A program made the position numbers and the translations under genes. The notes below the pieces were generated by a model, which ran no database searches, was not told the origin of the DNA, and worked only from the letters and a program-made list of their open reading frames with translations. A stretch of 64,000 nt of DNA, taken from Anaerobutyricum hallii (lineage in GTDB: Bacteria > Bacillota > Clostridia > Lachnospirales > Lachnospiraceae). The stretch lies in assembly GCF_900209925.1 (NCBI RefSeq), contig NZ_LT907978.1:170001-234000 (forward strand). Reading direction: 5' to 3'. Positions 1 through 64,000 of this stretch are shown piece by piece (position 1 is the stretch's first letter; each line of letters opens with the position of its first letter).

Positions 1-1614
<1,614 letters not shown>

Positions 1615-1626
1615 TTAAAAAAGTAC

Positions 1627-1655
1627 TTGCAAAGATTAGAAAGATATGATATAAT
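1627..1655 (+). promoter_or_regulatory. Sigma-A type promoter for the tRNA cluster
   Basis: A -35 box TTGCAA (1627-1632) and a perfect -10 box TATAAT (1650-1655) are separated by 17 bases. It lies between the end of 23S and tRNA-Asn, so the tRNAs can be transcribed independently of the rRNA operon. A short hairpin TCAGGG-TATGA-CCCTGA (1667-1683) lies in the leader. Confidence 0.7.
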
Positions 1656-1690
1656 GTGTGTGGTTTTCAGGGTATGACCCTGATCAATAT

Positions 1691-1763
1691 TCCTCGATAG
1701 CTCAGTCGGTAGAGCACGCGGCTGTTAACCGCGCTGTCGTAGGTTCAAGTCCTACTCGGGGAG
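1691..1763 (+). tRNA. tRNA-Asn (GTT)
   Basis: Cloverleaf with acceptor arms TCCTCGA/TCGGGGA, the T loop GGTTCAAGTCC and anticodon GTT in the loop CTGTTAA. It is the first of four tRNA genes after the 23S gene. CCA is not encoded. Confidence 0.95.
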
Positions 1764-1766
1764 TCT

Positions 1767-1838
1767 GGCTCCTTGGTCAAGTGGTTAAGACACCGCCCTT
1801 TCACGGCGGTAACATGGGTTCAAATCCCGTAGGAGTCA
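1767..1838 (+). tRNA. tRNA-Glu (TTC)
   Basis: Acceptor arms GGCTCCT/AGGAGTC, anticodon stem CCGCC/GGCGG with anticodon TTC at 1800-1802, T loop GGTTCAAATCC. It follows tRNA-Asn by three bases, so the two are co-transcribed. The same tRNA would feed the hemA-hemL route to aminolevulinate encoded later in this window. Confidence 0.95.
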
Positions 1839-1844
1839 TGTTGT

Positions 1845-1915
<71 letters not shown>

Positions 1916-1920
1916 CTTAA

Positions 1921-1946
1921 AGAGACTAAGTGATTAGTCTCTTTTT
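1921..1946 (+). terminator. Intrinsic terminator after tRNA-Cys
   Basis: Perfect 9-bp stem AGAGACTAA/TTAGTCTCT with a 4-base loop, followed by a T run (1942-1946). It separates the Asn-Glu-Cys group from the initiator tRNA. Confidence 0.85.
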
Positions 1947-1969
1947 GGTATTTACATTTAATTGAATAT

Positions 1970-2043
<74 letters not shown>

Positions 2044-2049
2044 TTTCTG

Positions 2050-2081
2050 AAGCATCAATATATAGATATTGGTGCTTTTTT
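2050..2081 (+). terminator. Intrinsic terminator after tRNA-fMet
   Basis: Stem AGCATCAATAT/ATATTGGTGCT with one G-T pair and a short loop, followed by a run of T residues (2076-2081). Confidence 0.8.
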
Positions 2082-2601
2082 GTTTTACTAAAAATAAAAG
2101 AGTATATAAATTTCTAATCTGATCTGGATAAAGATAAAGCGGCAAAAATGCCGGAACAATCTTGAATGGAAACTAGAGATATATCGTTGTTCCAAAATGA
2201 GTAGTTATGGTTTATTTGCTTAGGATTTTCTAAATTCCTGATGTGCTATTTCCAACTTTTGTATCTTTAATTAAAAAACAGTGTCTATTTTTTCACATAT
2301 TTAGGCATTTTTTTGTATTTTGTTCCCTTTTTTCGCAAAATTCAAAAAATAATCAATAGAGATTATCCATAAATGAAAGTGGAATGATAAGAAAAAAGAA
2401 CGAAAAATATAAAGGATTTTACGTATAAAAGTGAATAAATTGTGAAATTCTCATAAATGAGAATATTAATTAAAAAATAATTTATAATCTTGTTGCAAAT
2501 ATCGGAAGATTGTGATAGCATTAACACATATCGTACTAGAAATGCTCTAGCAAAGCAACTATATCAAATAATATTGATAACTTAAATGGAGGAATGAAAC
2601 T
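2082..2601 (+). promoter_or_regulatory. AT-rich leader of the butyrate operon with promoter and palindrome
   Basis: This 520-base gap holds no gene that I can support. It is very AT-rich. A possible promoter is TTGCAA (2493-2498), 17 bases, TAGCAT (2516-2521). Just upstream is an 18-base near-perfect palindrome, ATTCTCAT-AA-ATGAGAAT (2447-2464), well placed for a regulator binding site. The -10 box is imperfect, so the promoter call is moderate. The ribosome binding site is GGAGG at 2589-2593. Confidence 0.5.
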
Positions 2602-3783
2602 ATGGCAAAGAAAGTTGTATTAGCAGGTGCTTGTCGTACCGCAATCGGAACAATGGGTGGTGGATTAAGCACAGTACCAGCTGCAGATTTAGGAAGCATC
2701 GTAATCAAAGAAGCATTAAAGAGAACTAACGTACCTGCTGATCAGGTAGACGAAGTATTAATGGGATGTGTTATTCAGGCTGGTCTTGGACAGAACGTTG
2801 CTCGTCAGGCTTCTCTTAATGCGGGACTCCCAATCGAAGTACCTGCTGTAACAATTAACGTAGTTTGTGGTTCCGGTCTTAACTGTGTTAACCTTGCTGC
2901 TACAAAGATTTTAGCAGGTGAGGCTGATATCGTTATCGCTGGTGGTATGGAAAACATGTCATTAGCTCCATTCTGCTTAGACAAAGCTCGTTTTGGATAC
3001 AGAATGAACAATGGCGTATTAAAAGACTGTATGGTTAACGATGCATTAACAGATGCTTTCAATCAGTACCATATGGGTATTACAGCTGAAAACGTTGCAG
3101 AACAGTGGCATTTAACAAGAGAAGAGTTAGATGAGTTCTCCGCTAATTCACAGCAGAAAGCTACAGCAGCTATCGAAGCTGGTAAGTTCAAAGATGAAAT
3201 CGTTCCTGTAGAAGTTAAACTTAAAAAGAAAACAGTTGTTGTAGATACAGATGAGGGACCACGTCCTGGAACAACAGCAGAAAGCATTTCTAAATTACGT
3301 CCTGCTTTCAAGAAAGATGGTATCGTAACAGCTGCTAACTCTTCAGGTATTAATGATGGTGCTGCTTGTGTTGTTGTTATGAGCGAAGAAAAAGCTAAAG
3401 AATTAGGTGTAACTCCAATGGCTACATGGGTAGCAGGAGCATTAGGCGGAGTTGATCCTTCTATCATGGGTGTTGGACCAGTTGCTTCTACTAAGAAAGT
3501 TCTTGCTAAAACTGGCATGAGCATTGATGACTTTGACTTAATCGAAGCTAACGAAGCTTTCGCAGCTCAGTCATTAGCAGTAGGAAGAGAATTAGGAATC
3601 AACCCAGAGAAGTTAAATGTTAATGGTGGAGCTATTGCTCTTGGACATCCAGTTGGAGCATCAGGATGCCGTATCCTTGTTACATTATTACATGAGATGC
3701 AGAAACGTGATGCTAAGAAGGGTCTTGCTACACTGTGTATCGGTGGTGGTATGGGCTGCTCAACAATTGTTGAAAGAGACTAA
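2602..3783 (+). CDS. thl: Acetyl-CoA C-acetyltransferase (thiolase)
   Basis: Condenses two acetyl-CoA to acetoacetyl-CoA, the first step of butyrate synthesis. The 393-residue length is normal for the family. The acyl-accepting cysteine is Cys89 in NVVCGSGLN; the C-terminal catalytic His349 lies in [10 protein letters not shown] and Cys379 in CIGGGMG. The start follows GGAGGAATGAAACT. It is the first gene of the thl-crt-hbd-bcd-etfB-etfA operon, and its codon use is strongly biased, as expected for an abundant enzyme. A biosynthetic thiolase is much more likely than a degradative one in this context. Confidence 0.96.
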
Positions 3784-3802
3784 TCACGTATAGAATGATT
3801 AC

Positions 3803-3836
3803 ATATATCCGGGTTCGGTTTTCGAATCCGGTTATA
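3803..3836 (+). other. Intercistronic hairpin between thl and crt
   Basis: An imperfect stem (ATATCCGGGTTCG paired with CGAATCCGGTTATAT) stands in the 128-base thl-crt gap. There is no following T run, so it is more likely an RNA processing or stabilising hairpin, or a partial attenuator, than a terminator. Confidence 0.5.
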
Positions 3837-3911
3837 TCAATTACATAGTTTATAACTGATTTCTACAGTTTATACAGTTATAATAATGTAATCTGAAAGG
3901 AGATACATACA

Positions 3912-4697
3912 ATGGGATTTATCGATTATGAAGTAGATGGTCAGGTTGGTATTATCACCATCAATCGTCCAAAGGCTTTAAATGCTTTAAACAGTGAAGT
4001 ATTAAAAGATTTAGATGCAACTATTGATGCAGTAGATTTAGATGCAATCAGATGTCTTATCATTACTGGTGCAGGAGAGAAATCTTTCGTAGCCGGTGCT
4101 GATATCGGAGAAATGAGCACTCTTACAAAAGCAGAAGGTGAAGCTTTTGGTAAAGTAGGTAATGATGTATTTAGAAAGATTGAAACTCTTCCTATTCCTG
4201 TTATCGCAGCAATCAACGGATTTGCATTAGGCGGTGGCTGTGAGATTTCTATGAGCTGTGATATCAGACTTTGTTCTGAGAATGCAGTATTTGGACAGCC
4301 GGAAGTTGGTCTTGGAATTACACCTGGTTTTGGTGGAACACAGAGACTTGCTCGTATCGTAGGACCTGGAAAAGCAAAACAGTTAATCTATACTGCTCGT
4401 AATATTAAAGCAGCAGAAGCATATAGAATCGGACTGGTTAACGAAGTTTATCCACTTGAAGAGTTAATGCCTCAGGCTAAAAAGATGGCAAAAGGTATTG
4501 CAAAGAACGCACCTATCGCAGTTCGTGCATGTAAGAAAGCCATCAATGAAGGTTTAGAAGTAGGAATGGATGAAGCTATCGTAATCGAAGAGAAGTTATT
4601 TGGTAGCTGCTTCGAGACAGAAGACCAGAAATACGGAATGGCATTCTTCCTTGACAAAAACAAAGAAAAGGTAAAAGAACCATTTAAAAACTGCTAA
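3912..4697 (+). CDS. crt: 3-hydroxybutyryl-CoA dehydratase (crotonase)
   Basis: Removes water from 3-hydroxybutyryl-CoA to give crotonyl-CoA. The 261 residues match the enoyl-CoA hydratase family: the oxyanion-hole segments SFVAGADIGEM and ALGGGCEISMSCDIR, and the second catalytic glutamate segment GQPEVGLGITPGFGGTQRL. The start is set by AAAGGAGATACATACA. In many clostridia crt precedes bcd; here the order is thl, crt, hbd, bcd, an arrangement I recall from Lachnospiraceae butyrate producers. Confidence 0.95.
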   Translation: MGFIDYEVDGQVGIITINRPKALNALNSEVLKDLDATIDAVDLDAIRCLIITGAGEKSFVAGADIGEMSTLTKAEGEAFGKVGNDVFRKIETLPIPVIAAINGFALGGGCEISMSCDIRLCSENAVFGQPEVGLGITPGFGGTQRLARIVGPGKAKQLIYTARNIKAAEAYRIGLVNEVYPLEELMPQAKKMAKGIAKNAPIAVRACKKAINEGLEVGMDEAIVIEEKLFGSCFETEDQKYGMAFFLDKNKEKVKEPFKNC

Positions 4698-4766
4698 TTA
4701 ATCTATTACATATATTGATAATATTAATTGTCAGAAGATAATACATTTTATAGGAGGTTTCAGACA

Positions 4767-5606
4767 ATGAAAGTTGGAGTTATTGGCGCAGGTACAATGG
4801 GATCAGGTATTGCTCAGGCATTCGCACAGACAGAAGGATACGAAGTATACTTATGTGATATTAACGATGAATTTGCCGCAAACGGTAAAAAGAAAATCGC
4901 TAAAGGATTTGAAAAGAGAGTAGCAAGAGGAAAAATGGATCAGGCTAAAGCTGATGCAATCCTTGCTAAGATTACTACTGGTACAAAAGATATCTGTACA
5001 GATGCAGATTTAGTAGTAGAGGCAGCTCTTGAGGTTATGGAAGTTAAACAGCAGACATTTAAAGAATTACAGGATATCGTTCCTGCAACATGTATGTTTG
5101 CAACAAATACATCTTCTTTATCTATTACACAGATCGGTGCAGGACTTGACAGACCAGTTATCGGAATGCATTTCTTCAACCCAGCTCCAGTTATGAAATT
5201 AATTGAAGTTATCGCTGGTCTTAATACACCAGATGAAATGGTTGAAAAGATTAAAGCTATCTCCGTAGAAATCGGAAAAACACCTGTACAGGTAGAAGAA
5301 GCTGCAGGATTCGTAGTTAACAGAATCTTAATCCCAATGATCAATGAAGCAGTTGGCATTTATGCTGATGGTGTTGCTTCTGTTGAAGGTATCGACACAG
5401 CTATGAAGTTAGGTGCTAACCATCCAATGGGACCTCTCGCTTTAGGAGATTTAGTTGGTCTTGATATCTGCCTTGCAATCATGGAAGTATTATACAATGA
5501 GACAGGAGATCCTAAGTATCGTCCACATCCATTATTAAGAAAGATGGTTCGTGGTGGAAAATTAGGTCAGAAGACTGGTATTGGATTCTACGATTACAGC
5601 AAATAA
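4767..5606 (+). CDS. hbd: 3-hydroxybutyryl-CoA dehydrogenase
   Basis: Reduces acetoacetyl-CoA to 3-hydroxybutyryl-CoA with NAD(P)H. The protein of 279 residues starts with the Rossmann motif [13 protein letters not shown]; the catalytic region shows TNTSSLSIT and [17 protein letters not shown] (catalytic His), and the C-terminal dimer domain ends [14 protein letters not shown]. An upstream ATG-like extension in the same frame (from 4728) is not used: AGGAGG at 4753-4758 sits the right distance from 4767 and the family begins MKVGVIGAG. Confidence 0.95.
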
Positions 5607-5623
5607 TTAAAAAAGTGAATACG

Positions 5624-5655
5624 GCCGTGGGGACTATGCTCTGCGTCTCCACGGC
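5624..5655 (+). other. GC-rich hairpin between hbd and bcd
   Basis: Stem GCCGTGGGGA/TCTCCACGGC with one G-T pair, followed by TTTTAAGG and then a second small stem GGTGG/CCACC. The T run is short, so it may act as a leaky terminator that sets the ratio of the upstream and downstream halves of the operon, or as a processing site. Confidence 0.5.
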
Positions 5656-5706
5656 TTTTAAGGTGGTTCTCCACCCCAATAACCAATTTATTATGGAGGA
5701 ATGAAA

Positions 5707-6861
5707 ATGGATTTCACATTAAGCAAAAAGCATGAAATGGCTAGACAGCTCTTTAAAGAGTTCGCTGAAAACGAAGTTAAACCTCTTGCTCAGGAGGTTG
5801 ACGAGACAGAACATTTTCCAGAAGAAACCGTTGCAAAAATGCAAAAATTAGGTTTCATGGGAATTCCTGTGCCAAAAGAATATGGCGGACAGGGCTGTGA
5901 TCCTTTAACATACATTATGTGTGTTGAAGAGTTATCTAAAGTTTGTGGTACAACAGGTGTTATTGTATCCGCACATACATCATTATGTGCAGATCCAATT
6001 CTTACTTATGGTACTGAAGAACAGAAACAGAAATATCTTGTTCCACTTGCAAAGGGTGAAAAGTTAGGTGCTTTCGGTCTTACAGAGCCAGGTGCTGGTA
6101 CTGACGCTCAGGGTGTTCAGACAAAGGCTGTTTTAGATGGTGACGAATGGGTATTAAACGGATCTAAATGTTTCATCACTAACGGTTCTTATGCTGATTA
6201 CTATATTATCATCGCTATCACAAGTGTTGATACAGATGCAAGAGGAAGAAAGAAAAAGAAATTCTCCGCATTTATCGTAGAAAAAGGAACTCCAGGATTT
6301 ACATTTGGTACAAAAGAAAAGAAAATGGGTATCCGTGGTTCAGCTACATATGAATTGATTTTCCAGGATTGTCGTATTCCTAAAGAAAATCTTCTTGGAC
6401 CTATGGGCAAAGGTTTCGCAATCGCTATGCACACATTAGATGGTGGACGTATCGGTATTGCAGCTCAGGCTCTTGGTATCGCAGAAGGTGCTTTAGATGC
6501 TACAATTGCTTATGTTAAAGAAAGAAAACAGTTTGGCAGAGCAATTGCTGCACAGCAGAATACACAGTTCCAGCTTGCTAATATGGCTACACAGGTAGAA
6601 GCTGCTAAGTTACTTGTTTATAAAGCAGCAATGGCAAAAGCAACACAGAGAGTATACTCCGTAGAAGCTGCAAAAGCTAAATTATTTGCAGCAGAAACAG
6701 CTATGGATGTAACAACTAAGTGTGTTCAGTTACTTGGTGGTTATGGTTACATCAGAGAGTACGACGTAGAACGTATGATGCGTGATGCTAAGATCACAGA
6801 AATCTACGAAGGAACATCAGAAGTTCAGCGTATGGTTATTTCTGGTAACTTATTAAGATAA
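5707..6861 (+). CDS. bcd: Butyryl-CoA dehydrogenase
   Basis: FAD-dependent acyl-CoA dehydrogenase that reduces crotonyl-CoA to butyryl-CoA; with EtfAB it is expected to form the electron-bifurcating Bcd/Etf complex that also reduces ferredoxin. The protein of 384 residues has the FAD/substrate segments FGLTEPGAGTDAQG and FITNGSYADYYI, the KMGIRGSAT segment, and the catalytic-base segment EIYEGTSEVQRM. Two ATGs are possible; 5707 is preferred because GGAGGA directly abuts the ATG at 5701, leaving no spacer there. etfB follows after only 14 bases. Confidence 0.95.
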   Translation: MDFTLSKKHEMARQLFKEFAENEVKPLAQEVDETEHFPEETVAKMQKLGFMGIPVPKEYGGQGCDPLTYIMCVEELSKVCGTTGVIVSAHTSLCADPILTYGTEEQKQKYLVPLAKGEKLGAFGLTEPGAGTDAQGVQTKAVLDGDEWVLNGSKCFITNGSYADYYIIIAITSVDTDARGRKKKKFSAFIVEKGTPGFTFGTKEKKMGIRGSATYELIFQDCRIPKENLLGPMGKGFAIAMHTLDGGRIGIAAQALGIAEGALDATIAYVKERKQFGRAIAAQQNTQFQLANMATQVEAAKLLVYKAAMAKATQRVYSVEAAKAKLFAAETAMDVTTKCVQLLGGYGYIREYDVERMMRDAKITEIYEGTSEVQRMVISGNLLR

Positions 6862-6875
6862 GGAGGGAAAATACT

Positions 6876-7661
6876 GTGAAAATCGTAGTATGTATTAAAC
6901 AGGTACCTGATACAAAAGGTGGAGTTAAGTTTAAACCAGACGGAACTCTTGATAGAGCAGCTATGCTTACTATCATGAATCCGGATGATAAGGCAGGTCT
7001 TGAAGCTGCCCTTAGAATAAAAGATGAAACAGGCGCAGAAGTAACTGTAGTTACTATGGGTCTTCCAAAAGCAGAAGAAGTTCTGCGTGAAGCTATGGCA
7101 ATGGGTGCTGATAAGGGAATTCTTGTCACAGATCGTGTTTTAGGTGGAGCTGATACATGGGCAACATCTACAACAATCGCCGGAGCACTTAGAAATATTG
7201 ATTATGATTTAATCATCACAGGTCGTCAGGCTATCGATGGTGATACTGCACAGGTAGGACCTCAGATTGCAGAACACTTAGATCTTCCTTTAATTTCCTA
7301 TGCACAGGATATTAAAATCGAAGGAGACAGTGTAATCGTTCAGAGACAGTACGATGACAGATATCATGTTTTAAAAGCTAAATTACCATGTGTTATCACA
7401 GCACTTTCCGAATTAAATGAGCCACGTTATATGACTCCAGGCGGAATCTTTGATGCATATGATACAGAGATTACTACATGGGGAAGAAAAGACCTTAAAG
7501 ATGTTGATGACAGCAACTTAGGTCTTGCAGGTTCTCCAACTCAGATCGCAAAAGCTTCTGATAAGGTACGTAAAGGTAAAGGTGTCATGATGACAGCTGA
7601 AACAGCAGAAGAAGGCGTTGAGTACATCATGGACAAACTGTTAACAAAGCATGTTATCTAA
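6876..7661 (+). CDS. etfB: Electron transfer flavoprotein, beta subunit
   Basis: Small subunit of the electron-transferring flavoprotein partner of Bcd. It starts at GTG preceded by AAGGAGGG. Family features are the N-terminal KIVVCIKQVPDT, the TVVTMGLPKAEEVLREAMAMGAD segment and the ETF-beta signature region TGRQAIDGDTAQVGPQIAEHL. The length of 261 residues is typical of bifurcating clostridial EtfB. It is followed immediately by etfA. Confidence 0.95.
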   Translation: MKIVVCIKQVPDTKGGVKFKPDGTLDRAAMLTIMNPDDKAGLEAALRIKDETGAEVTVVTMGLPKAEEVLREAMAMGADKGILVTDRVLGGADTWATSTTIAGALRNIDYDLIITGRQAIDGDTAQVGPQIAEHLDLPLISYAQDIKIEGDSVIVQRQYDDRYHVLKAKLPCVITALSELNEPRYMTPGGIFDAYDTEITTWGRKDLKDVDDSNLGLAGSPTQIAKASDKVRKGKGVMMTAETAEEGVEYIMDKLLTKHVI

Positions 7662-7686
7662 TTGTAAAGGAAATGTGGTGAATAGA

Positions 7687-8718
7687 ATGAATTTAGAACA
7701 ATATAAAGGTGTATTTATCTATGCTCAGCAGGTTGACAATAAGATTGATGCCATTGCTTTAGAATTACTTGGAAAAGCAAATGACCTTGCTGCAGATTTA
7801 GGAACAGACGTAACAGCAGTTTTAATCGGTTCTGACGTAAAAGGCTTAGTTGATGAACTTGCTGAATACGGCGCAGATAAAGTTATCGTAGTTGATGACC
7901 CTGAATTAAAAGAATACAGAACAGAGCCATATACACATGCACTGGCATCTGTTATCAATGAATACAAACCGGACATTCTTCTGGTTGGAGCAACAGCAAT
8001 CGGTCGTGACTTAGGACCTCGTGTTTCCGCAAGAGTTGCAACAGGTCTTACAGCAGACTGTACTGTTCTTGAAATTGGTGAATTCAAAGCTCGTGGAGAT
8101 AAAGAACCTCGTCAGGGTCAGTTATTAATGACTCGTCCTGCATTCGGTGGTAACACAATCGCTACAATCGCTTGTCCTAACCATCGTCCACAGATGGCTA
8201 CAGTTCGTCCTGGTGTTATGCAGAAGAAAGAGCCTGTTGCAGGAGCAAAGGCAGAAGTTATTGAATATAATCCAGGATTTACTCCAAATGACAAATATGT
8301 TGAGATTCTTGACATTGTGAAATCTGTTACAGAAACAGTTGATATCCAGGCTGCTAAGATTCTTGTATCTGGCGGACGTGGAGTTGGCTCTGCTGAAAAC
8401 TTTGCATTATTAGACGATTTAGCAGAGGCACTTGGCGGAACAGTTTCCTGCTCTCGTGCAGTTGTAGATAACGGATGGAAACCAAAAGATTTACAGGTTG
8501 GTCAGACTGGTAAGACAGTTCGTCCTAATGTTTACTTTGCAATTGGTATTTCCGGAGCTATCCAGCACGTAGCTGGTATGGAAGAATCTGATATCATCAT
8601 CGCTATTAATAAAGATCCAGATGCACCTATTTTTGATGTAGCTGATTACGGTATCGTTGGTGATGCATTAAAGATTGTTCCTAAGTTAACAGAAGCAATC
8701 AAGGCACAGGTTAAATAA
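7687..8718 (+). CDS. etfA: Electron transfer flavoprotein, alpha subunit
   Basis: Large ETF subunit that binds the shuttle FAD. The C-terminal FAD domain is clear: LVSGGRGVGSAENF, then GQTGKTVRPNVYFAIGISGA and a KDPDAPIFDVADYGIVGD tail. The frame is open from 7651, but the ATG at 7687 (protein MNLEQYKGVFIYAQ) is chosen since it matches the family start and leaves a purine-rich AAAGGAAATG site upstream. It would be 343 residues. It is the last gene of the operon; two terminators follow. Confidence 0.94.
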   Translation: MNLEQYKGVFIYAQQVDNKIDAIALELLGKANDLAADLGTDVTAVLIGSDVKGLVDELAEYGADKVIVVDDPELKEYRTEPYTHALASVINEYKPDILLVGATAIGRDLGPRVSARVATGLTADCTVLEIGEFKARGDKEPRQGQLLMTRPAFGGNTIATIACPNHRPQMATVRPGVMQKKEPVAGAKAEVIEYNPGFTPNDKYVEILDIVKSVTETVDIQAAKILVSGGRGVGSAENFALLDDLAEALGGTVSCSRAVVDNGWKPKDLQVGQTGKTVRPNVYFAIGISGAIQHVAGMEESDIIIAINKDPDAPIFDVADYGIVGDALKIVPKLTEAIKAQVK

Positions 8719-8842
8719 TAATTTAACTTTAGATGTTATGTAAAAGTTAAATATATTTTGTCTCAGATGTTTTGTTTATTGGCGATTCATTATTAAAAGA
8801 AAAATATACGCGATTTTTTACTGAACTCTATAAAATATATTG

Positions 8843-8917
8843 AAACAGGGAATCTTTTTATAGATTCCCTGTTTAGATGAAATAATAAGACTGCAGTTTA
8901 TAACTGTGGTCTTTTTT
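8843..8917 (+). terminator. Tandem terminators after etfA
   Basis: The first is a perfect 13-bp stem AAACAGGGAATCT/AGATTCCCTGTTT (8843-8874). The second is AAGACTGCAGTT/AACTGTGGTCTT (8887-8913) with two G-T pairs and a run of six T (8912-8917). Two terminators in series suit the end of a very highly expressed operon. Confidence 0.85.
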
Positions 8918-8974
8918 ATTTTACAGGAAATTATCCTCCTCCACTTTAGTTCTAATGAAACAATCACTATGTGA

Positions 8975-9035
8975 TTTATATCAGATGTGAGATGACTCCC
9001 ATCTCGCAGCAAGAATGCCGGGGCATTCTTGAAAT
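8975..9035 (+). repeat. Small two-hairpin repeat, copy 1
   Basis: Contains hairpin TGTGAGATG-ACTCC-CATCTCGCA followed by hairpin AAGAATGCC-GG-GGCATTCTT. Related copies lie at 26104-26180, 28783-28838 and 33341-33382. The first stem varies in sequence between copies but stays self-complementary in three of the four. Confidence 0.55.
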
Positions 9036-9166
9036 AATTTTAAATAAGTATAAAGACAATCTGTTTATCATTAAATTTACATAATTCGTCAAAAAAGGTG
9101 GAAATTAGATTTAAATATGTTATAATACTCTTGCAGCACTTAACAAAGATATGAGAGGAGGCATTT

Positions 9167-9457
9167 ATGGCACAGATTATTGCTTCTACGAAAGAGATAT
9201 CTAATAAGAAACAGGCATTGGTGACATTGAGTAATTCATTGAAAACACAACTTACTGATTTAGAAACCCTGGGGAGTAGTCTTAATTCTATGTGGGAAGG
9301 AGCTGCAAAGGAGAAGTATTCGAAACAACTGAAAGTAGATATTGTAAAGATGCAGAGTTTACTTAGGACAATTTTAGAATTTATACTGATACTTGAGAAG
9401 ATTATTATGATTTATAATAAGGCTGAGAAGAAGAACGAAGTAACTGCAGTAAGTTAG
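9167..9457 (+). CDS. WXG100-like small helical protein
   Basis: 96 residues, predicted to be almost all helical. A WXG-type turn is visible at MWEGAAKEKYSKQ near residues 45-57, between two amphipathic helices, which is the architecture of ESAT-6/EsxA proteins secreted by type VII systems. The second half is more hydrophobic than usual (LRTILEFILILEKIIMIY), so it may remain membrane- or partner-bound. A second WXG100-like gene follows, and an EssC-type ATPase lies 4 kb downstream. Function as a secreted substrate is inferred. Confidence 0.72.
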   Translation: MAQIIASTKEISNKKQALVTLSNSLKTQLTDLETLGSSLNSMWEGAAKEKYSKQLKVDIVKMQSLLRTILEFILILEKIIMIYNKAEKKNEVTAVS

Positions 9458-9469
9458 AGCAGAGTAATG

Positions 9470-9518
9470 TGTCCTCGGAGTCTTCTGACGAATTTAAGCA
9501 TAAAAAGATTCCGAGACA
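9470..9518 (+). other. Hairpin between the two WXG100-like genes
   Basis: Imperfect stem TGTCCTCGGAGTCTT paired with AAGATTCCGAGACA, with one bulged C and G-T pairing, then a weak T-rich stretch. It could attenuate transcription so the two small proteins are made in different amounts. Confidence 0.45.
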
Positions 9519-9548
9519 TTCTTTAAGTTAATTGTTAAGGAGGATTTT

Positions 9549-9866
9549 ATGGCAGATTTAATTAATGTAACTCCAGAGAAGTTAAAGTCAACCGCAGTTT
9601 CTTTTCAACAGACCGGTCAGAATGTTAAGCGAACGACCTCAGATATGCTTCAGTTGGTGAGGGGAATCAGTAGTTCTATTTGGAGTGGTGAGGCAAGTAG
9701 CTCATTTATTAACAAGTTTAGTGGATTAGAAGCAGACATTAATAAAATGTGCAAGATGATAGAAGAAGAAGCGCAGCATTTAACTTCTATTGCACAGGAA
9801 TATATATTAGCAGAAGAACAGAATAAACAAGTTGCGGCAACGTTAAAGAATAATGTTATCAGCTGA
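9549..9866 (+). CDS. WXG100 family protein (EsxA-like)
   Basis: 105 residues, all-helical, with the motif SIWSGEASSSF near residues 44-54 separating two helices, so a better match to the WXG100 family than its upstream neighbour. The C-terminal helix (EEEAQHLTSIAQEYILAEEQ) carries a YxxxE-like pattern (YILAE), the feature recognised for secretion by EccC/EssC ATPases. Ribosome binding site AAGGAGG at 9537-9543. Likely a substrate or co-substrate of the T7SS-like apparatus encoded downstream. Confidence 0.82.
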   Translation: MADLINVTPEKLKSTAVSFQQTGQNVKRTTSDMLQLVRGISSSIWSGEASSSFINKFSGLEADINKMCKMIEEEAQHLTSIAQEYILAEEQNKQVAATLKNNVIS

Positions 9867-9890
9867 TGATACAGTTGATATAGATAAGAA

Positions 9891-10646
9891 ATGGTATCAG
9901 TTGTGATTTTCTGCCATGATAAAAGGGAAGCAGATTTTTTTTGTAAATTGTGCGACCAGTGTGTGGCAATTATAAATAACGAGCGTTTACAGTGTTGCAT
10001 TGTGAGTGGTGAAGAGTATAAGAAGATGAACATAGAGAGAATACCGGTTGCAGATTTAATTGTAGCGGAAGTAATGAATTCTGTAGATTTAAGGAAGTTG
10101 ATCCATATACGAAAGTGTTCGCCTAAAGCAAAGCTTTTGATTTTAAGTAGTCTTCAGATTTCGCCGGAGTACTATGTGATTCCGGAAATTTCACCGGATA
10201 TGTTGTTACTAAAGCCATATATATATTCTAAAGCATACAAAGTTATTCATAAAATCTTTTCCTGGGTGTACAGGGATCGATATAGAAGACAAGGGATGAA
10301 TAATATATTGCAAGTTTTGACAGGAGGAGAGTACTATTATTTTGATTATGCAGATATTAGTTATCTAGAAGCAAGAGATAAAAAGATTATATTGCATTTA
10401 CAGAAGCAGGAGTTTTCTTTTTATAGTTCATTACAGAAGTTAGAAAGTAGTCTGCCGGATTATTTTGTGCGTTGTCATCGAAGTTATATTGTAAATTTTA
10501 TGTCTGTTCAAAAAGTAGATTTAATGAACAGCGTGTTTTATTTGGATAAAAGAACAGTTATTCCGATTTCTCAAAAATACAAAGCTAAATTAGTAAAAAT
10601 TTTTCAACGCAATAACACAGAGAATCTTCTGTTTCATCCTCAATAA
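9891..10646 (+). CDS. LytTR-family regulator with degenerate receiver domain
   Basis: 251 residues. Residues 1-115 look like a response-regulator receiver fold, but the phospho-acceptor position at the end of the third strand (ADLIVAEVMNS) has Glu/Ala rather than Asp. Residues about 140-240 form a LytTR DNA-binding domain (YYYFDYADISYLEARDKK, DYFVRCHRSYIVN, VIPISQKYKAKL). It sits 24 bases after the WXG100 gene and has no clear ribosome binding site of its own, suggesting translational coupling. No histidine kinase is nearby. It may control the T7SS-like genes or act without phosphorylation. Confidence 0.8.
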   Translation: MVSVVIFCHDKREADFFCKLCDQCVAIINNERLQCCIVSGEEYKKMNIERIPVADLIVAEVMNSVDLRKLIHIRKCSPKAKLLILSSLQISPEYYVIPEISPDMLLLKPYIYSKAYKVIHKIFSWVYRDRYRRQGMNNILQVLTGGEYYYFDYADISYLEARDKKIILHLQKQEFSFYSSLQKLESSLPDYFVRCHRSYIVNFMSVQKVDLMNSVFYLDKRTVIPISQKYKAKLVKIFQRNNTENLLFHPQ

Positions 10647-10728
10647 ACAGGGGAGAAATTACTAAAATTTAATCAGTATCAAAGAGGGAATCAAAACAAA
10701 AACATAGGGATTATAGGGCTGATTTAAG

Positions 10729-10757
10729 TTGACCCTGGTTTGTAACAGTGGTAAAAT
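10729..10757 (+). promoter_or_regulatory. Promoter of the butyrate CoA-transferase gene
   Basis: TTGACC (10729-10734), a 17-base spacer and TAAAAT (10752-10757), 50 bases upstream of the chosen start. It makes the CoA-transferase gene a separate unit from the WXG100/LytTR genes before it. Confidence 0.65.
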
Positions 10758-10807
10758 AGACTCATGATTTTTTTTTAACAAGCGCAAAAGTGGTTAGGAG
10801 GAGAAGC

Positions 10808-12148
10808 ATGAGTTTTATTAAAGAATATGCACAGAAGCTTGTCACAGCAGAAGAAGCAGTTAAGGTAGTAAAATCACATGATTGGGTGGATTATGGTTGG
10901 ACAACAGGTACACCGGTTGCCTTAGATGCAGCATTAGCAGCCAGAGCAGATGAATTAGAAGATGTAAAGGTTCGTGGGGGAATTTTATTAAGAGAACCTG
11001 AAATCTTTAAAGTAGATAATGTGGCAGAACATTTCACATGGAATTCCTGGCATATGGGTGGATTAGAGAGAAAAGCAATCAGTAAAGGTTTTGCTTTTTA
11101 TTCTCCATTAAAGTATTCAGAGCTTCCACGTTATTACAGAGAGAATATCAAACATCTTAATGTTGCAATGTTCCAGGTAGCGCCAATGGATAAGCATGGA
11201 TTTTTTAATTTTGGACCGAATGCATCACATATGATGGCTGTTTGTGAGACAGCGGATGTTATCATTGTAGAAGTTAATGAGAATATGCCTCGTTGCTTAG
11301 GTGGATTTGAAGAAGGAATCCATATTTCCCGCGTAGATTACATTGTGGAAGGTCAGAATCCTGCTATTGGAGAATTAGGAGCAGGTGCACCTCCAACAGA
11401 GGTAGATAGAGCGGTAGCACAGCTTATTGTGGAGGAGATTCCAAACGGAGCATGTCTCCAGCTTGGTATTGGCGGAATGCCTAATACAGTAGGTTCTATG
11501 ATTGCAGAATCTGATTTAAAGGATTTAGGTGTACATACAGAGATGTACGTAGATGCATTTGTTGATATTGCAAAGGCAGGAAAGATTAATGGTTTAAAGA
11601 AGAATATCGATAAAGGACGTCAAGTATATGCATTTGGAGCTGGTACGAAGAAGATGTACGATTATCTGGATGATAACCCAGAATGTATGAGTGCGCCAGT
11701 TGACTATACTAACAGTGCGAAAACAATTGCACAGATTGATAACTTTATTTCTATCAATAATGCAGTTGATATTGACTTATATGGTCAGGTTAATGCAGAG
11801 AGTGCAGGTGTGAAGCAGATTAGTGGAGCAGGTGGACAGCTTGACTTTGTTCAGGGAGCATATTTATCTAAAGGTGGTAAGAGCTTTATCTGCTGCTCTT
11901 CTACATTTACTTCAAGAGACGGTGTAAAACATACAAGAATCAGACCTACTTTGGCAGAAGGTTCTACAGTAACAGACACTCGTCCTAATACACATTATGT
12001 AGTAACAGAGTTTGGTAAAGTATGTCTTAAGGGAATGTCTACATGGCAGAGAGCGGAAGCATTAATCAGTATTGCTCATCCTGATTTCAGAGACGAATTA
12101 ATTAAAGAAGCAGAAAAGATGCAGATCTGGAGAAGAAGTAACAAATAA
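10808..12148 (+). CDS. but: Butyryl-CoA:acetate CoA-transferase
   Basis: Transfers CoA from butyryl-CoA to acetate, releasing butyrate, the last step of the pathway begun by thl. The 446-residue protein belongs to the acetyl-CoA hydrolase/4-hydroxybutyrate CoA-transferase family: [25 protein letters not shown] (candidate region of the CoA-accepting Glu) and the strongly conserved [21 protein letters not shown] at 10808 is used because AGGAGGAGAAGC precedes it; an in-frame extension from 10790 runs through this site. A 4-hydroxybutyrate CoA-transferase cannot be excluded from sequence alone, but the butyrate operon nearby favours But. It is monocistronic, between a promoter and a strong terminator. 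Confidence 0.9.
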
Positions 12149-12180
12149 TAAATAGATTGCATTTTTTAAAAGTATAATAA

Positions 12181-12244
12181 AACCTCACACACAAAGGATA
12201 ATAAACAGTAAGTTTACAGTAGCTTTGTGTGTGAGGTTTTTGTA
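12181..12244 (+). terminator. Strong bidirectional terminator between but and the reverse-strand gene
   Basis: Perfect 16-bp stem AACCTCACACACAAAG/CTTTGTGTGTGAGGTT (12181-12196 and 12223-12238) with T residues after it on the plus strand. It lies between convergent genes. Confidence 0.85.
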
Positions 12245-12271
12245 TTTTTAATATCTATTACAGATGAATGG

Positions 12272-13333
12272 TTATTTTAAAACAAGGTTATCTATGTTTC
12301 TTATGATAATAGTTGATTTACCGGTTACATCTGTTTGGACTTCAAAGTTAGCCAGTTTGTTATAAGTTTCCATAGGGATGGATATTTCAATTCCGCTATC
12401 GGTTACCATAAACTGCTTTTCTAATTTCTTTACAGTATTTTCATTGGTGACAGTAAAGTTGTCATATTGGAGATCATATTGTTCCATTTTTTCGTCAAAT
12501 TCTGATTTTTTTTCAGGACTTTTTCCAAAGAGTTTATTTCCGATTTCTTCTACATCAAAAGATTTGCGATCTACATATTCTTTTTGTAAGGCACTTTTTG
12601 TATCCATCTTTGTTTTTAAATCGGCACCGTCATATTTATTGGAAATATTATTAATAACACGTGTCAGTATATTTAACTTCTTTTTAGGTGGAATATTAGT
12701 ATGGCAGATGAGAAAGTTTTCAGATAAATAATATGCTTTTTCACCATTGATTTCATATCTTTTTTCCAGAAGTTTTATATGATAATCTGACAAATTAATA
12801 ATTACAGCTTCAGGAATTCTTGAAGTTGCTGAGGGAAGAAGGGCTCTTGATTTAACAATTCCGGTATTGATAACAGGAATGTTAGAATCATTACTATTAA
12901 GATTAGTACCTTCAGAATCCGATGCAGTAATTTCATGGGTATAACTTTCTTTATAATTCATTTTTAAGAGAGCAAGGTAGATGGTTCCTTCAGCCTGGAA
13001 AGTTACGAATAGAAGGTCAGCAGCAGGAATATCTAATCCTTCTCCCATGGCAATATAAAGTTTGTTTGCAATTGCCTGGCTTGTTTCTATAAAAGAGGCA
13101 TCATCAGATTCATCCCAGGTTTCAAGGATAGAGTAAATTGGTGATGCTTCTGGATTAAACTCACAGTTCTTGGTATCGTCGCTGGAAACGATTTTATAAA
13201 TGTGGTTTCGAATAAAGTCATGTAAATCTGGACCGGGATCTAAGAGAGTATTAGATAATATACATTCTCCGCGATTTGTGTCTAGAATATGTAAAATAGC
13301 TTTTCTTATAACGATATCATCTTTTGCTATCAT
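12272..13333 (-). CDS. Nucleoid-associated protein (NdpA/YejK family)
   Basis: 353 residues. The N-terminal pattern MIAKDDIVIRKAILHILDTNRGECILSN-type start, the acidic LLDPGPDLHDFIRNHI segment and the long alpha/beta body match the 37-kDa nucleoid-associated protein family (NdpA/YejK). Members bind the nucleoid; in some phages and plasmids they accompany mobile DNA. The start codon follows AAAGGAGC on the reverse strand. It is transcribed against the flanking genes and separates the CoA-transferase gene from essC. The family call rests on pattern recognition and is moderately sure. Confidence 0.7.
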   Translation of the reverse strand: MIAKDDIVIRKAILHILDTNRGECILSNTLLDPGPDLHDFIRNHIYKIVSSDDTKNCEFNPEASPIYSILETWDESDDASFIETSQAIANKLYIAMGEGLDIPAADLLFVTFQAEGTIYLALLKMNYKESYTHEITASDSEGTNLNSNDSNIPVINTGIVKSRALLPSATSRIPEAVIINLSDYHIKLLEKRYEINGEKAYYLSENFLICHTNIPPKKKLNILTRVINNISNKYDGADLKTKMDTKSALQKEYVDRKSFDVEEIGNKLFGKSPEKKSEFDEKMEQYDLQYDNFTVTNENTVKKLEKQFMVTDSGIEISIPMETYNKLANFEVQTDVTGKSTIIIRNIDNLVLK

Positions 13334-13366
13334 AGGGGCAGCTCCTTTGTTTTTATTTGATTAAAT

Positions 13367-13393
13367 AGTATAAGATTAGGGTTAAAAGGTCAA
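13367..13393 (-). promoter_or_regulatory. Possible promoter of the nucleoid-associated protein gene
   Basis: On the reverse strand TTGACC (13388-13393) and TATACT (13367-13372) are separated by 15 bases, shorter than ideal. The -10 box is good and lies 34 bases upstream of the start codon. Confidence 0.4.
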
Positions 13394-13409
13394 AACTCCG
13401 TTCGTGCCA

Positions 13410-13484
13410 GAATTATGAGAGTAGCGTTAGCTATGGAATAATTCGTGACATCAAGTTAGGGACAAAATACTTTTTGCCCCTAAC
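13410..13484 (+). other. Two hairpins in the divergent region before essC
   Basis: The first pairs GAATTAT (13410-13416) with ATAATTC (13438-13444) and has an inner GTAGC/GCTAT stem. The second is nearly perfect: GTTAGGGACAAAA against TTTTTGCCCCTAAC (13455-13484). The second would lie in the 5' untranslated region of the essC operon and could be a regulatory stem or the end of an upstream transcript. Confidence 0.45.
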
Positions 13485-13517
13485 ACCACAGTATATCACT
13501 TTAGGGGAAAAGAAGCT

Positions 13518-16500
13518 ATGAGATTTTTGATTTTTATATATGGAGAAAAGTATGGAAGACGTTTTTTACTTTCAGAAGATGCGAACCAAAAGTGCAGGAT
13601 ACTACTTACGAAAGATGAGTTTTCCATAGAACAGACGATGTTTTTGGAATTGGAATATATAATGCAGGAATGGTATGTTAAGGAAACAGCTTACTATAAA
13701 GTAAGCAAAAAACAGTTTTTTCAAACGGAAAGGGTGGAAGAGAATCAAGCTGTTTTTTATAAGTTGAATACAGGACGGAAATATATTTTAAAAATCGGTG
13801 AAAAAAATATTTCTATACAATATATACGTTGTAAATATAATTGGAGTGCCTATCGAACATATAGATTAAAAGTTTGCAGAATAGTAAAGCAGTCAAATAA
13901 AGTTTTTCTGACGGGAGATGATTCGGAGCAGATTCCCTGTGTGAGCATTTTAAATAAAAATGGTCAATGGTTTTTAAATAATTATGGAATAGAACCAGTA
14001 TACATTAATGGAGATTTCATAAAAGAGAATAAGAAACTGAGTTATGGAGATATTATATATTTTTCTGGAAGAATTTTTTTGTTTTTTGATGATTTTATTG
14101 CGGTAGAACAGACAGAAGAAGAGATAAGTGTATTTTGCTTAGAAGAAATAAAGGTGAATGAATTTATACAGGATAAGGGCGTTATAGCTCCTATGTTAAA
14201 AGAAAGTTTTCACAGGGCACCAAGAATTATGGAACATTTAGAGAAGCTTACATTACAGATTGAGAATCCACCTATATTGGGAATGTTGGGAATGGAAGAA
14301 CAACGTTCTGTATTTATGGATATAGGTGCGGTTTTGAGCATGATGTTTCCGATGTTGGGAATGAATGTATTTTTAATATATGGGATGAGGACAGAAGAAA
14401 ATCAAGCAGGTACATATATATATTCAGGAATATTTATGGTTGTTATATCAGTAATGTGTTCTCTTTTGTGGATTATGATTTCCAGGCAATATGAGAAGAG
14501 AAAAAGAAAGGAACGAACGGATAGAAAGAAGAATGCTTACAGAAGATATTTGCATAAAAAAAGTATGCAGATTAAAGAACAATATGAAAAAACTTATAAA
14601 GTATTACAAAGTCGTTATTTATGTGCAGACAGGTATGTGAATAATTCACTGTTATTTTTATATTTGTGGAACCGAAATCCCTATCATGAAGATTTTTTAA
14701 AATATAGAGTAGGTACCGGGAATATACGGTTTCCTATGGAAATAAAGTTTGTGGGAGAAGTGTCTTATGAGGAAGAAGGTGTGCTGTGGCAGGAAGCAGA
14801 AAAGATACGAGAACATTATAATATCATGCATCAGATTCCGATGTTGTTAGATATAACACAATATGATCAAGTCGGGGTTATAGAAGCAGAGATGGATGAT
14901 GGAATGATAATCGTGCGGAACCTGATATTACAGATTGCGCTATGTAATTGTTATACAGAGGTAAAACTGGCATGTATATATGATAAAAATAAAGTTATGC
15001 AATATGAACAGTGGGGATTTTGTCGATGGCTGCCACATATATGGGACAGTGATAGAAGAAAGCGCAATATTGCAGAAAATCTATCAGAAGCAAGAGAATT
15101 ATTTTACAGGCTGCTTCAGGTATTTAAAGAAAGAGAAAGAATATCTACACCAGGTCGATCAGAGCAAGGACTGCCTCATTATATTTTATTTATTGCGGAA
15201 GAAAAATATCTGGATGGAGAAATGTTTTCCAAATATATTTTTAATAAAAAAGAGAATTACGGTCTAACAGTTATATGGCTTGTGGAAAGAAGAGAACAGT
15301 TGCCTAATACATGTAAATTAGTATTGGAAAGAAGTAAGGAGTTTTCAGGGTGGTATGAAATAGAACGGCATAGTCAAAAAAGGGAAGAGATATATTTTGA
15401 TTATATAAAAAAAGAAGCGGCGGAACGATTAATAAGAACTATTTCAGGAATAAGGGTAGCGGAGATAGAAGAAAAGAAGGACATTCCTGACACAATTGAT
15501 TTTTTAAAAATGTATGGAGTTATGACAGTGAAGGAACTTGATATAGAAAGTCGTTGGAGACAGAACAGTATTTATGAGAGCTGCCGGGTTTTGATTGGAA
15601 AAAAAGCGGGAGGTGAATCTTGTTATTTAGATATCCATGAACGTTATCATGGACCGCATGGCTTACTTGCAGGCACTACAGGTTCAGGGAAAAGTGAAGT
15701 ACTTCAGACGTTCATACTGTCAATGGCCATAAATTTTAGTCCTGAAGCAGTTAATTTTTTGCTTATAGATTATAAAGGAGAAGGAATGTCAGGATTATTT
15801 TCTGAGCTGCCACATATTTCCGGAGGAATTTCAAACTTATCAGATGGACAGGCTTACAGGGCAATGATATCCATAAAAAGTGAAAATAAACGAAGACAAA
15901 AGATATTTAAGCAGTGGAAGGTTAATAATATTAATGATTACACAAAGCTTTTTATTGCGGGAGCTACAAGCGAAGCAATTCCGCATTTATTAATTGTTAT
16001 AGATGAATTTGCAGAATTAAAAAAAGCAGAACCGGAATTTATGCAGGAACTGATTAGCGTGGCTCAGGTCGGGAGAAGTTTGGGAGTTCATCTTATATTG
16101 GCAACACAAAAACCGGGAGGAGTTGTTGATGATAAAATATGGAGCAATTCACGATTTCGTATTTGTCTTAAAGTACAGGAAAGAGAGGATAGTATGGACA
16201 TGCTTCATAACATGGATGCCTGCCAGATTGCACAAACTGGAAGGGGGTATTTACAGGTTGGGAATAATGAGGTCTATGATTTATTTCAAGCTGGCTGGAG
16301 CGGAGCGCCGTATAGGGAAGAATGTAGAAAAGCGGTAGCACAGATGATTAATCTAGATGGTACTCCTTGTTCTGTAAAAAATACTTTTGTAAAAGAAACG
16401 TTTGAACACGAGAAAGAAATAACGCAGTTGCAGGCAATAACAAAGTATATAGCTCACTTTGCAAAGAAATATAACTACAGAGCAGGTACGCGATTATGGA

Positions 16501-17390
16501 TGGATCCTTTGCCGAAATATTTATATTTAGAAGATATTATAGAAGAGAATAAAGATAAGAAAGGTAAGGAGCAGCGAATACAGCAGTTATTTTGTAATGA
16601 GGGAATACAAATTTGTCTAGGAGTATTTGATGATCCGGAAAACCAGGAACAGCCAAAGTTTTATTTCAATCTTATGGAATGTGGCCATGTTGGCATTGGA
16701 GGAAGGAGTGTTTCGGGTAAAAGTACTTTCCTGCAGACCTTTATATTTTCTTTATTAAATACGTATTCAGAAAAAGATATTATTTTGTATATTTTAGATT
16801 TTAATGGTGGAGGAATGGATATTTATGCGGTTGCATCGCAGGTACAGCAAGTGATAAAGGAAGAGGAAGAAGAAAAAACGGATAGATTATTTGAAGGTAT
16901 CAGAGAAGAATTAAAAAGAAGAAAGAAAATGTTATCGGGAGGTAATTTTAATCAATATAAAAATAGAATGGGGGAAGAAGAGAGCATTCCCCTTATGGTG
17001 ATTGTATTAGATGGTTTTGAGGAGTTTTGCACAGTGACGTATCAAAAATATGAAGATATATTGTATCAAATATTAAGAGAAGGGGAAAAGCTTGGGATAT
17101 TAATGATAATAACAGTAGAATCTTTTTCAGGTATGAATATATCTATGAGATTGTCAGATCTTTTAAAGACCAGAATTTGTTTTTATATGAAGGATACTTA
17201 TTCCTATACAGAAGCGTTTAATATAATACAGATTCCTGTTTTACCTAAAAAGGGGATACCAGGGAGGGGAATTGCTTATTATGGAGAGCGGATTTTAGAA
17301 TTTCAGACAGCATTGGCAGTGAAAGAACAGAATGATTACAGGAGACAGGAGAAAATAAGGCAGATATTGGACAGGAGAGTGGCAGTGTGA
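13518..17390 (+). CDS. essC: Type VII secretion ATPase, EssC-like (FHA - membrane - two FtsK/SpoIIIE domains)
   Basis: 1,290 residues. The N-terminal ~200 residues resemble two degenerate FHA domains (VSILNKNGQWFLNNYG is the clearest part). Two membrane segments lie near 265-320 (MDIGAVLSMMFPMLGMNVF and YSGIFMVVISVMCSLLW). The first FtsK domain has Walker A GTTGSGKS at about 719-726, LLIDYKGEGMSG and Walker B LLIVIDEFAEL near 825. The second has Walker A GGRSVSGKST near 1061 and a weaker Walker B MVIVLDGFEEF. Staphylococcal EssC has a further ATPase domain; here the protein ends after the second. It should be the hexameric motor that selects WXG100 substrates. ATG follows TTTAGGGGAAAAGAAGCT. 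Codon use is much more A/T-rich than in the metabolic genes around it. Confidence 0.88.
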   Translation: MRFLIFIYGEKYGRRFLLSEDANQKCRILLTKDEFSIEQTMFLELEYIMQEWYVKETAYYKVSKKQFFQTERVEENQAVFYKLNTGRKYILKIGEKNISIQYIRCKYNWSAYRTYRLKVCRIVKQSNKVFLTGDDSEQIPCVSILNKNGQWFLNNYGIEPVYINGDFIKENKKLSYGDIIYFSGRIFLFFDDFIAVEQTEEEISVFCLEEIKVNEFIQDKGVIAPMLKESFHRAPRIMEHLEKLTLQIENPPILGMLGMEEQRSVFMDIGAVLSMMFPMLGMNVFLIYGMRTEENQAGTYIYSGIFMVVISVMCSLLWIMISRQYEKRKRKERTDRKKNAYRRYLHKKSMQIKEQYEKTYKVLQSRYLCADRYVNNSLLFLYLWNRNPYHEDFLKYRVGTGNIRFPMEIKFVGEVSYEEEGVLWQEAEKIREHYNIMHQIPMLLDITQYDQVGVIEAEMDDGMIIVRNLILQIALCNCYTEVKLACIYDKNKVMQYEQWGFCRWLPHIWDSDRRKRNIAENLSEARELFYRLLQVFKERERISTPGRSEQGLPHYILFIAEEKYLDGEMFSKYIFNKKENYGLTVIWLVERREQLPNTCKLVLERSKEFSGWYEIERHSQKREEIYFDYIKKEAAERLIRTISGIRVAEIEEKKDIPDTIDFLKMYGVMTVKELDIESRWRQNSIYESCRVLIGKKAGGESCYLDIHERYHGPHGLLAGTTGSGKSEVLQTFILSMAINFSPEAVNFLLIDYKGEGMSGLFSELPHISGGISNLSDGQAYRAMISIKSENKRRQKIFKQWKVNNINDYTKLFIAGATSEAIPHLLIVIDEFAELKKAEPEFMQELISVAQVGRSLGVHLILATQKPGGVVDDKIWSNSRFRICLKVQEREDSMDMLHNMDACQIAQTGRGYLQVGNNEVYDLFQAGWSGAPYREECRKAVAQMINLDGTPCSVKNTFVKETFEHEKEITQLQAITKYIAHFAKKYNYRAGTRLWMDPLPKYLYLEDIIEENKDKKGKEQRIQQLFCNEGIQICLGVFDDPENQEQPKFYFNLMECGHVGIGGRSVSGKSTFLQTFIFSLLNTYSEKDIILYILDFNGGGMDIYAVASQVQQVIKEEEEEKTDRLFEGIREELKRRKKMLSGGNFNQYKNRMGEEESIPLMVIVLDGFEEFCTVTYQKYEDILYQILREGEKLGILMIITVESFSGMNISMRLSDLLKTRICFYMKDTYSYTEAFNIIQIPVLPKKGIPGRGIAYYGERILEFQTALAVKEQNDYRRQEKIRQILDRRVAV

Positions 17391-17689
17391 TATATGTGGA
17401 TATTTTTGTTGCTGGAGTAGGAAAGTGGTACGAATTTAGATGTGAAGAAACGGAGATAGTGAAGAATATTATAAAAGAAATATATCATACGGTGATGAAT
17501 ATAGAGTTTACAACTTGTACTAAGCTGGAAGAAAAAAATTTAGAGAGAGGAAAAGAGAGAATAAAAGAAGAAAATTTATATTTGGCATGTATAGAGAGTA
17601 AGGTTGTGCTGAATCCCAATGTACGGTTAGAGGAATGTGTGGTGAACAATGGAAATAGATTAATACTTTTTGACAGGTGTGATTTATAA
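17387..17689 (+). CDS. YukD/EsaB-like small ubiquitin-fold protein
   Basis: 100 residues. The GTG start overlaps the essC stop codon by four bases (GTGA), so translation is coupled. Length, the beta-rich start (YVDIFVAGVGKWYEFRC) and the end NGNRLILFDRCDL fit the YukD/EsaB family, ubiquitin-like accessory proteins of Firmicutes type VII systems. The central part (EEKNLERGKERIKEEN) is unusually charged. Identity rests on position and fold-like pattern more than on motif. Confidence 0.65.
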   Translation: MIYVDIFVAGVGKWYEFRCEETEIVKNIIKEIYHTVMNIEFTTCTKLEEKNLERGKERIKEENLYLACIESKVVLNPNVRLEECVVNNGNRLILFDRCDL

Positions 17690-19435
17690 ATGCTGAAATT
17701 GGGATCTGTATTAGATGGTAAATATAAAATAATATCTGTAATTGGACAGGGAGGGATGAGTACAGTATATCTGGCAAGGCACCAACGGTTAAATAAAGAA
17801 TGGGCAGTAAAAGAAATAAGCAGAGAATATTGTGAAAACTATGAAATGATAAGCAGACAATTAGTATTAGAAGCAGATATTCTAAAAAAATTAAATCACC
17901 CGGGTTTACCAAAGATTATTGACATCATAGAAAAAAAGGATGTTATCTGGATGGTTATGGAATTTATTGAAGGAAAGACATTAAAAGAAGTTCTGAAAGA
18001 AAGAGGAAGGATTCAGGAAACAGAAGTATTATCCTGGGGAAAACAGCTGTGTGAGGTGCTGTCTTATCTGCATTCTAGAACTCCGCCGATTATTTATCGA
18101 GATTTAAAGCCGGATAATATCATATTAAAAAAAACAGGAAGACTGGTGCTGATTGATTTTGGAACGGCACGTGAATATTGTTATGAAAAGAATAGTACAG
18201 ATACGACATATTTAGGAACTAGAGGATATGCGGCACCGGAACAGTACGGAGGAATGGGACAGACGGATGAGAGGACGGATATTTACTGTCTGGGAGTTAC
18301 TTTATATAGTATGCTAACTGGTTACAGTCCGGAAAAACCACCTTATAAAATTTATCATCAACAATATTGGGGAGAGAATATATCCTGTGAGATAAAAGAA
18401 GTTATTTTAAAATGTATGCAATTAGAACCAGATATGCGGTATCAGAATTGCAAAGAGCTTTCTTATGCGTTTTCTCAAGTAGATTATAAGAAGCATACTT
18501 CTTTAAAAACAGAAAAGAGGAAAGTAAAAAAATTAATAGTCTTTATTGTATTGTTACAAATATCAGGTATGTTTAGTTTAGGCTGTAAGGAGGCTGCTCA
18601 TTTTTATAAAGAAAAAGCAATTACTGTTTATATAGAATCCTCAGAGAAAAGTATAGATAAGAAAAAAGCGGAACAATATTATAAACAGGCATTGCTTCTT
18701 ATACCAGATGAAAAAGCAATTTATCAAAGCCTGGTAAAATATTTTATTCATCCGAACAATTTTAGTGTGGAAGACGCTTCAATTTTGACAAGCGTTGTAA
18801 TGACTACATGTAAGGAAAAGACTGTATTAGATATTTTTAAGGAAAATAAACGAGAAGGATATATGGAATTTTGCTATGAGGTAGGACTGGGATATTTCTA
18901 TGATATGGGTGGCATTACAGGAAAAAGTGCATCAGAAAAATGGTTTTGTGATGTAGTTGATTTGTTAGATGACGGAAAAAAGAAAAAGACTTTTGATGAA
19001 GGTAAGAAAAAGAGGGTAATAGCTTATGCAAATATAGCAAGATATTATAATACTTTCTTGATTAATGGAGTTGATAAGAGTGGAGAACGAGAAAATAAGG
19101 ATTTTCTAGATTTTTATAATGAGTTATGTATATTAAATCAATTTAAAATTACGGAAAGGAGTTCAACTTCGGATATTTCTGCTGCATATCTAATTTCTAA
19201 AGAAGTTGCGATAGAAATAGCGAATTATGCAGATGAATTTTTAAGGATGAAAGAGATAAACAGAGAAATGTTAAAAAAACAATTGATAAAGATAAACGGA
19301 AGAATGCGATATTTTGAAAGAGCAAAGAAAAACGGGAAAGAATTAGAGAATCTTTTACAAGATGCTCAAAGAAGAGTAGAGATGGCTGATGGATTTAAGT
19401 ATGAGGGGGATGAAGGAGATGAGGGAGGAACTTAA
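17690..19435 (+). CDS. Membrane Ser/Thr protein kinase in the EssB position of the T7SS-like locus
   Basis: 581 residues. Residues 1-265 are a Hanks-type kinase with all main catalytic elements: glycine loop VIGQGGMSTVY, lysine in WAVKEIS, catalytic loop IYRDLKPDN (Asp138), metal-binding LIDFGTAR and GTRGYAAPEQYGG. A single membrane segment lies near 281-298 (LIVFIVLLQISGMFSLG). The outer ~280 residues are helical, with a TPR-like start (AEQYYKQALLLIPDEKAIYQ). EssB/YukC of known type VII systems has the same order (kinase-like domain, one membrane helix, outer helical domain) but its kinase domain is a pseudokinase. The gene abuts the YukD-like gene with no gap. Whether it is a true EssB counterpart is inference; the kinase call itself is secure. 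Confidence 0.9.
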   Translation: MLKLGSVLDGKYKIISVIGQGGMSTVYLARHQRLNKEWAVKEISREYCENYEMISRQLVLEADILKKLNHPGLPKIIDIIEKKDVIWMVMEFIEGKTLKEVLKERGRIQETEVLSWGKQLCEVLSYLHSRTPPIIYRDLKPDNIILKKTGRLVLIDFGTAREYCYEKNSTDTTYLGTRGYAAPEQYGGMGQTDERTDIYCLGVTLYSMLTGYSPEKPPYKIYHQQYWGENISCEIKEVILKCMQLEPDMRYQNCKELSYAFSQVDYKKHTSLKTEKRKVKKLIVFIVLLQISGMFSLGCKEAAHFYKEKAITVYIESSEKSIDKKKAEQYYKQALLLIPDEKAIYQSLVKYFIHPNNFSVEDASILTSVVMTTCKEKTVLDIFKENKREGYMEFCYEVGLGYFYDMGGITGKSASEKWFCDVVDLLDDGKKKKTFDEGKKKRVIAYANIARYYNTFLINGVDKSGERENKDFLDFYNELCILNQFKITERSSTSDISAAYLISKEVAIEIANYADEFLRMKEINREMLKKQLIKINGRMRYFERAKKNGKELENLLQDAQRRVEMADGFKYEGDEGDEGGT

Positions 19436-22400
19436 TGCAGATTTATTAAGAAGAATTGCGTACCTGACAAAAGGGCAATTAATGGGGGAGATATTATTTT
19501 ATATTTTTTTGCTTAGCAGTATAATTTATTTGATGGTGGGAAAAGTATATAAATCAATAGTTTGTATAAAAGAGTTCAGAAAGAAAAAAAGTATTTGGAT
19601 ACTTCCGTTTATTTTATTGGGAATCGCAGGATTAGTATGGAATACTTACGGATGTCAGGTAAAGGCGGCATCGATGCTGGAGAACGAAGATACAGAGTCA
19701 GAGATGGTGATTGATAAAAAGCATCCTGAAATACAGGGAGATATATTCGTTGAAGAAGGTGAAGTAGAGGATACGGCAGGAAATCATGCGATATCTGCTG
19801 AAACAGGAAAGGAGGGGGCGGAAAGCGAAGAGTTTATTATAGATAATTCAGCGCCGAAATTAACTGTTAATTATGAAGGTGTTTTGAATATTATGGATAA
19901 AGATTCTGCAATATGGAATATAAACGAAACACTGCATAACAATGAAGGAAAAGTGACGTCTTCACAAAATCAGATTTTTTGTGGAAAGGAGAATGGAATT
20001 TCTATATGTATAGAAGAAGAGAATATTGTGCCGGAAGATATTGAAATAAAATTATATCGTATGTCATACGGAAAAAAAGGACAGTGGGAACAAGAAGAAG
20101 TACCGGAGTCAGATATAAGTAAAAAAATAATAAGATTAAAAGAAAATCAACAACCCCAAGGAATATTTCTCTATGCTATTAAAAATCTTGAAGACGGACA
20201 TTATAGAGTTAAGATACATTGTACGGATAAAGCAGGAAATGTAATGGAAGCAGAAAGAAATAGTGAGACAGATAAATGTATAGATAATGGATGGTATGAA
20301 AGTCCGATATATACAGTAGATACCGTTTCACCGATTATAACAGAGGTGTTTTGCAATCAATATCCGGTAAGAGAAAAAGAAGACCGACAGTACTTCAAAA
20401 ATGCTCCTGAAATTATTATTCGTATACAGGAAGAGAATTTTAATAAAGCTAATTTTTCAGTAGATGGGAAGATGTTTTATGCAGATGGAAAGAACATGGA
20501 AAAAGAATGGAGAACACTAAAAAAGCAAGCAGATCATCTACAATGGAAATCTTATTATAAAGATGGGATAAGGATAAATGAAGCAAGGATGAAAGCAGCT
20601 ATAGAAGCAAATTATACTATACTGTTTCAAAGTACAGATGGAGCGGTTCATAAGGGAAATCAAAAAGAACTGAAAATTACATATGATGCAAAAAAACCGG
20701 AGATTATTTATACAGGGCAGAATGATCAAAAGGAACAGTTAGTTTTTAGACCAGAGATGCAGAAAGAGGGAAAGAGTTTTTTTACATTTCGCAGATATCC
20801 ATTTTTTCGATATTTTAGTATGAAACGCATATGTGCATCTATTCAGGTAAGAGATGAAGTCAGTGGAGTTGAAAACTTGAGTTATATGTTTGTGCCATAT
20901 GGAAGTGATGATGGCAGAGAAGAATGGTCTGTTTTGAAGAATGAAGGAGAAAAGCAGAATCTATCAGAGCTGACAACAATTGTGTTACCTGCACAGCAAA
21001 ATTTTAAAGGCTATTTAAAAGTTTATGGACAAGATTATAGTGGAAATGTCGGAGGAATTGTAAAAAGTAAAGGAATGGTTTCTGAAGATGAACAATTACA
21101 TGAACAAGTAAGTAAAATCTCTTTAAAAATACCGGAAGCAGTTTTTACGGATGAGAAAGAAAAGCTAAATTATTATAATAAAGCAGTTCTCGTTGAAGCG
21201 GTCTTTGAGGATGAACAGTCGGGAATTTGTAAAACCAGTCTGTGTGGAAAAGTAAATAATAAGGAAATGCATGAGGATAGCAGCATAGTGGTTTGGGATG
21301 CTGAGGATACAGTATATAGAAAAAGACAGCGGCTTACATTAGAAGAGAAAAGCTTTAGATATTCAGATTCTGATCATCCAATAATGATTCAAGGAAGCAT
21401 GACAGATAATGCAGAACATGTAAGTGAAGAGGTTTTGGAACAGGGAATCATTATTGACACTGAAAAGCCGGTTATAAAGGTGGAGTATGATAGAAATAAT
21501 CAAACAGAATATTATAATACAGAAAGAAAAGCAAGAGTAATAGTTAGAGAGCGCAACTTTAGACCTGAGTTGGTGAAGTGGGATATAAAGGGAAGTAATC
21601 AGGAATATCATATGGGCGAATGGAAAACGACAGAAGATATACATACATGCGAGATATATTTTGATAAAGATGGAGAAGATTATGCAATTAATCTTTCTGT
21701 GACAGATAAGGCAGGGAATGAGTCGGAATGGAAAGACAGGGAGTATTTTACGATTGATAAAACGCTTCCGGAAGTTTCTATTGCCATAGAGAATAATACG
21801 GATTATGAAAAAGAAAATCAGCTTTTATATTTTAACACAGATAAAACAGTGGTATTTTGCATAAAAGATAAAAATTTTGATGAACATAAGGTTGAATATG
21901 ATATAAGAGCAATAAAAGCAGCGGATAAAAGGAAACAGATAGATGCAAACAATACAGAATCCTATGTCAGAAATGGAGAAAAGCATTATAGGTATCTGAC
22001 TTTAAAAGAGGAGGCGCACTATTACATTCAGATGCGATGTACAGATAAAGCCGGAAATGAATCTGAAAAAAAGAAAATAGAGTTTGTAATAGATAAGACA
22101 GTTCCCAATATTACGATAAAAGGAGTCGAGAATGAAGCGGTATATGAAGACAGAGTAATAATGCCTGAGGTAATATGTGAAGATAAATATCTGGATGTGG
22201 ATTCTGTAAAGGTGTATTTATTAAAAGCAGGTGGTGAATCGGTTTCGAAAGAAGACTGGAATTATGAAAGAACGGAGGATAAAAAGAAGGTACAGATTCA
22301 ATGGGAGAATTTAAGACAAAATAAGTCAAAAGACGGTATTTATCAATTATTTATTAAGGCAAATGATAAAGCAGGAAATAAAATAAAGGATAATTATAAG

Positions 22401-23195
22401 GTTATTTTTCGAGTAAATCGTTGGGGTGCAGATTTTATTTTGAATCATAAGATAAAAGAAAGTATAGATGGACATTATTTAAGAGAAGAACCCAATATTA
22501 TATTAAAAGAACGATGTGTAAAACAGACAAAATCAAGAGTGATAATTTTAAAAGATAATGAAGAAAGAAGAACTTTGAAAGGAGAATATGTAAAAGAGTG
22601 TATAATCGCAGATAAAAAATCAGAAAAATACGGATGGTATGAGAAAAGCTATAATATAAAAAAAGAGAATTTTACAGAAGAGGGAGAATATCTCGTTACA
22701 ATTCAGGAAGATTCTAAGGAGAAGAAAATACATTTTGTTATAGATAAAACACCACCAGTAGTTCATATTAGTAATCTAGAAAAAGATATTTATGAGGAAG
22801 AAGAACATAGCTTTACAATCGGTATAATGGATAATTATGCCTTTGAAAAAATGGAATTATATGTAGAGAAAAGTACGATACCTTTGTATAAGAAAAAGGT
22901 GCAGAAATTTATTATAAAGCCGGAAGATTTAGATAAGAATCATATGGTGAATCAGAAGATTACAGAAGATACAGCGTATCAAACGATACATTATATTGCA
23001 TGGGATAAAGCAGGAAATAAGCTGGATTCTAATGATAATGGAGATACAAGGAAGTGTCTTGTAACTACGAATAAGCCTGTAAAAGAATATTATAAAAATA
23101 ATCCTAAATCACAAATAATAATGGGGATAGTAATAGCTGCTACTGTATTTACAAGTGGGTGCATAGCCTTTTACAATAGAAAAAAGCATAGATAA
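19419..23195 (+). CDS. Giant membrane-anchored protein with Ig-like repeats
   Basis: About 1,258 residues from the chosen ATG; earlier in-frame ATGs at 19389, 19401 and 19410 are possible, and all overlap the end of the kinase gene. There are two N-terminal hydrophobic segments (ILFYIFLLSSIIYLMV and WILPFILLGIAGLVW), a long extracellular region, and a C-terminal membrane helix (IIMGIVIAATVFTSGCIAF) with a basic tail. The outer part repeats a pattern ending DKAGNESE followed by FxIDKTxPxV, the signature of bacterial Ig-like domains; at least six units are visible, near 20220, 21700, 22040, 22370 and 23000 among others. I do not recognise a named family for the whole protein. Position suggests a surface or channel-associated part of the T7SS-like machine, perhaps in the place of EsaA. 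Confidence 0.75.
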   Translation: MREELNADLLRRIAYLTKGQLMGEILFYIFLLSSIIYLMVGKVYKSIVCIKEFRKKKSIWILPFILLGIAGLVWNTYGCQVKAASMLENEDTESEMVIDKKHPEIQGDIFVEEGEVEDTAGNHAISAETGKEGAESEEFIIDNSAPKLTVNYEGVLNIMDKDSAIWNINETLHNNEGKVTSSQNQIFCGKENGISICIEEENIVPEDIEIKLYRMSYGKKGQWEQEEVPESDISKKIIRLKENQQPQGIFLYAIKNLEDGHYRVKIHCTDKAGNVMEAERNSETDKCIDNGWYESPIYTVDTVSPIITEVFCNQYPVREKEDRQYFKNAPEIIIRIQEENFNKANFSVDGKMFYADGKNMEKEWRTLKKQADHLQWKSYYKDGIRINEARMKAAIEANYTILFQSTDGAVHKGNQKELKITYDAKKPEIIYTGQNDQKEQLVFRPEMQKEGKSFFTFRRYPFFRYFSMKRICASIQVRDEVSGVENLSYMFVPYGSDDGREEWSVLKNEGEKQNLSELTTIVLPAQQNFKGYLKVYGQDYSGNVGGIVKSKGMVSEDEQLHEQVSKISLKIPEAVFTDEKEKLNYYNKAVLVEAVFEDEQSGICKTSLCGKVNNKEMHEDSSIVVWDAEDTVYRKRQRLTLEEKSFRYSDSDHPIMIQGSMTDNAEHVSEEVLEQGIIIDTEKPVIKVEYDRNNQTEYYNTERKARVIVRERNFRPELVKWDIKGSNQEYHMGEWKTTEDIHTCEIYFDKDGEDYAINLSVTDKAGNESEWKDREYFTIDKTLPEVSIAIENNTDYEKENQLLYFNTDKTVVFCIKDKNFDEHKVEYDIRAIKAADKRKQIDANNTESYVRNGEKHYRYLTLKEEAHYYIQMRCTDKAGNESEKKKIEFVIDKTVPNITIKGVENEAVYEDRVIMPEVICEDKYLDVDSVKVYLLKAGGESVSKEDWNYERTEDKKKVQIQWENLRQNKSKDGIYQLFIKANDKAGNKIKDNYKVIFRVNRWGADFILNHKIKESIDGHYLREEPNIILKERCVKQTKSRVIILKDNEERRTLKGEYVKECIIADKKSEKYGWYEKSYNIKKENFTEEGEYLVTIQEDSKEKKIHFVIDKTPPVVHISNLEKDIYEEEEHSFTIGIMDNYAFEKMELYVEKSTIPLYKKKVQKFIIKPEDLDKNHMVNQKITEDTAYQTIHYIAWDKAGNKLDSNDNGDTRKCLVTTNKPVKEYYKNNPKSQIIMGIVIAATVFTSGCIAFYNRKKHR

Positions 23196-23238
23196 TAATA
23201 TAGATAAAAATATAGATAAAAATACGGGAGGGAAGCCT

Positions 23239-23267
23239 TTGACGTGAAAAAATTTTTCTGCTATAGT
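23239..23267 (+). promoter_or_regulatory. Promoter upstream of the DUF951 gene
   Basis: TTGACG (23239-23244), 17-base spacer, TATAGT (23262-23267). It lies 36 bases before the DUF951 start codon and marks the end of the T7SS-like unit. Confidence 0.65.
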
Positions 23268-23302
23268 GAACTTAATTATGGAAAACAGGAGTACAAAAGC
23301 GT

Positions 23303-23488
23303 ATGGATTTTAAAGTGGGAGAAGTTATCAAAATGAAAAAGAAGCATCCTTGCGGTGCGAATGAATGGAAGTTACTTAGAGTTGGAATGGATTTTCGGCT
23401 GCAATGTATGAAGTGCGGAAGAGAAGTAATGGTTCCGAGAAAGCTTGTAGAAAAGAATTTTCGAGGATATATCAGCCAGGATGTCTAA
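23303..23488 (+). CDS. DUF951 family protein
   Basis: 61 residues with the family pattern DFKVGEVIKMKKKHPCG at the N-terminus and a CxxC-type metal-binding pair MKCGREVMVPR. Small proteins of this family are found beside rpsF or mscS in many Firmicutes; their role is unknown. It has its own promoter and lies about 190 bases upstream of the rpsF unit. Confidence 0.88.
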   Translation: MDFKVGEVIKMKKKHPCGANEWKLLRVGMDFRLQCMKCGREVMVPRKLVEKNFRGYISQDV

Positions 23489-23574
23489 TATGTCTGATCT
23501 GTCTGATGGTAAAAATGAATAAAAAAAGAGTAATATCAGAAGAGATTTTGTACAGTAAAATTTTAAAATGAAAC

Positions 23575-23603
23575 TTGAGTTTGTAAAGGTTCTGTGATAT
23601 AAT
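23575..23603 (+). promoter_or_regulatory. Promoter of rpsF-ssb-rpsR
   Basis: TTGAGT (23575-23580), 17 bases, perfect TATAAT (23598-23603). The leader contains a hairpin TTCTCTTAA-GTAT-TTAAGAGAG near 23632-23652 just before the ribosome binding site; autoregulatory S6:S18 leader elements are known at this place in other bacteria, but I cannot confirm the motif here. Confidence 0.65.
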
Positions 23604-23678
23604 GGACAACTGTAATGTGTAAAAATCCTTGTTCTCTTAAGTATTTAAGAGAGCCAGAAAGACCAAAAGGAGGTGCAA

Positions 23679-23972
23679 ATGACCATGAATAAGTATGAAT
23701 TAGCTCTGGTTATTAATGCAAAAATCGAAGATGACGCTAGAACAGATGCCATTGAAAAGATTAAAGCTTTAATCGAAAAATTTGGCGGAGAGATTACTAA
23801 CGTTGATGAATGGGGTAAGAAGAAATTAGCTTACGAAATTCAGAAGATGAGAGAAGGATATTACTATTTCATCCAATTCGATGCATCAGCTGAGTGTCCA
23901 GCAGAGATTGAACGTCGTGTTCGTATCATGGAACCAGTTATGAGATACTTATGCGTTAAACAGGATGCATAA
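23679..23972 (+). CDS. rpsF: 30S ribosomal protein S6
   Basis: About 97 residues; KYELALVINAKIEDDAR, VDEWGKKKLAYEIQKMREGYYY and VRIMEPVMRYLCVK are characteristic of S6. AAAGGAGG precedes two possible ATGs (23679 and 23685); the first has better spacing, the second gives the commoner MNKYELAL start. First gene of the conserved rpsF-ssb-rpsR operon. Confidence 0.96.
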   Translation: MTMNKYELALVINAKIEDDARTDAIEKIKALIEKFGGEITNVDEWGKKKLAYEIQKMREGYYYFIQFDASAECPAEIERRVRIMEPVMRYLCVKQDA

Positions 23973-23989
23973 CGAATAGGAGGAATTCC

Positions 23990-24478
23990 ATGAATAAAGT
24001 AGTTTTGATGGGACGTTTAACCAGAAACCCGGATGTCAGATATTCTCAGGGTGAGAAGGCAACGTGCGTAGCAAGATATACTTTGGCCGTAAACAGAAGA
24101 TTCCGCAGAGATGGTGAACAGGATGCAGATTTTATCAACTGTGTTGCCTTTGGCAGACAGGGAGAATTTGCAGAGAAGTATCTAAAACAGGGTACAAAGA
24201 TTGTCATTTCCGGAAGAATTCAGACAGGTAGTTATACCAATCGTGACGGTGTTAAGGTTTATACAACAGATGTTGTTGTTGAAGAACAGGATTTTGCAGA
24301 GAGTAAGGCAGCTGCATCCAGCTACACAGGTGGATATCAGCAGCAGGGAGGATATACGAATGCTCCAGAGCCACAGGCTGCACCTGCACCAACAAGCCGT
24401 CCAGCCCCAAGTGAGGCAGTGAGCGATGGATTTATGACAATTCCAGAAGGAATTGAAGAAGAACTGCCTTTTATTTAG
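23990..24478 (+). CDS. ssb: Single-stranded DNA-binding protein
   Basis: 162 residues: an N-terminal OB fold (MNKVVLMGRLTRNPDVRY, DFINCVAFGRQGEFAEKYLKQG), a Gln/Gly/Pro/Ala-rich flexible linker and the acidic C-terminal tip EEELPFI, which recruits repair and replication partners. AGGAGG precedes it. Its place between rpsF and rpsR is the usual one in Firmicutes. Confidence 0.97.
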   Translation: MNKVVLMGRLTRNPDVRYSQGEKATCVARYTLAVNRRFRRDGEQDADFINCVAFGRQGEFAEKYLKQGTKIVISGRIQTGSYTNRDGVKVYTTDVVVEEQDFAESKAAASSYTGGYQQQGGYTNAPEPQAAPAPTSRPAPSEAVSDGFMTIPEGIEEELPFI

Positions 24479-24506
24479 AGTTAAGGAATTTTAGGAGGTA
24501 ATATCA

Positions 24507-24767
24507 ATGGCATATAGCAAAGATCGTGGCGATGCTCCAATGAGAAGAAGAGGTGGCCGCAGAAGAAAGAAAGTCTGCATTTTCTGTGCAGATAAAAATG
24601 CAGTAATCGATTATAAAGATGTAAATAAATTAAAAAGATACGTATCTGAAAGAGGTAAAATCTTACCTAGAAGAATCACAGGAAACTGTGCAAAACATCA
24701 GCGTGCTCTTACAGTAGCAATCAAGAGAGCAAGACACGTATCCTTAATGCCTTACACAGTAGAATAA
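24507..24767 (+). CDS. rpsR: 30S ribosomal protein S18
   Basis: 86 residues; the pattern [34 protein letters not shown] and the TGNCAKHQR core define S18. Paired Cys residues near the N-terminus (CIFC) suggest the zinc-binding form. Last gene of the operon. Confidence 0.97.
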
Positions 24768-24798
24768 GATACTGCCATCAGGCGTGACAGATAAAATA

Positions 24799-24858
24799 AA
24801 AAGTCCAGACCATAGCAAATATAAAATATTTGTTTGGGTCTGGGCTTTTTGTTTTTTA
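24799..24858 (+). terminator. Terminator after rpsR
   Basis: Long stem AAAGTCCAGACC... with ...GGTCTGGGCTTTT, extended by a CAAATAT/ATATTTG inner stem, followed by a T-rich run. Confidence 0.85.
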
Positions 24859-24895
24859 CAAAAACATTAAAAGATTTATATTTTGGTTAAAGTAG

Positions 24896-24924
24896 TTGAA
24901 AGAGATAAAAAAACGCGCTATACT
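24896..24924 (+). promoter_or_regulatory. Promoter of the YgjP-like peptidase gene
   Basis: TTGAAA (24896-24901), 17-base spacer, TATACT (24919-24924), 52 bases before the start codon. Confidence 0.65.
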
Positions 24925-24975
24925 ATTAAATAACAGGAAAAATATTTGTAGTTGTCGGAAGAAAGGGGGAGTCTC

Positions 24976-25809
24976 GTGTCTAAAATTAGAATTCATCAGG
25001 ACTCAGGAGATTTATATGTGAATGTTATCAGTGTGAATTCAAGATATGTAGACTTCATCATTCACAATGATCTATCTATAGATATGAAGGTTCCGGTCGG
25101 AATGAGTCGAGAGATGATTGAGAGATATGTTCGTCTGAATGAGACGATTATTTTTCAGGAGTATGAGAAGAAGAAAGTCCGAAATCATCAGATGCTTCCA
25201 ATTACACTTGATTTAGAAGAAGGAAGAATAGTTTATAGAGCAGGTTTGTATCTTCCGTTTCTTGGGAAGACGGATGTTCTTCTGAGAATAAAGTATCTGT
25301 CGGATTTTGACAGAGAAGAGACGAAGATTTATATGGAAGATAAGAAGGAACAGGGAAAACATTTGATTATTAAGACGGATAATGATAGTCAGGAGTTTTT
25401 AAGATATTGTATAGTTCGTTATTATAAAAAGTGTGCAGCGGTTATTGTTAAGAAAAAAGTGGAAGAGTTTGCTGCGAAGATGGGGCTTGAGTATAATCAG
25501 GTGATGATAACCGGTCAGAATCGGCAGTCGGCACTTCGAAGACCAAGACTTTCTTATCAGAATATCGAAATTAAAAATCAGCTGACTTTATGGGGAAGCT
25601 GTAACAGGAAGCATAATCTTAAGTTTGACTGGAAGCTGGCGATGCTCCCGATGGAAATTATAGAATATATTATTGTACATGAGTTGACACATTTAAAGGT
25701 TATGAACCATTCGGGTAAGTTCTGGAATGAGATGGAAAAGGTTATGCCTGAATATAGAGAATGTCGTATCTGGCTTGAAAAGCATGGGAAAGAGTATGAG
25801 ATTTTTTAA
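24976..25809 (+). CDS. YgjP-like zinc metallopeptidase domain protein (DUF45)
   Basis: 277 residues. The C-terminal domain has the zincin motif HELTH (His235, Glu236, His239) with a third ligand candidate at His245 in MNHSGKFW, and the upstream LWGSCNRKHNLKFDWKLAMLP block typical of the YgjP/WLM-related DUF45 family. The N-terminal ~120 residues are beta-rich. GTG at 24976 is chosen because AAAGGGGGAGTCTC precedes it; an earlier TTG in frame lies upstream of that site. Substrate unknown. Confidence 0.85.
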   Translation: MSKIRIHQDSGDLYVNVISVNSRYVDFIIHNDLSIDMKVPVGMSREMIERYVRLNETIIFQEYEKKKVRNHQMLPITLDLEEGRIVYRAGLYLPFLGKTDVLLRIKYLSDFDREETKIYMEDKKEQGKHLIIKTDNDSQEFLRYCIVRYYKKCAAVIVKKKVEEFAAKMGLEYNQVMITGQNRQSALRRPRLSYQNIEIKNQLTLWGSCNRKHNLKFDWKLAMLPMEIIEYIIVHELTHLKVMNHSGKFWNEMEKVMPEYRECRIWLEKHGKEYEIF

Positions 25810-26277
25810 TTAGGATTTGTCTGTAGAGAATAAAAAAGTGTTATAAAAGAAGAAAATAAAGTATAGAGGTACGGAAATAAAAGAGGATAAAGAAAGATAA
25901 AGAAGAATACAGAGGATTATAGAAGAATAGATAAAATACATAAGAATAGATAAGGATAGACAAAGAGAGATTAAGATGGAAAAGGAGCTGTTGTAATCAG
26001 ATGATTTTATATAGAATATAGATTTCTTAATAGAAAGTATTTCTGTATTTTATATAGAAGAATCTTGATACGATAGTTCTTTTTCTGTTTTTTTGATTGC
26101 AAATTATATCAGATGTGAGATGCTCCCATCTCTGTAGATGGCGAGCAACAAATCAGTATCAGTGGAACATTCTTGAATGTATAAGCTACATAATAGATAT
26201 ATGAGATTCGAGTTTTATGGTATACTAACGAAGGTAAGATTATGAGTTGTTGCTAGAGAAAAGGAAAATATTTTATT
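25810..26277. other. 468-base purine-rich gap with a hairpin repeat
   Basis: The first 170 bases are highly purine-rich on the plus strand (repeats of AAGAATAGATAA-like units), with no reading frame of interest. Then come a copy of the small hairpin repeat (26104-26180) and a possible extended -10 promoter TGGTATACT (26218-26226) for the following glycosylase gene. No ribosome binding site of strength is visible beyond AAAGGAAAAT. Confidence 0.45.
26104..26180 (+). repeat. Small two-hairpin repeat, copy 2 (degenerate)
   Basis: Shares TTATATCAGATGTGAGATG and CATCTC with the copy at 8975-9035; stem GAGATG-CTCC-CATCTC is intact. The second hairpin is degenerate (ACATTCTTGAATGT). Confidence 0.5.
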
Positions 26278-27846
26278 ATGAAACTAGATGAGACGAAGAG
26301 ACAAAAGATTGTACATCCGATACCGCCTCTTTATGATAAAGATTCAAAAATTTTGATATTGGGAAGTTTTCCATCGGTAAAATCCAGAGAAGAGGCATTT
26401 TTTTACGGGCATCCTCAGAATCGTTTTTGGAAGCTTTTGGCAGGTGTTTTTTCTGAGAATAAACCGGAAACGATAGAGGAGAAAAGAGAATTTCTTCATA
26501 AAAATCATGTAGCTGTATGGGATGTTATCCACAGTTGTGATATTATTGGTTCATCGGATAGCAGTATTCGTAACGTGGTTCCGAATGATTTATCTGAAAT
26601 ATTAGAGAATGCAGATATTAAACAAATATTTTGTAATGGTGCAAAGTCGTATGAGTACTATAGAAAGTATCAAGAGAAGGAAACGGGTAGAAAAGCGGTA
26701 AAGCTGCCTTCAACCAGTCCGGCTAATGCAGCTTTTTCTATAGAGAAACTTACAAGAGCGTGGAAGGAAATTTGTGTTCCGTTGCAGGTAGCACCAACAG
26801 GAATTGGCGAGGTTTTACTGAATTGGTATGATTATAATGCAAGAATTTTACCATGGAGAAGTGAGCCAACGCCATATCATGTGTGGATTTCAGAGATTAT
26901 GCTGCAACAGACTAGAGTAGAAGCAGTGAAAAAATATTATGACCGTTGGATGGAAGTGCTGCCGGATGTGAAGGCATTATCTGAAGTTCCGGATGAAGAA
27001 CTTATGAAGTTGTGGGAAGGGCTTGGTTATTATAATCGAGCAAGGAATTTAAAGGCTGCTGCACTCCAGGTGATGAAGGAGTTTAATGGGAAAATTCCGG
27101 CAGATTATTCAAAACTACTATCTCTTAAAGGCATAGGAGAATATACAGCAGGTGCGATTGCATCGATTGCATTTGGAATTCCGGAACCGGCAGTAGATGG
27201 AAACGCTCTTCGAATTTTTTCAAGAATTCTTGCTGAAGATGGTGAAATAAATAAAGCTTCGGTTAAAAAGAAAATAAGTCAGGAAGTGCGACGGGTATTG
27301 CCGAAGGAACATCCGGGAGACTTTAATCAGGCGTTGATGGATTTAGGTTCTTCGATTTGTATTCCAAATGGAGAACCATTTTGTGAGAATTGCCCATGGG
27401 AGTCTATCTGTCAGGCACATAAATATGGACGGGAAACAGATTTTCCAGTGAAAGCGAAAAAGAAACAGAGAAAAATTGAAAAAAAGGCTGTATTTTTAAT
27501 AGAAGTATCTGATAAGATTATTTTACACAAAAGGGCAGAGAAAGGGCTTTTAAGTGGATTATGGGAATTGCCTAATCTTGATGGCGAGCTTTCTGCAAAA
27601 GAGTTATCTGAACAGATGAAAAAATGGGAAATCGGAGATTATATGATAGAGCCATTGGGTGAAGGAAAGCATATTTTTTCTCATGTTGAGTGGCAGATGA
27701 GGGGATATCGTCTTCAAATGAGAGATATTTCAGAGAAACTTTTAGAAAAGGAAGAATGGATTGCCGTATCAAGAGAAGATTTAGAAGAAAAATATGCAAT
27801 TCCTTCAGCATTTGAATGTTATCGGAAACAAATTTATCGGGGATAG
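26278..27846 (+). CDS. mutY: Fused hypoxanthine-DNA glycosylase / A/G-specific adenine glycosylase MutY
   Basis: 522 residues in two enzymes. Residues 1-175 match the DNA-deoxyinosine (hypoxanthine) glycosylase family of the uracil-DNA glycosylase superfamily: KILILGSFPSVKSREEAFFYGHPQNRFW and the C-terminal LPSTSPANA. Residues ~178-522 are MutY: catalytic Glu215 in LQQTRVEAV, helix-hairpin-helix LLSLKGIGEYTAGAIA, catalytic Asp307 in AVDGNALR, a 4Fe-4S site (Cys361, 369, 372, 378) and a C-terminal NUDIX-like 8-oxoG recognition domain. MutY removes A opposite 8-oxoG; the N-terminal part would remove hypoxanthine from deaminated A. One continuous frame, no gap, so the fusion is genuine in this sequence. 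Start spacing is not decisive, since no strong ribosome site is seen. Confidence 0.88.
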   Translation: MKLDETKRQKIVHPIPPLYDKDSKILILGSFPSVKSREEAFFYGHPQNRFWKLLAGVFSENKPETIEEKREFLHKNHVAVWDVIHSCDIIGSSDSSIRNVVPNDLSEILENADIKQIFCNGAKSYEYYRKYQEKETGRKAVKLPSTSPANAAFSIEKLTRAWKEICVPLQVAPTGIGEVLLNWYDYNARILPWRSEPTPYHVWISEIMLQQTRVEAVKKYYDRWMEVLPDVKALSEVPDEELMKLWEGLGYYNRARNLKAAALQVMKEFNGKIPADYSKLLSLKGIGEYTAGAIASIAFGIPEPAVDGNALRIFSRILAEDGEINKASVKKKISQEVRRVLPKEHPGDFNQALMDLGSSICIPNGEPFCENCPWESICQAHKYGRETDFPVKAKKKQRKIEKKAVFLIEVSDKIILHKRAEKGLLSGLWELPNLDGELSAKELSEQMKKWEIGDYMIEPLGEGKHIFSHVEWQMRGYRLQMRDISEKLLEKEEWIAVSREDLEEKYAIPSAFECYRKQIYRG

Positions 27847-27933
27847 ATTTATTCAATAAAAGCTCACTCGCTAAAAAGTAGAAAAACATAAAATAAATAA
27901 GAAATAAAAATAGAGTTATAGAAAGGAAACATT

Positions 27934-28743
27934 ATGGAGAAATTAATCGTACTTGGAACAGGAAATGCATCCGTTACAAAATGTTATAATACCTGCTCTA
28001 TTATTCAGGACAAAAAGGGAAGATACTTTATGATAGATGCCGGAGGTGGGAATGGTATACTTACTCAGCTTGAAAAAATGAATATTCCGGTTACAGAGAT
28101 TCATGATATTTTCCTTACGCATGAACATACGGATCATCTTTTAGGCATGATCTGGATGATTCGTGTGATTGGTCAGGCAATTCAAAAGGGAAAATATGAA
28201 GGAAACTGTACGATTTATTGTCATGATGGCCTGGTAAATGTACTTAAAACTATTTGTGAGCTGACATTGGTTAAAAAGATTACGAAGCTTATAGGAGACA
28301 GAATTATTCTTTGTCCGGTACAGGATGGAGAAGAAAAACAGATTTTAGATTATAAAGTCAAGTTTTTCGATATAAGATCTACAAAAGCAAGGCAATTTGG
28401 CTTTGTGACAACTTTAAATAATGGAAAGCGTTTGACATTTTGCGGTGATGAGCCATACCAGGAGCATTGTTTTGAATATGCGTACCAGACAGATTACTTT
28501 CTGCATGAAGCTTTTTGCTTAGATAAAGAAAAGGATGAATTTAAGCCATATGAAAAACATCATGGTACGGTAAAAGACAGTGCAGAACTGGCGCAGAAGT
28601 TAGAAGTAAAGAATCTGTTATTATGGCATACGGAAGATAAAAATATTCGAAAGAGAAAATCTCTTTATAAAAAAGAAGCCAGGAAATATTATAAAGGAAA
28701 TGTCTATGTACCGTATGACAGAGAAATTATTGAGTTAAAATAA
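27934..28743 (+). CDS. Metallo-beta-lactamase fold hydrolase (RNase Z-like)
   Basis: 269 residues. The metal-binding motif is FLTHEHTDHLLGM (HxHxDH) near residues 61-70, after an N-terminal LVLGTGNAS strand and YFMIDAGGGNG. Later ligands are in FCGDEPY and LLWHTED. The lengths and the GTGNA start resemble the RNase Z/phosphodiesterase branch, but an exosite of true RNase Z is not evident. AAAGGAAAC precedes the start. Substrate unknown. Confidence 0.82.
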   Translation: MEKLIVLGTGNASVTKCYNTCSIIQDKKGRYFMIDAGGGNGILTQLEKMNIPVTEIHDIFLTHEHTDHLLGMIWMIRVIGQAIQKGKYEGNCTIYCHDGLVNVLKTICELTLVKKITKLIGDRIILCPVQDGEEKQILDYKVKFFDIRSTKARQFGFVTTLNNGKRLTFCGDEPYQEHCFEYAYQTDYFLHEAFCLDKEKDEFKPYEKHHGTVKDSAELAQKLEVKNLLLWHTEDKNIRKRKSLYKKEARKYYKGNVYVPYDREIIELK

Positions 28744-28782
28744 TTTCTCTGGAAATGCAGATAAGAGAATTGCTCATTAGAA

Positions 28783-28838
28783 ATATGTCATGCGTTGCAT
28801 CAACGTATTTTGCGATAAGAATGCTTTGGCATTCTTAA
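28783..28838 (+). repeat. Small two-hairpin repeat, copy 3
   Basis: Hairpin ATGCGTTG-CAT-CAACGTAT followed by hairpin AAGAATGC-TTTG-GCATTCTT. It lies just upstream of the hisA-like gene start, so it would be in the leader of that transcript. Confidence 0.55.
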
Positions 28839-28855
28839 AATGAAAGGGACAGTTT

Positions 28856-29632
28856 ATGAAATTCAGACCATGTATCGATATACATAATGGAAAAGTGAAA
28901 CAGATTGTCGGTGGCAGTCTTTTAGATAAGGGAGATTATGCAAAAGATAACTTTGTTTCAGAAAAAGATGGAGATTTTTATGCCGGATTATACAAAGATG
29001 CCGGACTAAAAGGGGGGCATATTATTCTTTTAAACCCAGCCGGAAGCCAGTATTATGAGGAAGATGTCAGACAGGCCTGCCTGGCGCTTTCGGCTTATCC
29101 GGGAGGACTTCAAATCGGAGGTGGGATGACAGCGGATAATGCGGCATTTTTTCTGGAAAAAGGAGCATCCCACATCATCGTGACTTCCTATGTTTTTAAA
29201 GATGGAAAGATTAATTATGAAAACCTTAAAAAAATTGTCGCAGTAACTGGAAAAGAACATCTTGTTCTTGACTTAAGCTGTCGAAAGAAAGGTGAAGATT
29301 ATTATATCGTCACAGACCGTTGGCAGAAGTTTACCGATGTGAAACTTACAGAAAATGTATTATCTGAACTTGCAGAGTATTGTGATGAATTTCTTGTACA
29401 TGCAGTAGATGTAGAGGGAAAAGCAGGTGGAATCGAAGAAGATATCGCTGCCTTACTTGGCAATTGGGATGGAATCCCGGTAACCTACGCAGGAGGGGTA
29501 AGCTCCTTTGAAGATTTAAGAAAGTTAAAAGAACTTGGGAAAAATAAAGTGGATGTAACCATTGGAAGTGCCCTGGACTTATTTGGCGGGAAGATGCCAT
29601 TCTCCAAAGTGTTAGACGAGATTAAATACTAA
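28856..29632 (+). CDS. hisA: Phosphoribosylformimino-5-aminoimidazole carboxamide ribotide isomerase, eukaryotic type
   Basis: Isomerises ProFAR to PRFAR in histidine synthesis; TIM-barrel enzyme. The 258-residue sequence opens FRPCIDIHNGKVKQIVGG (catalytic Asp in the first strand) and has LQIGGGMTADNA and TYAGGVSS phosphate-binding turns. The overall pattern matches the HIS6 form found in yeast and plants and in some Firmicutes, rather than the standard bacterial HisA. It stands alone, with no other his gene in the window. AAAGGGACAGTTT precedes the ATG. Confidence 0.88.
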   Translation: MKFRPCIDIHNGKVKQIVGGSLLDKGDYAKDNFVSEKDGDFYAGLYKDAGLKGGHIILLNPAGSQYYEEDVRQACLALSAYPGGLQIGGGMTADNAAFFLEKGASHIIVTSYVFKDGKINYENLKKIVAVTGKEHLVLDLSCRKKGEDYYIVTDRWQKFTDVKLTENVLSELAEYCDEFLVHAVDVEGKAGGIEEDIAALLGNWDGIPVTYAGGVSSFEDLRKLKELGKNKVDVTIGSALDLFGGKMPFSKVLDEIKY

Positions 29633-29645
29633 TTTATGAGGCGAA

Positions 29646-29998
29646 AGAGACGAAAATAAAAAGAAGAGACCATCGCAACTGTAAAGATATCGCTGCGTAG
29701 AAAATGCCTGTTCGGCATTTTTACTTGCTCCCACATTACATTTGCGATGGTCTCTTCTTTTTATTTTCTGTGCTTTGGCTCCACAAAGAATGTATTCAAT
29801 AATCTTTGGGAGAGAGAGGGGAGGGGACAGAAGATCGTGGCTTATTCTTATTCTGTCCTTCTGGAGCCAAAATACAGAAAAAAGAAATACTGTCCTATCC
29901 CAGATGCGGCTTCGGAGCGAGTTTAAGATGCGGATGAGCATCTTAAACACAGCGACTACAGAGCAGATGGGATAGGACAGTATTTCTTTTTTCGTCTG
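29646..29998. repeat. Nested palindromic element A, copy 1 (about 350 bp)
   Basis: Composite element between the convergent hisA and cbiG genes. Short terminal inverted repeats AGACGAAAA (29648-29656) and TTTTCGTCT (29989-29997) enclose: a left hairpin with 27-bp perfect arms (29652-29678 / 29742-29768); a middle stem TGTGCTTTGGCTCCA / TGGAGCCAAAATACA (29769-29783 / 29862-29876) tipped by GGACAGAA/TTCTGTCC; and a right hairpin with 25-bp perfect arms (29878-29902 / 29968-29992) containing an inner GTTTAAGATGC/GCATCTTAAAC stem. The second copy is at 33022-33645. It could also terminate transcription from both sides. Confidence 0.85.
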
Positions 29999-30013
29999 TT
30001 CCAAATCTACAGA

Positions 30014-31066
30014 TCAAGAGTTCTCTTTTGACAAGGCAATTGTGATTCCTTTGTACTTTGCTTTATCCCGCAAAATAGTGCCTTTGTCGGATGCCAGATA
30101 AGAACAGGCTGTGGAAACAGATAGGACTCCCGTCTGGCTGGCAACGAATTCGGAAGTCTGAATACCGAGCTGACTGATATCCAGATTTTCGATTTCTTCG
30201 GTAGGTATAATCTGTAATGGTACATTTAAATTTGCGGCGGTTCCAATAATTCCGGGTTCATCGGATTTCAGTGGGATGGTTGCAATACATTTTAGAGAAA
30301 GAGGGTGAATTCCCTCTTCTTTTAATGTCTGTAAAAGTGCCTCCTCAATCGGTTTTTGTTCCATATTTCTCTTGCAGCCGATGCCGGCGCAGATAGTGCG
30401 TGGGCGGAGATAGAGAACTGGAGCTGCCTGTGGAACAGTGGAGTTTGATACAAAAAGCCTCTCATCAATTACTACAGCCGGAATATTGGATTCAATAGTA
30501 TAGGTTTTGAAAAACTCGGAGAGGGGTAAAATAGCAATCATTCCCCGTTTCTGCTCTGCTGCTAATTCCGGATAAAGTTCCGCAGCATTTTTATCGGTAA
30601 AGACGTTTACTTTCTTCCCGGAAAGCAACGCACCGCTGATATGTTTTAACTGTCCGATGTTCTCAATTGCCATATCGTGTTTTTTTGCAAAAGTGTCAAA
30701 AGAAAGTTCGCCTGCTACATCGGTTGCGGTAGTGATGACAGCTTCGCCACCGGAAATGACAGCCATTTCACGAGCGAGGTCGTTCGCTCCTCCAAGATGT
30801 CCGGAAAGGAGACTGATGGCATATTTTCCTTTCTGATCTAAAACGACAACCGCCGGGTCACTCGTCTTATGTACAATTAGCGGGGCAAGAATACGCACAA
30901 CGATTCCTGTTGCCATGATGCAGATAAGTGAATCGTATTTGCCAAAGCCTGCTTGCAGATTTTCTTTAAAATTTTCTTTATTATAAATATCACCGGGATG
31001 AGCGGCAGCCAGTTTGTGAGCAAGTCTTCCGCCTTCATCGGTGAGGTAAAAATAAGCGGTGTTCAT
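30014..31066 (-). CDS. cbiG: Cobalt-precorrin-5A hydrolase
   Basis: Opens the lactone ring of cobalt-precorrin-5A and releases acetaldehyde in anaerobic cobalamin synthesis. 350 residues; the ICIMATGIVVRILAPL segment, LLSGHLGGANDLAREM, TTATDVAGELSFD and the C-terminal CAGIGCKRN / SVSTACSYLAS blocks are characteristic of CbiG. AAAGGATTTATTT precedes the start on the reverse strand. It is separated from the main cobalamin operon (46861 onward) by alpha-glucan and other genes and runs the opposite way. Confidence 0.95.
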   Translation of the reverse strand: MNTAYFYLTDEGGRLAHKLAAAHPGDIYNKENFKENLQAGFGKYDSLICIMATGIVVRILAPLIVHKTSDPAVVVLDQKGKYAISLLSGHLGGANDLAREMAVISGGEAVITTATDVAGELSFDTFAKKHDMAIENIGQLKHISGALLSGKKVNVFTDKNAAELYPELAAEQKRGMIAILPLSEFFKTYTIESNIPAVVIDERLFVSNSTVPQAAPVLYLRPRTICAGIGCKRNMEQKPIEEALLQTLKEEGIHPLSLKCIATIPLKSDEPGIIGTAANLNVPLQIIPTEEIENLDISQLGIQTSEFVASQTGVLSVSTACSYLASDKGTILRDKAKYKGITIALSKENS

Positions 31067-31094
31067 AAATAAATCCTTTCGTTTGCTATAAATA

Positions 31095-31124
31095 TACCCC
31101 CACTACGGTTTGGCAATGGGGGTA
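31095..31124 (-). terminator. Hairpin between ybaK-like gene and cbiG
   Basis: TACCCCCA (31095-31102) pairs with TGGGGGTA (31117-31124). Read on the reverse strand it follows the ybaK-like gene and is trailed by TATTTATA, a weak T-rich run; it may be a leaky terminator. Confidence 0.5.
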
Positions 31125-31145
31125 ACTATTATACAATAGTTGTTG

Positions 31146-31637
31146 TTAATCTAAAGATACCAGTGTCACATCATGCTCATGTTCTTCGAGAATACGGATT
31201 AAGTCTTCTGTTTTCAGCCATACAGTAGCAGTATTATCATTTGGATGAACTCCGACAAGACCCGGTTCTTCAAGAAAATGCTTATCGAGATAAAAATGTA
31301 CTTTCTTTTCCGTATCATTTAAGATGCCAAGAGGTGTTACAGCACCAGGGATAAGCCCCATAATGTCCATAAGATTTTCTTCAGAAGCAAAACTTAGAGG
31401 ACGGGTTCCATTGGCTTTACGAAATTCTTTTAAATTGACACGCTTGTCTCCACGAACAGTGATAAGATAAAAGTTTTTCTTTTTATCATCGCGTACGAAA
31501 AGATTCTTTGCATCGGCCTCCGGATATGGAATATCAACTTCTGCAAGTTCCGCCATGTTATAAACTGCTTTATGCTCTGTAATCTCGTGCCAGATATTAT
31601 TTTCTTTTAAATACTTATAAATGTCCTGTTTATTCAT
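31146..31637 (-). CDS. YbaK/ProX-type aminoacyl-tRNA deacylase
   Basis: 163 residues. The pattern AKNLFVRDDKKKNFYLITVRGDKRVNLK, LSFASEENLMDIMGLIPGAVTPLGI and GVHPNDNTATVWL matches the ProX (PrdX) branch of the INS/YbaK editing domains, which hydrolyse mischarged Ala-tRNA-Pro. A free-standing editing domain usually complements a prolyl-tRNA synthetase that lacks its own. Strong AGGAGG precedes the start. Confidence 0.9.
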   Translation of the reverse strand: MNKQDIYKYLKENNIWHEITEHKAVYNMAELAEVDIPYPEADAKNLFVRDDKKKNFYLITVRGDKRVNLKEFRKANGTRPLSFASEENLMDIMGLIPGAVTPLGILNDTEKKVHFYLDKHFLEEPGLVGVHPNDNTATVWLKTEDLIRILEEHEHDVTLVSLD

Positions 31638-31681
31638 AATAGAGAATCCTCCTGCTCAATTTTTATATATTAGTGTTTTTT

Positions 31682-32374
31682 CTATTGTATTAGAGCGTGT
31701 TCTAACTCTCTCTTTTTCCAGCTCACAAATCCGTACATATCATTTAAAAGAAAAATTGCAAAATTTACTACAACAGGGATGTAGGCAGGGTTTTCAAGTG
31801 AGGCAAGCACCCAGAGTACAATTAACACGATATCGTTTGCGGCATATCCCATAGCGTAGTATGAAGAACGCAGCATAGTAAGTGATGCTGCAACAAAACT
31901 TGTTACAATAGACAAGGTACTGAATATAATATTTGGTGTATCCAGCCACATAAGGATATAATAAAAAATACTCGTAACGATAATTGTGCTGATAATTAAT
32001 CCAATGATATGTTTTTTATTTAATGTTTGAATTGCTACTTCGTTTTCATTTTCTTCGGATGGGTTTTGAAGCCATGTGATCGCTGACCAGACAGCCATCG
32101 GCAGAGTCATTCCAAGATAGGTGATCATTTCTCCCCAGTAGTGGAAACGGAAAGAAATGATACCATATAAAATGCAGAAAACAATCATCAGAAACTGTGC
32201 CCAGACACTTCCCTTTGCAGCAAAAATCAGTGAAGTGACACCGAGGAGTGCCGAGATTAATGTAAGCAAATCTAAATCATTCGTTGCAAGATTTGAAATG
32301 ATTACAGCAGCGAGGGAGGCAAGCCAGAGCAGCCATTCCTTTTTTGTCAATGTTTTTAATGGGTTACTTAACAT
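31682..32374 (-). CDS. pnuC: PnuC-type nicotinamide riboside transporter
   Basis: About 230 residues with seven or so membrane helices (for example WLLWLASLAAVIISNLA, WAQFLMIVFCILYGIISF, IVLIVLWVLASLENPAYIPVVVN). The PnuC signature regions WGEMITYLGMTLP and INDMYGF-like (LNDMYGFVSWKKRE) are present. The ATG at 32374 overlaps the end of the nitroreductase gene by 11 bases; an in-frame ATG at 32428 would lengthen the protein by 18 residues. It imports an NAD precursor. Co-transcribed with the nitroreductase. Confidence 0.85.
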   Translation of the reverse strand: MLSNPLKTLTKKEWLLWLASLAAVIISNLATNDLDLLTLISALLGVTSLIFAAKGSVWAQFLMIVFCILYGIISFRFHYWGEMITYLGMTLPMAVWSAITWLQNPSEENENEVAIQTLNKKHIIGLIISTIIVTSIFYYILMWLDTPNIIFSTLSIVTSFVAASLTMLRSSYYAMGYAANDIVLIVLWVLASLENPAYIPVVVNFAIFLLNDMYGFVSWKKRELEHALIQ

Positions 32375-32891
32375 AGAAAACACGATTTTCTTTTCTTGCT
32401 GGAGCAGCAGGATACTCTCCATCAACATAACCTAACGCGCAGTGGCCGATTCCCTCATATTCCCCTTCAATACCTAAAGATTTCAGGAAATTTTTACCCC
32501 AATCGGATTCAAATTCTTCTTTCGCGCGGTGAATCCAACAGCTTCCGATTCCAAGTTCATGAGCTGCAAGCATAAGGTTGCCCATTACAAGGCTGCCGTC
32601 ATATACATAGGTTGGACGGCTCTTTTTAGCAAGAACAATCAACATGGCAGGTGCACCGTAAAATGGGTCAAAACCTTCTTTCCAACCACCAATCTCGCAG
32701 TTCATTTTAGAAATTTCATCACGTAATTCTTTCTTAGTAACCTGAATGATAATAGGAGACTGCTCGCCCATTCCGCTTGCCGCATAAAGCCCCGCTTCAA
32801 TAATCTGATCTAAAACTTCCTGCGGAACCATATCCGATTTAAATTTACGGATACTTCTTCTTGTTTTCATTTTATTTAATACGTCACTCAT
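32364..32891 (-). CDS. Nitroreductase family protein
   Basis: 175 residues. KTRRSIRKFKSDMVPQEVLDQIIEAG is the typical FMN-binding N-terminus, and GLYAASGMGEQSP and LAAHELGIGSCWIHRAKEEF complete the fold. The chosen ATG follows AGGAGG; the longer frame upstream has none. FMN-dependent, NAD(P)H-using; physiological substrate unknown. Overlap with pnuC links it to nicotinamide supply. Confidence 0.92.
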   Translation of the reverse strand: MSDVLNKMKTRRSIRKFKSDMVPQEVLDQIIEAGLYAASGMGEQSPIIIQVTKKELRDEISKMNCEIGGWKEGFDPFYGAPAMLIVLAKKSRPTYVYDGSLVMGNLMLAAHELGIGSCWIHRAKEEFESDWGKNFLKSLGIEGEYEGIGHCALGYVDGEYPAAPARKENRVFYVK

Positions 32892-33021
32892 AATTTTCCT
32901 CCTTAAAAATTTATATTCATAGGGTTCTTTATATTTTGCTAGTAAAAATGTTACCCTACAATTATAATCGGACATTTATCGTAACGCAACAGGATTTTAC
33001 TATTTAATTCATTTGGGGGAA

Positions 33022-33645
33022 ACAGACGAAAATAAAAATAATAGACAATAACAAATGTAAAGATATCACTGCGTAGAAAATGCCTGTTCGGCATTTTTAC
33101 TTGCTCTCACATTACATTTGTTATGGTCTATTCTTTTTATTTTCTGTGTTTTGGCTCCAAAAGGAATGAATTCAATAGTCTTGGGGGAAGAGAAGGGGAG
33201 AAGTCAGGAGTCTACTGCTTACTCTCTTCGCTATACTGAAGCTTTTTTCAAGTTTCACTGATGATAAGATGATACTACAGGCTATCGCTGTACATGATGT
33301 ATTTATCATTATGTTGTCACAATATATTATTTTTCTTGACGTATGTCATGCGTTATATGATGCACATCTCGTAGCAAGATAACTCTAAAGGTGACTACTT
33401 TAATTTCTCAGGAAAAGACAATCCACTTTATTTTTACTGTTCGTTAAACTAAGCTTCTGACGATACATCTTCCGAGCAAGCAGTAGTCTTCTGATTTCTC
33501 CCCCTTCTGGAGCCAAAACACAGAAAAAAGAAATACTGCCATATCCCAGATGCGGCTTCGGAGCGTGTTTAAGATGCGGATGAGCATCTTAAACACAGCG
33601 ACTACAGAGCAGATGGGATATGGCAGTATTTCTTTTTTCGTCTGT
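33022..33645. repeat. Nested palindromic element A, copy 2 (about 620 bp)
   Basis: Terminal inverted repeats ACAGACGAAAA (33022-33032) and TTTTCGTCTGT (33635-33645) are perfect. The left hairpin has 33-bp arms with two mismatches (33028-33060 / 33112-33144); the middle stem TGTGTTTTGGCTCCA/TGGAGCCAAAACACA is perfect here; the right hairpin has 25-bp perfect arms (33524-33548 / 33614-33638). Compared with copy 1, three base pairs in the left hairpin and two in the right are changed on both sides so pairing is kept. The middle stem is extended by AGAAGTCAG..CTACTGCTT paired with AAGCAGTAG..CTGATTTCT and encloses about 260 bases absent from copy 1. Confidence 0.85.
33341..33382 (+). repeat. Small hairpin repeat, copy 4 (degenerate, inside element A)
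   Basis: Shares TATGTCATGCGTT with copy 3 and CATCTCG.AGCAAGA with copy 1. It lies in the extra DNA at the tip of element A copy 2, so one repeat is nested in another. Confidence 0.4.
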
Positions 33646-33647
33646 CT

Positions 33648-34517
33648 TTAACATCGATACTTTCTTGGTGAAACGCCATATTTCTTTTTAAAGGATCTGT
33701 TGAAGTAAGAAATATTATTAAATCCGGTAGCAATTGCAATATCCAAAATAGTATCAGTTGTTGTGGTGAGTAACTCGGCGGCAATTTCCAGGCGATAATC
33801 GTTAAGGTATTGAATAAAGCTTATTCCCATAGTTTCTTTGAAAAATTTCATAAAGTAGGACTTACTGTAAAAGCAATAATTTGCGATATCTTCAATCGTA
33901 ATATTTTCCTGAAAATTGTCGGCGATATAGGATAATATCGTCTTTATTTTTTTGAGAGATTTTTGGTTGATTGGTTTGATTTTATTTTGCCCACAATTTG
34001 AAACCAGAGTATATAGTATCTGAAATAAATGTGCTTTGACAGATAGCTGGTAAGCGTAAGGGCGTAAATCACACAGGTGATCGATTTCGTTAATGGCGGT
34101 GATGACTGGAGAATAATATGGAGTCTGGTTATTGATTACCGGGCAGATATTAAGGCTGCCTGAAAAAAGTGGCTGAATGAATTTATCGCTGCATAAGTCA
34201 TAACCGGATGATTTTAAGAGACTGGATTTGAACAGGATATTTTCATATTCCATAATCTCATTGTCTTTTTGGCTGATGGAATGAAGCTGTCCGGGGAGAA
34301 CAAAGATAATGTCTCCGGCACTGACAGAATAGGTGGTTAAGTCTACACTGACAATACCGATTCCTTTTTTTATAACAATAATTTCGACTTCATCGTGCCA
34401 GTGAAGGTTTACCGAATGAAAGTCTAGGGGGATGGAACAAAGATAAGTGTTGTATGGAAAATCGTCTGGAGTATGTGTTTTATTTTCGTGATATATTTTG
34501 TATTGAAGTTTATCCAT
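33648..34517 (-). CDS. AraC-family transcriptional regulator
   Basis: About 289 residues. The N-terminal cupin (LHWHDEVEIIVIKKGIG, DIIFVLPGQLHSI) binds a small ligand, probably a sugar; the C-terminal two helix-turn-helix units are clear (ITIEDIANYCFYSKSYFMKFFKE and ILDIAIATGFNNISYFNRSFKK, ending YGVSPRKYR). ATG at 34517 is preferred over 34544 because AGGAA precedes it at good distance. It is divergent from the glycogen phosphorylase gene and may regulate it; the target is not shown by the sequence. Confidence 0.9.
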   Translation of the reverse strand: MDKLQYKIYHENKTHTPDDFPYNTYLCSIPLDFHSVNLHWHDEVEIIVIKKGIGIVSVDLTTYSVSAGDIIFVLPGQLHSISQKDNEIMEYENILFKSSLLKSSGYDLCSDKFIQPLFSGSLNICPVINNQTPYYSPVITAINEIDHLCDLRPYAYQLSVKAHLFQILYTLVSNCGQNKIKPINQKSLKKIKTILSYIADNFQENITIEDIANYCFYSKSYFMKFFKETMGISFIQYLNDYRLEIAAELLTTTTDTILDIAIATGFNNISYFNRSFKKKYGVSPRKYRC

Positions 34518-34544
34518 ATATATTCCTGTATCGAATTTATGCAT

Positions 34545-34904
34545 TAAATGTATGTGTTAAAGTTACGTCTTAAATTTACGTATGGAATCTAAAGATAAAT
34601 TCGAGAATTTCCTTTCTTAAATATAGGTAATATGTATGCAGGAGCGTTTGGTATCATATATGTTTTATATCTGTAATACTACTTTACATATTGACAAAGT
34701 CGAATGTTAAAAAAAGATAGTATTGTGCAAAAATATAAGACTGTACTGCAATAAATTAAGCTCTAACAGTATTATAATATAATCACAGTAAAAATACACG
34801 AGAAACTTTTATGAAATATTCTCGAAATTTCTTTATAAAGTTGTGGGAAATCAAATATAAGGAATTCAGGGAATATATTATCTTTTTAAGGGAGGTATTA
34901 CAAT
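34545..34904. promoter_or_regulatory. Divergent control region between araC-type gene and glgP
   Basis: About 360 AT-rich bases. Candidate elements for glgP are TTGACA at 34690-34695 (with TAGTAT 21 bases on, too far to be ideal) and a TATAAT at 34773-34778 without a clear -35. A CGAGAA/TTCTCG hairpin lies at 34799-34824 in the leader. GGGAGG at 34890-34895 is the ribosome binding site. No gene is seen. Confidence 0.4.
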
Positions 34905-37163
34905 ATGAAATTTTCAGAATTTATAAAAACAGAGTACGGTAAATCCATTTCAGAATGTACAAATGAGGAGCTTTATTATGCATTGCTTACATTAACAAAG
35001 AAAATGGCTTCTGGTAAGCAGCATGGTAATTCTAAGAAAAAATTATATTATATATCCGCAGAATTCCTGATCGGAAAGTTATTATCTAATAATCTTATCA
35101 ATCTTGGAATTTATGACGAGGTGAAGGAAGAGCTTGCGCAGAATGGAAAAAATATTTGTGAAATCGAAGAGTTTGAAAAGGAACCGTCTCTTGGTAACGG
35201 AGGACTTGGACGATTAGCAGCTTGCTTTATTGATTCTATTGCGACTTTAGGATTAAACGGCGATGGTGTTGGATTGAATTATCATTTTGGGCTGTTCAGA
35301 CAGGTTTTTGAAAATAATATGCAGACAACAGTGCCGGATCCATGGCTTACAGAGAAAAGCTGGCTTACAAAAACAGATGTGACATATGACATTAAGTTTA
35401 AAGGGATGACAGTAAAATCAAGAATGTATGATATTGATGTTATTGGATATAACAATACATCGAATAAGCTGCATTTATTTGATGTAGAGAGTGTGGATGA
35501 AAGTATTGTAGAGGATGGAATTAATTTTAATAAAGAAGATATAAAGAAGAATCTTACTCTTTTCCTTTATCCAGATGACAGTGATGAGGCAGGTCGTATT
35601 CTTAGAATTTATCAGCAGTATTTCATGGTTTCCAGTGCGGCACAGTTGATTCTTGATGAATGTGTTGCAAAGGGATGTAACTTGCATGACCTTTCTGATT
35701 ATGTAGTGATTCAGATTAATGATACCCATCCGACAATGGTTATTCCGGAGCTTATCCGTTTACTTGTGGAAAGAGGGCTTGAGATGGATGAGGCGATTGA
35801 AGCGGTAACAAAGAGCTGTGCTTACACAAATCATACGATACTTGCAGAAGCGTTGGAAAAATGGCCGATTTATTACCTGAAAAAAGCAGTGCCGCAGCTT
35901 ATGCCGATTATCGAAGTTTTAGATGATAAAGTAAGAAGAAAATATCATAATCAGGCAGTATATATTATTGACGGAGAAGAAAGAGTACATATGGCTCATA
36001 TTGATATTCATTATTCTTCTAGCGTTAATGGAGTGGCATCTTTACATACAGAGATTCTTAAAAATAATGAGCTGCATCATTTTTATGAAATTTATCCGGA
36101 GAAGTTTAATAATAAGACAAATGGTATTACTTTTAGAAGATGGCTGTTACACTGCAATCCACAGTTGACAGAACTCATCACATCTCTTATCGGGGATGGA
36201 TTTAAAAAAGATGCAATGCAGTTGGAAAAACTCTTAGATTATAAAAATGATAAGAAAGTATTAAAACAGATTCTTGAGATAAAGTCTGCTAAGAAAATGG
36301 AATTAAAGAAGGCATTGATGGAAAAACAGAATGTTACGATTAATGAAAATTCTATTTTTGATATTCAGATTAAGAGACTGCATGAGTACAAGAGACAGCA
36401 GTTAAATGCATTATATGTCATTCATAAATATTTAGAGATTAAGGCAGGAAAGAAACCATCTACACCGATAACCGTTATTTTTGGAGCGAAGGCAGCGCCG
36501 GCATACATAATCGCTCAGGATATCATTCATCTTATCCTCTGTCTGCAGCAGCTTATTAATAATGATCCGGAAGTAAGTCCGTATCTTAATGTTGTGATGG
36601 TGGAAAATTATAATGTGACATGGGCAGAAAAATTAATTCCAGCCTGCGATATTTCAGAACAGATTTCCCTTGCCTCTAAAGAGGCAAGTGGTACAGGTAA
36701 TATGAAGTTCATGCTTAACGGTGCGCTTACATTAGGAACAGAAGATGGAGCCAATGTTGAGATTCATGAACTGGTAGGGGACGATAATATTTATATTTTC
36801 GGAGATTCCAGTGATACGGTTGTTGAAAGATATGCACAGGGAAGTTATAATGCGGCAAAATATTATAACGAAAATGCGGCAATCAAAGAGGCAGTAGACT
36901 TTATCATAGGAGAAGAACTGAAGGCAGTTGGCGATAAAGAACGATTAGAAAGATTATTTAATGAACTTGTATCTAAAGACTGGTTTATGACCTTCCCTGA
37001 TTTTGATGAGTATGTAAAGACAAGAGAGCAGGCATATGCTGACTATGAAAACAGGGAAGAATGGGTACAGAAAATGCTTGTTAATATCGCAAAAGCAGGA
37101 TATTTTTCTTCTGACAGAACGATTGAAGAGTATAACAGGGATATCTGGAAGTTAGAGGACTAA
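34905..37163 (+). CDS. glgP: Glycogen/maltodextrin phosphorylase
   Basis: 752 residues; splits alpha-1,4-glucans with phosphate to glucose-1-phosphate. GT35 features are the [19 protein letters not shown] block, [39 protein letters not shown] and the pyridoxal-phosphate lysine segment [15 protein letters not shown] followed by [11 protein letters not shown]. The length is slightly below E. coli MalP (797). It is flanked by regulators (AraC-type and LacI-type) and lies near the PTS permease and malQ, so maltodextrin or glycogen use is likely. Confidence 0.96.
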
Positions 37164-37224
37164 GAAACATAGCTAAAAGAAATATTTAGAAATTAAAAGA
37201 CTAAATAAGATTTAAGAAAAAATT

Positions 37225-37288
37225 AGATTTTGAGATTTAGAGCATTTTCAAATGTGTTTTAGAAGGAAAATGTAAAATCTCAAAATCT
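37225..37288 (-). terminator. Convergent terminator between glgP and lacI-type gene
   Basis: AGATTTTGAGATTT (37225-37238) pairs with AAATCTCAAAATCT (37275-37288). On the reverse strand it is followed by AATTTTTT, so it best serves the LacI-type gene; it may also stop glgP transcripts. Confidence 0.7.
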
Positions 37289-37301
37289 GGGTTCTAATAT
37301 A

Positions 37302-38321
37302 CTACTTTAACTTAGCACAGCTATGTCGTTCGATAAGCTTATGTGGTACGATAATCTTCGTCGCAAGAAGATTTGGATTTTCTATATGATTGATTACCTG
37401 AGAGGCGGCTTCTATTCCTAACTGCACAGAGTTAATGTCGATAGAAGTGAGCCGTGGTGAGGTAAGCCTTGCAAACAGAGAGTTATTAAAAGAGATAATG
37501 GAAAGGTCTTTTGGAATGGACAGCCCCATTTCAATACAAACCCGTTCCAGGGCAACTGCAAAGATATCATCGCTGACAAGAATTGCAGTGGGACGATTTT
37601 CTCTGTTTAGCAGGTTATAAACGGCCTTTGTATCTTCTTCAGGAATAAAAGGTAACTCTATGATATTATCAGGATCTATGGAAATGCCGTTATTAATAAG
37701 GGCGAGCTGGTAGCCGGACTTTCTGTCGGAAGAGAACATAAAGTTGCTGTCGCTGCCTAAATAGGCGATATTTCTATGCCCTAAATTAAGCAGGTACTCT
37801 GTCGCTTCTTGTGTTGCAAGAACATTATCGTTATCGACATAGATTGTCTGATTCACAAAATGATACACTTTTCCGATTACAACATACAGTAGTCCTTCGC
37901 TGTAGAGATAGTCTACGATAGGGTCATTCTGTTTTGAGTAGGTGATAATAAAACCGTCAATCTGCTCAGATTTCACAAGATTACGAATCACGTTTAAAAT
38001 TTCAGTATCATCCTGACCGGTGATAATGGTACTCATGTAATTGTGCTGATTACAGAACTGGCTTACTCCCCGGATGATTTCAAGATGAAAAGCATTCTCA
38101 AAGGATTCTTTTGGGGAAGGCGGCAATATAATACCAATAGTTTTATTTTTAGGTTCCACATCGGCAGCCTGAAATGTAGGTTCATAGCCTAATGTTTCAA
38201 TTGCCTTGCGGACTTTTTCTTTTGTTTCACGGCTGATGGAAGGGTGATCTTTGCATACTCGTGAGACTGTGGAAGGGGAAACTCCGGCCAGTGTGGCAAC
38301 GTCTTTTAATGTGACAGCCAT
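37302..38321 (-). CDS. LacI-family transcriptional regulator (MalR-like)
   Basis: 339 residues. The N-terminal helix-turn-helix and hinge are typical (VTLKDVATLAGVSPSTVSRVCKD, ETLGYEP), followed by a periplasmic-binding-protein-like sensor (IDGFIITYSKQ, LGHRNIAYLGSDSN, TAILVSDDIFAVALERV, LTSIDINSVQLG). It is divergent from the PTS gene and next to glgP and malQ, so a maltose/maltodextrin repressor role is likely. A strong TAAGGAGG precedes the start. Candidate operator: the palindrome at 38660-38673. Confidence 0.92.
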   Translation of the reverse strand: MAVTLKDVATLAGVSPSTVSRVCKDHPSISRETKEKVRKAIETLGYEPTFQAADVEPKNKTIGIILPPSPKESFENAFHLEIIRGVSQFCNQHNYMSTIITGQDDTEILNVIRNLVKSEQIDGFIITYSKQNDPIVDYLYSEGLLYVVIGKVYHFVNQTIYVDNDNVLATQEATEYLLNLGHRNIAYLGSDSNFMFSSDRKSGYQLALINNGISIDPDNIIELPFIPEEDTKAVYNLLNRENRPTAILVSDDIFAVALERVCIEMGLSIPKDLSIISFNNSLFARLTSPRLTSIDINSVQLGIEAASQVINHIENPNLLATKIIVPHKLIERHSCAKLK

Positions 38322-38687
38322 AATAATACCTCCTTATAGGATTATTTTTGGATTATTTATTTCGTATTGTTTCGTATATTATAAATTAACTATGATAATA
38401 TTATAAATCGATAATATTATAAATCAATGCAATGACAAAGTCAAAGAATTACGCAAAAATAAGAAATGTTTGCACAAAGACAAATGCGGACGCGAAAAAG
38501 CAGAAAAGACTATGGGAAAAGTGCATATAAAAGGGTATTGAATTTTGTGCATCATCAACAAAACTGAAAAATATATGGAAAAAAGCAAATTTTAGTATTG
38601 CAAAACCATGCAAAAGAGATATAATTATTGCATAAGGTTGCATGAAACAAGCATAAAGTTGCAAAGATTTGCATAGGAGGAAAGAGG
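38322..38687. promoter_or_regulatory. Divergent lacI-PTS control region with promoter and operator
   Basis: 366 AT-rich bases. PTS promoter: TTGCAA (38598-38603), 16 bases, TATAAT (38620-38625). A perfect palindrome TGCAAA-GA-TTTGCA (38660-38673) lies between the promoter and the ribosome site, and several more TTGCA/TGCAA half-sites occur around 38598-38650. This is what one expects for a LacI-type repressor, here probably the product of the divergent gene. No gene is visible. Confidence 0.6.
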
Positions 38688-40964
38688 ATGGAAAGCGAAA
38701 ACAATTTGTACATAGTGGCGCCGGTCAACGGACAGGTAGTTCCACTGGAGCAGGTTCCAGACCCTGTTTTTGCGGGGAAGGTTCTTGGCGATGGCTGCGC
38801 GGTAATTCCAAGTGATGGAAAGATTTACAGTCCAGTTAACGGAGAAGTTTCAACATTAGTTGATACGAAACACGCTTATGGCTTTATGTCAGAAGACGGA
38901 CTGGAAGTTCTGGTTCATTTTGGAATTGACACGGTAAGCTTGAAGGGAGAGGGATTTATTTCCCATGTAAAAGAAGGCGATAAGGTAAAGGCAGGCGATT
39001 TAGTAGCGGAAGTAGATTTTGACTTTATCAAAAGTAAAGAAATGAACCCGATTACCCCAGTACTTATTTATAATGTTTCAGAAGATAAAGAAATGAAGAT
39101 TTGTGAAGGTCAGGCAGAAGCCGGTAAGACAAAGATTATTTCTTTAGAAGATAAAAAAGAAGATAACAATGCATCTGTGGCAGAAGCAGACGGAAAAGCA
39201 GAAAAAGAAACAGGCAAACAAGATAAAAAATCTGGAAAGACTAAAAAATCTGAGAAAGATAAGAAGTCTGAAAAAGTTGAAAATACGCAGGCAACAGATA
39301 AAAAAGAAAAGAAAAAATTAAATTTTAACTTTGATTTTCTGCAGAAATTAGGAAAGGTTCTGATGACCGTTATCGCAGTAATGCCCGCAGCAGGATTGAT
39401 GATAAGTATCGGAAAGCTGGTTGAGATGGCTGGTGCAGATATGCAGCTTGTTCTTACGATAGGAACAGTAATGGAGAATATCGGATGGGCGATTATCAAT
39501 AACCTCCATATTCTGTTTGCAATTGCAATTGGTGGTTCTTGGGCAAAAGAACGTGCCGGCGGTGCATTTGCAGCGATTATTGCATTTATTTTGATTAATA
39601 ATATTACCGGTCAGATTTTTGGTGTTACAGCAGATATGTTGAATGATTCTACCGCTGTTGTACATTCTCTTTTTGGAAAAGAGATGTTGGTATCTAGTTA
39701 CTTTACATCTGTATTAGGAAGCCCGGCATTGAATATGGGTGTTTTCATCGGTATTATTTCTGGTTTTGTCGGTGGAATTATCTATAATAAATACTATAAT
39801 TTCAGAAAGCTTCCAGATGCTCTTTCCTTCTTTAATGGTAAGAGATTTGTACCTTTAGTTGTTATTTTCTGGTCTGTAATTGTTTCTGTAGTTTTAGCAA
39901 TTGGATGGCCAGTTGTACAATCAGGAATTAATGCATTTGGTATTTGGATCGCAAACTCATCGGATACCTCACCAGTTCTTGCTCCATTTATTTATGGAAC
40001 ATTAGAGAGATTACTTCTTCCATTTGGACTGCATCACATGTTGACAATTCCAATGAATTACACTTCCTTTGGCGGAACTTATGCGATCCAGACAGGAATC
40101 AATGCAGGAAAAGAAGTATTTGGACAGGACCCACTGTGGCTTGCATGGGTAACAGACCTTATTAATTTTAAAGATGCAGGCGATATGGCATCTTACAATC
40201 ATCTTTTAACAACAGTAACACCTGCAAGATTTAAAGTAGGTCAGATGATTGGTGCAACAGGATTACTTCTTGGTATCACACTTGCCATGTACAGACGTGT
40301 TGACCCAGATAAAAAGAAAAAATATAAATCCATGTTCATTTCTACATCATTAGCAGTATTTCTTACTGGTGTAACAGAACCTCTGGAATTTATGTTTATG
40401 TTCTGTGCATTACCACTTTACGTTGTATATGCTATTTTACAGGGATGTGCGTTTGCACTTGCAGGAGTGATTCATTTAAGATTACATTCTTTTGGAAACC
40501 TTGAGTTTATCACAAGAATATCCATGTCTGTAAAAGCTGGACTTGGAGGAGACATCATCAACTTCGTAATCTGCGTTATTGCATTCTTTATTATCGGATA
40601 CTTTGTTGCATATTTCATGATAGGAAAGTTTAAATTTGCAACACCAGGCCGTCTTGGAAACTACACAGTAGATGAGGGAGAAGAAGGACAGACTTCTGAG
40701 GAATCCGGTAAAGCTGATAAAAAACAAGGAGACGGACAGCCAGAAAGAATTATTGCCTTACTTGGAGGACGTGAAAATATTACACTGGTAGATGCGTGTA
40801 TGACAAGACTTCGAGTTACCGTAAAGAATCCTGATGAAGTAGCAGATGCAGAAGCATGGAAAAAAGAAGGTGCTTTGGGACTTGTCAAGAAAGACAATGG
40901 AATTCAGGCAATTTACGGACCGAAGGCAGATGTGTTAAAATCGGATATTAATGATATTTTATAG
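38688..40964 (+). CDS. PTS glucose/maltose-type permease, domains IIA-IIC-IIB
   Basis: 758 residues. Residues 1-135 are EIIA of the glucose type with the phosphorylated His in LEVLVHFGIDTV. A Lys/Glu/Asp-rich linker (about 140-210) joins it to a membrane EIIC (about 215-640) with many helices (VLMTVIAVMPAAGLMISIG, FGLHHMLTIPMNYT, FISTSLAVFLTGVTEPLEF). The C-terminal EIIB (about 680-758) has the Cys in VDACMTRLRV. Uptake and phosphorylation of glucose or maltose is expected; the neighbours (malQ, glgP, LacI-type regulator, sugar acetyltransferase) favour maltose. Many relatives place IIA at the C-terminus, so the order is notable. Confidence 0.92.
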   Translation: MESENNLYIVAPVNGQVVPLEQVPDPVFAGKVLGDGCAVIPSDGKIYSPVNGEVSTLVDTKHAYGFMSEDGLEVLVHFGIDTVSLKGEGFISHVKEGDKVKAGDLVAEVDFDFIKSKEMNPITPVLIYNVSEDKEMKICEGQAEAGKTKIISLEDKKEDNNASVAEADGKAEKETGKQDKKSGKTKKSEKDKKSEKVENTQATDKKEKKKLNFNFDFLQKLGKVLMTVIAVMPAAGLMISIGKLVEMAGADMQLVLTIGTVMENIGWAIINNLHILFAIAIGGSWAKERAGGAFAAIIAFILINNITGQIFGVTADMLNDSTAVVHSLFGKEMLVSSYFTSVLGSPALNMGVFIGIISGFVGGIIYNKYYNFRKLPDALSFFNGKRFVPLVVIFWSVIVSVVLAIGWPVVQSGINAFGIWIANSSDTSPVLAPFIYGTLERLLLPFGLHHMLTIPMNYTSFGGTYAIQTGINAGKEVFGQDPLWLAWVTDLINFKDAGDMASYNHLLTTVTPARFKVGQMIGATGLLLGITLAMYRRVDPDKKKKYKSMFISTSLAVFLTGVTEPLEFMFMFCALPLYVVYAILQGCAFALAGVIHLRLHSFGNLEFITRISMSVKAGLGGDIINFVICVIAFFIIGYFVAYFMIGKFKFATPGRLGNYTVDEGEEGQTSEESGKADKKQGDGQPERIIALLGGRENITLVDACMTRLRVTVKNPDEVADAEAWKKEGALGLVKKDNGIQAIYGPKADVLKSDINDIL

Positions 40965-40979
40965 AAGAGGTGTTGCTTT

Positions 40980-41807
40980 ATCAAATTACTTACATTAAAT
41001 ACACATAGCCTTGTTGAAGAAAATTATAATCAGAAAATAATAGATTTTGAGGAGGCAGTTCGAAAAGAACTGCCTCAGATTATCGCGCTACAGGAAGTGA
41101 ATCAGACCTGTGGAGAGATGCCTGCGGACGAAAACGAATTGATGAATTTCGTTCCATGTCAATCCGGGATAATTATTCGTAAAGATAATCATATGTATAA
41201 TCTAACAAAAGATTTACGGGAAAAAGGAATCGAATACTATTGGACATGGCTTCCTATAAAAATAGGATATGATAAATATGATGAAGGAATCGGCATCATG
41301 AGCCGGAGTCCGATTAAAGATACAAAGGTTATTACTATCAGCAGCATGGACGATTATAATAACTGGAAGACCCGCAAGATTGTCGGAATCTGTACAGAAG
41401 AAGCCCCCGAAGAATGGTTTTACAGTGTTCATTTTGGCTGGTGGGAAGACGAGGATAACACCTTTGAAGAACAATGGAAAGTTATGCGGGAGCATTTGGG
41501 CGAACAGAGAAAAGTATGGATTATGGGAGACTTTAATAATCCTGCGGAAGTTCGTGATGAAGGATATGATCTGATAAAGAAATCAGGCTGGCAGGACAGT
41601 TATATTGCTGCCCGACAAAAGGATAATGGTTTCACAGTAGAGCAGGTAATTGATGGCTGGCGTGAAAAAATAAAGGACACCAGAGGCATGCGTATTGACC
41701 AGATATGGTGTAATAAAGATGTGAAAATTAGCTCATCAGAAGTGATATTTAACGGGAAAAATTATCCGGTAGTATCGGACCATTATGGGGTGTTAGTTAA
41801 TTGTTAA
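40980..41807 (+). CDS. Endonuclease/exonuclease/phosphatase (EEP) family protein, apparent ATC start
   Basis: About 275 residues. The EEP catalytic elements are complete only if translation begins at or before ATC 40980: Asn in KLLTLNTHS (residue 7), Glu in IALQEVNQ (residue 39), then MGDFNNP, and the C-terminal SDHYGV. No ATG, GTG or TTG lies in frame before GTG 41097, and starting there would lose the Asn and the Glu. AGAGG at 40965-40969 is well placed for an ATC start, at the position where relatives have ATG. Either a non-standard start is used or the start codon has been lost. It directly follows the PTS gene (15 bases) and precedes malQ. Confidence 0.75.
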   Translation: MKLLTLNTHSLVEENYNQKIIDFEEAVRKELPQIIALQEVNQTCGEMPADENELMNFVPCQSGIIIRKDNHMYNLTKDLREKGIEYYWTWLPIKIGYDKYDEGIGIMSRSPIKDTKVITISSMDDYNNWKTRKIVGICTEEAPEEWFYSVHFGWWEDEDNTFEEQWKVMREHLGEQRKVWIMGDFNNPAEVRDEGYDLIKKSGWQDSYIAARQKDNGFTVEQVIDGWREKIKDTRGMRIDQIWCNKDVKISSSEVIFNGKNYPVVSDHYGVLVNC

Positions 41808-41811
41808 TTGT

Positions 41812-41853
41812 CCACTATCTACTATGGTAGTGGTTTTCCGCTTATGATAAGCG
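41812..41853 (+). other. Hairpins between EEP gene and malQ
   Basis: CCACTA/TAGTGG (41812-41833) followed by TTTT resembles a short terminator; CGCTTA-TGA-TAAGCG (41839-41853) directly precedes the malQ ribosome binding site AAAGGAG and could affect its translation. Confidence 0.5.
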
Positions 41854-41865
41854 AAAGGAGATTTT

Positions 41866-43374
41866 ATGAAAAGAAGCGCAGGAATTTTACTTTCCGTATC
41901 AAGCCTTCCGTCAAAATATGGAATAGGATGTTTCTCAGAAGCGGCGTATAAATTCGTAGACTGGTTAAAAGAAGCAGGACAGACATACTGGCAAATTCTC
42001 CCGTTGGGACCAACAAGCTATGGAGATTCACCATACCAGTCTTTTTCCACATTTGCAGGAAATCCTTATTTTATAAGTTTGGAGGAATTCGTAAATCAGG
42101 GGTTGCTCACAAGGGAAGAATGTAATGCGGCAGATTTCGAATCTAATATTGATAAAGTTGATTATGAGAAATTATATAAAAGCAGATACGCATTACTGCA
42201 TAAAGCATATGAAAAATGTGATGTAGAAAAAAATGCAGATTTTTTAGAATTTTGCAGGAAAAATGAGTGGATTGAAGATTATGCTCTGTTCATGGCAATC
42301 AAAGATAAATGTAAAGGCACAGCATGGGCTGAATGGGAAGAAGACATTCGTTTAAGAAAAACAGATGCATTAAAAAAGTATAGTGATAAATTACGATATG
42401 AGGTAAATTATTATAAATTTTTGCAATATAATTTTTACACACAATGGGAAAAACTAAAAAAATATGCGAACGAGAAAGGCATACAGATTATCGGAGACAT
42501 TCCGATTTATGTTGCATTTGACAGTGCAGACACATGGGCGCATCCAGAGTTATTCCAGTTTGATGAAGAAAATATTCCATGTGCTGTCGCAGGCTGTCCG
42601 CCAGATGGATTCTCTGCAACCGGTCAGTTGTGGGGAAATCCCCTTTATAAATGGGACTATCATAAAAAGACAGGATACGAATGGTGGATTTCCAGAATGA
42701 AGCACTGTTTTGAACTGTATGATGTAGTGCGAATCGACCATTTCAGAGGATTTGATGAATATTATTCTATTCCATATGGAAATGAAACAGCAATCGGTGG
42801 TCATTGGGAAAAAGGACCGGGAATAGAATTATTCAGAGCGATAGAAAAGGCATTAGGTAAAAAAGACGTAATTGTCGAAGATTTGGGATTTATGACAAAC
42901 TCCGTACGACAATTAGTAAAAGAAAGCGGATTTCCAAATATGAAAGTATTAGAGTTTGCCTTTGATGCAAGAGATATTGGTGGAGGAAGTGAATACCTTC
43001 CACATACTTATGATGAGAACTGTGTCGCTTACACAGGAACCCATGATAACCAGACAGTAAAATCCTGGTTTGAAACAATCACAGATGAAGAAAGACAGAT
43101 GGTAAGGGATTATCTCTGTGATACTTACACACCAGACGAAAAAATCTATAAACCATTTATTGGAACTTTAATGAGAAGTAAAGCAAATGTCTGCATTATT
43201 CCTATGCAGGATTATCTGGGATATGGAGATGAATGTCGAATGAATACACCTTCTACAGTTGGAGAGAATTGGAGATGGCGGATGAAGGAAACAGATATGA
43301 GCGAGGCTTTGAAAGCGGAAATCTGCAGGATTACAACATTATGCGGAAGAAGGCATATTTTTGACAGGACATAG
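41866..43374 (+). CDS. malQ: 4-alpha-glucanotransferase (amylomaltase)
   Basis: 502 residues, GH77. Transfers glucan segments between maltodextrins, releasing glucose and making longer chains for phosphorylase. Visible motifs are LSVSSLPSKYGIG, YWQILPLGPTSYGDSPYQSFS, the nucleophile Asp in VVRIDHFRGFDEYY, the acid/base Glu in VIVEDLGFMT and AYTGTHDNQTVKSW. It lies in the PTS-malQ cluster with glgP nearby. Confidence 0.95.
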   Translation: MKRSAGILLSVSSLPSKYGIGCFSEAAYKFVDWLKEAGQTYWQILPLGPTSYGDSPYQSFSTFAGNPYFISLEEFVNQGLLTREECNAADFESNIDKVDYEKLYKSRYALLHKAYEKCDVEKNADFLEFCRKNEWIEDYALFMAIKDKCKGTAWAEWEEDIRLRKTDALKKYSDKLRYEVNYYKFLQYNFYTQWEKLKKYANEKGIQIIGDIPIYVAFDSADTWAHPELFQFDEENIPCAVAGCPPDGFSATGQLWGNPLYKWDYHKKTGYEWWISRMKHCFELYDVVRIDHFRGFDEYYSIPYGNETAIGGHWEKGPGIELFRAIEKALGKKDVIVEDLGFMTNSVRQLVKESGFPNMKVLEFAFDARDIGGGSEYLPHTYDENCVAYTGTHDNQTVKSWFETITDEERQMVRDYLCDTYTPDEKIYKPFIGTLMRSKANVCIIPMQDYLGYGDECRMNTPSTVGENWRWRMKETDMSEALKAEICRITTLCGRRHIFDRT

Positions 43375-43449
43375 TAATTCTATAATATGATAAAAACCAC
43401 GATGTTGGAAATTTTTACATAACTATAGAAAAATTAGAAAAGGATATAT

Positions 43450-44067
43450 ATGAAATCAATTATTGAATGGAATCGTATGATGGAGGGAAAGTTATATAAT
43501 CCCTATAAGGTTGGCGATGATTCCTGGGAGAATATTCGAGAAGCTTTAAAACTTTTTAATGAATCTAAATTCTGGAAAGATAGCAGTGCATTGGAGAATT
43601 TAAAACAATTTTTAGGTTCTGCCCCGGATGACTTGGTATTAACTCCTCCTGTTTACTTTGATCATGGAGACAGAATTTTTTTTGGAAAGCATTTTTATGC
43701 AAATACAGATCTTACTATTTTGGATGAAAATAAGGTTATCTTTGGTGATAACGTTTTTCTTGCACCGCATGTTAGTATTTATACTGCTGGACATCCTATT
43801 GACGCAGAAATCAGAAATACACATGTTGAATATGCGAAGCCTGTTACTATCGGCTCAGATGTATGGATAGGAGGTAACACCGTTATTAATCCCGGTGTTA
43901 CCATAGGCAGTAATGCTGTCATTGGTTCAGGCTCCGTTGTGACAAAAGATATTCCTGATAATACGGTTGCTGCGGGAAACCCATGCAAAGTAATTCGACC
44001 AATCACGCAGGAAGATAAAAATTATTGGACAATACAATATGAAGAATACAAAACAGCATCTGATTGA
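43450..44067 (+). CDS. Sugar O-acetyltransferase (maltose acetyltransferase type)
   Basis: 205 residues. N-terminal Mac domain (RMMEGKLYNPYKVGD) and a left-handed beta-helix with the catalytic His in IYTAGHPID, then GSDVWIGGNTVINPGVTIGSNAVIGSGSVVTKDIP. Transfers acetyl from acetyl-CoA to sugars such as maltose or glucose. Last gene in the glucan-use group; ribosome site AAAAGGATATAT. Confidence 0.92.
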   Translation: MKSIIEWNRMMEGKLYNPYKVGDDSWENIREALKLFNESKFWKDSSALENLKQFLGSAPDDLVLTPPVYFDHGDRIFFGKHFYANTDLTILDENKVIFGDNVFLAPHVSIYTAGHPIDAEIRNTHVEYAKPVTIGSDVWIGGNTVINPGVTIGSNAVIGSGSVVTKDIPDNTVAAGNPCKVIRPITQEDKNYWTIQYEEYKTASD

Positions 44068-44441
44068 ACAAAAGTGAGAATACTTGAATTGGCTACTTGA
44101 ATATGTTATACTGACAGTAGCTAAGAAAGAGATTGTATCCGAGTAGGACACAAAAACGAAGCCCCTGGTAGTTGCCGCTACCAGGGGCTTCTCCTTCTTT
44201 ATGTACGGTGAAGTATCCGCTTCAGGCTAATTGTCACTGTCGTTTCTGCCTAATTATTTACAAATGTAGTAGCTGGCTACACCTGCCATAACAGAAACCA
44301 AGAAAGAAATTTTCTTGTTTTTACACGAGAATTGTAATAAAATGGAAGTGCTTATTTGGCTATTACAGTTATAAAAACAGGAATTATAGACTTTAATTTT
44401 ATTTGTATTTCAGACATAGATAAAATAGAAAGGAGAAGCTC
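44068..44441. other. 374-base gap before recQ; promoter-terminator unit
   Basis: No protein gene. It holds a promoter (44084-44112) and a GC-rich terminator-like hairpin (44159-44190), treated separately as a candidate small RNA, then about 200 AT-rich bases. The recQ ribosome site is AAAGGAG at 44429-44435. Confidence 0.5.
44084..44195 (+). ncRNA. Candidate small RNA (promoter plus terminator, no reading frame)
   Basis: Promoter TTGAAT (44084-44089), 17 bases, TATACT (44107-44112) would start a transcript near 44119; 40 bases on is a 13-bp stem AAGCCCCTGGTAG/CTACCAGGGGCTT (44159-44171 / 44178-44190) ending in a T/C-rich tract. The predicted RNA is about 75 bases. It could instead be the leader of recQ with an attenuator, or the terminator of the upstream acetyltransferase gene with a chance promoter. 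Confidence 0.4.
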
Positions 44442-46445
44442 TTGAACATAAATGAAACATTAAAACACTACTTTGGTTACGACAGCCTGCGTCCAGGACA
44501 ACAGGAACTGATAGAAGGAATTCTATAAAGAAAGGATGTCCTTGGTATTATGCCAACAGGTGCAGGAAAGTCTCTGTGTTATCAGGTTCCAGCACTGATG
44601 TTAGACGGGATTACGATAGTAGTTTCGCCGCTTATTTCCCTGATGACAGATCAGGTTAAGGCGTTAAATCAGGCCGGTGTTCATGCGGCATATATTAATA
44701 GTTCGCTTACGGAGAATCAGATACGGACTGCCCTTTTTTATGCGGCGCAGGGAAGATATAAGATTATTTATGTAGCTCCAGAGAGGCTGAATACGATGCG
44801 TTTTCTGGAGTTTGTATGCCAGGTGGATATTTCTATGGTGACGGTGGATGAGGCGCATTGTATTTCCCAGTGGGGACAGGATTTCCGTCCAAGTTATGTT
44901 GGAATTGCGGATTTTCTTGCACAGTTACCAAAGCGTCCGGTTGTAAGTGCATTTACTGCAACAGCAACGGAACGAGTAAAACAGGATATTATGGGAAGTC
45001 TGCGTTTGCAAAATCCAGTGACAGTTGTGACAGGATTTGACCGACCGAATCTGTTCTTTCGCGTAGTGACCCGAAAGGGTGGAAAAGAGACCGACAACAG
45101 TGTTCTTAATTATGTCAAAAAGCATGAAGACGAAAGTGGAATCATTTATTGTGCAACGAAAAAGAATGTAGACAAAATATATGAACTTTTGCAGCAGTAT
45201 GGCATTGCGGCAGGGCATTATCATGCAGGATTATCTTTAGAGGAACGAAAGAAAAATCAGGACGATTTTACCTATGACCGGATTCGTGTTATGGTAGCGA
45301 CAAATGCATTTGGAATGGGTATTGATAAATCAAATGTCCGATATGTGCTGCATTATAACATGCCACAAAGCCTTGAATACTATTATCAGGAAGCGGGGCG
45401 TGCCGGACGTGACGGGGAAGAAGCAGAGTGTGTATTATTCTTTTCCAAGCAGGATATTATGATAAATAAGAGGCTTTTAGAATATAAGAGTACAGAAAGT
45501 ATAGAGAGTGACCCGCAGGTACGGAGAAACGATTATCAAAAGTTAAATCGGATGATTGATTACTGCGAAACACAACAGTGCCTGCGCCAGTTTATTTTGT
45601 CGTATTTTGGGGATAACAGTCCATGTACTTGCGATAAGTGCAGCAACTGTGTGGTTGTAGAAGATGAGGCAGAGGAGAATTACATCCAGACCAAAAAGGA
45701 AAAGAAAAAAGCGTTTCGGCTTGCCAATCTGACTCCGAAAGGGCAGGAATTGTTCGAGCAGCTTCGTAAGTGCAGGACAGAACTTGCTGCAGAAAAAGGA
45801 GTTCCACCATATATAATCTGTTCCGATAAGACATTAACAGATATGTGTGCAAAATGTCCTGTAGACAATGAAGATATGGAAACAGTGTACGGAATGGGTG
45901 TGCAGAAAATTCAAAGTTATGGGGAACATTTTACCAAAATCATTATAGACTTTTTAGAAGAACAGAGTGCAGCCGGTGGAGCAGATGCAGAAACTCTGCA
46001 ATTAACAACAGAGTTAAAACCAGAACAAATAGAGGAAACAACAGGAATAACAGTAGAAACTCCTCCTGCAAGAAAAAAGAAACTGCCATTTTATATCGCA
46101 CCGGGAAAATTAGACGAAGTGGAACTGACCGATACCTGTATGATTTCAGAACTCACAAACCGGATTAACGAACTTTGTGACGAAGAAGACCAGAAAAACC
46201 GCAAAAAACTAACAGCAGCATTTGTCAATACCTTACTGATACAAAAAGGATATATTGAAGAAGCCACAGAAGGCGAAGAAAAAGTAAAACATGTAACAGA
46301 AAAAGGAAAAAAAGCCGGAATCAAGGAAGAAGAACGACAAGGTAAGTATGGAAGAAAGTATTACGCATTAATTCATACGAGGGAGAGTCAGGAGATGATT
46401 TTGGGAGAACTTCGAGACTATTTGTCCAATTTGCAGGGAGAATAA
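44442..46445 (+). pseudogene. recQ: ATP-dependent DNA helicase RecQ with in-frame stop at codon 29
   Basis: The gene appears to start at TTG 44442 after AAAGGAGAAGCTC and reads through the RecQ motif 0 (HYFGYDSLRPGQQELI), then meets TAA at 44526-44528, after which the same frame continues RKDVLGIMPTGAGKSLCYQ. The remainder is intact: Walker A at once after ATG 44550, DEAH, AFTATAT, the motif VI segment YYQEAGRAGRDG, four zinc-binding Cys (C.. CTCDKCSNC), an HRDC domain and a C-terminal winged-helix-like part. Reinitiation at 44550 would lose motif 0, which contacts ATP. So the gene is either disrupted recently, rescued by readthrough or reinitiation, or carries a sequence error. Confidence 0.8.
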
Positions 46446-46655
46446 GACGGACGCCGCTGCCGAAGAGTCAGTATCCTTAATTCATTTTTTATTAAGTGTC
46501 TGTTTTTGAGACCTGTCCCATTACTAAAATTTAAGTGTTAATTTTTAGTATCTCATCTCTTGAACAGCGTCTCCCTTGCCTGCGGCAACTCAGAATATTC
46601 CACCATACTTGTAATATTCCACACATAAAATAATGATATTTGAATATAATTTGAT

Positions 46656-46705
46656 AAAAAAAGCACTATTAGCAAAAACTTTCTGCTGCTAATGGTGTTT
46701 TTTTG
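46656..46705 (+). terminator. Terminator upstream of the cobalamin operon
   Basis: AAAAAGCACTATTAGCA pairs with TGCTAATGGTGTTTTT, followed by T residues; A-tract and T-tract on either side make it work in both directions. It isolates recQ from hemL. Confidence 0.8.
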
Positions 46706-46727
46706 TCTTCTTTTTACGAAAACTATC

Positions 46728-46756
46728 TTTAGTGAAAAAGAGATTCATGGTATAAT
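46728..46756 (+). promoter_or_regulatory. Promoter of the hem/cbi/cob operon
   Basis: TTTAGT (46728-46733), 17 bases, TATAAT (46751-46756). About 100 bases of leader follow before hemL. The -35 box is weak, which would suit an activated or low-level promoter. Confidence 0.55.
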
Positions 46757-46860
46757 CGAACGAGGCAGAATGAGGCGGTATAGGAAGTCTTGTTCTGAAG
46801 GTTACGAAAAGTATAAAAAATAAGTAAATATAATCTCATTTTTTAAATAAGGAGGAGAAA

Positions 46861-48135
46861 GTGTTGAACACAGTAAAATCAGAAGAGCTATATAAAATTG
46901 CACTTGATTTGATGCCAGGTGGTGTAAACTCACCGGTCAGAGCATTTGGTGCAGTAGGAAGGAATCCTTTATTTATTGACCACGCAAAGGGTTCCTATGT
47001 TTATGATGTAGATGGAAATAAGTTTATTGATTATGTTTGTTCCTGGGGACCTGGAATTCTTGGACATTCTCATCCGGAAGTACTTGAAGAAGTAGTAAAA
47101 GCCTGCTTTGACGGTCTGACTTTTGGGGCACCGACAGGTAAGGAGAATCAGCTTGCACAGCTTGTGCAGGAATGTGTGCCATCCATGGAAATGATGCGTA
47201 TGGTAAGTTCCGGAACAGAGGCTACGATGAGTGCGATTCGTGCTGCCAGAGGATTTACCGGAAGAGATAAGATCATTAAGTTTAAGGGATGTTATCATGG
47301 ACATTCCGATGGATTATTAGTGCAGGCTGGTTCTGCAGCATTAACACAGTCTGTACCGGACAGCAGTGGAGTTCCTGCTTCTTTTGCAGAGCAGACTTTA
47401 GTTGCTCTTTATAATGATAAAGATTCTGTCAGAGAGTTATTCGAGAACAATAAAGATCAGATCGCAGCACTTATCGTGGAGCCGGTTGCAGCGAATATGG
47501 GCGTTGTTATTCCAGATGATGATTTTCTTCCTTTCCTTCGTGAGATTACAGAGGAGAATGGAACAATTCTTATATTTGATGAAGTTATCACCGGATTCCG
47601 TCTTGGTGTCGGTGGTGCTCAGGAATGGTTTGGTATTAAGCCGGATCTGTCTACTTTCGGAAAGATTGTTGGTGGTGGAATGCCAATGGCGATCTACGGA
47701 GGACGCAGAGATATCATGAAGAACATTTCCCCAACAGGAAAGGTTTATCAGGCAGGTACGTTATCCGGTAATCCGATTGCGACAACAGCCGGAATTAAGA
47801 CATTAGAGATTTTAAGAGATCATCCGGAACTTTATACAAAGATTGAGGCAAATACAAAGAAGCTTGCCGAAGCTTATAAGGTAAGAGCAGAGAAACAGGG
47901 TATTGCTATTCATGTAAATCAGATTGGTTCCCTTATGAGCGCTTTCTTTACAGGAGAGAATGTGAAGGATTATGCGGGAGCAACTTCTTCTGATACGAAG
48001 GCTTATGCAGATTACTTTAACTATATGTTAGAAAATGGTATCTATGTAGCCCCATCACAGTTTGAGGCAATGTTTATTTCTGCTGCACATAGTGATGAGG
48101 ATATTCAGAGAACAATTGATGTGCTTACGAAGTAA
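46861..48135 (+). CDS. hemL: Glutamate-1-semialdehyde 2,1-aminomutase
   Basis: 424 residues; converts glutamate-1-semialdehyde to 5-aminolevulinate with pyridoxal phosphate. Features: LMPGGVNSPVRAFGAVG, SWGPGILGHSHP, MVSSGTEATMSAIRAARG, the cofactor Asp in LIFDEVITGFR and the Schiff-base Lys in STFGKIVGGGMP. Starts at GTG 46861 (next codon TTG is also possible) after AAGGAGGAGAAA. First gene of the operon; acts after HemA, encoded two genes on. Confidence 0.95.
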   Translation: MLNTVKSEELYKIALDLMPGGVNSPVRAFGAVGRNPLFIDHAKGSYVYDVDGNKFIDYVCSWGPGILGHSHPEVLEEVVKACFDGLTFGAPTGKENQLAQLVQECVPSMEMMRMVSSGTEATMSAIRAARGFTGRDKIIKFKGCYHGHSDGLLVQAGSAALTQSVPDSSGVPASFAEQTLVALYNDKDSVRELFENNKDQIAALIVEPVAANMGVVIPDDDFLPFLREITEENGTILIFDEVITGFRLGVGGAQEWFGIKPDLSTFGKIVGGGMPMAIYGGRRDIMKNISPTGKVYQAGTLSGNPIATTAGIKTLEILRDHPELYTKIEANTKKLAEAYKVRAEKQGIAIHVNQIGSLMSAFFTGENVKDYAGATSSDTKAYADYFNYMLENGIYVAPSQFEAMFISAAHSDEDIQRTIDVLTK

Positions 48136-48262
48136 GAGAAGTATTCAATAAAAGAGTTATAAATAAGCACTTTGTATTGGAAACAGAGTCAGATTATAAA
48201 TAAGCACACATAGTCATAAAGACAAATATAATAAATGAGACAGAAAGTCAAAGGAGAAAATA

Positions 48263-49015
48263 ATGGTACATTTTATTGGAGCAGGCCCTGGAGACCCGGA
48301 ATTACTTACAATTAAAGGAAAGAAGCTGATTGATCAGGCAGATGTAATTATCTATGCCGGTTCTCTGGTAAATAAAGAAGTGCTTGCCGGAGCAAAAGAG
48401 GGTGCAGAGATTTATAACAGTGCAACAATGACTTTGGAAGAAGTTATTGAAGTAATGAAAAAGGCAGAGGCAGAAGGAAAGATGACAGCTCGTGTTCATA
48501 CGGGAGATCCTGCTGTTTTTGGTGCGCACAGAGAGCAGATGGATGAACTTTCCCGTCTTGGAATCGACTATGATGTTATTCCGGGGGTTAGTTCCTTCCT
48601 TGCAACTGCAGCAGCATTGAAGAAAGAATATACCTTACCGGGAGTATCTCAGACAGTCATTCTTACAAGAATGGAAGGAAGAACTCCAATGCCGCCAAAG
48701 GAAAAGTTAAGAGATCTGGCAAAACATAATTCTACGATGATTATTTTCCTCAGTGTAGGAATGATTGAGCAGCTTGCAGATACTCTGAAAGAAGAGTACA
48801 GGGAGGATACGCCGGTTGCTGTTGTATACAAAGCTTCCTGGGAAGACCAGAAGATTGTGATCGGTAATCTGACAAATGTCGCACAGAAAGTAAAAGAGGC
48901 AGGCATCACAAAGACAGCGCTTACCGTTGTAGGTGATTTCCTTGGAGATGAGTACGAACTTTCCAAACTTTACGATAAGACATTTACACACGAATTCAGA
49001 CAGGCAAAAGAGTAA
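48263..49015 (+). CDS. cbiF: Cobalt-precorrin-4 C11-methyltransferase
   Basis: 250 residues; S-adenosylmethionine-dependent methylation at C-11. The tetrapyrrole methylase signature MVHFIGAGPGDPELLTIKG, YAGSLVN, HTGDPAVFGAHREQM and LTRMEGRTPMP are those of CbiF/CobM. A pair of 14-base direct repeats TTATAAATAAGCAC (48157-48170, 48194-48207) lies in the hemL-cbiF gap. AAAGGAG precedes the ATG. Confidence 0.95.
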   Translation: MVHFIGAGPGDPELLTIKGKKLIDQADVIIYAGSLVNKEVLAGAKEGAEIYNSATMTLEEVIEVMKKAEAEGKMTARVHTGDPAVFGAHREQMDELSRLGIDYDVIPGVSSFLATAAALKKEYTLPGVSQTVILTRMEGRTPMPPKEKLRDLAKHNSTMIIFLSVGMIEQLADTLKEEYREDTPVAVVYKASWEDQKIVIGNLTNVAQKVKEAGITKTALTVVGDFLGDEYELSKLYDKTFTHEFRQAKE

Positions 49016-49049
49016 GCCGCATGATTTTGCTGGAGGCAGAAAGTAAAAA

Positions 49050-50228
49050 ATGGGTATACAGATAATTAGTATCAGTCATAAAATAGCCCCTCTTCATGTA
49101 AGAGAAATGTTTGCATTTACCGAGGAGCAGCAAAAACATATGATGCAGAAGATAACAGAACATCTTGAAGTTTCGGAATGTATCGTGTTATCTACATGCA
49201 ACCGGACAGAAATGTATGTGTATTCTGATTCGGAAAGCAAGGGATGTGTATTTAATCTGATGGAGGATACTCTGCTTGGAGAAGCGGGTGCACAGGAGGA
49301 AGAAGATATTGGAAATTATCTTTTGTTCTATCATGGAGAAAAGGCAATCCATCATCTTTTTCAGGTGACTGCAGGTCTTGATTCAATGGTAATTGGGGAA
49401 GACCAGATTCTTGGTCAGGTAAAGACAGCACATAAGCAGGCAAGAGAAGCCGGAACAACGGGAGTGTATCTGAATACATTTTTCCGTATGGCGGTTACAG
49501 GAGCTAAGAAAGTAAAGACAGAAACAGAACTTTCAAAGACTTCTGTATCGACAGCGACACTTGCGCTTAAAGTGGCAGAGGAAGAGCTTGGCACATTAAA
49601 AGATAAGAAGGTTCTCATTATCGGTGCGACAGGTAAAATCGGAGGAATCGTGCTGATGAATCTGGAATCGCTTCATCAGGCAGATATTTATGTTACGACA
49701 AGAAAGAATAAGCTGATTAATACAAAGCATGGAAATGATGATTTTACAACGATTGATTATGAGGACAGATATAACTATTTAGATCAGATGGATGTTGTGA
49801 TCAGTGCGACATCCAGTCCACATTATACACTGACATACAGCAAGATGAAGAAGCAGTTAGTGACAGCGAAAAGAAGAGTGTTTGTCGATCTGGCTGTGCC
49901 AATGGATATCGAAGCGAAGATCAGTGCGGTGGATGACACCTGCTACTATAATATTGATGATTTCACAAGAATCGCAAAGGAGAATAATCAGAAGAAGCTA
50001 AGAGAAGCAGAAGCCGCATCAGGAATTCTTGATGAGTATGAGCTTCAGTTTGAGCAGTGGATGGTATTCCAGAAGTCACTGTCCGTCATGGGAAAGGTCA
50101 GAGACAATTTTGTAAAAGTAGCAGAGCATAAAGGCGTGGAAAAGGCATTTGATCATTTCTTTTACTGGGTACGTGAGAATAATACTCCGGAAGATTTAGA
50201 AACCTTTTTCCATTGCTTAAATCATTAA
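49050..50228 (+). CDS. hemA: Glutamyl-tRNA reductase
   Basis: 392 residues; reduces Glu-tRNA to glutamate-1-semialdehyde with NADPH. Catalytic Cys in VLSTCNRTEMYVY, substrate segment GLDSMVIGEDQILGQVKTA, Rossmann strand VLIIGATGKIGG and FVDLAVPMDIE. Slightly shorter than the usual 420 or so residues. Here it is embedded in the cobalamin genes, so aminolevulinate supply appears dedicated to B12 (and sirohaem). Confidence 0.94.
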   Translation: MGIQIISISHKIAPLHVREMFAFTEEQQKHMMQKITEHLEVSECIVLSTCNRTEMYVYSDSESKGCVFNLMEDTLLGEAGAQEEEDIGNYLLFYHGEKAIHHLFQVTAGLDSMVIGEDQILGQVKTAHKQAREAGTTGVYLNTFFRMAVTGAKKVKTETELSKTSVSTATLALKVAEEELGTLKDKKVLIIGATGKIGGIVLMNLESLHQADIYVTTRKNKLINTKHGNDDFTTIDYEDRYNYLDQMDVVISATSSPHYTLTYSKMKKQLVTAKRRVFVDLAVPMDIEAKISAVDDTCYYNIDDFTRIAKENNQKKLREAEAASGILDEYELQFEQWMVFQKSLSVMGKVRDNFVKVAEHKGVEKAFDHFFYWVRENNTPEDLETFFHCLNH

Positions 50229-50289
50229 AAACAGACAAGTATATTAGCAGATCAGTATACGAAAATACTGGTTTTAGCAGGAGGAAATG

Positions 50290-51045
50290 ATGGGTAAGTT
50301 ATATGCAGTTGGGTTTGGTCCTGGTGGATACGAACATATGACAGCAAAAGCGATTGATGTAATTAAAAATGCAGATGTGATTACAGGATATACTACATAT
50401 GTAGAGATGCTGAAAAAGTTTTTCCCGGATAAGGAATATGTAGCAACTCCGATGACAAAGGAGATGGATCGCTGCCGTATGGCAGTTGATCTTGCTGCAG
50501 AAGGGAAAACGGTAGCAATGGTAAGTTCCGGAGACAGTGGAATTTATGGAATGGCAGGAATTCTTTTAGAAATTGCAAATGAAAAGAAAGCGGATGTAGA
50601 AATAGAAACAGTTCCGGGTGTGACAGCGGCAAGTGCGGCAGCCTCCGTTCTTGGTGCTCCACTGATGCATGACTTTACAATCATCAGTTTGAGTGATCTG
50701 ATGACACCATATTCTCTTATTATGAAGAGAGTGGATTGTGCAGGACAGGGTGATTTCATTGTATGTCTCTATAATCCAAAGAGTAAAAAGAGAGCAGACT
50801 ATGTGGAAAAGGCAGCCGAGATTCTTATGAAATATCGTGATGGAAAGACTCCTGTCGGCATTGTCCGCCATGCAGGAAGAGAAGAAGAATCTTCTTATAT
50901 TACAACATTAGATGCGGTAAAAGATGCACCGATCGATATGTTTAGTATCGTTATTGTCGGAAATTCCAATACATATGTACGCGATGGAAAGATGATTACA
51001 CCAAGAGGATATGAAGATAAATACGGATTCGCGAACGTAGAATAG
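50290..51045 (+). CDS. cbiH: Cobalt-precorrin-3 C17-methyltransferase
   Basis: 251 residues; methylates C-17 with ring contraction. LYAVGFGPGGYEHMTAKA, ADVITGYTTYVEM, SSGDSGIYGMAG, VPGVTAASAAASVLGAPL and FIVCLYNPKSKKR mark CbiH/CobJ. Two adjacent ATGs occur; 50290 is preferred because GGAGG is only two bases from 50287. No ferredoxin-like extension is present, as in oxygen-independent forms. Confidence 0.94.
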   Translation: MGKLYAVGFGPGGYEHMTAKAIDVIKNADVITGYTTYVEMLKKFFPDKEYVATPMTKEMDRCRMAVDLAAEGKTVAMVSSGDSGIYGMAGILLEIANEKKADVEIETVPGVTAASAAASVLGAPLMHDFTIISLSDLMTPYSLIMKRVDCAGQGDFIVCLYNPKSKKRADYVEKAAEILMKYRDGKTPVGIVRHAGREEESSYITTLDAVKDAPIDMFSIVIVGNSNTYVRDGKMITPRGYEDKYGFANVE

Positions 51046-51058
51046 GTGGAGGAACAAG

Positions 51059-53560
51059 ATGAAAAATATCATCAAAATCGGAACAAGAAAGAGCAAACTG
51101 GCTCTGATACAGACCGATATTGTAAAAGATAAAATAAAACAGGCATTTCCTGAACTTGAAGTGGAAATCGTAAAGATTGATACGAAGGGAGACCAGATTC
51201 TTGATAAGTCTCTTACATCTTTTGGCGGTAAAGGGGTATTTACTGCGGAACTTGAAGCAGAACTTCTTTCCGGAGAAATCGATATTGCAGTTCACAGTGC
51301 GAAGGATATGCCGATGGATTTCCCGGAAGGTTTAGGAATTGGCGCTGTTCTTGACAGAGCGGATGTCAGAGATACGTTTGTAACGACAACCGGTAAAACT
51401 TTAGAAGAATTAGAGCCGGGAAGTATTGTTGGAACAAGTTCTTTACGAAGAGAATTATTAATTAAAGAAATCAATCCATATGTAACGATCAAGCTTCTTC
51501 GTGGGAATGTACAGACACGTTTAAGTAAGCTTCGTGACGGGCAGTATGACGGAATTATTCTTGCGGCAGCTGGTATCGAAAGACTTGGATATGAAAAAGA
51601 AGAAGGATTGCATTACCAGTATCTTGACCCGGATGTATTTCTTCCGGCAGCAGGTCAGGGAATCCTCGCAGTAGAGAGTCGTACAGAAGATGCCGAGATG
51701 GAAGAAATCCTTGCAGCGATCCACAGCGAGAAAGCAGAATGTCTTCTCATGGCAGAGAGAGCTTTCTTAAAGACAATCGGCGGAAGCTGTAATGCACCGG
51801 CTGCTGCACTTTGTCGTGAGGAAAATGGCGAATTTTCCATGCGTGCTATGTATGTGAAAGATGGAATTCATAGTAGAAAAACATATATGACGGTAAATAT
51901 TAAAGATGCTTTAGCGGAAAAAGAGGCAGACAGCAAGCCAATAGCTGGGGCGACAGCAGCAGTAACAGTTTCCGTAGAAGAAACTGCAGCAAGAAAAAGC
52001 AAAGTAGAAATAGCAACAGAATTGGGTATCAGCGTTGCCCACGAAGTAAACAAAGGCATGGTATATCTGGTTGGTGCAGGTCCTGGTGATGAAGATCTGA
52101 TGACAAGAAAAGGACTTAAGCTTTTAAGAGAGGCAGATGTTGTTGTTTATGATAATCTTGCATCCAGTTCTCTTTTAAATGAAGTGAGAGATGATGCAGA
52201 ACTTATTTATGCCGGAAAGCGTTCTTCCAATCACCATTTAAAACAGTATGAGACAAATGAACTTTTAGTAAAGCTTGCTTTAGAAGGCAAGAATGTTGTC
52301 CGCTTAAAGGGTGGTGACCCATATATCTTTGGACGAGGCGGTGAGGAAGGTCAGGAACTTAGAGAAGCCGGAGTTGATTTTGAAATCGTACCAGGAATTT
52401 CTTCTTCCTATTCTGTTCCTGCATACTGCGGTATACCGGTAACGCATCGTGATTTTGCTTCTTCTTTCCATGTGATTACAGGACATGAAGGAAATCATAA
52501 AAATGGTGTGAGTGTACTGAATTATGAAACACTTGCCAAAGAGGAAGGTACGTTGATTTTCCTTATGGGACTTAAAAATCTTCCAAATATCGTAGCTTCT
52601 CTTATGGAGAATGGAAAAGATCCTGCAACACCGGTTGGTGTACTTCAGGAAGGAACAACGGCAAGACAGCGTGTTGCGACAGGAACACTTGCGGATATTG
52701 TAGAGGTTGTAGAGCGCGAGGGAATTAAGACTCCTGCGATTACGGTTGTTGGTGATGTCGTAAGTTTACGTCAGGTACTTGACTGGTATGGGCATAAACC
52801 ATTATCAGGTAAGAGCGTCCTTGTAACAGGAACCACTTCCATGGTAGACCGACTTTCTCCGATTTTGAAAGAAGAAGGAGCAGAAGCAATCTCCTTTAGT
52901 TTGATTCGTACCGAAAGGATGAGACTTCCTGAGCTGGATCTTGCATTGAAAGAAATAGATAAGTATAAATGGATTGTATTTACCAGTGCCAATGGTGTGG
53001 AATGTTTCTTTGAAGAAATGCAGGAAATCCGAAAAGATATTAGAGATTTAGCGCATATTCGCTTTGCTGTTATTGGAGACGGAACGAAAAAAGCATTGGA
53101 AGACCATGGAATTTTCTGTGATTTTATTCCGACAGCATATTCTTCAAAAGATATGGCAGAGGCGATGGTTCCTCATATCGGAAAAGATGAACGTGTTCTT
53201 CTCCTTCGTGCAGAGGAAGCAAACAGAGTACTTCCAGATGCATTAAAAGAAGCAGGAATTCCTCATACCTGTATTTCCCTTTACCATACAGTAAATGATG
53301 AGAGAAAGGCAGAGGAGCTGAACCGTCTGATCAAAATGGTTGATTACGTGACATTTGCAAGCTCAAGTGCTGTTCGTGCCTTTGTATCTATGGTAGATAA
53401 CCTTGATGATGTAAAAGGCAAATATATCAGTATTGGTCCGGTTACAACAAAGACAGCGGAGGAGAATGGTCTCTCCATCGAGAGAACCGCTGTTGTATAC
53501 ACTGCCAGAGGTATGGTGGAAACAATGATTCAGGATGTAGCGGAAGAAGGTCGAAAATAA
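51059..53560 (+). CDS. hemC: Fused porphobilinogen deaminase - uroporphyrinogen III methyltransferase - uroporphyrinogen III synthase
   Basis: 833 residues holding three enzymes. Residues 1-~300 are HemC (IKIGTRKSKLALIQTDIV, VHSAKDMP, GTSSLRRE; cofactor-binding Cys244 in GGSCNAPAAA). Residues ~332-575 are CobA (GMVYLVGAGPGDEDLMTRKG, VRLKGGDPYIFGRGGEE, VPGISSSYSVPAYCGIPVTHR). Residues ~580-833 are HemD (SGKSVLVTGTTSMVDRLS, WIVFTSANGVECFF, VTFASSSAVRAFV). Together they turn porphobilinogen into precorrin-2 in one chain. A proline/alanine/Glu-poor linker joins the first two parts (around 300-330). CobA-HemD fusions are common in Firmicutes; the added HemC is less so. Confidence 0.94.
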   Translation: MKNIIKIGTRKSKLALIQTDIVKDKIKQAFPELEVEIVKIDTKGDQILDKSLTSFGGKGVFTAELEAELLSGEIDIAVHSAKDMPMDFPEGLGIGAVLDRADVRDTFVTTTGKTLEELEPGSIVGTSSLRRELLIKEINPYVTIKLLRGNVQTRLSKLRDGQYDGIILAAAGIERLGYEKEEGLHYQYLDPDVFLPAAGQGILAVESRTEDAEMEEILAAIHSEKAECLLMAERAFLKTIGGSCNAPAAALCREENGEFSMRAMYVKDGIHSRKTYMTVNIKDALAEKEADSKPIAGATAAVTVSVEETAARKSKVEIATELGISVAHEVNKGMVYLVGAGPGDEDLMTRKGLKLLREADVVVYDNLASSSLLNEVRDDAELIYAGKRSSNHHLKQYETNELLVKLALEGKNVVRLKGGDPYIFGRGGEEGQELREAGVDFEIVPGISSSYSVPAYCGIPVTHRDFASSFHVITGHEGNHKNGVSVLNYETLAKEEGTLIFLMGLKNLPNIVASLMENGKDPATPVGVLQEGTTARQRVATGTLADIVEVVEREGIKTPAITVVGDVVSLRQVLDWYGHKPLSGKSVLVTGTTSMVDRLSPILKEEGAEAISFSLIRTERMRLPELDLALKEIDKYKWIVFTSANGVECFFEEMQEIRKDIRDLAHIRFAVIGDGTKKALEDHGIFCDFIPTAYSSKDMAEAMVPHIGKDERVLLLRAEEANRVLPDALKEAGIPHTCISLYHTVNDERKAEELNRLIKMVDYVTFASSSAVRAFVSMVDNLDDVKGKYISIGPVTTKTAEENGLSIERTAVVYTARGMVETMIQDVAEEGRK

Positions 53561-54340
53561 ATGAAGACACAAATAAAGCGTTTCTTGTTAACTCTTGGTT
53601 TTATGACAAGAATCCCTGTTAATGTAGATCTTGGAGAAGTAAAAGATGAAGATATGCATAAAGGATTTCTATATTATCCGGTTGTTGGTCTGATTCTTGG
53701 ACTTTGTGATATGGCAGTATTTTTGCTCGTCAGCCTTATTTTGCCGGAAGTATTCGGAATACTTTTTGCGATGCTGGCAAATCTTTGCCTGACAGGTGCA
53801 TTTCATTTAGATGGTCTTTCGGATACTGCCGATGGAATTTATTCGGCAAGAACGAGAGAAAGGATGCTTGAAATTATGAAAGACAGCCGTATCGGAACAA
53901 ACGGTGCGGTGGCGATGTGTTTTGATCTGGCACTGAAATTTGCCGGCATCTATTACAGTGACATCCGCTGGCTGATGATTCTTCTTATGCCGATTGCCGG
54001 TAAGATGGTACAGGGAGCAATCGTATATAAAGCTATTTACCCACGTGAAAAAGGGATCGGTATTTATGTAGGAACCGTTAGTCTGGGAACCGTAATCGGA
54101 ACGGTGATTTTAGGACTGATAGCAATGGTACTGGCATTTTCATACTGGGGAATTCTCATCTTTGCTATCCTTTTTGGATTTGCTTATCTTTTCCGGGTGT
54201 ATATCACAGGAAAGATTGGTGGAATTACCGGAGATGTTATGGGAGCCGGGAGTGAACTTGCGGAAGTATTATTACTTCTCGTAGTGATAACGCTTACAAA
54301 GTATACAGGAATGGTACCGTTATCCTTGTTTGTTTTTTAA
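53561..54340 (+). CDS. cobS: Adenosylcobinamide-GDP ribazoletransferase (cobalamin synthase)
   Basis: 259 residues, integral membrane. Joins adenosylcobinamide-GDP with alpha-ribazole. The motifs FLLTLGFMTRIPV, the metal-binding LTGAFHLDGLSDTADG, MKDSRIGTNGAVA and GGITGDVMGAGSELAEV are diagnostic. Its ATG directly follows the stop codon of the preceding gene, so translation is probably coupled. Confidence 0.95.
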   Translation: MKTQIKRFLLTLGFMTRIPVNVDLGEVKDEDMHKGFLYYPVVGLILGLCDMAVFLLVSLILPEVFGILFAMLANLCLTGAFHLDGLSDTADGIYSARTRERMLEIMKDSRIGTNGAVAMCFDLALKFAGIYYSDIRWLMILLMPIAGKMVQGAIVYKAIYPREKGIGIYVGTVSLGTVIGTVILGLIAMVLAFSYWGILIFAILFGFAYLFRVYITGKIGGITGDVMGAGSELAEVLLLLVVITLTKYTGMVPLSLFVF

Positions 54341-54381
54341 AATATAAATGCAGAGAGATATCAGCAGAAGGGGAGATGATT

Positions 54382-55440
54382 ATGACTCTGGAGGAAGCGA
54401 TTAAAAAGATTCAACCTTTAGATGAAGAGGCGATGGAATATACACGAGCAAGATGGAATACACTTGGAAAGCCTCTTCACAGTCTGGGAAGGCTCGAAGA
54501 AATGGTGACACAGTTTGCCGGAATTTACCGGGATAAGAAACCGCATTTAGGGAAAAAAGCAGTTATTGTTATGGCGGCTGATAATGGTGTTGTAGCAGAG
54601 GGAGTTACCCAGACAGGACAGGAAGTAACAAAAACAGTAACAGAAAATATGACAAAGCATAATGCGACAATCTGTATTATGTCTTCCATGAGTGGAGCAG
54701 ATGTGTATCCTGTTGATATCGGAATTGCAACTGATTGTGATAATCCGGGAGTCCTTTCAAGAAAGATTAAATACGGAACCGACAACATGGCAAAAGGACC
54801 GGCAATGTCAAGAGAGGAAGCAATCAAAGCAATCGAAGTTGGCATTGATACAGTAGCTGAGTTAAAAGAAAAAGGATATAATGTGTTTGCTACCGGAGAA
54901 ATGGGAATCGGTAATACAACAACAAGTAGTGCCGTCTGTTCTGTTTTATTAGATCAGAGTGTAGAAAAAGTAACCGGAAAAGGTGCCGGTCTTACGAATA
55001 AAGATTTAGAACATAAAATAGAAGTGATCAAGCAGAGTATCGCTTTAAATCAGGTGGATGCGAATGATCCGCTTGATGTTCTTTCTAAAGTAGGTGGTCT
55101 TGACATTGCTGGTATGGTTGGCTGTTATATCGGTGGAGCGGCATTACAAGTGCCGGTATTCATCGATGGATTTATTTCTTCCGTAGCAGCTCTGATCGCT
55201 ATTCGTTTGGTACCGGAATGTGCACCATATCTTTTCCCATCCCACTGTTCGAATGAGCCAGCCGGACATTTAATCCTTGATGCGATTGGCAAAGAACCAT
55301 ATATACTTGCCAATATGTGTCTTGGAGAGGGAACCGGAGCGGTTATGGGATTTACGATCGCAGATTATGCATTTAAAGCGTACTGGGAATTACCTAGCTT
55401 TGAACAGACAAACTTTGGTACTTATGAAGAATTGAATTAA
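54382..55440 (+). CDS. cobT: Nicotinate-nucleotide--dimethylbenzimidazole phosphoribosyltransferase
   Basis: About 352 residues; activates the lower-ligand base as alpha-ribazole phosphate. WNTLGKPLHSLGRLEEM, VIVMAADNGVVAEGVTQTG, ATGEMGIGNTTTSSAV and the catalytic Glu in CLGEGTGAVMG are typical. ATG 54382 is chosen because GGGGAG sits against the ATG at 54376. Pairs with cobS in lower-loop assembly. Confidence 0.95.
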   Translation: MTLEEAIKKIQPLDEEAMEYTRARWNTLGKPLHSLGRLEEMVTQFAGIYRDKKPHLGKKAVIVMAADNGVVAEGVTQTGQEVTKTVTENMTKHNATICIMSSMSGADVYPVDIGIATDCDNPGVLSRKIKYGTDNMAKGPAMSREEAIKAIEVGIDTVAELKEKGYNVFATGEMGIGNTTTSSAVCSVLLDQSVEKVTGKGAGLTNKDLEHKIEVIKQSIALNQVDANDPLDVLSKVGGLDIAGMVGCYIGGAALQVPVFIDGFISSVAALIAIRLVPECAPYLFPSHCSNEPAGHLILDAIGKEPYILANMCLGEGTGAVMGFTIADYAFKAYWELPSFEQTNFGTYEELN

Positions 55441-55456
55441 ACTGCAGGAGGACATT

Positions 55457-56089
55457 ATGTTAGATAAGATTCAAATCGTAAAACCTGCTGAAATCGAAAA
55501 AAGAAGCATGGAAATCATCACAAGTGAATTAAATGGGAGAACCTGGCCGGAGCCGGAGTTTTCCATTGTAAAAAGATGTATCCATACTTCGGCAGATTTT
55601 GATTATGCAGATAATTTATGTTTTTCTGAAAATGCTGCGAATATCGGTGTAGAAGCTTTAAAAAATGGAGCACATATCGTAACTGATACAAGAATGGCAT
55701 GGTCAGGAATCAATAAAAAGAAGCTGGCATCTTTTGGTGGAGAAGCACACTGCTTTATGTCCGATGAAGATGTAGCAAAAGAGGCAAAAGAGCGTGGATG
55801 TACAAGAGCTGCAATCTGTATGGAAAGAGGAGCCGCTCTTGCAGAAAAAGAAAACGTTATTTTTGCTATTGGAAATGCACCAACGGCATTGATCCGCTTA
55901 TACGAACTCATTAAAGAAGGCAAATTAAACCCTGCACTGATTATTGGTGCTCCGGTTGGTTTTGTAAATGTAGTAGAATCCAAAGAACTGATCATGGAGG
56001 CCGGAGTACCGTTTATCGTTCCAAAAGGACGAAAGGGCGGAAGTAATATTGCGGCAACCATCTGTAATGCAATGCTATATCAGTTATAA
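55457..56089 (+). CDS. cbiC: Cobalt-precorrin-8 methylmutase
   Basis: 210 residues; moves the methyl group from C-11 to C-12 giving cobyrinate. The catalytic His is in RCIHTSADFDYADNL; further marks are TDTRMAWSGI, ICMERGAALAEKENVIFAIG-type and GAPVGFVNVVESKE. AGGAGG precedes it by good spacing, 16 bases after cobT. Confidence 0.95.
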   Translation: MLDKIQIVKPAEIEKRSMEIITSELNGRTWPEPEFSIVKRCIHTSADFDYADNLCFSENAANIGVEALKNGAHIVTDTRMAWSGINKKKLASFGGEAHCFMSDEDVAKEAKERGCTRAAICMERGAALAEKENVIFAIGNAPTALIRLYELIKEGKLNPALIIGAPVGFVNVVESKELIMEAGVPFIVPKGRKGGSNIAATICNAMLYQL

Positions 56090-56110
56090 AACTGTGTTGG
56101 AATTAAATTT

Positions 56111-57187
56111 ATGAAAGAATTAAGGGAAGGAGTTTCCACCGGCTCTTGTATGACAGGTGGCGCGGAGGCTTCGGTTATCTGGCAGACAACCGGTAAATGT
56201 CCTTCTGTGGTGAAAGTAGAAACGCCGATTGGAAAAACGCTTTATCTGGATATTATCCCAAAAGAATTTGGAGTCTGTGGTGTGGTAAAAGATGCTGGAG
56301 ACGATCCGGATGTAACAAACGGAAGCGAGATTATTACAAAGGTGGAGCTTTTTGAGGAAGAGGGAGATATTTCCTTTTTTGGTGGAGACGGAGTCGGAAC
56401 CATTACACAGGAAGGATTAAAAATTCCTCCCGGACAGCCGGCAATCAACCCGGTTCCACGTCAGATGGCAGAAAAAGCGATCCGCAAAATTATCGGCAAT
56501 AAAAAGGCAAATATAACCGTAAGTATTCCTGGTGGAGAAGAACTTGCCAAAAAGACATTTAACCCGCGGCTTGGCATTGTAAATGGTCTTTCAGTTCTTG
56601 GAACGACGGGAATCGTCCGGCCGATGAGCGAAGAGGCAATGAAAGATTCTCTGATCGCAGAGCTTGATATGTATGCGAAGCAGGGACATAAATCGATCCT
56701 TTTTGTACTTGGAGGAACCGGAGAGACGGTGTTAAAAGAGCAGTACGGCGAATTTCAGTGTATTTTACAGGTAAGTAATTATATCGGCTTTATGATAGAA
56801 GAAGCGGTCGAGAGAGGATTTACTGATATTTTGATTGGTGGGTTTGTCGGAAAGCTTGTAAAAGTAGCATCCGGGACAATGAATACACATAGTCATGTAG
56901 CAGATGGCCGTATCGAAACGATCTGTACACACGCAGCTCTTCATGGCGCCCCTCTTTTAGTCATACAAAAGCTGTATTCCTGCCTTACAACGAAGGCGGC
57001 AATGAAGATTGTGGAAGAAGAGGGACTTATGGATATCTGGTCGGATATGGCACAAAAAGCATCCGAGTATTGTGAGAAGACCGCTCATAAGATGGCTAGA
57101 GTGGGAATTATTTTCCTGGATGGACAAAATGAAGTTCTGGCAGCTAGTAAAAATGTAGAAGAAGTACTCTCTGCCTGTAAAAAATAG
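56111..57187 (+). CDS. cbiD: Cobalt-precorrin-5B C1-methyltransferase
   Basis: 358 residues; methylates C-1 in the anaerobic route, so its presence helps identify the pathway as cobalt-early. Starts LREGVSTGSCMTGGAEAS; contains CGVVKDAGDDPDVTNG, GDGVGTITQEGLKIPPGQPAINPVPR and FNPRLGIVNGLSVLGTTGIVRPMSE. A ribosome site is weak (GGAATTAAATTT). Confidence 0.95.
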   Translation: MKELREGVSTGSCMTGGAEASVIWQTTGKCPSVVKVETPIGKTLYLDIIPKEFGVCGVVKDAGDDPDVTNGSEIITKVELFEEEGDISFFGGDGVGTITQEGLKIPPGQPAINPVPRQMAEKAIRKIIGNKKANITVSIPGGEELAKKTFNPRLGIVNGLSVLGTTGIVRPMSEEAMKDSLIAELDMYAKQGHKSILFVLGGTGETVLKEQYGEFQCILQVSNYIGFMIEEAVERGFTDILIGGFVGKLVKVASGTMNTHSHVADGRIETICTHAALHGAPLLVIQKLYSCLTTKAAMKIVEEEGLMDIWSDMAQKASEYCEKTAHKMARVGIIFLDGQNEVLAASKNVEEVLSACKK

Positions 57188-57265
57188 TGATGCAAAGCGG
57201 CTTGAATTATAAAGGACAGTTGAACTATAAAGGGCAGAAAAATCAAAATAACTGCGGAGGGCAGA

Positions 57266-58519
57266 ATGAGCAGATTAACAGTAGCCGGAATCGGACCGGG
57301 CGAAGCCGATTACATTTTACCGGCAGTAATTAAAAAAATGAAAAAAGCCCATACCGTAATTGCGGCAAAAAGAATCTTACCGGTTTTAAAAGAGCTGTGT
57401 CAGGATGTCAATAGTGAGGCAGATTCTGAAAATAATAAGCCGGTCTTTCTCGCGATGGGAAAGATTAAAGATACATTAGAGCAGATTGGAGAAATACTTT
57501 CTAAAGGACAGGATGTTGTGATGGCAGTTAGTGGTGATCCACTTATGTACAGTCTTTATCGTACCATTTGCAATGATCCAATCAGCGAAAGCTGGGAAGT
57601 GGATCTTATTCCGGGTGTTGGTTCGCTCCAAATGCTTGGAGCAGCATTTGGAGAAACGATGGAAGAGGCATTGATCATCAGTGTACATGGAAGAGCAAAA
57701 ACAGCAGGTTCTATTGCCCTTGCGGTAGCGGAGAATCCCAAAGTATTTTTCCTTTGCAGTAAGGAACAAGGACCGGCATGGCTTTCACAGATTATGCTCG
57801 ACTATCATATGGATCATGTTACCGTCTGTGCCGGCGCAAACCTTTCTTATGAAGACGAATTACTTGAGTCAGGCACACCTGAAGAGATGGTACAAAAAGA
57901 ATTTCCATCTCTTTGCGTAGCCATGATTAAAAATCCAGAGCCACATCAGATTGTGCGTCCATGCTTTTTATCAGATGAAGATTTTGAGCGGGATAAAACG
58001 CCAATGACTAAAGAAGAAATTCGTGTACTTATTCTTCATAAAATGAAGCTGCACCCAGATGATGTTGTCTGGGATATCGGAGCCGGAACCGGATCGGTAT
58101 CAATTGAATGTGCAAGACAAGTACCATTTGGAACGGTTCACAGTGTGGAACGGAATGAAACTGCAGTAAAGTTGATTTATAAAAATAAAGAAAAATTTTC
58201 AGCAGATAACTTGTTTATTTATGAAGGGGATGCAGCTAAGACAGCATGTACTTTACCGGAACCGGATAAAGTATTTATCGGTGGGAGTGGAAAAGAATTA
58301 TCTCAGATATTAGAGATAATTGCAGCATTTCCCAAGAAGATAAAAGTAGTCATTTCTGCGGTAACGATTGAAACAATCGCAGAAGCGAATGAACTCTTAG
58401 GAAAATATGACACAGACTTTGATGTGATTCAGGCAACAGTAGGACGGGGACGTAAAATCGGCAGTTATCATATTATGGATACCAATAATCCGGTAATGAT
58501 ATTTACAGCACACATTTAA
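57266..58519 (+). CDS. cbiET: Fused cobalt-precorrin-7 C5-methyltransferase / cobalt-precorrin-6B C15-methyltransferase (decarboxylating)
   Basis: 417 residues. Residues 1-~235 are CbiE (LTVAGIGPGEADYILPAV, VSGDPLMYSLYRTI, LIPGVGSLQMLGAAFG); residues ~244-417 are CbiT (VVWDIGAGTGSVSIECARQ, VHSVERNETAV, VFIGGSGKELSQIL). Equivalent to the aerobic CobL. The 79-base gap before it contains a tandem repeat of an 18-base unit (TTGAAxTATAAAGGxCAG twice, 57200-57237). AGGGCAGA and GGAGGG precede the ATG. Confidence 0.94.
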   Translation: MSRLTVAGIGPGEADYILPAVIKKMKKAHTVIAAKRILPVLKELCQDVNSEADSENNKPVFLAMGKIKDTLEQIGEILSKGQDVVMAVSGDPLMYSLYRTICNDPISESWEVDLIPGVGSLQMLGAAFGETMEEALIISVHGRAKTAGSIALAVAENPKVFFLCSKEQGPAWLSQIMLDYHMDHVTVCAGANLSYEDELLESGTPEEMVQKEFPSLCVAMIKNPEPHQIVRPCFLSDEDFERDKTPMTKEEIRVLILHKMKLHPDDVVWDIGAGTGSVSIECARQVPFGTVHSVERNETAVKLIYKNKEKFSADNLFIYEGDAAKTACTLPEPDKVFIGGSGKELSQILEIIAAFPKKIKVVISAVTIETIAEANELLGKYDTDFDVIQATVGRGRKIGSYHIMDTNNPVMIFTAHI

Positions 58520-58539
58520 GATAAGAGGAGAAAAGAAAA

Positions 58540-59322
58540 ATGGGGAAAAAAGCATTATTAGTAGTAAGCTTTGGAACAAGCTTTGAAGAAGCACTTCCGG
58601 CAATCGTTAACATTGAAGAAACCTGCAAAAAAGCATTTCCAGACTATGACTTTTATCGAGCATTTACTTCCGGAATGATTATCCGTAAATGGGCAAGAAC
58701 AAAAAATGTCATTATCCATAATCCGGATGAAGTGATGAAACGACTGGTAGCAGAAGGTTACGAAGAAGTAATCTGTCAGCCAACACATATTATAAATGGA
58801 CTGGAATATGACAAAATGATGAATATGCTTTTGGCATATAAAGATCAGATTCCAACAATTAAGGTTGGAACTCCCCTTCTTACCGAAGAGGAAGATTACA
58901 AAGAAGCCTGCGAGATTGTTATGCAGGAATTAGAAAAGCCATTAGCGAAAGACGAAGCTTTTGTATTCATGGGACATGGAACAGAACACTTTGCCAACAG
59001 CGCATACAGCCAGTTTGAAAACATGCTCAGAGACCTTGGACATGAAAGCACATATGTCGGAACCGTAGAAGGATTCCCAAGCCTTGATTATGTTATCCGT
59101 CGATTAAAAATAAGAGAGATTAAAAAAGTATATGTTATGCCCCTTATGATCGTAGCAGGCGATCATGCCCGAAATGACCTTGCTGGAGCCGAAGCCGACT
59201 CCTGGGACTCTATCTTAAAAGCAGATGGATTTGAAACAGAAGTCATCATGAAAGGCTTAGGGGAAATTGACGCAATAGCAGAAATGTTTGTAAAACACCT
59301 GAAGAAGGCGGAGTCTTTGTAA
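58540..59322 (+). CDS. cbiK: Sirohydrochlorin cobaltochelatase
   Basis: 260 residues; inserts cobalt into sirohydrochlorin, committing it to B12. LLVVSFGTSFEEALP, QPTHIINGLEYDKM (metal-binding His), FMGHGTEHFANSAYSQ (second His) and VMPLMIVAGDHARNDLAG match CbiK. It needs sirohydrochlorin, hence a precorrin-2 dehydrogenase, which is not visible in this window. No signal peptide, so a cytoplasmic form. Confidence 0.95.
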   Translation: MGKKALLVVSFGTSFEEALPAIVNIEETCKKAFPDYDFYRAFTSGMIIRKWARTKNVIIHNPDEVMKRLVAEGYEEVICQPTHIINGLEYDKMMNMLLAYKDQIPTIKVGTPLLTEEEDYKEACEIVMQELEKPLAKDEAFVFMGHGTEHFANSAYSQFENMLRDLGHESTYVGTVEGFPSLDYVIRRLKIREIKKVYVMPLMIVAGDHARNDLAGAEADSWDSILKADGFETEVIMKGLGEIDAIAEMFVKHLKKAESL

Positions 59323-59325
59323 GAC

Positions 59326-59485
59326 GATTTTGATACAGAAAAGAAGTTGACTTTATTCCGTTGTGCTAAACACTTCATTTTGCCCAGTAAAGCAGGAACT
59401 TCTCGAGAACGAGCTCGAAGTTCCTATGGTCAAAATTCCGTAGCACAAAGTCATAAAGTTCAATCTTCTTTTCGTTATCAAAATC
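59326..59485. repeat. Palindromic element B, copy 1
   Basis: Outer arms GATTTTGATA (59326-59335) and TATCAAAATC (59476-59485) are perfect, followed inward by further paired blocks (AAAAGAAG/CTTCTTTT, CTTTAT/ATAAAG, TTGTGCTA/TAGCACAA, ATTTTG/CAAAAT) and a central AGGAACTTC/GAAGTTCCT stem. Its inner part is related, in reverse orientation, to the element at 59686-59849. Confidence 0.75.
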
Positions 59486-59511
59486 TTCCCAAACATGCTC
59501 TAGCACCAGAA

Positions 59512-59570
59512 GGGAAGAGTAGACAATGATTAACTATACCCACCAATAGATTTACATAGGCAGGATTTTT
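59512..59570 (+). repeat. 59-base direct repeat, copy 1
   Basis: Begins GGGAAGAGTAGACAATGATT and ends CATAGGCAGGATTTTT. A copy with two substitutions is at 59635-59693, 123 bases on. Confidence 0.8.
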
Positions 59571-59634
59571 GACGAAGAAAAAGAAAGTAGTTTGAGTTGG
59601 ATTACCTGTAGTGAAATTTTCAAATGGATATAAA

Positions 59635-59693
59635 GGGAAGAGTAGACAATAATTAACTATACCCACCAATAGATTTACATAGACAGGATTTTT
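59635..59693 (+). repeat. 59-base direct repeat, copy 2
   Basis: Begins GGGAAGAGTAGACAATAATT and runs into the left arm of palindromic element B copy 2. Differs from copy 1 by a G-to-A change near the start and another near the end (AGACAGG for AGGCAGG). Confidence 0.8.
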
Positions 59694-59849
59694 TATATAT
59701 TTTAATAAATTATTTTGAGTGACTTTGTGCTGTGTAGTTTTGACTGTAGACTCGCGAGCTCGTTTTCGAGCGAGTCTGTACTATCAGGCAAAACGGAACG
59801 TTTAGCACAACGGAACTCAAAATAATTTATTAAAATATATAAAAAATCC
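59686..59849. repeat. Palindromic element B, copy 2, with 35-bp perfect arms
   Basis: Positions 59686-59720 are exactly complementary to 59815-59849 (35 bp), and pairing goes on outward for six more pairs past one bulged A (ATAGAC/GTCTAT). Inward lie TTGTGCT/AGCACAA, TTTTG/CAAAA and AGACTCGC/GCGAGTCT-like stems. It ends 18 bases before the cbiL start codon, next to its ribosome binding site. Confidence 0.85.
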
Positions 59850-59867
59850 GTCTATAAAGGAGGATTT

Positions 59868-60563
59868 ATGAAAGGCAAATTATATGGTATCGGAGTTGGT
59901 CCTGGTGATCCGGAGCTTTTAACTCTGAAAGCAAAAAGATTAATTGAAGAATGTGACATCGTGGCAGTGCCGGTGAAAAAAGAAGGCGAGGATAGTGTCG
60001 CTTTAAATATCGCAAAAGGTGCGGTAGATATTCCTGAAGGAAAGATTCGGGAAATCGTTTTTACGATGGTAAAAGATAAGGCAAAGCGTGAAGCCTGCCG
60101 TCAGGCAGCAGCAGAAGAAATTATGGAACTTCTTGATGAAGGAAAGTCTATTGCGATGCTTGCGCTTGGCGATATTGGAATTTACAGTACCTATGCGTAT
60201 GTGCATAAGCGCCTTTTAAAAGCTGGATACGACGTGGAGATGGTTTCCGGTATTCCTTCTTTTTGCGCAGGTGCGAGCAAGGCTGGCATTTCTATCGTGG
60301 AAGGAAATGAAGGCTTTGGTGTGATTCCGTCATTGAAGGGTATCGATCAGGTGGAGAAAACACTTGGCGTATTTGACAATCTGGTTATCATGAAGGTCGG
60401 AAGTCATGTAAAAGAAGTTTATGATCTGCTGGTGGAGAGAGGCATGGAGAATAATGCGATAATCATCAGTAATGTTGGAATGGAAGGCGAGTATGTCGGT
60501 CCACTGATTCCTGATCGTGCATACGGATATTTTACAACAATGATTATTAAGAGTGAGATGTAG
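59868..60563 (+). CDS. cbiL: Cobalt-factor II C20-methyltransferase
   Basis: 231 residues; methylates C-20 of cobalt-factor II. KLYGIGVGPGDPELLTLKA, DIVAVPVKK, LALGDIGIYSTYAYVHKRL, VSGIPSFCAGASKAGI and the C-terminal GPLIPDRAYGYFTTMII mark CbiL. AAAGGAGGATTT precedes the ATG; the ribosome site begins nine bases after the outer edge of a long hairpin, which could affect its expression. Confidence 0.95.
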   Translation: MKGKLYGIGVGPGDPELLTLKAKRLIEECDIVAVPVKKEGEDSVALNIAKGAVDIPEGKIREIVFTMVKDKAKREACRQAAAEEIMELLDEGKSIAMLALGDIGIYSTYAYVHKRLLKAGYDVEMVSGIPSFCAGASKAGISIVEGNEGFGVIPSLKGIDQVEKTLGVFDNLVIMKVGSHVKEVYDLLVERGMENNAIIISNVGMEGEYVGPLIPDRAYGYFTTMIIKSEM

Positions 60564-60614
60564 CTCACTGTAGTTTGTATTTGAGAAATTGGCGGAAAGC
60601 GAAAGGATTTATTT

Positions 60615-61325
60615 ATGAAGTATGATGTTTTGGTCATTGCCGGGACAACAGAATCAAGACAGGTGATCGAGAAGCTGCTTAGGGCGAATCCAAAGGAGCG
60701 GATTCTTGCCAGCGTGGCAACAGAGCTTGGAAAAGAGATGCTTCTGGAATACGGAATTGATATTCATGTAGGAAGGCTTGACTATGATGGTTTTCTTACA
60801 CTTTTTGAGGAAAATCCCTGTAGAAAGATTATTGATGCCTCGCATCCGTTTGCCAGAATTGTTTCGGAGACAGTAAAGAAGGCAGCACAGACAGCCGGTA
60901 TTTTGTATGAACGATACGAGAGAAGGAATCTTCAGTATAATTATGAAGGGATTGTTCATGTAAAAAATGTGCAGGAAGCAATTTCTCTTTTAAATGAATT
61001 AGAAGGCAATATTTTTCTTACAACGGGAGTAAATACAGCGGCAGCATATATGGCTGGAGTAAAAGGTGGTGCCGATCGTCTTTTTATTCGTGTACTTGAT
61101 AATATTTCTTCTTTGGAAGGATGTGCGGAAGCCGGATACCAAAAAGACCATGTTTTTGGGAAAATGCCACCATTTACTGTTGAAGATAATGTGAAGCTTA
61201 TTAAAGAGACGAAAGCGGAAGTTCTTGTTTCAAAAGATAGTGGCAAGACAGGCGGAGTGGATATAAAAGTAGAAGCCTGTCGGCAAACTGGAATAAAGAT
61301 GATTCTTATTGATCGTCCCAGGTAA
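60615..61325 (+). CDS. cbiJ: Cobalt-precorrin-6A reductase
   Basis: 236 residues; NADH-dependent reduction of the macrocycle. VLVIAGTTESRQVIEKLL, KIIDASHPFARIVSETV, YERYERRNLQY and TTGVNTAAAYM with VSKDSGKTGGVDIKVEA match CbiJ/CobK. Ribosome site GAAAGGATTTATTT. Confidence 0.94.
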   Translation: MKYDVLVIAGTTESRQVIEKLLRANPKERILASVATELGKEMLLEYGIDIHVGRLDYDGFLTLFEENPCRKIIDASHPFARIVSETVKKAAQTAGILYERYERRNLQYNYEGIVHVKNVQEAISLLNELEGNIFLTTGVNTAAAYMAGVKGGADRLFIRVLDNISSLEGCAEAGYQKDHVFGKMPPFTVEDNVKLIKETKAEVLVSKDSGKTGGVDIKVEACRQTGIKMILIDRPR

Positions 61326-61344
61326 TATGGAGGTGTATGAATAT

Positions 61345-62718
61345 ATGGAAAGTGTAAAGCGGATGCCGCGGGTATTGCTTGCCGGTGCAAACAGTGGATG
61401 TGGTAAAACAAGCATTACCTGTGGTATTTTGAAGGCTCTTGTGAACAGAGGACTTCATATTCAATCTTATAAATGTGGACCGGATTACATAGATCCTATG
61501 TTACATAGTCATATTACCGGAAGAGATTGTCGCAATCTTGATCCTTTTTTCTCAACGGGACAAGATTTGCGATATCTTGTAGGAAAGGATAGTCAGGACG
61601 TAGATTTCTCTGTGACAGAAGGTGTCATGGGATATTATGATGGGGTCGGGATCAGTTGTGAAAAGAGTACGTGGACTGTTTCAAAAGAGACAGGAACACC
61701 GACGATATTAATATTTAATGTAAAGGGAATGTCACATACGATGATTCCGCTGATAAAAGGAATGATAGAATATCAGGAGAATCCGGTTACCGGTGTTATC
61801 TTAAATCGATGCAGCAAAGGGATGTATCAGTTGATGAAGCCGGAAATTGAAGAAAAGCTTGGTATTTCTGTTGTGGGATATTTCCCTCAAAAAGAAGGAA
61901 TCTATATTGGAAGCAGACATTTAGGTTTGATGACTGCAGCAGAGATTGATAATCTTGATGAGATTTTAAATCTTCTTGGTGAAACAGCAGAAGAATGTAT
62001 AGATATTGATTTACTTTTGAAAATCGGACAAAGAGCAGAAGAACTTCCTAAAGTGAAGAGACCGGAAGTTCCGAAGAAGAAACGGGCGAGAATTGCTGTA
62101 GCGAAGGATAACGCTTTTTGTTTTTATTATAAAGAAAATCTGGAAATTTTAGAGCAGTTAGGGGCAGAACTTTGTTATTTCAGTCCTGTAAATGATACGC
62201 ATCTTCCGGAAGATACAGATGGAATCTATCTTGGCGGAGGATATCCGGAAACCTACCGAAAAGAGCTGGCAGATAATATTTCCATGAAGCAATCAATCTG
62301 TGAGGCGGCACAGTCTGGTAGACCGATCATTGCAGAGTGCGGTGGATTCATGTATGTCTGCGATCATCTGATAGAGACAGATGACAGCTTGGAGGAAATG
62401 CTCGGTCTGATCAATACAGATGTGCGTATGACAAAACGTCTGTCCATGCAGTTTGGTTATGTGACGATGAAAGCACTTTATGACACTGCATTTTTTAAAA
62501 AAGATACAAAGATCCGCGTTCATGAATTCCATTATTCAAAAGCGGATAAAAGGGGCGATGCCTGCGAGATTACGAAGTATTCTGGTAAATGCTGGAATGG
62601 TCTTTATGTAAAGGATAAAATTATGGCAGGATACCCACATTTTTATTTTCATAATTGCAGAGAAGTTGCCAAATGTTTCGTAGACATGGCAGAAGAAGCA
62701 AGTACAAAAAGATGCTGA
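61345..62718 (+). CDS. cbiA: Cobyrinate a,c-diamide synthase
   Basis: About 457 residues; ATP- and glutamine-dependent amidation of the a and c side chains. N-terminal P-loop VLLAGANSGCGKTSITCG, GPDYIDPMLHS and VTEGVMGYYDG; C-terminal class I glutamine amidotransferase with YLGGGYPE and the catalytic Cys in AECGGFMYVCDHL. ATG 61345 is preferred since GGAGGTG lies nine bases before it; the frame is open further upstream and overlaps cbiJ. Confidence 0.94.
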   Translation: MESVKRMPRVLLAGANSGCGKTSITCGILKALVNRGLHIQSYKCGPDYIDPMLHSHITGRDCRNLDPFFSTGQDLRYLVGKDSQDVDFSVTEGVMGYYDGVGISCEKSTWTVSKETGTPTILIFNVKGMSHTMIPLIKGMIEYQENPVTGVILNRCSKGMYQLMKPEIEEKLGISVVGYFPQKEGIYIGSRHLGLMTAAEIDNLDEILNLLGETAEECIDIDLLLKIGQRAEELPKVKRPEVPKKKRARIAVAKDNAFCFYYKENLEILEQLGAELCYFSPVNDTHLPEDTDGIYLGGGYPETYRKELADNISMKQSICEAAQSGRPIIAECGGFMYVCDHLIETDDSLEEMLGLINTDVRMTKRLSMQFGYVTMKALYDTAFFKKDTKIRVHEFHYSKADKRGDACEITKYSGKCWNGLYVKDKIMAGYPHFYFHNCREVAKCFVDMAEEASTKRC

Positions 62719-62754
62719 GGCATTCTTAAATATGCATAAAGGGAGAGACAAGGA

Positions 62755-63768
62755 ATGAAATTGGTTTGTGCGATGCTGCTTGGATTTGTACTGGATTTAA
62801 TTTTTGGAGATCCTCATGGATTGGTTCATCCGGTACAGATCATCGGGTGGTTTATCGATAAATTAAAAAAAGGAATGCAGCATCTGATTTATGGCTGTAG
62901 TTATGAGGAAGTCAAAGAAAAAGGAATAGAAAGAAAAGTGGGAATGGAAAAAGCAGCCGGATTTTTTCTGATGCTGTTTATCGTAGCTGGAACATATGCT
63001 GTTATGTACGGTATTTTGTATGTGGCCGGAAGGATTCATCCACTGCTTCGTTTCTGTTTAGAAACATTTTTCATTTATCAGATTCTTGCGACGAAAAGTC
63101 TGAAGAAAGAATCTATGAAAGTGTATAAAAAGTTAAAAGAAGGGGACCTGCTCGGTGCAAGAAAGGAAGTATCCTATCTGGTAGGGCGTGATACAGAGAA
63201 TCTTGACGAGAGTGAAGTGGCAAAAGCAGATGTGGAGACGATCGCCGAAAATACGGCAGATGGGGTAATTGCTCCGATGCTGTTTATCGCGCTTGGAGGC
63301 GCGCCGCTCGGCTTTGCCTATAAGGCAGTAAATACGCTTGATTCTATGGTTGCCTATAGAAATGAAGAACTGATACATATCGGTTTTTTTTCTGCGAAAA
63401 TGGATGATATCTGTAATTTTGTACCGGCAAGATTTGCAGCGGTAATGATGATGCTCGCAGCATTTTTTCTGCGATTTGATTTTAAAGGAGCAGTAAGAAT
63501 TTTTAAGAGGGATCGTTTTGCACATTTAAGTCCGAACAGTGCACAGACAGAAGCAGTGGCAGCAGGAGCATTACAGATTCAGCTTGGAGGAACACATAAT
63601 TACTTTGGAAAAGCAGTGGTGAAACCGACGATCGGTGATGCTATCCGTCCGGTAGAATACGAAGATATAAAAAGAACAAATCAATTGTTGTATGTCAGTG
63701 CATTTTTATCAATGGCAGTATGCACTTTGATTACTTTTTTAATTTACGTGCAGCTATTTAACGTGTAG
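62755..63768 (+). CDS. cbiB: Adenosylcobinamide-phosphate synthase
   Basis: 337 residues, membrane protein; attaches aminopropanol phosphate to adenosylcobyric acid. FVLDLIFGDPHGLVHPVQIIGWFI, LVGRDTENLDESEVAKADVETIAENTADG-type block and PNSAQTEAVAAGAL are diagnostic. In most pathways it acts with CobD, whose gene follows. AGGGAGAGACAAGGA precedes the start. Confidence 0.95.
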   Translation: MKLVCAMLLGFVLDLIFGDPHGLVHPVQIIGWFIDKLKKGMQHLIYGCSYEEVKEKGIERKVGMEKAAGFFLMLFIVAGTYAVMYGILYVAGRIHPLLRFCLETFFIYQILATKSLKKESMKVYKKLKEGDLLGARKEVSYLVGRDTENLDESEVAKADVETIAENTADGVIAPMLFIALGGAPLGFAYKAVNTLDSMVAYRNEELIHIGFFSAKMDDICNFVPARFAAVMMMLAAFFLRFDFKGAVRIFKRDRFAHLSPNSAQTEAVAAGALQIQLGGTHNYFGKAVVKPTIGDAIRPVEYEDIKRTNQLLYVSAFLSMAVCTLITFLIYVQLFNV

Positions 63769-63857
63769 GTATTTAGATTTATGTAATGCTATTTCATAAA
63801 GATAAGGATAGTACTGTGTAGATCATATGCGAAGAATATACTATAGGATTAGTAGGA

Positions 63858-63886
63858 TTGACATGCTTGGCGTGATTTGCGATTAA
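63858..63886 (+). promoter_or_regulatory. Possible weak promoter before cobD
   Basis: TTGACA (63858-63863), 17 bases, GATTAA (63881-63886). The -10 box is poor. The 151-base cbiB-cobD gap holds nothing else that I recognise. Confidence 0.25.
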
Positions 63887-63919
63887 TAACCAACGATTTA
63901 GAAAATTGAGGCTAAAATT

Positions 63920-64000
63920 ATGAAGAAGATTTCACATGGGGGAAACATTTACAAAAAGGCGAAGGAAATGGGAATCCGGGAAGAGGATATTCTGGATTTT
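63920..64000 (+). CDS. cobD: Threonine-phosphate decarboxylase, N-terminal fragment (cut by window end)
   Basis: Only 27 codons are present; the start MKKISHGGNIYKKAKEMG is characteristic of CobD, which makes aminopropanol phosphate for CbiB. ATG 63920, with GAGG upstream. Identity is supported by position right after cbiB. Confidence 0.8.
   Translation, partial: MKKISHGGNIYKKAKEMGIREEDILDF

What the first reader, a model, noticed from the sequence alone, without database searches (positions are those of the whole stretch)
29646..33645. Pair of large nested-palindrome elements with compensatory stem changes
Elements at 29646-29998 and 33022-33645 share terminal inverted repeats (AGACGAAAA), two long hairpins with 25-33 bp arms, and a middle stem TGTGYTTTGGCTCCA. 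Between copies five base pairs are changed on both sides so pairing is kept, and one copy carries 260 extra bases at the tip of the middle stem. They flank the reverse-strand cbiG-ybaK-pnuC-nitroreductase block. They may be non-autonomous mobile elements (MITE-like), large structured RNAs, or both; the fold resembles a multi-way junction.
Basis: seen in the sequence. Interest (0 to 1): 0.75.

Follow-up and report, generated by a model that had tools for sequence, protein, structure and literature searches.

The report
Giant self-homogenising gene-end DNA palindromes
Two gut bacteria carry large families of long DNA palindromes just behind the stop codons of genes, and each species seems to have overwritten shared sites with its own version, leaving a pattern that imitates a conserved RNA structure.

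Summary
In detail: both elements, their hairpins, the middle stem and five doubly changed pairs are confirmed. They belong to a very large family: one hairpin core type alone has 193 matches in this genome, control 0; in the genus it was found here and in A. hallii only (2 of 24 genomes).

The unit is a hairpin tagged GACG on one side: a long variable stem round a conserved core, starting about 50 bp behind stop codons, singly or as inverted pairs round a spacer. The 260 'extra' bases are that spacer; copy 1 is shortened.

Stems covary strongly, but G-T and A-C mismatches are about equal (35, 27), unlike tRNA stems (15, 1), and three copies have palindromic cores. That favours arm copying in DNA over RNA selection.

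Sites are mostly shared with A. hallii (13 of 16 anchor ends), yet in 8 of 9 hand-picked comparisons modules are closer to same-species copies: concerted evolution.

Nearest known are CGTC-tagged REPs, but stem, loop and tail differ. No mobiliser was found; terminator function is inferred.

The parts
29627..29651 (+). copy 1, degenerate left outer arm (TACTAATTTATGAGGCGAAAGAGAC), overlapping the hisA-like stop codon at 29630-29632; GACG tag at 29649-29652
   Evidence: compare type II left arms
29652..29768 (+). copy 1, 5' hairpin: 33-position arms around a conserved core (core model match 29667-29753, +)
29769..29783 (+). copy 1, left half of middle stem (TGTGCTTTGGCTCCA)
29784..29861 (.). copy 1, shortened spacer
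   Evidence: copy 1 is second shortest of 30
29862..29876 (+). copy 1, right half of middle stem (TGGAGCCAAAATACA)
29877..29993 (-). copy 1, 3' hairpin: a module of the same build in inverted orientation (core match 29892-29978, -)
29994..30018 (+). copy 1, rest of the CGTC tag (29993-29996) and right outer arm (CAAATCTACAGATCAAG, 30002-30018), overlapping the cbiG-like stop at 30014
33028..33144 (+). copy 2, 5' hairpin (core match 33043-33129, +)
33145..33159 (+). copy 2, left half of middle stem (TGTGTTTTGGCTCCA)
33160..33507 (.). copy 2, long family spacer with its own inverted arms (33195-33224 / 33474-33503)
33508..33522 (+). copy 2, right half of middle stem (TGGAGCCAAAACACA)
33523..33639 (-). 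copy 2, 3' hairpin, inverted module (core match 33538-33624, -)
33640..33646 (+). copy 2, rest of the CGTC tag (33639-33642) and GTC; right outer arm absent, araC-like stop codon at 33648 follows

Best explanation
These are two members of a clade-restricted family of large DNA palindromes built from one unit: a hairpin tagged GACG on one side and CTG on the other. Units sit alone or as inverted pairs round a spacer, close behind stop codons, in the position of intrinsic terminators. SHOWN: copy number, 3'-end position, conserved core, covariation without wobble excess, sites shared by two species with species-specific sequences. INFERRED: (1) the long stem with A-tract and T-tract arms ends transcription from both sides, so the sites are kept; (2) arms stay complementary because replication copies one arm from the other (template switching in a hairpin), so compensatory pairs arise as single DNA events; (3) copies within a genome overwrite each other, by gene conversion or by repeated element-for-element replacement, giving each species its own subfamily. 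How the family first reached so many sites (an extinct or unrecognised mobiliser, or copying by recombination) is unknown.
For: 193 matches of one core type with up to 3 mismatches, control 0; modules in G000 and G003 and in none of 39 other relatives, with strict filters and at most 108 candidates scored per genome. In long stretches (own and A. hallii together) 17 of 30 module-bearing intergenic regions are convergent against 26 of 254 others (p = 2e-8); over all fetched pieces 65 convergent, 70 tandem, 16 divergent; median distance of the outermost core 48.5 bp to a 3' end (n = 200) against 162 bp to a start (n = 102). Where one species has a module the other can have a short hairpin-plus-T-run terminator (own 1397366, hallii 13009, two sites, by eye). 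Covariation: 412 of 1453 cells changed on both sides, 0 of 500 shuffles as high. 228 modules x 15 bp: 3312 Watson-Crick, 35 G-T, 27 A-C, 46 other mismatches; tRNA acceptor stems 110, 15, 1, 0. Three copies have both core halves perfectly complementary, two templated one way and one the other. Module at the matching hallii anchor end: 13 of 16 when own has one within 450 bp, 9 of 106 when it has none, p = 2e-9, ends of one site not independent. Identity at shared sites 34-74% in 8 of 9, best same-species copy 85-96% in hallii. Both window sites carry modules in G003.
Against: No transcript, termination or conversion event was observed. 16 of 151 regions are divergent, which termination does not explain. 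The near-invariant core (mean major-base frequency 0.96 v 0.84 in arms) needs selection or a protein that arm copying does not supply. Palindromic cores are rare: 3 loci by exact patterns of one core type in G000, none in G003. Only two genomes were compared, one fragmented. One of the 9 sites (1204393 = C111:37311) is 99% identical and shows no replacement. 3 of 16 own anchor ends lack a hallii module, and at 9 anchor ends hallii has a module and own has none, so sites are also gained or lost. The best of many paralogues is compared with the best of 1-4 counterparts, which favours paralogues.
Confidence: 0.6

Rival explanations
1. Active non-autonomous transposons (MITE- or REPIN-like) that insert behind genes, moved by a transposase elsewhere in the genome.
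For: Inverted outer arms, inverted module pairs, high copy number and species-specific subfamilies; anchor ends with a module in one species only: 3 own, 9 hallii; Y1 transposases present, 7 matches in the own genome.
Against: No constant target duplication or clean empty site in the sites read. Most compared sites are shared by both species. Y1 matches occur in 16 of 24 genus genomes although the element was found by DNA in 2 of 24. R2 modules lie in 4 of 12 loci round Y1 genes; in L236 they bracket an IS605-like unit together with a yqeY-like gene (name recalled), in L229, L231 and L240 they lie on one side only. No match in plasmids or phages by BLAST or in viral contigs by two exact patterns.
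Confidence: 0.22
2. A conserved structured RNA or RNA regulatory element, selected for its fold in the transcript.
For: Very strong folding and covariation, conserved core, position behind genes where it would be transcribed.
Against: No wobble excess (35 G-T v 27 A-C) while tRNA stems show one (15 v 1). In the window only rRNA and tRNA reach an Rfam threshold; in five element-bearing loci only tRNA does. Module replacement at shared sites and spacer inversion.
Confidence: 0.1
3. Plain host terminators that converged in sequence by selection alone, with no copying between sites.
For: Terminator position and A/T-tract arms.
Against: Cores, including unpaired positions, are near-identical over 116 distinct modules, subfamilies differ between species at shared sites, and spacer stretches of 60-250 nt are shared between 19 of 30 elements: common descent by copying rather than convergence.
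Confidence: 0.04

Closest known systems
CGTC-tagged REPs (Di Nocera et al. 2013, PMC3733652; abstract, found passages and sections 6 and 15 read)
   Same: CGTC/GACG at one end of a hairpin, inverted dimers with structured spacers, position just behind ORFs and between convergent or unidirectional ORFs, no associated transposase.
   Different: Published units have 8-9 bp stems, 4-5 nt loops and mostly a CCA tail; here the outer stem beyond the core has quartiles of 20, 20 and 25 bp, the core is about 60-82 nt, the other end reads CTG, and elements reach 346-918 bp. The paper's text holds 'Eubacterium' and 'hallii' 0 times.
REPINs with RAYT transposases (PMC3116915, PMC8049555: search listing only)
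   Same: Two inverted hairpin units round a spacer, sequence populations inside one genome.
   Different: GTAG tag, short units, and a RAYT gene flanked by the repeats (PMC3733652 for the tag and the association); none was found here.
MITEs (PMC10969869, search listing only; otherwise recalled)
   Same: Non-coding, inverted outer arms, many copies.
   Different: No target duplication or parent transposon found; sites shared between species while sequences turn over.
BOX (pneumococcus), EFAR (Enterococcus), bcr1 (Bacillus cereus group); recalled, papers not read
   Same: Structured, intergenic Gram-positive repeats (recalled).
   Different: No sequence comparison was made; sizes and modules as recalled differ.
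Template-switch maintenance of RNA hairpins (PMC8794818; abstract and opening read)
   Same: Proposes that DNA template switching creates compensatory pairs and mends stems in one event.
   Different: Described for RNA genes; here it would act on repeats that show no sign of RNA-level selection.

Membership tests
CGTC-tagged REP | CGTC/GACG tag at one end only | tested here: met
   GACG in a 13-nt window at the left stem end in 179 of 228 modules (own 159 of 195, hallii 20 of 33), CGTC at the right in 2 of 228
CGTC-tagged REP | stem of 8-9 bp and loop of 4-5 nt | tested here: not met
   outer stem beyond the core has quartiles 20, 20, 25 bp; core of about 60-82 nt inside
CGTC-tagged REP | CCA tail | tested here: not met
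   CTG in the 13-nt window at the right end in 201 of 228; CCA itself was not counted
CGTC-tagged REP | close to 3' ends, between convergent or unidirectional ORFs | tested here: met
   65 convergent, 70 tandem, 16 divergent; median 48.5 bp to 3' ends
CGTC-tagged REP | inverted dimers predominate among dimers | tested here: met
   49 of the 54 two-module regions are + then -; 92 of 151 regions hold a single recognised module
REPIN/RAYT | RAYT-type Y1 gene flanked by the repeats | tested here: not met
   12 loci round Y1 genes of G000 and G003 searched with R2: modules in 4 (L229, L231, L236, L240); only in L236 on both sides, with a host gene enclosed as well; 12 of the 13 Y1 matches of the two genomes were covered
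REPIN/RAYT | GTAG tag | tested here: not met
   GTAG near the left end in 31 of 228
MITE | terminal inverted repeats | tested here: met
   outer arms on both sides in 24 of 30 delimited elements, counted by eye
MITE | target-site duplication | tested here: inconclusive
   no constant direct duplication in the 30 elements or in the two-species sites, read by eye; no clean empty site available
MITE | parent transposon with the same ends | tested here: inconclusive
   eight regions with outer-arm matches away from known copies were read: six hold further elements, two only arm-like sequence; one search listed 100 of 138 matches and the genome was not read whole
Structured RNA family | wobble pairs preferred over other mismatches | tested here: not met
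   35 G-T v 27 A-C, binomial p = 0.37; tRNA control 15 v 1
Structured RNA family | known Rfam family | tested here: not met
   window: only rRNA and tRNA at gathering threshold; five loci at E up to 5: only tRNA above threshold; best other mir-556, E 1.2e-4 but 40.5 bits against a threshold of 84
Intrinsic terminator | terminates transcription | not testable with these tools
   no RNA data; position only. The simple terminator scan did not list the hairpins; its rule allows loops of 3-8 nt followed by T

The most novel reading that the evidence does not exclude
A self-perpetuating family of gene-end palindromes that spreads and renews itself by being copied: between arms (template switching) and between sites (gene conversion over existing terminators), with no transposase at all. 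It would be a selfish terminator that replaces host terminators, and a natural source of perfect covariation that imitates RNA structure.
Probability: 0.25. Interest if true: 0.8.

Novelty: new variant of a known kind. Interest (0 to 1): 0.57.

Why it matters
It adds a much larger, composite repeat that behaves like REP/REPIN repeats, in a butyrate-producing gut genus. It gives a practical warning: near-perfect covariation, often taken as proof of a functional RNA fold, can come from DNA arm copying, and the ratio of G-T to A-C mismatches helps to tell the two apart. It makes testable how a bacterial genome homogenises hundreds of dispersed sites, and whether such repeats take over terminators and seed rearrangements.

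Tried and rejected
Autonomous parent: eight regions with outer-arm matches away from known copies were read. Six hold further elements, two only arm-like sequence beside other hairpins. The pair at 3179229/3179499 is a small single-hairpin element; between it and the arm at 3183638 I recognised no transposase-like ORF (by eye, no family search). The Y1/TnpB unit lying between two hairpins in A. hallii (L236) at first looked like an autonomous form; a yqeY-like gene (recalled name) lies between the same hairpins, so it was dropped.

Known RNA families: matches other than tRNA are all below their gathering scores (best: mir-556, 40.5 bits against 84) and were set aside as AT-rich hairpin matches.

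Mobile carriers: no match in viral contigs (two exact patterns), plasmids or phages.

Wider taxa: model R2 matched 1 of 299 family genomes, the own one. That search scored only 14 candidates per genome with strict filters, so distant relatives could be missed; (R1) also used strict filters.

TSD: a TWA triplet flanks many type I arms, but left and right versions agree about as often as not (read by eye), so it is not claimed.

Weak points of counts. Modules for the mismatch test had to reach 9 of 15 Watson-Crick in the best of seven registers (232 found, 228 kept), which favours pairing but not G-T over A-C; related copies are not independent. A first tRNA control with a poor register gave G-T 18, A-C 3, other 7; the corrected one is. 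In one search two of the five measures were only weakly above the shuffles (pairs with a double change 22 v 19.7, 11 of 500; further pair types 60 v 56, 35 of 500), and alignment A5 had been fitted to the model. Genes for one search are heuristic ORFs, 12 modules at piece ends were dropped, and most pieces were chosen because they hold elements; the test on long stretches lessens that bias. The nine site comparisons were chosen by hand among sites with modules on both sides; some lie at synteny breaks, where only one flank is shared.
Full report
WHAT IS THERE. The window lies at C1:170001-234000 of a 3.5 Mb genome. Copy 1 fills the gap between the stops of a hisA-like gene (29632) and a convergent cbiG-like gene (30014). 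Arms, middle stem and the five doubly changed pairs are confirmed; three further pairs changed on one side only. By model search the window holds four modules, those of these two elements.

A LARGE FAMILY. BLAST of copy 1 in the own genome gave 191 matches. Thirty elements with both end modules were delimited, 346-918 bp long. The 5' and 3' hairpins are modules of one build in opposite orientation: a long stem, a conserved asymmetric loop (TAGTCGCTG / CGCTCCGAAGCC in the commonest type) and an inner hairpin. One core type alone has 111 forward and 82 reverse matches with up to 3 mismatches, control 0. A second outer-arm set (CTGATTTGTAGATTT...AAATCTACAAATCAG) is common, and copy 1 has a decayed form of it. 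G003 contains a 20,437-base contig of the length that names as A. hallii DSM 3353, so the window is taken to come from Anaerobutyricum.

POSITION. With heuristic genes, 151 module-bearing intergenic regions are 65 convergent, 70 tandem and 16 divergent (12 modules dropped at piece ends). In long stretches of both species 17 of 30 are convergent, against 26 of 254 regions without a module (p = 2e-8). The outermost core lies a median 48.5 bp from a neighbouring 3' end (n = 200) and 162 bp from a 5' start (n = 102). Of 54 regions with two modules, 49 have them as + then -; 92 regions have one recognised module. With the stem arms added, many elements begin almost at the stop codon.

DNA OR RNA. 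In 54 modules, 93.9% of cells pair and 412 of 1453 cells are changed on both sides, which no shuffle of 500 reached; two of the five measures were only weakly above shuffles, and the alignment was fitted to the model. Taken alone this looks like a textbook RNA. But a transition in a Watson-Crick pair gives G-T or A-C with equal chance, and only pairing in RNA favours G-T (reasoning from base pairing). Over 228 modules and the first 15 stem pairs there are 35 G-T and 27 A-C (p = 0.37), whereas 18 tRNA acceptor stems from the same fetched DNA give 15 and 1 (Fisher p = 0.007). Three copies in the own genome have lost the core asymmetry, two from one half and one from the other; none in G003 by the same exact patterns (first seen in L229). 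Spacers are inverted in 7 of 19 elements that hold them. Template switching between hairpin arms would explain all three facts; it is described in PMC8794818 (abstract and opening read), PMC7202029 and PMC8604942 (search listing only).

SITES STAY, SEQUENCES CHANGE. Own stretches were compared with 195 kb of G003 (C111); aligned blocks of 250 bp or more are 75-98% identical. Of 122 anchor ends, 16 have an own module within 450 bp, and 13 of these have a hallii module at the matching end; of the 106 without, 9 do (p = 2e-9; the two ends of one site are not independent). Yet in 8 of 9 hand-picked comparisons the modules are only 34-74% identical across species, below their flanks, while the hallii ones find a same-species copy at 85-96% and the own ones at 68-98%. 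The ninth (1204393 = C111:37311) is 99% identical. At 100760/1257683 the two modules are neighbours rather than true counterparts, which explains the 34%. The window sites behave alike: G003 has a single module of its 97-nt type between hisA and cbiG (L266), and upstream of the nitroreductase an inverted pair of such modules inside outer arms TTACTATTTAATTCATT...AATGAATTAAACAG (L272); 8 loci found for these genes in other relatives (one, L275, a weak match) had no module. Some synteny breaks coincide with modules: own 1379135 and 1479301, 100 kb apart, meet at one hallii hairpin (C111:138033-138230), and own 1129508 and 1278465 meet at another pair (C111:23129-23586).

HOW IT MOST LIKELY WORKS. 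Shown: abundance, position, DNA-type covariation, palindromic cores, species-specific homogeneity at shared sites. Inferred: the units serve as two-way terminators, are kept palindromic by arm copying, and are homogenised by copying between sites. Unknown: how they first spread, and why the core is conserved (mean major-base frequency 0.96 in the core, 0.84 in the arms, 116 distinct modules). A core-binding protein or a selfish amplification source are both possible.

KNOWN KIND. The behaviour is that of REP/REPIN repeats, nearest the CGTC-tagged REPs, which also lack a transposase and also sit behind genes (PMC3733652). Stem length, loop size and tail fail that definition, so they are not filed as members but as a new, larger variant of palindromic extragenic repeats. 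Searches for an earlier description (Anaerobutyricum or Eubacterium hallii with repeat, palindromic, MITE, inverted repeat, terminator, rearrangement terms) showed none among the rows listed (20, 12, 12 and 10 of much longer hit lists); the library holds open-licence papers only.

Noticed in passing
window 26278-27846 (+): One 522-aa ORF looks like a uracil/hypoxanthine-type DNA glycosylase fused to a MutY-type adenine glycosylase (recalled from the translation, not searched).
   Followed up: no
G000:C1 1378400-1379140 and 1479301-1479900 against G003 C111:138033-138230: Rearrangement endpoints 100 kb apart in the own genome coincide with palindromic elements and meet at a single hairpin in A. 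hallii.
   Followed up: partly
G000:C1 410640-413260: One element appears to be split by transposase-like DNA; different transposase-like DNA abuts a half element at 3061930 (by eye, not searched).
   Followed up: no
G000:C1 1257568-1257770 against C111:100739-100913: The same long stem survives in A. hallii with its core deleted, and a stem pair differs on both sides between the species (by eye).
   Followed up: partly
G000:C1 1196434-1197214, 315200-316330 and downstream of 2589752: Spacers of some elements share another stretch with inverted ends (TTGATTTTGTTCYGTTGCGCYAAACGCT ... GCGCAAAGTCACAAAATGCAATACTTATAA, whole or in part), perhaps a separate small repeat family (by eye).
   Followed up: no
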